From positions 1-25,138 of the IMG/VR virus record IMGVR_UViG_3300045806_000099: a stretch of 25,138 nt of DNA; one strand, 5' to 3'. The position numbers and the translations under genes are program-made. This DNA comes from a virus. Positions 1 through 25,138 of this stretch are shown one piece after another (position 1 is the stretch's first letter; every line of letters starts with the position of its first letter). The notes beneath the pieces were generated by a model. That model saw only the letters and a list, made by a program, of their open reading frames with translations. It ran no database searches and had not been told where the DNA came from.

Positions 1-791
1 CCGCTCTCGTCGGGCTCGAACCAGTCGGCGGCGCTCGACATGCCATCGCGCAGGCTGTTGTGGATCTTGCGAAGCTGCAGGATCAGCGCCGGCGTGATCG
101 CGTCGATCCGGCGCTGAATGCGCTTCTCGATCTGCTCTTTGGATACGCCCAGCGCAGCAAAAGCATCGACCATCTTGGCCAGCGCCTCTGGCGTGACGTC
201 CGCCTTTGCCTTGAGTGTCACGTCGCACTGCGCGAGGGCGCCGTCAACCACGTCGCCGGGTATCAGCGCCAGGATGCAAGCGCGCAGGCGCCGCGCGGCC
301 TGGTTCGCGCACAGCTCGTAAATGTCGCGCTCGTCCTTGAGCTGGTAGCCGCCCTTTTTGAGGTCGCGCCAGTGGCGGACAATGAAGGTGCGAAAGCTCG
401 GGTAATTCGACTCCATGTCGATCGCTTCGGCGCGGACCTCGGAGTAGGGCACGCCGTCGAGACCTATCCCGCGGCTGATCTCCTGCCAGCCGCACCTGAT
501 GTTTCCCCAGGCCATGGCCAACGCCTCGGCCATGCGGATCGACGGTCCCTGGATGTCGGAGCCGCCTCGCGCGTAGGCGTAGGTGGCGGCCTCAGCCAGG
601 CCCGGACGCGTGCAGGCCTGCAGGATCTTGTCGTAAGCCTTGCGCTCATCTCGCGGGAAGCGCTTGGCCACCACGTAGGCGGCCTGGACCTCGGCAACGG
701 CGCGCGATTGCTCGACATGGGCCAAGGCTGACGACTCGCCGCCCTTCGCAGCCGCGAATGGGTTTGAAGCGTCGATCGAAAGATCGTTCAT
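1..791 (-). CDS. Conserved phage early protein, possible ssDNA-annealing/recombination protein (3' end outside window)
   Basis: An open frame runs from an ATG at 789-791 off the left window edge, giving 263 visible residues. A good Shine-Dalgarno (GGAG, 5 nt upstream) supports the start. The protein has the pattern of a widespread phage family: VEQSRAVAEVQAAYVVAKRFP near residue 27, then a glycine-rich YARGGSDIQGPSIRMAEA block, then NQAARRLRACILALIPGDVV and a helical C-terminal part ending near DWFEP. I know this family from many phages of Pseudomonas and Burkholderiales, usually annotated as hypothetical. Its place in the leftward operon, where lambda carries exo-bet-gam, suggests a recombination or single-strand annealing role, but I see no motif that proves it. 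It is the last visible gene of the operon and lies 33 nt after the previous one. The family assignment is firm; the function is inference. Confidence 0.8.
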   Translation of the reverse strand, partial: MNDLSIDASNPFAAAKGGESSALAHVEQSRAVAEVQAAYVVAKRFPRDERKAYDKILQACTRPGLAEAATYAYARGGSDIQGPSIRMAEALAMAWGNIRCGWQEISRGIGLDGVPYSEVRAEAIDMESNYPSFRTFIVRHWRDLKKGGYQLKDERDIYELCANQAARRLRACILALIPGDVVDGALAQCDVTLKAKADVTPEALAKMVDAFAALGVSKEQIEKRIQRRIDAITPALILQLRKIHNSLRDGMSSAADWFEPDES

Positions 792-824
792 GAATACTCC
801 GGGTGGTGGTGCGGTTGTGATGGG

Positions 825-1100
825 TCAGCGGCGCAGATCAAAGTCGTCGGCATCGGCTTGCGATTCCCACCGCGACTGCCGGCGGGTGATTTCGGCCTGG
901 TGGGCGATCTCGTGGGCAACCTGGTTGAGCTCGGCGCCGGCGGCCAGCGCGAAACGCAGCGCCAGCTCGGCGGCGACGGCTTGCGTGAATGTCCGGTCCA
1001 GGTCCGGGTTGTCGGCCACCTGGCGCAGCACTTGCCCCACGCCTTCGCGCGGCTTGCGGGCGTCCTCGTGGGCAAGGAACTGCTGCTCGATGGGGCTCAT
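825..1100 (-). CDS. Small hypothetical protein of the leftward early operon (91 aa)
   Basis: The start is the ATG whose first bases overlap the stop of the upstream gene as ATGA (1097-1100), which is preferred over the longer in-frame extension to 1211 because that would run through the neighbour. The product is acidic-to-neutral and mostly helical, beginning MSPIEQQFLAHEDARK and ending in a charged RRQSRWESQADADDFD tail. The middle (AVAAELALRFALAAGAELNQ) looks like an amphipathic helix. No catalytic or binding motif is recognisable. The tight translational coupling to both neighbours says it is expressed with the operon. Function unknown. Confidence 0.7.
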   Translation of the reverse strand: MSPIEQQFLAHEDARKPREGVGQVLRQVADNPDLDRTFTQAVAAELALRFALAAGAELNQVAHEIAHQAEITRRQSRWESQADADDFDLRR

Positions 1101-1261
1101 CGAACCACCTGCAGGGTGGCCATGGGATCCGGGTTGCCCGGCTTGCTCAGCTCGGCCAGCAGCACGTCGTCGATGCGCAGCAGCAGGTGCGCGGCGGAAT
1201 GCGGGGCGCACGCCCTCAGCTCCTCGCGGGCCTCAGCCAGTAGCGCAAAGATTTCAATCAC
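1097..1261 (-). CDS. Small hypothetical protein (54 aa, GTG start)
   Basis: The frame starts at a GTG that overlaps the stop of the upstream gene as GTGA (1258-1261), and its own stop overlaps the next ATG as ATGA. It would read MIEIFALLAEAREELRACAP and end in DPMATLQVVR. A longer in-frame extension upstream (to 1444) is only the shadow of the 96-aa gene. No family is recognised. The evidence for coding is the chain of 4-nt overlaps on both sides and the absence of any other use for the segment. Confidence 0.6.
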   Translation of the reverse strand: MIEIFALLAEAREELRACAPHSAAHLLLRIDDVLLAELSKPGNPDPMATLQVVR

Positions 1262-1548
1262 CGCAGCACCCGCTCGGCTGCCGCACGGGCCCGGGCCTGG
1301 GCGTTGTTGCGCACGATGGAGTCCAGCGCGGCGCCGGCGCCCAGGAGGTTGCCCACCTGCAGGGCCTCGGCCAGCTCTTTGAACTGCGGGGTGTCCATGT
1401 TGCCGATAGCGTCGGCAATCATGTGCTCGCTGGTCGGGTTGCACTCGCCGGCCATAAGGCGGGCGTATTCCTCATCGATCAGGTCCGCTTCATCTTGCGA
1501 GCGGCTGGGCGGCTCGAAGTAAGCGGCGGAAGGGCCAATTGCGTTCAT
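1258..1548 (-). CDS. First gene of the leftward early operon, hypothetical (96 aa)
   Basis: ATG at 1546-1548 is preceded by a clear ribosome site (GGAGAG, 5-6 nt upstream) and is the first start downstream of the strong leftward promoter at 1596-1624. The protein is acidic at its N terminus (SRSQDEADLIDEEYARLMAG) and helical and alanine-rich at its C terminus (ARARAAAERVLR). No transmembrane segment, cysteine cluster or known motif is visible. As the first product made from a pL-type promoter it sits where other temperate phages carry host-takeover or regulatory proteins, but nothing in the sequence shows which. Function unknown. Confidence 0.75.
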   Translation of the reverse strand: MNAIGPSAAYFEPPSRSQDEADLIDEEYARLMAGECNPTSEHMIADAIGNMDTPQFKELAEALQVGNLLGAGAALDSIVRNNAQARARAAAERVLR

Positions 1549-1565
1549 GGGGTTCTCTCCTGGGC

Positions 1566-1585
1566 GTGAACAACGTTTTGTTCAC
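1566..1585. repeat. Perfect inverted repeat in the pL leader
   Basis: The arms GTGAACAA (1566-1573) and TTGTTCAC (1578-1585) are exact reverse complements separated by four bases. It lies between the leftward promoter and the first leftward gene, inside the predicted 5' leader. It could be an RNA hairpin (a boxB-like or attenuator element) or a protein-binding palindrome. No T-tract follows in the direction of transcription, so it is not an intrinsic terminator. Confidence 0.6.
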
Positions 1586-1595
1586 CACAGGAAGA

Positions 1596-1624
1596 ACTCT
1601 ACACGTGTGGAATATGGCTGTCAA
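1596..1624 (-). promoter_or_regulatory. Leftward early promoter (pL)
   Basis: On the minus strand a perfect -35 TTGACA (1619-1624) is followed by a 17-bp spacer and -10 TAGAGT (1596-1601). Transcription would start near 1589 and read the leftward operon. The spacer holds the operator-like palindrome at 1599-1610, so a repressor bound there would block RNA polymerase. The promoter matches the rightward promoter at 2418-2446 in 25 of 29 positions. Confidence 0.85.
1599..1610. promoter_or_regulatory. Operator-like palindrome at pL (OL1)
   Basis: The segment matches the 12-bp palindrome CTACACGTGTAG at 11 of 12 positions. The same sequence occurs in the same position within pR (2432-2443), also at 11 of 12. 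Overlap with the -10 and spacer is typical of repressor operators. It is assigned to CI and/or Cro by position only. Confidence 0.7.
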
Positions 1625-1633
1625 CAGGTGTAG
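1622..1633. promoter_or_regulatory. Second operator-like site at pL (OL2)
   Basis: CAACAGGTGTAG matches the palindrome CTACACGTGTAG at 10 of 12 positions. Its centre is 23 bp from that of the first site and it overlaps the -35. A spacing near two helical turns fits cooperative repressor binding. The weaker match makes it less certain than the first site. Confidence 0.5.
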
Positions 1634-1646
1634 ATCGACAATCCAC

Positions 1647-1667
1647 AAAAAACCCGCCGCAGCGGGT
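1647..1667 (-). terminator. Intrinsic terminator of the cI transcript
   Basis: Read on the minus strand, the stem ACCCGC, loop TGCG and stem GCGGGT are followed directly by a run of T. It lies 24 bp after the cI stop codon and just before the leftward promoter, so it would isolate cI transcription from the pL operon. Confidence 0.85.
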
Positions 1668-1690
1668 CTGGGTTTGAAAATGCTTCGCGG

Positions 1691-2374
1691 CTAAGCGTCT
1701 TCCCATTTCCCAATGACAGTGCCAAGCACGTCGAATTCGGAATCGATACGCCGATAGGCCTCGTTCAGAGGCTGCAGCCATTGCTGGCCGTCCTCGTTGC
1801 GGTATCGCTTGAATGTCGCATCGTGGGCGCCAGCAACCTTCGCGATGATCAATGTTCCTGACACCGGGCTTCGCTTGTCGGGGTCAACAATAATGATGCT
1901 TCCCTCTGGAAATGATTTCGGGCCTTTGGGGTCGTACATGCTATCCCCACGCACCCGGAGCGCGTAGCAATTGTCACCGCCGCGGCGAAGTGATGGCACC
2001 CAGTCGTCGGCTTCGCCAGGCATGAACGGGTCATTCGCGTCATCGAACGAGCCTGCCCGAACCCAAGAAATTACCGGGACCATTTGGGCGAACAACTTCG
2101 CTCCGGCGAATTTCGGATCTTTGAACCGCGCTTCTCTGAGCCCCAAAATCGAATCGCTCAGGTGGCCAATGTGTGGCTCACCGGGGTCGCTGAGGATGTC
2201 GTCCACCGGCACTTCGAGTGCCTGGGCGATTTGGGGTGCGAACTCGGATTTGATGCTTCCGCGGCTCTCGATTGCTGCCAGCGATTTCAACGGGATATTC
2301 GCGGCGCGCGCCAGCTCGGCGATCGACAAATCGCGCTCCAGCCGCAGTTTCTTAACTTTTTCGCCGAGCTTCAT
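1691..2374 (-). CDS. cI: LexA/CI-type self-cleaving lysogeny repressor (227 aa)
   Basis: The N-terminal 65 residues form an XRE helix-turn-helix (LSIAELARAANIPLKSLAAIE near 16-36). The C-terminal half is a peptidase S24 domain with an Ala-Gly cleavage bond at 107-108 (WVRAGSF), the nucleophile Ser145 in RGDSMYD and the general-base Lys179 in LIIAKV. All autocleavage elements are intact, so the repressor should be inducible by RecA-ssDNA. ATG at 2372-2374 is chosen because the in-frame extension to 2509 would read through the pR region and lacks homology. A GGGGA lies directly against the start codon with no proper spacing, so cI could be translated from a nearly leaderless mRNA as in lambda pRM. 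It is read away from cro and ends at its own terminator. Confidence 0.95.
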   Translation of the reverse strand: MKLGEKVKKLRLERDLSIAELARAANIPLKSLAAIESRGSIKSEFAPQIAQALEVPVDDILSDPGEPHIGHLSDSILGLREARFKDPKFAGAKLFAQMVPVISWVRAGSFDDANDPFMPGEADDWVPSLRRGGDNCYALRVRGDSMYDPKGPKSFPEGSIIIVDPDKRSPVSGTLIIAKVAGAHDATFKRYRNEDGQQWLQPLNEAYRRIDSEFDVLGTVIGKWEDA

Positions 2375-2417
2375 TCCCCAAGCGTAAACATTTGTGGATC
2401 GTGTGGGTCCACGGTTG

Positions 2418-2446
2418 TTGACTGCGTTATTCGACACGTGTAGAGT
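2418..2446 (+). promoter_or_regulatory. Rightward early promoter (pR)
   Basis: -35 TTGACT (2418-2423), a 17-bp spacer and -10 TAGAGT (2441-2446). The predicted start site is about 2453, next to the cro ATG at 2454. It is 25 of 29 identical to the leftward promoter, including the operator sequence in the spacer. Confidence 0.85.
2432..2443. promoter_or_regulatory. Operator-like palindrome at pR (OR)
   Basis: CGACACGTGTAG matches the palindrome CTACACGTGTAG at 11 of 12 positions and overlaps the spacer and -10 of pR. A partial site, CGTGTGG, lies upstream near 2400-2406, and 2409-2420 matches at only 7 of 12, so a second right operator is doubtful. Confidence 0.7.
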
Positions 2447-2453
2447 AATTGTC

Positions 2454-2687
2454 ATGGATGCAATCAAAAAAGCTGTCGATCTGTTGGGTGGGGCGCCTAC
2501 AACAGCCACGAAGTTGGGCGTCAGCTATCAGCTCGTCTATTTCTGGCTGAGGGGCGAGCGCAAGTTTCCGGTCGAAAAGTGTCCAGTCGTCGAACGACTC
2601 ACGGATGGTGCGGTGCGTTGTGAGGATCTGCGTCCGGACGTGGAGTGGAGCGTCGTAAGGCAGGCGAATCCGGCCGGGGTCTCCTGA
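2454..2687 (+). CDS. cro: Cro-like repressor, YdaS family HTH (77 aa)
   Basis: Starting at ATG 2454, the protein begins MDAIKKAVDLLGGAPTTATK, with a helix-turn-helix centred on ATKLGVSYQLVYFWLRGERK and then the CPVVERLTDGAVRCEDLRPD pattern typical of YdaS/Cro-like phage regulators. The in-frame extension to 2394 is rejected because it would begin upstream of the promoter. There is no Shine-Dalgarno, and the predicted pR start site lies at or one base before the ATG, so translation is probably leaderless. It is divergent from cI and first in the rightward operon. Expected role: repression of early promoters and commitment to lysis. Confidence 0.9.
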   Translation: MDAIKKAVDLLGGAPTTATKLGVSYQLVYFWLRGERKFPVEKCPVVERLTDGAVRCEDLRPDVEWSVVRQANPAGVS

Positions 2688-2902
2688 TGTCGGCCGCCGA
2701 TATGGTCGCCGCTGTACGCGCGAAGGTTGAGCGCTGCCGTGGGCACTGGCCCGCCGTAATGCGCAAGGCGCGCGTCTCCCGCTCTTGGCTGTCGCAGTTC
2801 TCCCGCGGCGGCATTACCGACCCGCGTGTGGGAACCCTGCAATCTGTCTCCGAGGCTTGCGATGAGGTCATCGGGATCATCGACCAGCTCAAGGCGCCGT
2901 GA
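2687..2902 (+). CDS. Small HTH regulator, possible CII-like position (71 aa)
   Basis: The ATG at 2687 shares one base with the cro stop (TGATG), which is preferred over the upstream in-frame ATG at 2645. The protein has a likely helix-turn-helix at WPAVMRKARVSRSWLSQFSR (about residues 24-43), followed by DPRVGTLQSVSEACDEVIG, a pattern seen in small XRE-type phage regulators. It lies directly after cro, the place of cII in lambda. I see no sequence similarity to lambda CII, so the comparison is positional only. Confidence 0.75.
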   Translation: MSAADMVAAVRAKVERCRGHWPAVMRKARVSRSWLSQFSRGGITDPRVGTLQSVSEACDEVIGIIDQLKAP

Positions 2903-2905
2903 TCC

Positions 2906-3121
2906 GTGACGCTCGAACGCAAAGACCTTCGTCTGAAGCTCGACGACGACGATCACCAACGCCTGCGCCTCATTGCTGAGTCCGAGGGCTGCGAAATGGC
3001 CGAGTGGGCTGAGAAGGTGCTGGTCGACGTGATGCGGGCTCGTATCCATAAGGCCACGGTACTCGCCGACAAGGCCAGGCGCTCGGGATTGTCCGGGAAC
3101 GAACTCCCGGAGAAAAAGTGA
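2906..3121 (+). CDS. Arc/CopG-like ribbon-helix-helix candidate (71 aa, GTG start)
   Basis: The frame starts at GTG 2906, three bases after the previous stop. The pattern RKDLRLKLDDDDHQRLRLIA, then EMAEWAEKVLVDVMRARIHK, fits a short beta strand followed by two helices as in ribbon-helix-helix DNA-binding proteins. The C-terminal ELPEKK is encoded by a copy of the CTCCCGGA motif that recurs in the next gene. It could be a third early regulator. The fold assignment is from pattern only. Confidence 0.7.
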   Translation: MTLERKDLRLKLDDDDHQRLRLIAESEGCEMAEWAEKVLVDVMRARIHKATVLADKARRSGLSGNELPEKK

Positions 3122-3126
3122 ACCCT

Positions 3127-3162
3127 ATGTGCGATAGCAGACCGATCAAGGGAGAGAAGTAA
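3127..3162 (+). other. 11-codon mini-ORF ending on the start codon of the O-like gene
   Basis: ATG at 3127 opens an 11-residue frame (MCDSRPIKGEK) whose TAA shares its last base with the next ATG (TAATG). It fills the only gap between the ribbon-helix-helix gene and the replication gene and contains that gene's ribosome site (AGGGAGAG). It may serve translational coupling, or be chance. Confidence 0.35.
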
Positions 3163-3959
3163 TGGCGCGCGCCCGCAGCATAAAACCCGGGCTATACAAG
3201 AACGAGGAGCTGATTCAGTGCTCCGTCTGGGCTCGCTACATCTTCCCAGGCTTATGGATGCTGGCCGACAGGGAAGGGCGCCTGGAGGACCGACCCATAC
3301 GCATCAAGATCGAGCTGCTGCCTGCCGATTCGCAGGACGTCGACCAGCTGCTCGATGAGCTTCAAGCCCGCGGATTCCTGGTGCGCTACCAGAATTCGGA
3401 CGGCAAGTTCATCCAGATTTCCAAGTTTCTGACCCACCAGAACCCGCATTATTCCGAGAAACCTAGCACCATCAAGCCGCCAGAACTCCCGGAAAAAGCC
3501 GCCATAATCAAATCCGATTCTGGGAAGCATCCAGCCATGAACGGGCATCCACTCCCGGAAAATTCCGGAGAACTCCCGGAAAAAGCCGCTAGGAAGAGGG
3601 GGTCGCAACCCCCCTCTTCTCTGACTCCCTCTTCATTGACTCCCTCTTCACTGAGTCCTGACTCCGGGAAAGAGCAGGAGGCGCGCGCTTCGCGCTTCGC
3701 CCTGCTCCAAATCCCGCCCGAGTGGTCGCAGTTCTGCCGCCAAGAGCGGCCCGACCTCGACCCCGCCCGAACCTTCGAACGATTCGCCGACTACTGGCGA
3801 GCCAAGCCCGGCGCAGACGGGCGAAAGCTCGACTGGTTGGCCACCTGGCGCAACTGGGTGCGCGACGAAAAATCCCAACAACGAAAACCCGGAACCCTGG
3901 GCACCGCGGGCGCACAGGCCGCAAACGTCATCCAAGGCTGGCTCGAAAAGGGGGCATGA
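3162..3959 (+). CDS. O-like replication initiator/organiser protein (265 aa)
   Basis: The N-terminal ~105 residues (MARARSIKPGLYKNEEL, then WMLADREGRLEDRPIRIKIE, LLDELQARGFLVRY and FLTHQNPHYSEK) are the conserved DNA-binding region of a large phage replication family annotated as DnaT-like or O-like. A proline- and serine-rich linker (about 105-170) is encoded by repeated DNA. The C-terminal part (WSQFCRQERPDLDP, then FADYWRAKPGADGRKLDW and ATWRNWVRDE) is a conserved module found at the end of phage and DnaT-type replication proteins. The ribosome site AGGGAGAG precedes the ATG. By analogy with lambda O it would bind iterons inside its own gene and recruit the helicase loader encoded next door. 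Confidence 0.88.
   Translation: MARARSIKPGLYKNEELIQCSVWARYIFPGLWMLADREGRLEDRPIRIKIELLPADSQDVDQLLDELQARGFLVRYQNSDGKFIQISKFLTHQNPHYSEKPSTIKPPELPEKAAIIKSDSGKHPAMNGHPLPENSGELPEKAARKRGSQPPSSLTPSSLTPSSLSPDSGKEQEARASRFALLQIPPEWSQFCRQERPDLDPARTFERFADYWRAKPGADGRKLDWLATWRNWVRDEKSQQRKPGTLGTAGAQAANVIQGWLEKGA
3483..3669 (+). other. Iteron-like repeat cluster, candidate phage replication origin
   Basis: A 20-bp sequence beginning GAACTCCCGGAAAAAG occurs exactly twice (3483-3502 and 3570-3589). A related CTCCCGGAAAATTCCGG lies at 3552-3568 and a variant CTCCGGGA at 3662-3669. Another CTCCCGGA lies upstream at 3104-3111. A 15-bp tandem repeat follows at 3622-3651. Placement within the linker of the O-like gene is the same as the lambda origin in O. 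Binding is not shown. Confidence 0.55.
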
Positions 3960-4447
3960 CCATGAAGGATTCGGATCGAACGCGCTTTGGCCAGCTCCTT
4001 GCGGGACTGTGCGACTACTACGAAAAGCAGCCAGGTGAGACGACCGTCGCGCTCTACTGGCACGGCCTGCGCGAGTACGACATCGAGGAGGTCGAGGCTG
4101 CAGCAGCAACCCACATGCGCGACCCGGACCGTGGTCGCTGGATGCCCAAGATTTCCGACTTCGTGCAGGCCGTCGAGGGTTCCGCCGACGAGGCCGCCGC
4201 CATTGCCTGGGATGCCGTGCTGCACCGGCGAGAAATCGACGAGACCGCCAAGGCAACGCTGGCCAGCATGGGCGGATGGTCGCAGGCCATCGGTCGCCAG
4301 CTTGAGACGGAGATCCCGTTCATCGCGCGCAACTTCCAGCTCCGGTACAAGGCCTACGCACGGCGTGGCGCGGCGCGATCGCAGATCGGCTCGGCCACCA
4401 TCGGAGAAGTGCTGCGTCTGGCTACCACCGCAAGGCGCCGGGCATGA
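3956..4447 (+). CDS. P-like helicase-loader candidate (163 aa)
   Basis: ATG 3956 overlaps the O-like stop as ATGA; the longer frame upstream to 3722 is a shadow of the O-like gene. The protein reads RTRFGQLLAGLCDYYEKQPG near its start, then ALYWHGLREYDIEEVEAAA and DPDRGRWMPKISDFVQAVEG, a pattern common in phage proteins placed after O-like initiators. Lambda P has a comparable layout with a proline-containing motif before an aromatic helix. The expected role is to load the host DnaB helicase at the origin. The basic C terminus (TTARRRA) could contact DNA or DnaB. The assignment rests on pattern and gene order. Confidence 0.7.
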   Translation: MTMKDSDRTRFGQLLAGLCDYYEKQPGETTVALYWHGLREYDIEEVEAAAATHMRDPDRGRWMPKISDFVQAVEGSADEAAAIAWDAVLHRREIDETAKATLASMGGWSQAIGRQLETEIPFIARNFQLRYKAYARRGAARSQIGSATIGEVLRLATTARRRA

Positions 4448-4614
4448 AAGCCCAGGACTTGGTTGATCGCGCGCGGTCGCTGCAGCCGATTGACCCCAAA
4501 GAATGGGCGCGCAAGCTCAAGGAAGCGGAGGAACGCGGTGAGCCCTTGTGCCCCTCACAACGCCGTGCTTGGCGCCAAGCGCTGGGCATCGAAATCGAAA
4601 GAGCGACGGCATGA
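4444..4614 (+). CDS. Small basic hypothetical protein (56 aa)
   Basis: The frame starts at an ATG overlapping the upstream stop as ATGA and ends with a TGA overlapping the rusA ATG as ATGA. The protein begins MKAQDLVDRARSLQPIDPKE and continues with a helical charged region and CPSQRRAWRQALGIE. The Lys/Arg-rich composition and position between replication and recombination genes suggest a DNA-transaction accessory role, but no family is recognised. The double overlap is the main evidence for coding. Confidence 0.7.
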   Translation: MKAQDLVDRARSLQPIDPKEWARKLKEAEERGEPLCPSQRRAWRQALGIEIERATA

Positions 4615-5108
4615 GCGTAATCGCCTTCACTATCCTCGGTCAGCCCGTCAGCCACAAGAACGGCTATCACATCGTCACGCTCGGCAAAGGCCCGACCGCC
4701 GTGCCACGCATCGTGAAATCCAAGGAAGCCCTGGCCTGGGAGCGCGACGCGCTGCGCCAGATCCCGCCGGCGGCACGCCAGCGCATCGAAGGTCCAGTGC
4801 GCATCACGCTGCGGTGCTTCTACGCCAACGAGCGCCCAGACCTCGACGAATCCCTGGTGCTCGACGTGCTGCAGGACCGTTTTGTCGCTTTGGCAGCTTT
4901 CGGAACGAATGGACCGAAGCAAATCGGCAAGCGCCAGCTCTCCCAGGCCGGCGTTTACCGTAACGACCGCCAGGTGCGCGAGAAGCACGTCTACCACGGC
5001 ATCGACGCCCGCGAGCCGCGAGTGGAAATCGTCGTCGAGGCCCTGCAGGCGCAGCAGGCTGCGCTGAGCCTTCCCGAACGCGACCTTGCCGAGGAATTGC
5101 TGGGATGA
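4611..5108 (+). CDS. rusA: RusA-family Holliday junction resolvase (165 aa)
   Basis: RusA dimers cut four-way junctions during phage recombination and before packaging. The catalytic aspartates are visible as RPDLDES (Asp77, Asp79) and GVYRNDRQV (Asp119), followed by the conserved strand EPRVEIVVE. In E. coli RusA the second and third aspartates are about 19 residues apart. Here they are 40 apart because of an extra loop (about residues 91-112, encoded by slightly less GC-rich DNA). Other phage RusA relatives also vary here, so it is probably a tolerated loop. The ATG at 4611 is in an ATGA overlap with the 56-aa gene; the frame extending to 4548 is not needed. Confidence 0.9.
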   Translation: MSVIAFTILGQPVSHKNGYHIVTLGKGPTAVPRIVKSKEALAWERDALRQIPPAARQRIEGPVRITLRCFYANERPDLDESLVLDVLQDRFVALAAFGTNGPKQIGKRQLSQAGVYRNDRQVREKHVYHGIDAREPRVEIVVEALQAQQAALSLPERDLAEELLG

Positions 5109-5347
5109 ACCAAGAACGCCTCACCGTGCGCGAAGTCGACGAGGCTGCCATGCGCCTCATCGCGCGCGCCGAGTCCATGGGAAAGGATCGCAAGGCCCGC
5201 CAGGAGATCGCCCAGGCCGCCCGCGAGCTGCAAAAGCACATCGACGAGCTCGAGGTCATTGGCGTCGGCTCGTTCTCCCTGGCGGGCATGAAAGGCCTTA
5301 TGAAACGCATCCATGCCGCCGTCGGTGATCTGCAGGCCACGCTATGA
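5105..5347 (+). CDS. Helical hypothetical protein (80 aa)
   Basis: ATG 5105 overlaps the rusA stop as ATGA. The protein is almost entirely helical and charged (VDEAAMRLIARAESMGKDRK, then AQAARELQKHIDELEVIG), with possible coiled-coil character. The C-terminal part includes a glycine-flanked helix (FSLAGMKGLMKRIHAAVGD). No family is recognised. It lies in the late part of the rightward early operon, where lambda encodes NinX proteins and the antiterminator Q, but nothing identifies it as either. Confidence 0.7.
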   Translation: MNQERLTVREVDEAAMRLIARAESMGKDRKARQEIAQAARELQKHIDELEVIGVGSFSLAGMKGLMKRIHAAVGDLQATL

Positions 5348-5616
5348 CCCAAGCTGACCTGCAGGACGTGCATCGCAACTACGTCGCACTGTCGTACGGA
5401 TTCCCGCTCACCTGGCTGAACCTCTCCTGCCTCATGGCCTGCGTGCCCGATAACGTCGCGCAAGGGATTTTGCAGGCGCAGTGGGCGGCGGTGCAGCCGA
5501 AGGATCAGACCCAGGAATCTGCTCCGACGATGATGCTGCCGCCGCGCGCCCAGCGCCGATCGATGGGCATGCGCAAGCCGATGAACCAGCTGGCAAAAAT
5601 TCCACTACGGGGGTAG
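5344..5616 (+). CDS. Hypothetical protein before terminase (90 aa)
   Basis: ATG 5344 overlaps the previous stop as ATGA. The N-terminal half has conserved-looking aromatic residues (DVHRNYVALSYGFPLTWLNL) and a segment CLMACVPDNVAQGILQAQW. The C-terminal third is basic (RAQRRSMGMRKPMNQLAK). A basic tail at the end of the early operon would be compatible with a nucleic-acid-binding regulator, for example of late transcription. No motif confirms this and I do not recognise the family. Confidence 0.65.
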   Translation: MTQADLQDVHRNYVALSYGFPLTWLNLSCLMACVPDNVAQGILQAQWAAVQPKDQTQESAPTMMLPPRAQRRSMGMRKPMNQLAKIPLRG

Positions 5617-5618
5617 GG

Positions 5619-6110
5619 ATGGCGAAGAAAGTATTCCTGCCGTCAGAAGATCAGCGCGTCATGGTCGGCCGTTTGCTGGCCGGCGGCATCCGCCAGGACG
5701 GCATCGCGGCAGCGATCCTGAATCCGGAAACAGGCAAGCCGATCTCGATGCCGACATTCCGCCGCGTGTTCCGAGAGGAGATCAAGCACGGCGCCGACGT
5801 TGCGCTGGGCCGCGTCGTGAAATCGCTGTTCGAGAAAGCCGAAAGCAACAGCGCCCAGGCGGTGCAGGCAGCTGCGTTCATCGCGCGCACCCGCATGGGC
5901 TGGAAGGAAACGATCGTCAATGAAAACCGAAACTTCGACGATCCCGAGTCCCGAGCACTCGGAGACGCGATCCTTGGCCGACTCATTCCGGAGCTTGCAA
6001 GTCGAGGAGCGCAAGCGGCGCTTGGCCAAACTCAGCTCGAAGGAGCTGCAGGACCTGCAATACCTCTGGCGCTTCTGGGCGAGACCGAACCAGCTGCACC
6101 CGACGCATAG
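5619..6110 (+). CDS. terS: Terminase small subunit-like protein (163 aa)
   Basis: ATG 5619 follows a GGGGTAGGG stretch. The N terminus (LPSEDQRVMVGRLLAGGIRQ, then AAAILNPETGKPISMPTFRR) forms a helix-turn-helix expected for packaging-site recognition. A middle segment (SAQAVQAAAFIARTRMGWKE) is typical of small subunits encoded next to this class of large terminase. It binds the packaging site and regulates the large subunit. The upstream in-frame extension to 5481 overlaps the previous gene and is rejected. The last 64 codons are also read in another frame by terL. Confidence 0.75.
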   Translation: MAKKVFLPSEDQRVMVGRLLAGGIRQDGIAAAILNPETGKPISMPTFRRVFREEIKHGADVALGRVVKSLFEKAESNSAQAVQAAAFIARTRMGWKETIVNENRNFDDPESRALGDAILGRLIPELASRGAQAALGQTQLEGAAGPAIPLALLGETEPAAPDA

Positions 6111-7335
6111 GGAGTGGACGTACTGGCTGGTGCAGGCTGGCCGAGGATTTGGTAAGACGCGCACCGGCGCGGAGTGGGTGCGACAGCGCGTGCGCCGTTC
6201 GCCGTTCGTGTCGCTGATTGCGGCCACCGCCGCGGACGCGCGCGACGTGATGATCGAGGGCGAGAGCGGTATCCTGCGCTGCTGCCCGAAGGACGAGCGG
6301 CCCGAGTACGAACCATCGAACCGGCGCCTGGTGTGGCCCAACGGCGCGCGCAGTTCCATCTTCTCGGCCGATGAGCCCGACCGGCTGCGCGGCCCGCAGC
6401 ACTCGGACATCTGGGCTGACGAGCTGGCCGCCTGGCGCTACCCAGAAGCCTGGGACCAGGCGCTCTTTGGTCTTCGCCTGGGCGCCGATCCGCGCGCTTG
6501 CATCACCACGACACCACGGCCGACCAAGCTCGTGAAATCCATCATCGCGGATCCGGCGACCGTAGTCACGCGCGGTACCACGCGCGAGAACGCCCACCAC
6601 CTGGCGCCGGCGTTCTTGCGGCAGATCGTCGGCAAGTACGTGGGCACCCGCCTGGGGCGTCAGGAACTCGATGGCGAGGTGCTGGACGACAACCCCGGCG
6701 CGCTATGGCAGCGCCTGCAGATTGACGCGCTGCGCGCCGCTGTGTGCCCGCAGCTCCAGCGCGTTGTGATCGCCATTGACCCCAGCGGCGGCGATGACCC
6801 GGAAAAGAACGACGAGGTGGGCATGATCGCCGCCGGAGTCGACGAGCGCGGCCACGGCTACGTCTTCAACGACTTGTCAGGCCTGATGCTGCCAGCCGAA
6901 TGGGCGCGCACCGCAGTGACCGCCTTCCACGCCAACCAGGCCGACCGGGTCGTGGCCGAGGTCAACTACGGCGGCGCCATGGTCGAAGCGACGATCCGAT
7001 CAGTCGATGACAGCGTGCCCTACAAGGCCGTATCTGCCAGTCGCGGCAAGATGATTCGCGCGGAGCCGGTGTCTGCGCTGTACGAGCAGGGCAGGGTGCA
7101 TCACGTCGGGTTCTTTGCCAAGCTTGAGGACGAGATGTGTGAATACGACGGCAAGGGCAAGAGCCCTAACCGACTCGATGCGCTGGTGTGGGCCCTGACC
7201 GAGCTGATGCTGGGCGCGAACAACACGGCTCTGCTCGACTGGATGCGCATGGGCGATGGGGCTTCCCAGGTGAGCGCGGCTGTCGTTCCACGTGAAACTC
7301 GGCACGGCGTGAACATTTTCCACGGCGATGAGTAA
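5920..7335 (+). CDS. terL: Terminase large subunit (471 aa)
   Basis: The ATPase-nuclease motor that packages DNA into the prohead. A Walker A motif GRGFGKT (74-80) and Walker B region DIWADELA (163-170) mark the ATPase. The RNase H-like nuclease has acidic residues Asp287 (AIDPSGG), Glu347 (VVAEVNYGG) and Asp420 (SPNRLDALVWAL). The length fits the family. The start at 5920 has a Shine-Dalgarno (AAGGAA, about 9 nt upstream) and lies 191 nt inside terS. Family similarity becomes clear only from about residue 43 (ELQDLQYLWRFWARPNQ), so a later non-ATG start cannot be excluded. The gene is followed by an AT-rich leader and a terminator. Confidence 0.95.
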   Translation: MKTETSTIPSPEHSETRSLADSFRSLQVEERKRRLAKLSSKELQDLQYLWRFWARPNQLHPTHREWTYWLVQAGRGFGKTRTGAEWVRQRVRRSPFVSLIAATAADARDVMIEGESGILRCCPKDERPEYEPSNRRLVWPNGARSSIFSADEPDRLRGPQHSDIWADELAAWRYPEAWDQALFGLRLGADPRACITTTPRPTKLVKSIIADPATVVTRGTTRENAHHLAPAFLRQIVGKYVGTRLGRQELDGEVLDDNPGALWQRLQIDALRAAVCPQLQRVVIAIDPSGGDDPEKNDEVGMIAAGVDERGHGYVFNDLSGLMLPAEWARTAVTAFHANQADRVVAEVNYGGAMVEATIRSVDDSVPYKAVSASRGKMIRAEPVSALYEQGRVHHVGFFAKLEDEMCEYDGKGKSPNRLDALVWALTELMLGANNTALLDWMRMGDGASQVSAAVVPRETRHGVNIFHGDE

Positions 7336-7372
7336 GCAAAAATATAAGCATAGAGAGAACAAAACTCTCTTA

Positions 7373-7400
7373 TTGAAAAAATGACGCCCGCCTCTAGACT
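7373..7400 (+). promoter_or_regulatory. Possible late-region promoter after terL
   Basis: TTGAAA (7373-7378) and TAGACT (7395-7400) are separated by 16 bp in the only AT-rich stretch of the late region. The start site would be near 7407, about 70 nt before the terminator at 7447-7477. The -10 is a 4 of 6 match, so the call is tentative. Confidence 0.4.
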
Positions 7401-7416
7401 CAACTCCCGTGTCTAG
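7394..7416. repeat. Inverted repeat CTAGAC/GTCTAG
   Basis: CTAGAC (7394-7399) and GTCTAG (7411-7416) are perfect inverted 6-bp arms around an 11-nt centre. It overlaps the possible -10 and start site, a position suitable for a regulator-binding site. A second hairpin (AGAGAG 7352-7357, CTCTCT 7365-7370) lies just upstream. Confidence 0.4.
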
Positions 7417-7446
7417 CGGCACGCGAGTGTTCTTTCCTCCTCCTTG

Positions 7447-7477
7447 AATTCGGCGCCGCAACGGCGCCAATTTTTTT
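7447..7477 (+). terminator. Intrinsic terminator between terL and the head genes
   Basis: GGCGCC (7452-7457), loop GCAAC and GGCGCC (7463-7468), extended by AATT on both sides with one bulged C, are followed by seven T (7471-7477). It lies 28 bp before the next start codon and would stop terminase or leader transcripts unless antiterminated. Confidence 0.8.
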
Positions 7478-7505
7478 ATCTGACACCACCGACCGGAGCG
7501 CCGCC

Positions 7506-7844
7506 ATGCTCGAGAACGTACCCCTCACCGGCAACGTGCGGATGCTCCCGCCAGGCCAGGCATCCGGTGGCTCCGACTCCATCGTCAACGGGCCGAACCC
7601 GATTGTCGTCAACGGGCGCACGTACCAGTGCGCACTGGGTAGCGCCATCGACGTGCCAGCTTTCGATGCTGTCGTGATGATGAACAACGACTGGAACTGC
7701 TTTGGCTGGGGATCGGGTCCCACCTCGGCGCGGCCCACCGGCATCAACGTCGTGCCCGGCATGCTCTGGCTCGACACGACCCTAGGTGCGGCAATTCTCT
7801 GGGATGGCATCGTCTGGCGCGGGTTTAACGGCGCTGCGGTATGA
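7506..7844 (+). CDS. Hypothetical protein, possible small virion surface protein (112 aa)
   Basis: ATG 7506 has a ribosome site (CGGAG, 7-8 nt upstream). The N-terminal half is glycine-, proline- and asparagine-rich (GGSDSIVNGPNPIVVNGR). The C terminus, GMLWLDTTLGAAILWDGIVW, has the GxLWxDTT...WDGxxW pattern often seen in short beta-rich segments of phage tail fibres and structural proteins. It is the first gene after the leader/terminator and overlaps the next gene by ATGA. A decoration or accessory virion role is inference. Confidence 0.65.
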   Translation: MLENVPLTGNVRMLPPGQASGGSDSIVNGPNPIVVNGRTYQCALGSAIDVPAFDAVVMMNNDWNCFGWGSGPTSARPTGINVVPGMLWLDTTLGAAILWDGIVWRGFNGAAV

Positions 7845-8215
7845 GCGGTCCCACCGCCACTACGCGCGTCAAGACCGTCCAGTCGCCCAACATCCCGGGC
7901 CTGCACATCACGGTCATCACCGGCGCGGCGGGCTATGTGCGGGTCACTGCCAACGCAGCCATCGTTCCGCGCGTGATCTACAACGGCGGCACCAATCCGG
8001 GCAGCTCAACGGCTGCGATGGCTGGAAACGCCAGCGTGAGTCCGGATGTCAATGGCGTAGCGGACTCGCTCGCGTTTTCTGCGGCGCCTTTGGGCGCATC
8101 GACTGGTCCGACTGGCGGGATCATCCACAACCTGGGCGAAGGCGCGGCGTGCCCTAACGGTTTTGGTGTGACGCTTGCCAACGCCTCGGATTCGGTCACG
8201 GTGCTGTGGAAATGA
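7841..8215 (+). CDS. Hypothetical beta-rich protein (124 aa)
   Basis: ATG 7841 overlaps the previous stop (ATGA), so the two genes are a coupled pair. The protein is small-residue-rich with alternating hydrophobic strands (GLHITVITGAAGYVRVTANA, then GFGVTLANASDSVTVLWK) and no charged helices. It resembles structural or decoration proteins in composition. No family is recognised. Its position between terminase and portal is usually occupied by nothing or by small head proteins. Confidence 0.65.
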   Translation: MSGPTATTRVKTVQSPNIPGLHITVITGAAGYVRVTANAAIVPRVIYNGGTNPGSSTAAMAGNASVSPDVNGVADSLAFSAAPLGASTGPTGGIIHNLGEGAACPNGFGVTLANASDSVTVLWK

Positions 8216-8247
8216 ACGCTCAGGCCCGCGCAGGCAGTCGCTTCTAG
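8212..8247 (+). other. 11-codon mini-ORF before the portal gene
   Basis: An ATG overlapping the previous stop (ATGA at 8212-8215) opens an 11-residue frame (MNAQARAGSRF) ending 3 bases before the portal ATG. The portal start has no clear Shine-Dalgarno, so re-initiation after this mini-ORF could drive it. It may be chance. Confidence 0.3.
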
Positions 8248-8250
8248 GCC

Positions 8251-10602
8251 ATGCCGGATCAGTCCAAAGCCACGCGCACGACGGACCTCTCGACCAGCTC
8301 ACAGGGTCCGGGGTTCTGGGCGCGCGCCGGCCTGGCGGCCAAACTGATCTTCAACGGCGACGAGATCAAGGAATGGTTCGGCCCGCTGCGTCCTTTGCCG
8401 CCCGTGGTGACCCAGGACCAGCAGCGCAGCGTCGAGGGCCGCCAGTTCGACTACCAGGTCGGCGAGAACCTGCGCTACATCCCGCGCGCCAACGAGGCGG
8501 TTAGCTTCTGGACGATGCGCCAGCTCGCGCAGTGGGACATTCTCTCGATCATCATCAACAGCCGCAAGGACCAACTCGCCAAGCTCGAGTGGACGATTGA
8601 GCCGCGCGACAAGGCGAAAAAGAAGCAGAGTGCCAACCTGTGCCAGGACGTGGAGCAGTGGTGGCGCCGGCCTGATCAGCGCCACACCTGGCGCGAATGG
8701 ATCCAGCTGCTGCTCGATGATCTGCTGGTCATCGATGCGCCCTGCCTGTACGTGAACCGCAACATCGGCGGCGATCTCTTCGGCTTTGAGCCCATCGACG
8801 GCTCGACCATCAAGCCGCTCATCGATGCGCATGGCCGCCGGCCGCTGCCGCCTGACTTTGCCTACAGCCAGGCGCTGCATGGCACGCCGGCGATGCTCTA
8901 CACCTCCGAGCAGATGCTCTACAAGCCGCGGGTGCTGCGCACGCACAAGATTTACGGCTACAGCCCGGTGGAGAGGATCATCATCACGGTGAACACCGCG
9001 CTGCGCCGCCAGGTGCAACAGCTCGATCACTTCACCGAGGGATCGATGCCGGCCGCCTATGTGGGCGTGCCCATTGGTGACAAGGGCTGGACGCCGAAGC
9101 AGCTGGAGGAATTCTCCCAGCGATGGAATTCCAAGCTCTCCGGGAATCTTGCCGAGCGCGCGCGCATCCAGTTCGGACCGGATGGCACGACGTGGCACGA
9201 GTTCAAGAAGATCGATCTGAAGGACGAATTCGATGAGTGGCTGGCGCGCGTAGCCTGCGCGGCTTATGGAGTGGACCCCAGTCCTTTCATCAAGCAGGTG
9301 AACCGCGGTACTCAGGAAACCACCCGCGAGGCAGCATTGGCCGAAGGGCTTGCGCCGTATCAGGTCTGGATCAAGGAGCTGATCGACGAATGCCTGGAAC
9401 GCCAGGGCCTCGCGGACCTGCAGTTTCAGTGGCGCGACGATGAGGCAATCGACCCTGTCGAGAAGGCCAACATCAGCAAAACGCTTGCCGCGGCCGGCGT
9501 TCTCCACCCCAATGAGATCCGCGCCGACGATGGCCGGGATCCGCTCGACGAGAACGTCATTGCCTGGCTGCTGGCCATGCAAAAGAGTCAGAGCGTGGTA
9601 CCGCCGCCGTCGGAATGGGTCGATGGCCAGCCGCCGCCCGCTCCCGTTCCCGCCGCTCCTCCCCAGGACCCTGCCTCTGCACAGGCGGGCGCGGCCGGTG
9701 CGGCGGCTCCCGCTCCCGCCAGTGCCCCGAAGGGCAAGCAGCAACCCGCGGCGGGCAAGGGGGCCGCTGCCTCCCCGCTGGGAAAATCCTCGCGCGTCAC
9801 TCCCATCAACCGGGAGCGGCGCATCGTGAAAGAGGCCTCGGAGCGCATCGAGCGCGCCCTTACTAAGGCCTTCCGCAAAATGGTCCCCTCCGTTTCCGCC
9901 CAGATCGCCGAGCTGCTGCCCAACCGGGCCAAGGCAGCCGGCGACCAGCCGCCGCTCGACCAAGTGCTCACAGCGCTGCAGCTCGAAGAGCTGGAAGCGC
10001 TGGCCACCACGTTGGGCACCGAGCTGGCCAACGTCACGCAGGACGGCGCCAGGCAGGGCGTCAAGCAGGTCGGCGTTTCCATCGACATGGAAAGCCCGAA
10101 CGAGGACGCGCTTGCCTGGGCCCGCGCGCGCGGTGCTGAGCTGGTGGGCAAGTCCTACGACGAAGACGGCAACCTGGTCGACAAACCGAACGCGGACATG
10201 GCGATCACGGATGGCACGCGCGAGCATCTGCGCAGCCTGGTTGCCCAGGCCGAGGAAGAGGGCTGGAGCAATAACCGGCTCACCCAGGAGCTGCGCGACA
10301 GCTACGCCTTTTCCGCCAGCCGCGCCGAGGTCATCGCGCACACCGAGACCGCCCGGGCCGACGTGCAGGGCAACCTGATCGGCTGGAAGGCCTCCGGAGT
10401 GGTGGCCAGCAAGCAGTGGACGGTAGGCGATGGCTGCTGCGACGAATGCCAGGACCTGGACGGCGTCGTGGTGGCGCTCGAAGACCAATTTCCGGGTGAG
10501 GGCGGCGATGGTCCGCCCTTGCATCCGCAATGCCGGTGTGACGTGTCGCCGGTCATCGACGAAACCCAAGACGCGGAAGAGCCCGCGACGGAGGCTGCAT
10601 GA
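8251..10602 (+). CDS. Portal protein fused to a Mu F-like minor head domain (783 aa)
   Basis: Residues 1 to about 450 are an HK97-type portal (FWTMRQLAQWDILSIIINSR near 80, the central RVLRTHKIYGYSPVERIIIT region, then AAYGVDPSPFIKQVNRGTQE), the dodecameric ring for DNA passage. A proline/alanine-rich linker (about 451-515) leads to a C-terminal Mu F/SPP1 gp7-like region with AEVIAHTETARADVQG near 693-708, the cysteine pair of GCCDECQDLDG near 728 and HPQCRCD near 758. The two functions are separate genes in many phages. The next gene overlaps by ATGA. The start may depend on upstream mini-ORF coupling. The portal assignment is strong and the fusion is uninterrupted in the sequence. Confidence 0.92.
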   Translation: MPDQSKATRTTDLSTSSQGPGFWARAGLAAKLIFNGDEIKEWFGPLRPLPPVVTQDQQRSVEGRQFDYQVGENLRYIPRANEAVSFWTMRQLAQWDILSIIINSRKDQLAKLEWTIEPRDKAKKKQSANLCQDVEQWWRRPDQRHTWREWIQLLLDDLLVIDAPCLYVNRNIGGDLFGFEPIDGSTIKPLIDAHGRRPLPPDFAYSQALHGTPAMLYTSEQMLYKPRVLRTHKIYGYSPVERIIITVNTALRRQVQQLDHFTEGSMPAAYVGVPIGDKGWTPKQLEEFSQRWNSKLSGNLAERARIQFGPDGTTWHEFKKIDLKDEFDEWLARVACAAYGVDPSPFIKQVNRGTQETTREAALAEGLAPYQVWIKELIDECLERQGLADLQFQWRDDEAIDPVEKANISKTLAAAGVLHPNEIRADDGRDPLDENVIAWLLAMQKSQSVVPPPSEWVDGQPPPAPVPAAPPQDPASAQAGAAGAAAPAPASAPKGKQQPAAGKGAAASPLGKSSRVTPINRERRIVKEASERIERALTKAFRKMVPSVSAQIAELLPNRAKAAGDQPPLDQVLTALQLEELEALATTLGTELANVTQDGARQGVKQVGVSIDMESPNEDALAWARARGAELVGKSYDEDGNLVDKPNADMAITDGTREHLRSLVAQAEEEGWSNNRLTQELRDSYAFSASRAEVIAHTETARADVQGNLIGWKASGVVASKQWTVGDGCCDECQDLDGVVVALEDQFPGEGGDGPPLHPQCRCDVSPVIDETQDAEEPATEAA

Positions 10603-11975
10603 AGCGTCTATTTGCCCCGCTGTCCAAGATGGAAGAGCAGGACGACGGCACGATCAAGGTCTGGGGCTACGCCTCGACCGGCGCGGTCGATGACGACGGC
10701 GAGACGATCCAGCCCGATGCCATCAAGGCGGCGCTGCCCGACTACCTGAAATGGGGCGCAGTGCGCGAGATGCACCAGCCCAAGGCTGTGGGCACCGCCA
10801 TCGAGGCCAACGTGCAGGACGATGGCAAGACTTGGTTCGGCGCTCACATCGTCGACCCCATCGCCGTGAAGAAGGTCAAGAACAAGGTCCTGAAGGGCTT
10901 TTCCGTTGGTGGCAAGGTGACCGGACGAGACGACGTGGAGAAGACGACCATCACGGCGATCAACCTCATCGAGGTCAGCTTGGTGGACCGGCCAGCCAAT
11001 CCCGAATGCGAGATCGTGATCGCTAAGGCGGCGCAGGCCAACGAGGTCTACGTCGAGGAAGTGGCCGAGATCCTGACAACCAAGCAGATCGACGTGCGCG
11101 CCTTGCTCAAGGCCGCCACCGCCCTGGCCGCGCCGCCGGCCGCCGCTCAGCGCTCCGAGCCGCTGGCCAAGGGCCTCTACAACGTGCGTGACTTCGCCCA
11201 GGCCCTGGAATCGTTGGCCTGGATCTGCATGTCGGCACAGTGGGATTTTGACTCTGAAGGTGACGGATCCGCAGTGCCGGCCGATCTTCGGTCATGGCTA
11301 AAGACCGGCGTCGGGATTTTCCAAGCGATGGCCGAAGAGGAATCACGGGAACTGGTCGAAATGCTCCAGGAGCAGGCCGGCGAGGAAATCGAGCGCGCTG
11401 CGCAAATTGAAAAGGACGACGACATGAAGCTGAATCTGCAAAAGGCGGGCGCAAAGTTTTCCAAGGACACCAAGGACAAGCTCTCGGCCCATCGCGATCA
11501 CCTCGACAAGCTGCACAAGTCGCTCAAGGAATGCTGCGACATGGCCAAGAGCGCCAAGGACGGCATCGACGAGATGACTGCCGAGCAGGACGACAACGAT
11601 AGCGCCAAGGAGGGCCAAAAGGCCGCCAGCGCCCTCGATACCAAGGCCGCGGCTGCCGCTACCGCCGACGGCAACGTCGATGCGATGTCCCAACTGGCCG
11701 AGCTCATAAAGGGCGCCATTTCGGCCGCCATATCGCCGCTGCAGGCCGAGCTGGAAGCCATCAAGGCAAAGCCCGCCGGCGGCGTGCCGTTCGTCAATGC
11801 CCAGGCCGCGCTGGTCGCCAAGGGTCACAGCGTCGTGGATCGCGAAGCCGATCTGGGTGGCCAGGAAGCCGATCCGCAGATTGAGCCGGTGCGTCTGCCC
11901 GGCGGCAAAATCGACGAGGGCGCAACGATCACCAAGGCGCTGCTGCAGCCGCAGCGCGCCATGTTTTCACGGTAA
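10599..11975 (+). CDS. XkdF-like prohead protease with C-terminal scaffold (458 aa)
   Basis: The N-terminal ~150 residues match the XkdF-like serine protease type: a YASTGAVDDDGETI strand region, His59 in REMHQPKAVG, Ser102 in KGFSVGGKV and the ITAINLIEVSLVDRPANP block. The remainder is helical and charged with strong coiled-coil character (KDTKDKLSAHRDHLDKLHKS near 290) and an alanine-rich part, as expected for an internal scaffold removed during maturation. Such protease-scaffold fusions are known next to HK97-fold capsid genes. It starts in an ATGA overlap with the portal gene. A 101-bp gap to the capsid gene follows. Confidence 0.85.
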   Translation: MKRLFAPLSKMEEQDDGTIKVWGYASTGAVDDDGETIQPDAIKAALPDYLKWGAVREMHQPKAVGTAIEANVQDDGKTWFGAHIVDPIAVKKVKNKVLKGFSVGGKVTGRDDVEKTTITAINLIEVSLVDRPANPECEIVIAKAAQANEVYVEEVAEILTTKQIDVRALLKAATALAAPPAAAQRSEPLAKGLYNVRDFAQALESLAWICMSAQWDFDSEGDGSAVPADLRSWLKTGVGIFQAMAEEESRELVEMLQEQAGEEIERAAQIEKDDDMKLNLQKAGAKFSKDTKDKLSAHRDHLDKLHKSLKECCDMAKSAKDGIDEMTAEQDDNDSAKEGQKAASALDTKAAAAATADGNVDAMSQLAELIKGAISAAISPLQAELEAIKAKPAGGVPFVNAQAALVAKGHSVVDREADLGGQEADPQIEPVRLPGGKIDEGATITKALLQPQRAMFSR

Positions 11976-12076
11976 CCCATTGGGGGCCCGGCGACGGTCG
12001 GGCGGATAGCAACCGCAGTACCTAACCGCTGGCGCGGCGTTCGCGCTGAAGTGCCGAAAATTATCGGAGATCGAAT
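11976..12076 (+). other. Intergenic leader of the capsid gene
   Basis: This 101-bp gap holds a GCCCG/CGGGC inverted repeat (about 11986-12003) without a T-tract and a good ribosome site (CGGAG, 7-8 nt before the capsid ATG). No promoter was recognised. The separate strong ribosome site fits high capsid expression. Confidence 0.5.
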
Positions 12077-13597
12077 ATGAACCCCAATCAGCTCACGGGG
12101 CAGTCGATGGAAGTGCTCAAGGGCCTCCTGTCGCAGCCTCTGGGCAAAGCCGGCTACGTATCGCCCACCTCGGCGGTCGACGGCATTGCCAACTACGACC
12201 TGGAGCCGCGCGCTAAGCTGCTGTTTCCGGTCAAAACTCCCCTGCGCAACCGCATCCCGCGCGTAAGCGCCAATGGCGGCATCCAGGCCAACTGGCGCGC
12301 CATCACGGGCATCAACACCGGCCACACCTCGCCGGGCGTGTCCGAAGGCAATCGCAACGCGGCCGACACCCACAGCTATGCGGACTACTTCGCGGCCTAC
12401 CGCGAACTGGGCCGTGAAGACTACGTGACGTGGAAAGCCGAATACGCTGCCAAGGGCTTCGATGATGCCAAGGCGCTGGCTGTGGACAACCTGCTGCGCT
12501 CGACCATGATCTCCGAGGAAGTCGTCGATCTCGGCGGCAACACCTCGCTGGCCCTGGGCACCACGCCCACGCCCACCCTGGTCGGTTCCACCACCGGCGG
12601 CACGCTGGCGGCGCAGACCTGGTCGGTGATCGCCGTTGCCCTGACGATGGACGGCTACATGCAGCTGGCCGGCATCAACGATGGCACCACGGGCGAGTCG
12701 GTCAATATCCCGACTGCCACCCTGGCGGCCTCGATCAACCGCACGAACATCGACGGATCGTCGGACACCTACGGCGGCGGTGTTGCGCAAAAGAGCGGCA
12801 ATGCAACCGTGGTAACGACCGGCGCGACTTCGAGCATCGCCGCGTCCGTGGCCTGGGTAAACGGCGCCTATGCCTACGCCTGGTTCTGGGGAACGGCCGG
12901 CGCCGAAGTCCTGGGTGCGGTGACGACCCTCAATTCGGTGTCGATCACTGCAGCTGCTACCGGCACGCAAACCGCCGCAGCGCTGCCCGCTGCCGACAAC
13001 AGCACGAACGCGTTGGTCTACGACGGCCTGCTCACCATGCTGGCCAAGCCCGGTGTCGGCTCGTACTTCGCAACGCAGCCGAATGGCGTGGCAGGCACGG
13101 GCACGCCGCTGACCTCTGACGGCGCCGGTGGCATCGTCGAGTTCAATGTCGCGTTCTCGGCGTTCTGGAACAACTACCGCATCAGCCCGCAGGTCGCCTT
13201 CATCAATGCACGTGAGGCGATCAACATCAACAGCAAGATCATTGCTGGCGGTGGCGCTCCGCTGTTCCGGTTTACGGCCGACGCCAACACCGAGCACGTC
13301 TCGGTGATCGGCGGCATGAAGTTGAAGGGCCTGCTCAACAAGATCACCGGCGAGCTGGTGGAGCTGATCGTCCACCCGTTCATTCCGCCCGGCACGATCC
13401 TGTTCTACAGCGACACGCTCGACTACCCGCTCTCCGGGGTTCAGCAGCTCATCGTCAAGCGCCTGCGCTACGACTATCGCGCCATGGAATGGCCGGTCGT
13501 CAAGCGCCGTTACGAGTACGGCGTGTATTTCGACGGCGTGCTGCAGAACTACTTCTTCCCGGCGTACGGGGTCATCACCAACATCGGCAACGGCTGA
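12077..13597 (+). CDS. Major capsid protein, HK97 fold with inserted Ig/FN3-like domain (506 aa)
   Basis: The N-terminal part (NYDLEPRAKLLFPVKTPLRN, then ANWRAITGIN) and the C-terminal part (AFINAREAININSKIIAGGG, then GTILFYSDTLDYPLSGVQQL and MEWPVVKRRYEYGVYFDGVL) fit the HK97-like capsid family of Burkholderiales-type prophages. Between them, about residues 158-305 form a Thr/Ala/Gly-rich beta segment (TPTLVGSTTGGTLAAQTWSV through GAVTTLNSVSITAAATGTQ) that looks like an Ig or fibronectin type III insertion displayed on the capsid surface. It has its own ribosome site and lies in the canonical place after the protease/scaffold. A strong hairpin follows the stop codon. Confidence 0.9.
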   Translation: MNPNQLTGQSMEVLKGLLSQPLGKAGYVSPTSAVDGIANYDLEPRAKLLFPVKTPLRNRIPRVSANGGIQANWRAITGINTGHTSPGVSEGNRNAADTHSYADYFAAYRELGREDYVTWKAEYAAKGFDDAKALAVDNLLRSTMISEEVVDLGGNTSLALGTTPTPTLVGSTTGGTLAAQTWSVIAVALTMDGYMQLAGINDGTTGESVNIPTATLAASINRTNIDGSSDTYGGGVAQKSGNATVVTTGATSSIAASVAWVNGAYAYAWFWGTAGAEVLGAVTTLNSVSITAAATGTQTAAALPAADNSTNALVYDGLLTMLAKPGVGSYFATQPNGVAGTGTPLTSDGAGGIVEFNVAFSAFWNNYRISPQVAFINAREAININSKIIAGGGAPLFRFTADANTEHVSVIGGMKLKGLLNKITGELVELIVHPFIPPGTILFYSDTLDYPLSGVQQLIVKRLRYDYRAMEWPVVKRRYEYGVYFDGVLQNYFFPAYGVITNIGNG

Positions 13598-13619
13598 TCG
13601 AGGGATAACGCAGTAAGGA

Positions 13620-13646
13620 GGGCGGGCCGCGCGTTGCGGCTCGCCC
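13620..13646 (+). other. Strong RNA hairpin after the capsid gene
   Basis: An 11-bp stem with one G-U wobble (13620-13630 with 13636-13646) encloses a 5-nt loop. There is no T-tract, so it is not a classical terminator. It could stabilise the capsid mRNA 3' end or partly reduce read-through. The ribosome site of the next gene (GAGGGAGG) lies just after it. Confidence 0.55.
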
Positions 13647-13665
13647 GATCGATGAGGGAGGCGAA

Positions 13666-13872
13666 ATGAGTGACACAGCAAAGCTCCAAGGCCCGCGCAA
13701 CGCCAGCAGCGTGTCTGCCGGCGGCGAGGAATACGCCGTCGAGGATGGCATCGTCGAAGTGCCGGTCGAGCACGTCGCCAAGCTCGCCTCGCATGGATTC
13801 TTTCCGTATGTAGAGCCGGAGACCCCGAAGCAGACCAAGCTCAGCCTGGCCAAGAAGGCCGAGACCGAGTAA
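13666..13872 (+). CDS. Small head-associated protein (68 aa)
   Basis: ATG 13666 has the ribosome site GAGGGAGG. The protein contains GGEEYAVEDGIVEVPVEHVA and LASHGFFPYVEPE, a short beta-rich pattern often encoded directly after major capsid genes, followed by a lysine-rich tail (KQTKLSLAKKAETE). It is probably a small virion or head-completion protein. Family identity is from context and pattern only. Confidence 0.7.
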   Translation: MSDTAKLQGPRNASSVSAGGEEYAVEDGIVEVPVEHVAKLASHGFFPYVEPETPKQTKLSLAKKAETE

Positions 13873-13878
13873 GCGATC

Positions 13879-14547
13879 ATGGCCGGGCCGAACCTCGCTT
13901 CTGCAGCCTCCGGTGGTACCGGGCCGCAGGCGTTCGACCTGACCAGCCTGGCCAACCTGAAGGCCTACATTTTTGCCAGCTCTCCGAACGCGCCCTCTGC
14001 CAGCGACGCGCTCCTGCAGCGCATGCTGTCGTCTGCCAGCCAGATGATCCAGGACTACCTGGGCTACGACGTAGGCCGCGGGCAGATGCTGGCGGCCACG
14101 AGCTACACCGAGACGCGCGACAGCATCGACGATGGCATGGGCTGGCCTTCCAATTGGGTCTACGCCATCCCCGTGCGCTGGTCTCCCTTGGTGAGCGTAT
14201 CGGCGGTGTCCATCGACGGCGTGACCATTCCCAGTGGCGGTGACGCAGTCAAAAACCCGGGCTATTTCATCGACGCCCAGGACGCGGTCCAGATTTACGT
14301 GTCCGGGTACCGACCGATCCCGCGGGGCAGGAAGAACGTCATCGTCTCCTACGTGGGCGGCTATTCGGCAATCCCCTACGACATCGAGCAGGCGTGCATC
14401 GAGACCGTGGCGCTCCGATACAAGGAGCTGGACCGCATCGGGCTGCGCAGCCAGGCCATGGCCGGCGAGACCACCTCCTACAACCTGGTGGCGATGCCAG
14501 ACTCGGTAAAGATGGCCATCAACGCCTACCGCCGAGTGGTGATCTGA
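13879..14547 (+). CDS. Head-tail connector, gp6-like (222 aa)
   Basis: The N-terminal helices (LTSLANLKAYIF, then LLQRMLSSASQMIQDYLGYD) and the middle beta part (IPVRWSPLVSVSAVSIDGV) lead into VIVSYVGGYSAIPYDIEQACIE, a hallmark of HK97 gp6-type and related DNA-connector adaptor proteins. The protein would form the ring under the portal. ATG 13879 lies 6 bp after the previous gene. The next gene overlaps the stop by one base (TGATG). Confidence 0.85.
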   Translation: MAGPNLASAASGGTGPQAFDLTSLANLKAYIFASSPNAPSASDALLQRMLSSASQMIQDYLGYDVGRGQMLAATSYTETRDSIDDGMGWPSNWVYAIPVRWSPLVSVSAVSIDGVTIPSGGDAVKNPGYFIDAQDAVQIYVSGYRPIPRGRKNVIVSYVGGYSAIPYDIEQACIETVALRYKELDRIGLRSQAMAGETTSYNLVAMPDSVKMAINAYRRVVI

Positions 14548-15029
14548 TGATCGAGTTCACCTCCGAGGTGACCGGCGACGCCCAAGTGGCGGCACGCTTG
14601 CGCGCAGCACCATCCAAGGTGAAGCAGGCGGTGCGCCGCGCCGTGAACATGAGCGCCGCTGACGTTTTGGAGGGCGCCAAGGCCAAGGTCTCCGATGACG
14701 TGCTGAACGTGAGAAGCGGCCGGTTGCGCCGCTCCTTGCACTTCACGCCTGGCGGGGATGAGACGAACCCGGAGGCATCAGTCGGCACAAACGTCGAATA
14801 TGCGGCAATCCACGAGTTCGGCGGCACCACCAAACCCCACATCATCGAGGCAGTCAACGGAAAGACGCTGGCGTTCATGGGCAAGGGCGGCAAGATGGTA
14901 TTTCGCGCCCTGGTGCACCACCCGGGCAGCGTGATGCCGGAGCGCTCATTCCTGCGCAGTGCGCTCGCCGAGCGCGCCGATTCGGTAAAGCAGCGCATTG
15001 CGGACGCGGTCGGGGAGGGCATAGCGTGA
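14547..15029 (+). CDS. Head-tail joining/tail-completion protein, HK97 gp10-like (160 aa)
   Basis: The protein starts MIEFTSEVTGDAQVAARLRA and contains VRSGRLRRSLHFTPGG, GTNVEYAAIHEFGG and the C-terminal MPERSFLRSALAERADSVKQ. This is the typical pattern of HK97 gp10-type proteins (Y.A..hEFGg and P.rpFL). It sits between the connector and the tail terminator, as expected. The start shares one base with the previous stop. The extension upstream to 14394 is a shadow. Confidence 0.88.
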   Translation: MIEFTSEVTGDAQVAARLRAAPSKVKQAVRRAVNMSAADVLEGAKAKVSDDVLNVRSGRLRRSLHFTPGGDETNPEASVGTNVEYAAIHEFGGTTKPHIIEAVNGKTLAFMGKGGKMVFRALVHHPGSVMPERSFLRSALAERADSVKQRIADAVGEGIA

Positions 15030-15190
15030 GCCTTGCCGATGTCCTGGTCGCCATTGCCGGCGCGTTCTTTGCTATCGCCGTGTGGGCGTCTTTGCGCGTA
15101 CACAGCGCTGAATCGGACCGGCAGCATCGCCAGGATGAGCGCATGCGGCGGCGCGAACGCCAGAGCGGTGGCGTCGATGACAACCTCTGA
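15026..15190 (+). CDS. Small single-pass membrane protein (54 aa, GTG start)
   Basis: GTG overlaps the previous stop as GTGA and the frame ends 2 bp before the next ATG. The N terminus (LADVLVAIAGAFFAIAVWAS) is one hydrophobic helix of about 20 residues, followed by a highly charged tail (DRQHRQDERMRRRERQ). The positive-inside rule would place the tail in the cytoplasm. No family is recognised. A membrane protein among virion-assembly genes could act on the host, but no function can be shown. Confidence 0.65.
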   Translation: MSLADVLVAIAGAFFAIAVWASLRVHSAESDRQHRQDERMRRRERQSGGVDDNL

Positions 15191-15192
15191 CC

Positions 15193-15660
15193 ATGCAGCT
15201 CAACCGCGAACCGATCTGGGCAGCGTTCTTCGCGTTGCTCTTCCCCGCCCTCACGCAGGGATCGGGCGGACCATTTATCTCGGTATCGCGGCGCGCGCGC
15301 AACTACACCCAGGTGACGCCGGTGGAGCAGCCGGCGCTGTACCTGATCGAGCGCCGCGAGACGGCCAGCGCGAAAAACCGCGGCTTGCCCACGATATGGC
15401 ACCTGCACGGCGAGATTTACATCTACGCCAGGAACGAGCTCAACCAAGTGGCCGCGGGATCGGGCGGCGGCCAAGTGCTCAACCCACTGATCGATGCGGT
15501 CGAGGGGGCGATCAACCCCGGGACCGTGCCAGGAATGATCCAGACGCTCGGGGGGCTTGTCTCCCGGGCATTTATTGACGGTGACGTTCAGGTCGACGAG
15601 GGCAACCTCGACAACCAGGCCGTAGCCATTATCCCGATCCACATCATCGGGCCTGTGTAA
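15193..15660 (+). CDS. Tail terminator-like protein (155 aa)
   Basis: The pattern MQLNREPIWAAFFALLFPAL, then VSRRARNYTQVTPVEQPALY, LPTIWHLHGEIYIYARNELN and AIIPIHIIGPV is common in siphovirus genomes directly before the tail tube gene. The mixed alpha-beta layout fits gpU-type tail terminator proteins that cap the tube. Gene order supports this role. There are no odd features. Confidence 0.8.
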   Translation: MQLNREPIWAAFFALLFPALTQGSGGPFISVSRRARNYTQVTPVEQPALYLIERRETASAKNRGLPTIWHLHGEIYIYARNELNQVAAGSGGGQVLNPLIDAVEGAINPGTVPGMIQTLGGLVSRAFIDGDVQVDEGNLDNQAVAIIPIHIIGPV

Positions 15661-15672
15661 AGGAGCGTCACC

Positions 15673-16416
15673 ATGTTGTTCGCCTTCGGATCTGGAAAGC
15701 TGGTAGCCACCCCCACTGGGGTCGCCAACCCGACGCCGCGCGATTTCGGCATTCTGCAGGACTGCTCGATCGACTTCGATGCGCCGGTCAAGGAGCTGGT
15801 CGGCACGTACCAGTTCCCGGTCGCGGTCGCGCGTGGCAAGGGCAAGATCATGGGCAAAGCGAAGTTCGCCAGCATCGACTTGGGCGTCTACAACGACCTT
15901 TTCTATGGCGGCACTATCACCACGGGCGAGACTCTGATGGCGGCCAACGAGTCTCACGCCATTCCGACCACGCCCTACCAGGTGACGATTGCCCCGCCCA
16001 GCGCCGGCGTTTTCGTGGCGGACCAGGGCGTCTTTGACGCCAGCCTTGGCAAGTTCATGTCGAACGTGACCACGCCCTCAGCGGCCGACCAGTACAGCGT
16101 AAACGCTTCGACCGGCGTCTACACCTTCTATTCGGCGGACACCGCCAAGACGGTCTACATCAGCTACACCTACAGCGTTGCCGCTTCGGGTCGCACGATG
16201 GTCATGACCAACAACTTGCTAGGCGTGCAGCCAACTTTCTCGATCATCCTCTCTCAGCCCTACAACAGCGGTGCACTGGTCCTGAAGCTCAACCAGTGCA
16301 TCGCCAGCAAGATGGGGTTTGCGACCAAGTTGGAAGATTTCCAGATCCCGGATTTTGGCTTTTCCGCTTTCGCTGACGCAGCCAACAACATCGGGACCAT
16401 CAGCACGACCCTGTAG
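15673..16416 (+). CDS. Major tail tube protein (247 aa)
   Basis: The protein starts MLFAFGSGKLVATPTGVANP and is beta-rich throughout (QDCSIDFDAPVKELVGTYQF, KIMGKAKFASIDLGVYNDLF). A middle segment (VFDASLGKFMSNVTTPSAAD) and its following strands fit a tube subunit of the kind placed before the tail-assembly chaperones. The C-terminal part KLEDFQIPDFGFSAFADAAN is typical for this type. A ribosome site (AAAGGAG) precedes the start. Confidence 0.85.
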   Translation: MLFAFGSGKLVATPTGVANPTPRDFGILQDCSIDFDAPVKELVGTYQFPVAVARGKGKIMGKAKFASIDLGVYNDLFYGGTITTGETLMAANESHAIPTTPYQVTIAPPSAGVFVADQGVFDASLGKFMSNVTTPSAADQYSVNASTGVYTFYSADTAKTVYISYTYSVAASGRTMVMTNNLLGVQPTFSIILSQPYNSGALVLKLNQCIASKMGFATKLEDFQIPDFGFSAFADAANNIGTISTTL

Positions 16417-16454
16417 GGCAGCAGGGGCAACGCAACAGGGGGAGGGGGTAGGCA

Positions 16455-16760
16455 ATGGCAGCAGAGAAGGCGAAGTTTCCGGGCACGCCGATCGATGTGG
16501 GCGGCGACATCGGGGTGGTGATCGTGCCAGCCCTGTCGCTTGCCCAGCTCGAGGAGTTGCAGGAAAAGGAAAAGCAGGATCCGCCGGTGCGCGTGAGCAA
16601 GCAGGAGGTCGTCAAGATGGCTCTCTCCCGCAACTACCCGCCCTTCGACGAGGGGAAGTGGCGCACGCACATGGATCTCAACCTCATGGGCCGCATGTAC
16701 GACGCCGCGATGGGCAACTCCGGCTTGGCTCCCACGCGGGAGACGCCGCCGGGAAACTGA
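16455..16760 (+). CDS. Tail assembly chaperone, G-type (101 aa)
   Basis: ATG 16455 follows a G-rich ribosome site (GGGGGAGGGGG). The small helical protein (VIVPALSLAQLEELQEKEKQ, then FDEGKWRTHMDLNLMGRMYD) lies between tube and tape-measure genes, the invariant place of gpG. Its stop codon directly follows a GGGAAAC slippery heptamer, and the downstream -1 frame is open to 17065. It helps the tape measure protein stay soluble and organise tube assembly. Confidence 0.85.
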   Translation: MAAEKAKFPGTPIDVGGDIGVVIVPALSLAQLEELQEKEKQDPPVRVSKQEVVKMALSRNYPPFDEGKWRTHMDLNLMGRMYDAAMGNSGLAPTRETPPGN

Positions 16761-17065
16761 GCGGCCACCAGCGGCCTATGAACTGGCGATGGCTTATCAA
16801 TCACATCGCCACCGGCCTTGGCCGGTTGCCGCGCGAGGTGGCCGAAGAAATGGACTGGCCCGAAGCGAAGAAGCTGATGCGCTATTGGCTTGAATTCCCG
16901 CCGCCGCACGTCTTGCTGCGCCGCCTCGCCATCGTCCAGACCAAGTTCGAGCCCAAGGCGACCGATGACTCCGTTGCCCAATCCAACGACGTCGGCACGC
17001 CAGAGCAACTGCTGGCGATGTTCGGCGGCGGCGGCGGAACTATTCGCGCGCAGGATATGAGGTAG
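16455..17065 (+). CDS. Tail assembly chaperone GT fusion made by -1 frameshift (203 aa)
   Basis: After the slip at 16751-16757 translation would continue from codon 16757 (L S G H Q R P M N W R W) for 102 more residues to the stop at 17063-17065. The T part has a helical region (LPREVAEEMDWPEAKKLMRY) and a glycine run (FGGGGG) before the end. An internal ATG at 16778 has no convincing ribosome site, which favours frameshifting over separate initiation. The GT form recruits the tape measure protein encoded 3 bp downstream, while G coats it. The fraction of frameshifting cannot be read from sequence. Confidence 0.82.
16751..16757 (+). promoter_or_regulatory. -1 programmed ribosomal frameshift site
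   Basis: GGGAAAC is read as G GGA AAC in the G frame and is directly followed by TGA. This is a canonical X XXY YYZ heptamer, one base different from the lambda G/T site GGGAAAG. A slip by one base continues in the open T frame. Confidence 0.85.
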
Positions 17066-17068
17066 GCA

Positions 17069-19369
17069 ATGTCTGATGACACCGTCGAAGTAAAGATCAA
17101 GGCCTCCGCCGAGCAATTCGAATCGGGGATGGAGCATGCCGCTGAGGCGACCGAGTCGAGCGTCGCCCAGATCAAGGAACACCTGGAGGGGCTTCACGAG
17201 CAGACCGAAAAGCTCCAAGAAGGATTCGAGCGCCTTTTCGCGCTCATCACCACCGGCGGAGCCTTTGCCGAGGCAATAGAGAAAACCAACGAGTGGGCAG
17301 AATCGGTCGAACACCTGTCCCACCAGATGGGCGTCACCGGCGATCAGGCCGCGACGTTCATCGAATCCTTCAAGCTCACCGGCCAAAGCACCGCCGATGC
17401 CGAGCAGGCGCTCAATTCGATGCAGCGCCAGCTCCACAGCAACGAGCAAGCATGGAACGACATGGGGATTGCCACGCGCGATTCCCAGGGCAACTTCAAG
17501 GACATGAACACCCTGTTCGAGGAGTCGCTATCGAAGATCCGCGAGTACAAGGAAGGGCAAGACCAGGCCAGCGCTGCCGCTGAGCTATTTGGCGCGCGCG
17601 GCGCCAAGCAGGTGGTCGATTACCTGAAGATCACGCCGGCCGTCACCGCCGAGGCTACCGCGGCGATTCGTGGTCTGAACCTGGAGACTGGGGAGGGTAC
17701 CGCGCAGGCGCTGGCCAAGTGGAACGAGGCCACTGGCTTGGCCAACGCTGCCATGACCAAGCTTTCCCAGGTGGTTGGCAACGATGTGATGCCGGTCTTC
17801 GAAGACCTGATGAAAGATTTCACCGAGGCGGTCAAGACGCATCTGCCGGAGCTCGAGGCGGGCGCGAAGCTCGCCGCATCCGGCCTGCTGGTCTTGGTCG
17901 ACAGTGGTGATTTTGTCATCGACATCTTCAAGATGATCGGCAAGGTCATCGGGGACACCCTGGGCGCCATTAGCGTCTCGCTCACGAAGATTGGCCAGGG
18001 CGACCTCTCTGGCGCCTGGGCCGCCATGCAGGAGGGCACCGACCAGGTCAGCTCCGACTGGCAGGCGATGAACGACGAGATCGACGCCGACGACCAGAAG
18101 GTCTACGACAAGATCAAAGCGCTGTGGTCTGACGACCCGCACAAGCCCGAAGGCGGCGGCGAGGAAGGCGGCGACGGGCCCAAGGGCGGCAAATCCTTCC
18201 ACAAGGCCGCCCCGCCCACCGACGAGCTGAAGGAAGCCACCGACGCCTTCAATCAGATGAAGCTCGCGCGCGAGGCCGCCTTGGATCCGGTCACTGGAGC
18301 TGAGGAAGTTGCGTTCTGGCAGCGCGTCGAGGCCTCCGCTAAGGAATACGGTTTCACCCAGGAGCAGATCGCCCAGGTGCGAAAGAACATCATGCAGGGC
18401 ATGGCAAACGACGCCAAGGAAGAGGAAGCGGCGGAGATTGCGGCGGAGCAGGCCGAACTGGACGCCGCAACCGCCAAGATCAAGGTCCAGGCCGACGCCT
18501 CGAAGGCAGCCGTGCAGGAAGCGCAGCAGCAAAGCCAGATGCGCACCGCGCTGGGTTCACAGACCCGATCGGAAGAGTTGGCCAACGAGATGACCTTCGC
18601 GCAGATGCGTGGCCAGATCGAGGCTCAGCAGTTCCAGAAGCTGGCCGATCTCTATGCCGACGACGAGAAGAAGCAGGCCGAATACCTCCTGGCCAAGCAA
18701 AAAGCCGAGGAAAAGTCCCAGCAGGATATTGCCAAGCTGCAGATCCAGGCAGCTCAGCAGTCGGCGGCGGTGTACGAAAAGGCCGCCCAGGGCCTGACCG
18801 CGGACTTCACCAAGGCGTTCGATGGGCTCATCAAGGGCACGGAAAACTGGAACCAGGCGGGAAGGAAGCTGGAAACCGATCTGGCCGACACCGCGATCAG
18901 CGCCATCGAGAAGACCACGGCCAAGTTCATCGGCGACCAGCTGCTCAAGATGGTGATAGGTAAGACGACGCACGAGTCTCAAGTCCAGCAGGATGCAGGT
19001 GAGGCCGCGGCGGGTGCGTACAAGGCCACAGTGGGCATCCCCTTCGTCGGCCCGGTGCTGGCGCCAGCAGCCGCGGCCACCGCCTACGTGGCGGTCATGG
19101 CTTTCGCTGAGCAGGGGTTTGATGTGCCGGCCGGTGAAAACCCGATCACCCAGCTCCACCAGCGCGAGATGGTGCTGCCGCAAGAGCATGCGGACACGAT
19201 ACGGAACATGGCCGGCGGTGGCGGTGGCGGCGGTGGAGGATCTACCTTCCACATCCACGCCCAGGACTCGCAGGACGTCGCCAAATTCCTGGCACGCAAC
19301 GGACGCGACGTGGCCAAGGTGGTCGCAGGGCAGATCAGCGGCGCGCACTTCCGGGGCAAATTCCTGTGA
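17069..19369 (+). CDS. Tail tape measure protein (766 aa)
   Basis: A long helical protein following G/GT. The N-terminal region is coiled-coil (EQFESGMEHAAEATESSVAQ and onward). The centre has a hydrophobic stretch (about residues 270-315, GLLVLVDSGDFVIDIFKMIG) that may be the membrane-active segment. A Glu/Gly-rich spacer (GGGEEGGDGPKGGK near 365-378) and a long Ala/Gln/Glu helical region follow. The C-terminal part holds a glycine run before STFHIHAQDSQDVAKFLARN. At roughly 0.15 nm per residue, 766 residues would predict a tail near 115 nm. The end overlaps the next GTG start (GTGA). Confidence 0.92.
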   Translation: MSDDTVEVKIKASAEQFESGMEHAAEATESSVAQIKEHLEGLHEQTEKLQEGFERLFALITTGGAFAEAIEKTNEWAESVEHLSHQMGVTGDQAATFIESFKLTGQSTADAEQALNSMQRQLHSNEQAWNDMGIATRDSQGNFKDMNTLFEESLSKIREYKEGQDQASAAAELFGARGAKQVVDYLKITPAVTAEATAAIRGLNLETGEGTAQALAKWNEATGLANAAMTKLSQVVGNDVMPVFEDLMKDFTEAVKTHLPELEAGAKLAASGLLVLVDSGDFVIDIFKMIGKVIGDTLGAISVSLTKIGQGDLSGAWAAMQEGTDQVSSDWQAMNDEIDADDQKVYDKIKALWSDDPHKPEGGGEEGGDGPKGGKSFHKAAPPTDELKEATDAFNQMKLAREAALDPVTGAEEVAFWQRVEASAKEYGFTQEQIAQVRKNIMQGMANDAKEEEAAEIAAEQAELDAATAKIKVQADASKAAVQEAQQQSQMRTALGSQTRSEELANEMTFAQMRGQIEAQQFQKLADLYADDEKKQAEYLLAKQKAEEKSQQDIAKLQIQAAQQSAAVYEKAAQGLTADFTKAFDGLIKGTENWNQAGRKLETDLADTAISAIEKTTAKFIGDQLLKMVIGKTTHESQVQQDAGEAAAGAYKATVGIPFVGPVLAPAAAATAYVAVMAFAEQGFDVPAGENPITQLHQREMVLPQEHADTIRNMAGGGGGGGGGSTFHIHAQDSQDVAKFLARNGRDVAKVVAGQISGAHFRGKFL

Positions 19370-19965
19370 GTAACCAGGTCTTCCCCAACCTCCTCGGGCT
19401 GGACATCCAGACCAAGTGGACGCCGCGTTTTTTGTCGCTCAGCCAGGTGGCGGTCTCCGGTGCCGAGCAGCGCATCGCCCTGCGCCAGTACCCGATCTAT
19501 GACATCAGCCTCAAATTCGAGATGCTGCGCTCGGCCGCCGCCTATGCCGAGCTGCAAAACCTGATGGGCTTCATCATGCAGCGCCAAGGGAGCTTCGATT
19601 CGTTCCTGTGGACCAATCCCGAAGACAACACGGCAACGGCGCAGGGCATCGGCATCGGCAACGGTTCGAACACCGTATTCCAGCTCAATCGAGCGTGGGG
19701 CGGATTCGTCGAGCCAGTGATGAATCTCAACACGATCACCGACGTGCAAGTCTCGGGCGTTTCTGTGTCCTACACCTTGGGCGCGCTTGGCGTTGTCACC
19801 CTGGCCACCGCGCCGGCGGCATCCGCGCCGGTCACCTGGGACGGAACCTACTACTACCGATGCCGCTTCGCCGATGACGCCATCGAGTTCGAGCGCTTCC
19901 TGTGGCAATACTGGCAGGCGGGCAAGGTAGACATGATCGGCTGCCTGGGGAACAAAATCCCATGA
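19366..19965 (+). CDS. Distal tail protein, DUF2460-like (199 aa)
   Basis: GTG 19366 overlaps the tape-measure stop. The protein starts VFPNLLGLDIQTKWTPRF and includes IYDISLKFEMLRSAAAYAEL, NLMGFIMQRQGSFDSFLWTN and the C-terminal AIEFERFLWQYWQAGKVDMI. This is the pattern of the DUF2460 family encoded directly after tape-measure genes in lambdoid and gene-transfer-agent tails. It probably forms the distal tail hub ring. The next gene overlaps by ATGA. Confidence 0.85.
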   Translation: MSNQVFPNLLGLDIQTKWTPRFLSLSQVAVSGAEQRIALRQYPIYDISLKFEMLRSAAAYAELQNLMGFIMQRQGSFDSFLWTNPEDNTATAQGIGIGNGSNTVFQLNRAWGGFVEPVMNLNTITDVQVSGVSVSYTLGALGVVTLATAPAASAPVTWDGTYYYRCRFADDAIEFERFLWQYWQAGKVDMIGCLGNKIP

Positions 19966-20876
19966 GGAAGGTGATCGACAACAGCGGAGTGACGGCTGGC
20001 ACCACCCAGGCCATGCTCGACTCAATGACGCCGTTCGCCCGGATCGATCTTGTGACGTTCCAGCTCACCGCAGGCCCCGTGGTGCGCTTTGCGGCCTTCG
20101 ATTGGCCTATCACCTATGCCGGCAACGTCTTTTCCAACAGCGGCCCGCAATTCTTGCGCGAAGGGGTCAAGCACAAGCGCGGGGTCGATGTGGACGAGAT
20201 GACCCTGCAGCTCCTGGCTACCGAGTCCAACACAGTGATCGGCTCCATGGGCTGGGCAACGGCTGCGCGCGAGGGCGTTCTGGATGGGGCGCTCTTTTCC
20301 CTTGATCTTGCCTTTTTCAAGGTGCCGTTTTCCAATACCGGCAACGCGCCATCGCCCACCGGCTTCATGAACTGGTTCTCTGGGTATGTCGACGAGATCA
20401 CCAGCATCGACCCGCCGACCATCGAGATGAAGATCAAGAGCGACATGGGTCGCTTGGCCATCGAGATGCCGCGCAACTGCTACCAGCTCACGTGCGTGAA
20501 CACGCTCTTCGACTGCGGCTGCACCCTGAACCAATCGAGCTATGCGATTACCGGCACCGTGGTGGGCGTGCAGTCCAACGGCGACATCAGCGTCACCCTG
20601 TCAGCAGGCGGACTAGCCGCGAACTACTTCAGCCTTGGCTCGCTCTATTGGGCAACCGGAGCCAACGCCGGGGTCGTGCGGGGCATCAAGTACAGCGCCA
20701 CCGGCGGCACGTACATCGCTTTTTACCAGCCCACGCCGATGCCGATTCAGACCGGCGACACCTTCACCGTGTATCCCGGCTGCGATAAGACGCAAGCGAC
20801 CTGCACGAGCAAATTCGGCAACGTGATCAACTTTCGGGGCACGCCATTTGTGCCAACGCCCGAGGTTGTCCTGTGA
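19962..20876 (+). CDS. Tail hub protein, DUF2163/BR0599-like (304 aa)
   Basis: ATG 19962 overlaps the previous stop as ATGA, which is preferred over the extension to 19902. The N-terminal part (FARIDLVTFQLTAGPVVRFA, then FDWPITYAGNVF) and the central VDEITSIDPPTIEMKIKSDM are typical of the DUF2163 tail family. The C-terminal half carries CVNTLFDCGCTLN and YPGCDKTQATCTSKFGNVIN, where conserved cysteines may bind a metal such as an iron-sulfur cluster, as known for the lambda gpL-type protein. The order DUF2460, DUF2163, NlpC/P60, tip is conserved in this tail type. Confidence 0.88.
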   Translation: MRKVIDNSGVTAGTTQAMLDSMTPFARIDLVTFQLTAGPVVRFAAFDWPITYAGNVFSNSGPQFLREGVKHKRGVDVDEMTLQLLATESNTVIGSMGWATAAREGVLDGALFSLDLAFFKVPFSNTGNAPSPTGFMNWFSGYVDEITSIDPPTIEMKIKSDMGRLAIEMPRNCYQLTCVNTLFDCGCTLNQSSYAITGTVVGVQSNGDISVTLSAGGLAANYFSLGSLYWATGANAGVVRGIKYSATGGTYIAFYQPTPMPIQTGDTFTVYPGCDKTQATCTSKFGNVINFRGTPFVPTPEVVL

Positions 20877-21295
20877 CGCATCCGGCGGTTGTGGAGGCCA
20901 TGACCTGGCTGGGCACCCCCTGGCACCACGCCGCGCGCTTGAAAGGCGCAGGCGTCGATTGCGCCATGTTCCTGGCCGAGGTCTACGAGCGCGCGGGCCT
21001 CATCCCGCACGTCGAGGTGGAACCCTACCCGCGCGACTGGCACCTGCACCGGGGCGAAGAGCGCTTCATGGGCTGGGTGGAAAAGTTTGGCAGCAAGGTG
21101 GAGGAGGGCGATCCGCAGCCCGGCGACGTTGTCCTCTTCAAGTACGGCCGGTGCGTCTCGCATGGCGCCATCGTCGTTGAGTGGCCCGGGAGCATTGTCC
21201 ACGCCTACATGCTGGCCCGGTGCGTGACGCTCACCCGGTCCGATGACGGCGACCTGGCTGGGCGCTTTGCCGGCGCTTGGAGAATTGCCCCGTGA
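20873..21295 (+). CDS. NlpC/P60-type tail peptidase (140 aa)
   Basis: The GTG start overlaps the previous stop (GTGA). Catalytic residues are visible: Cys30 in [12 protein letters not shown], His97 in CVSHGAIVV and His110 in SIVHAYM, in the NlpC/P60 order. The entry motif [19 protein letters not shown] is typical. The enzyme would cut peptidoglycan stem peptides locally during DNA injection as part of the tail tip. Its gene lies between the DUF2163 protein and the giant tip protein, the place of lambda gpK. All catalytic residues are present. Confidence 0.9.
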
Positions 21296-24200
21296 GCGGC
21301 CTTTTCCGGGGCAAGGTGAGCAGCAATGTGCCGGTGCTGTCCTCCATGCGGATCGACACCGCGGTGCTGGCCAAGCCCATTCCCATCGTCTACGGACGCC
21401 AGCGCGTCCCGGTCAACATCATCGACTACCTGGACTTTTGGAGCGTCCAGCAGCAATCCGGCGGCAAGGGCGGCGGCACCGTCACGGGCTACACCTACTA
21501 CGCGAATCTTTTGCTTGCGCTGTGCGAGGGCAACATTAGCCAAGCACTGGCGGTGTGGTCTGGAAAGACGCAGTACCCGGTTGGAACGACCAGCACAGTG
21601 AACGTTGGCTACGTCGAGAAATATTCAGTCAACTCGGTCACCAGCGCGTTCAACACCACTCAGATACCGATTGCGGCCACCTACACGCTGCTGGCTTGGA
21701 TAACCGCCACCGGGCCGCAAGCGCCGGGCTTTGGCAACTACTACACCTTGGTCGAGGGCACGGACTTCACGTATAGCGCCGGAACCACCAATTTCACGAT
21801 CACGTCGACGTTCTGGGCGCGGCTCTCCGCTGCCGGGCTGACCACGCAGAGCACCATCATCGAAGTCGGCTACTACTTTGCCAGTCCGGTGGGCGCGTCC
21901 GCCCTGGGCAACATCAACGCTTCGCTGTTCACCGGATCCACCGGCCAGGCCGTGTGGTCCTGGCTTACCGCGAACCACCCGACGCATGCGCTGGCCTACA
22001 ACCGCCTTGCCTACCTGGGCGTGCTTGGCCTGCAGCTGGACTCATCGGGCTCGATGCCCAACATCACGATCGAGGTCGATTCTGGCTTCAATTACAGCTC
22101 GACGATCCACGATGCCAACCCAAAGGACATCCTCTACGATTTCCTGACCAACGCCAATTACGGCGCGAATTTCCCCTGGTGGAAGCTGGGAGACTGGACG
22201 CAGTACTCGAAATATTGCGTGGCCGCCGGCACGCTGCTGTCGTTTTGCCTCGATACCCAGACCACCGCGGCCGATGTGTTGCGGGGCATCGCGCAGATCA
22301 CGAATTCGGATTTCGCCTTCACCGACAACCAGCTCAAGATCACACCCTACGCGGACGCCGCAGTCAGCGGAAACGGGATCACCTTCACGCCCAACCTCAC
22401 CGCGCAGTACGCTCTGACGTACGACGATTTCCTCGACCAGAAGGGCGGCAGCAAAGGCCCGTTGGTCGTGTTGCGCAAAAGCCCCATCGAGCGCTACAAC
22501 AATGTGGCGATCAAGTTTCGCAACCGGAACAACCAATACAACGACGACCAGGCCGAGGCCAAGGATGAGGGCGATATTGCGATGCGCGGCATTTTCCCGA
22601 TGCCGCAGGTCGATGCGCAGTACATTGCCGACCCCAACGTCGCGCGAAATGTGGCCCAGCTCATTCTGCAGCGGTCCATTGCGGTCAGCACCACGTTCCA
22701 GTTCTCGCTGCCGTTCTCCTTCTGCGCCCTGGAGCCGATGGATCTGGTCACGCTCACCGATCCGCGCCACAGCCTGGTGGGCAAGCTAGTTCGCATCACC
22801 GAGATCAGCGAAAACAAGAACGGTGATCTGGACTTCATTGCCGAGGATGTGCCCTTCGGCCACGCCACGGCCATCGCCAACCCGGTGCAGGTGCCGCTGG
22901 GGTACCGGATCAACTATGGCGCATCCCCCGGCTCGGTGAACGCGCCCATCATCTTCGATGCGCCTGGCGACCTGACGAGCACGGGCTTCGAGGTGTGGTG
23001 CGCGGTGGCCGGCGTCAATCCCCTCTGGGGAAGCGCCACCGTCTGGGTTTCCACCGATGGCGTGAGCTACAAGCCGCTGGGATCGGTGGAGTCGGCCCGG
23101 TATGGCTACCTCACGGCCAGCACGCCGGCCGGAACCGATCCGGACGTTGCCGACACCTTCGCAGTGAATCTCGCAACCAGCCTGGGTACGTTGACACCGG
23201 GCACCACGAACGACGCTGACCTTAATAACACGCTGTGCTGGTGCGACTCGGAGATGATCAGCTACAGCGCCGCCACGCTGACCAGCGCCAACCATTACTC
23301 GCTCAGCACTTACATCCGCCGCGGGGTCTATGGCACCGTCAACAGCGCGCACGCGAACGGCGCCGGCTTCGTGCGGATCGACGGCAAGGTCTTCCGGTAT
23401 GCCTACGATCCCAAGCTGGTCGGGCAGACGATTTTCTTCAAATTCACGTCCTTCAACATATACGGTGGGGGCGAAGAGGCGCTGGCCAGCGTCACGGCCT
23501 ACAGCCACGTCATCACAGGCCCGATCGGAACACCCTTGCCGCCGACCAATGCGGTGGCCAACGTCGAGCCCTCCGGGCTACGAATAAGCTGGACGCCATC
23601 GCAATCGCAGGACGTATCGCTCTACGAGCTGCGCCAGGGCGCGAGCTGGGCAACCGGCACGCCACTCACCGCGGGCACGGGTGCAAGCCAGATCGGTGGC
23701 GCGAGCTTCTTCTGGGCGGTGCAGGGCGCGGCCAACTATCAGGTGTGGATCGCCGCCGTGGCACCCTACAGCGCCAACGGACAACAGGTTTACTCGCCAG
23801 CCATCAGCGTGGCGATGATCATCACCGCGCCCAGCGCCGTGAGTAACCTCACGCAGCAAGTCGTCGACAACGAGCTGCTGCTGTTCTGGTCCGCCCCATC
23901 GGCTGGCTCCTTGCCGATTGCCCAGTACCAGCTCTGGCGCAGCCTGCCGGGCCAAGCGTTCGGGCTGGCCACCGAGATTGGCGTCAACGGTCCCAGCACC
24001 TTTCTCACGTATTTTGAGACGGCGGCGGGCAATTTTGTCTATTGGATCGTCCCCGTGGACACGGCTGGCAACGCCGGGCCGCCCACGCCAGTGGCGGCCA
24101 CCATCAATGCGCCGCCCGATTACCAGCTCCAGGGACAGTACGCAACGATCTGGGGGCCGGATGCGACCACCATTCTGACCCGCTTCACCAACTGTTACGT

Positions 24201-25138
24201 GGAGGCCGGCCACCTCATCGGCCCGGTACCCGAGCCTCTGACTTGGGCGCAGCACTTCACCAACAACGGCTGGACGACACCCGCGCAGCAAGTCGCTGCC
24301 GGCGACCTGGTCTATGCGGCCCCGGGCGCGACAAGCGGCCTCTACGAGGAGGTGATCGATACGGGCGCGACGCTCCCCGCCACCAACCTCTCGATCAGCC
24401 TTTCAACCGCGGCGGTGGAGGGCAGCGTCACAATCACCCCGACGATTTCCTGGGCTGGCTCGCAGGTGGGATTCACCGCAACTATTTCGGGCACCGTGAT
24501 GACGGTCTCGGCGGTTTCGTCTGGCACACTAGCGGTCGGCCAGCAGGTTTATGGCGCGGGCGTCTCCGATGGCACGTTTATCACCAGCTTGGGCACGGGA
24601 ACTGGCGGCACCGGGACGTACAACCTGGGGGTGGCCTCCACGGTGGGCACGGGCACGGCAATGACGGCCTACCTTTGGCTGAGCGCGACTGCCGGCCAGA
24701 CTGCGACGCTGGCCACCTTGTTCCGATACATCCGGGTTTCTCTGGCGTTCTCGGCCGCAGGCGGCCCGAACGTGATCGCGGCCACGTCTCTGATCACCAA
24801 GATGTCGATCAAGCAACAGACCGATCAGGTCACCGCGACAATCAATGGCCCGACCCTTACGGCATTTACGGCCACGATCAGCGGCACCACGCTCAATGTG
24901 AGCGCGCTCAGCACAGGCGAGCTGGGCGTGGGTTCGATCATCACCGGAACCGGCGTCACGGCGGGCACGACGATCACCGGCTACGGCACAGGCACGGGCG
25001 GAACGGGCACGTACACATTGAGCGTTTCTCAGACGGTCAGCACAGGCACCGCGATGACGGCGGCCGGCACGGTCGTCCACTGCAACAAAACGTTCGTCGA
25101 GATCAACGGCGTCTCGGTCACGTCGCAGTCCGGTGCGC
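21292..25138 (+). CDS. Tail tip/host-specificity protein, J-like (3' end outside window, 1282 aa visible)
   Basis: GTG 21292 overlaps the peptidase stop as GTGA, and the frame stays open to the right edge. The first ~520 residues form the conserved hub ([60 protein letters not shown], then [20 protein letters not shown]), seen in central tail hub proteins. Two FN3-like domains follow near 747-840 ([20 protein letters not shown]) and 846-942 ([20 protein letters not shown]). A further beta domain after 955 ([18 protein letters not shown]) is interrupted by two 66-residue repeat modules. The protein would contact the receptor and set host range. The C-terminal end is missing. Confidence 0.92.
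24472..24669 (+). repeat. 66-residue Gly/Thr-rich module, copy 1, inside the tip protein
   Basis: It encodes a module starting [15 protein letters not shown] and ending [10 protein letters not shown], with the core [10 protein letters not shown]. It is 44 of 66 identical to the second copy by hand alignment. It lies in a loop of the surrounding beta domain. Such modules are known in many tail-fibre proteins. Confidence 0.8.
24865..25062 (+). repeat. 66-residue Gly/Thr-rich module, copy 2, inside the tip protein
   Basis: It encodes a module of exactly the same length, starting [15 protein letters not shown] and ending [10 protein letters not shown]. Host-domain sequence continues on both sides ([12 protein letters not shown] before, [17 protein letters not shown] after), so it looks like an insertion into a beta-hairpin loop. 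Confidence 0.8.

Follow-up and report, generated by a model that had tools for sequence, protein, structure and literature searches.

Two 66-residue stretches, which on their sequence and modelled fold appear to be members of one unnamed family of small beta-barrels, are carried by the tail-tip protein encoded at the end of the window (i.e., the whole stretch of DNA under analysis, 25,138 bases, corresponding to the entire record IMGVR_UViG_3300045806_000099), and the comparison with related proteins supports the in-frame insertion of both into loops of its C-terminal part.

The tip-protein gene and its two module copies

The window is a phage fragment harboring genes for a terminase, a portal and a prohead protease, together with a series of tail genes. 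A short segment of 56 bases (positions 3252-3307) shares 89% identity with a replication initiation gene of Pseudomonas phage F10, the rest of the window being unmatched at that sensitivity. The tip protein is encoded by the last gene, and the contig stops 75 bases past the second module copy. The start of the gene is placed at about 21277, this 5' limit of the ORF being set by the frame and not by a fixed start codon. The protein matches Phage-tail_3 (1.8e-27), Rcc01698_C (1.9e-9) and phrog_1101 (1.9e-94); the match to GTA_megatron (4.1e-34) is under the cut-off of that model. The features referred to below, all on the same strand, are the following (A7 is the alignment of the window with 22 relatives, and L124, L111 and L112 are three further relatives; the host domain is the one bearing the modules).

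21277..25137, +: tail-tip protein (GTA megatron / Rcc01698 type), 1287 aa or more, last gene, open at the contig end
22252..22806, +: Phage-tail_3 domain, residues 326-510, profile match
23095..23373, +: Rcc01698_C domain, residues 607-699, profile match
24124..24816, +: host domain, predicted CBM-like jelly roll split by copy A, model residues 5-235 (AlphaFold2 model, VIA-align)
24472..24669, +: module copy A, 66 aa, site 1, from self-comparison; gap in 22/22 relatives (A7); other insert here in L124
24670..24864, +: host sequence separating the copies, 65 aa, aligning with uninterrupted relatives
24865..25062, +: module copy B, 66 aa, site 2, from self-comparison; gap in 22/22 relatives (A7); other insert here in L111/L112
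25063..25137, +: resumed host sequence, 25 aa, up to the contig end, ahead of the expected position of site 3 of relatives

Copy A is preceded by a strand ending in ten residues not reproduced here and followed by YLWLSATAG...FRYIRV; copy B is preceded by INGPTLTA and followed by 14 residues, likewise not reproduced. The initial annotation had reported two copies of equal length and 44 identities out of 66 residues, and this was fully borne out: in a control of 100,000 shuffles the mean was 9.9 identities (sd 2.7) and the maximum 23, the second-best pair of 66-residue stretches within the tip protein shares just 18 residues, and the identity between the copies drops sharply at either end of each. 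At the DNA level the two copies are 60% identical. Their GC3 (0.788 for copy A and 0.833 for copy B) falls inside the range of the host parts, so that nothing in their composition points to recent acquisition. The same annotation had noticed that the host sequence resumes after each copy, and indeed the 22 relatives show two clean gaps in A7, located exactly at the copies.

When modelled alone, from its own alignment, the module is predicted to form a small beta-barrel with long strands at both ends (pLDDT 94.8, pTM 0.81), which suggests a compact and independent fold. Its nearest solved neighbour is chain 1 of 8eci, from Arthrobacter phage Bridgette (Foldseek E 0.024, TM 0.75, 34% identity), which is also the top row of the VIA comparison; its Z of 7.1 is slightly above the rest and represents a lead, not a proof of kinship. 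The other rows, with Z of about 6, comprise F1-ATPase, EF-Tu/IF2, lambda gpJ and tailspike barrels, and at Z below 8 such similarity may be a mere common arrangement; that the endosialidase barrel is missing from the rows listed carries no weight for or against a shared fold.

The C-terminal part with both copies was modelled with AlphaFold2 from 23 sequences (mean pLDDT 70.7). Block means were 81-95 in the host stretches 71-120 and 191-240 of the model and 49-67 over most of both modules, whose placement in the model is thus of low confidence. VIA-align of the host stretch gave Z values of 10.1 (9nwi), 9.9 (K2-2 tailspike) and 9.6 (CBM27 1of3), the matches at Z 8.4-10.1 over 100-130 residues including CBM27, CBM16, CBM61, CBM35, a tailspike and other jelly rolls. 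The host domain is thus predicted to adopt a jelly-roll fold resembling that of carbohydrate-binding modules; this is a common fold, and no family is assigned on its basis. In model numbering the jelly-roll match spans residues 2-235, copy A residues 121-186 and copy B residues 252-317. Copy A would therefore be inserted in the jelly roll, and copy B in the stretch leading to the last, incomplete part. The proposal that both copies sit in different loops of one beta domain holds in this model for copy A, which lies inside the jelly-roll stretch, and fails for copy B, which starts 17 residues past its end.

Occupancy of the loop sites in relatives

Relatives of the C-terminal domain were found in viral contigs, in bacterial contigs and in one named phage, Curvibacter phage P26059A; PHROGs names the proteins that end in this domain 'tail protein and host specificity' (phrog_1727 for L091). 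After the removal of six duplicate rows and of two fragments (L110 and L115), 34 distinct domains were left, including that of the window. The initial annotation had named the constant presence of both copies in relatives as an outcome that would speak against insertion; what was found is that sites 1 and 2 are both empty in 30 of the 33 distinct relatives, and the existence of these forms supports the reading of the copies as in-frame inserts in two loops. Of the remaining three, L124 is filled only at site 1, and L111 and L112 only at site 2. The four loci retrieved by scanning bacterial contigs for the host domain are all devoid of the module.

The filled sites of relatives do not hold the same part as those of the window. 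No relative comes closer to the window over the protein body than L124 (55.6% identity, residues 6-954), whose site 1 carries 82 aa of another family and whose site 2 is empty; in L111/L112 the insert at site 2 measures 76 aa. No profile match to the window's module under E 0.001 was obtained in the tip proteins of relatives, the site-2 insert of L111 and L112 being matched at E 0.019. A third loop (site 3) harbors a barrel-like insert in 11 of the 30 relatives with empty sites 1 and 2, the row of L145 ending before this loop. The family of the L124 insert, which was retrieved in 167 stretches of viral contigs, is related to the site-3 inserts (hhalign 94.6%, E 6.8e-8), and these in turn match the endosialidase beta-barrel (4hiz, E 2.4e-6; 1v0e, 3.6e-4), the match to the Pfam endosialidase barrel (E 5.9e-5) being under the curated cut-off. 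The window's modules could not be linked to the profiles of these endosialidase-related inserts (hhalign 17.6% with A5 and 0.3% with A9). In L102 and L006, a long array of FG-GAP-like repeats, as read from the sequence, lies between the site-3 insert and the resumption of host sequence. Since the loops are empty or differently filled in relatives, they look like sockets for interchangeable parts.

It might be argued that the two stretches are instead an old integral part of the domain, lost in relatives. In the tree of the insert-free domain, whose backbone is weak, two changes are required at each of sites 1 and 2 and a single one at site 3, and the window is a long branch (1.4) whose position is fixed by no starred branch; the midpoint root serves for drawing only, so gains and losses are not separable, which leaves room for losses. 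The stable retention of the module in another host protein (see below) is also in keeping with an old part. On the other hand, different inserts occupy the same sites in L124 and in L111/L112, and the jelly roll matches solved structures lacking the module, which makes an integral origin most improbable. The alignment of relatives with and without each insert, which the initial annotation had recommended in search of exact in-frame gains, agrees with in-frame insertion; it did not catch a fresh gain, the empty relatives being distant (22-42% identity in A7, whose 22 relatives were picked without L124, L111 and L112), and for this tip domain no pair of close relatives differing only by the module was found.

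The same tip body is also present in Pseudomonas phage KT1, Acinetobacter phages 5W and Effie, and Brevundimonas phage Polewnik (L120-L123). The tip proteins of these four phages gave no match to the C-terminal host domain, suggesting that this domain is itself optional.

The module family and the age of the copies

A scan of viral contigs with the module retrieved at least 599 stretches, at least 317 of which encode a relative of it. The best 80 of these, together with the window (81 sources), contain 229 module copies in 147 ORFs, and once the modules are masked, 20 groups of host proteins can be distinguished among these ORFs. The matches of nine ORFs, taken from nine groups, to PHROGs include head-closure (phrog_578), tail sheath (phrog_205) and phrog_3287, as well as virion structural, tail fibre and tail spike proteins. 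The module model matches BFVD entries annotated as HK97 major capsid protein (51% identity), P22 gp10-like protein, tip attachment protein J, side tail fibre and pectate lyase superfamily. A further BFVD entry, A0A1V0SCQ2, a collagen-repeat protein of the giant virus Indivirus ILV1, shares 54% identity with the module model, with a TM of 0.90. In the bacterial genomes of the Rhizobacter (L116) family, the module was found in 2 of 299; both matches (L375, 5404-7974, -; L376, 3558-6158, +) lie in a prepilin-like protein, so called from its N-terminal stretch read by eye, adjoining MshE/T2SSE and T2SSF genes, a gene setting linked to surface adhesion.

In the copies of Pfam and NCBIfam that were scanned, the window's modules matched no family. 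A search of Pfam with 41 family members (A4) yielded no good match, the best being FeoA (3 members, E 0.0046), and PF12195 was not matched by any of the 41. Copy B alone gave no tblastn match among named phages; the low-complexity filter of BLAST may explain this, and the family is common in IMG/VR. The most conserved stretch of the module is a Gly/Thr loop (residues 43-49, mean 3.5 bits).

In one of the other host families, a structural protein, the original module is kept in place in 80 of the 80 nearest relatives, which suggests that it is old rather than hopping, and that gains are rare and the module mostly inherited. Within the same family, proteins of 399 aa (L050/L051, 4554, +) and 402 aa (L083, 4545, +) differ from those of 329 aa (L018, 3002, +; L068, 1800, +) by an exact 71-residue module, in frame and nested inside the older copy, near its last strand; this is the only protein in which forms with and without an extra module were found as a pair.

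The equal length of copies A and B, their membership in one family and their 44/66 identities might suggest that a single insert was gained and then duplicated inside the tip protein not long ago, the more so as their identity (0.65) is among the higher values of the 82 pairs of copies within the same ORF (median 0.505) and exceeds that of most pairs from different loci, 13% of which reach it. The codons tell otherwise: the two copies share 18 of the 44 codons at identical residues, against 20.0 +/- 3.2 expected from an independent draw by gene usage, i.e., a random level. Moreover, of the 222 outside copies, 7 resemble A and 6 resemble B more closely than the two sister copies resemble each other, and pairs within the same ORF are overall no closer than pairs from different loci (0.53). 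A recent local duplication was therefore rejected, and we regard it as very unlikely. The idea, put forward from the sequence alone, of a module that moves or duplicates as a cassette found no support as far as recent events are concerned, in view of these figures and of the retention of the module in the other host protein. The likeliest origins of the pair are two separate acquisitions or a duplication old enough to have lost its trace.

Proposed role and comparison with known systems

With slightly more confidence than doubt, we propose that the two modules are accessory surface-binding barrels lodged in permissive loops of a CBM-like jelly roll, ligand and protrusion being inferred. From these two in-frame positions in the C-terminal part, the barrels would be exposed at the surface and might bind glycans of the host surface with low affinity, as a supplement to the main receptor contact. 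By analogy, a contribution to surface affinity appears the most likely role of the modules of the window, and interchangeable loop parts of this kind probably help the phage to hold its host. The analogy draws on the endosialidase-like barrels at sites 1 and 3 of relatives, on the inserts in the Dit proteins of skunaviruses and on neck and tail proteins decorated with CBMs. In the K1F tailspike, the endosialidase barrel is one of three polysialic-acid binding sites (PMC12632334); in skunaviruses, carbohydrate-binding domains inserted in Dit (the 'evolved' form) promote adsorption (PMC10688798); and CBMs decorate the neck and tail proteins of related phages (PMC6669499).

The presence of the family in head-closure, sheath and capsid-annotated proteins, where receptor contact is not obvious, lends some probability to a structural role. 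Accordingly, the modules might be spacers or clamps stabilising the tip or neighbouring subunits, without binding to the host: a rigid barrel with its ends close together would be easily tolerated in a hairpin, which would account for its spread, and both the assignments to phrog_578, phrog_205 and phrog_3287 and the BFVD matches with major capsid and P22 gp10-like annotations fit this reading, as does the retention of the module in all 80 near relatives of one structural host family. The conserved Gly/Thr loop may itself be structural. Nevertheless, the 30 relatives of the tip domain without the module indicate that it is not needed for the fold, and both bacterial matches fall in prepilin-like proteins, in the adhesion-linked gene setting described above; a purely structural role thus seems rather unlikely to us, and the accessory binding role is preferred.

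A broader and tentative extension, which we hold possible though doubtful, is that the family represents a general plug-in barrel of virions, entering permissive hairpins of tip, fibre, sheath, head-closure and capsid proteins, of MSHA-like pili and of a giant-virus fibre, sometimes in nested form, and that the sockets of the tip domain swap barrels, thereby changing affinity without mutation of the receptor site. Should the loops indeed accept exchangeable barrels, tips could shift their surface affinity in one step, leaving the fold untouched. The same sites occupied by different barrels would offer a direct test of whether inserts tune adsorption, and naming the family would annotate a recurrent part of many virion proteins.

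Loop-inserted accessory modules are in general already known. No description of this module was found in the open-licence literature searched, and against that literature three elements are new: the barrel family, which is unnamed; its presence in duplicate in a single tip protein of the megatron type; and the filling of the same loop by a different barrel family in a relative. Promiscuous Ig-like domains are a well-known case of one small beta domain recurring in many unrelated phage virion proteins; the module differs from them in being a barrel and not an Ig sandwich, in its internal insertion into loops, and in the nesting of one module in another. Phage tail and receptor-binding proteins have been reported to contain fragments also present in proteins to which they are otherwise unrelated, their domains being shuffled in varied arrangements (Smug 2023, PMC10684548); the module and the loop sites accepting different barrels are not among the arrangements described in the excerpts of that study. 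The endosialidase beta-barrel (PF12195, 1v0e, 4hiz) is likewise a small barrel in a phage protein contacting the host, and related barrels are located at sites 1 and 3 of relatives; in contrast, the modules of the window have no profile match to the PF12195 family.

The comparison with evolved Dit proteins concerns lactococcal and other siphophages of Gram-positive hosts, in which a BppA-like CBM insertion has been described and its binding tested (Hayes 2018, cited in PMC6669499; PMC10688798). As in the window, a small extra beta domain is inserted in frame within a structural protein of the tail tip, and filled and unfilled forms exist. In evolved Dit, the insert is linked to glycan binding and adsorption, whereas in the window binding is proposed by analogy. 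Unlike evolved Dit, the window combines a host protein of the megatron/Rcc01698 type with an unnamed barrel family and with two filled sites.
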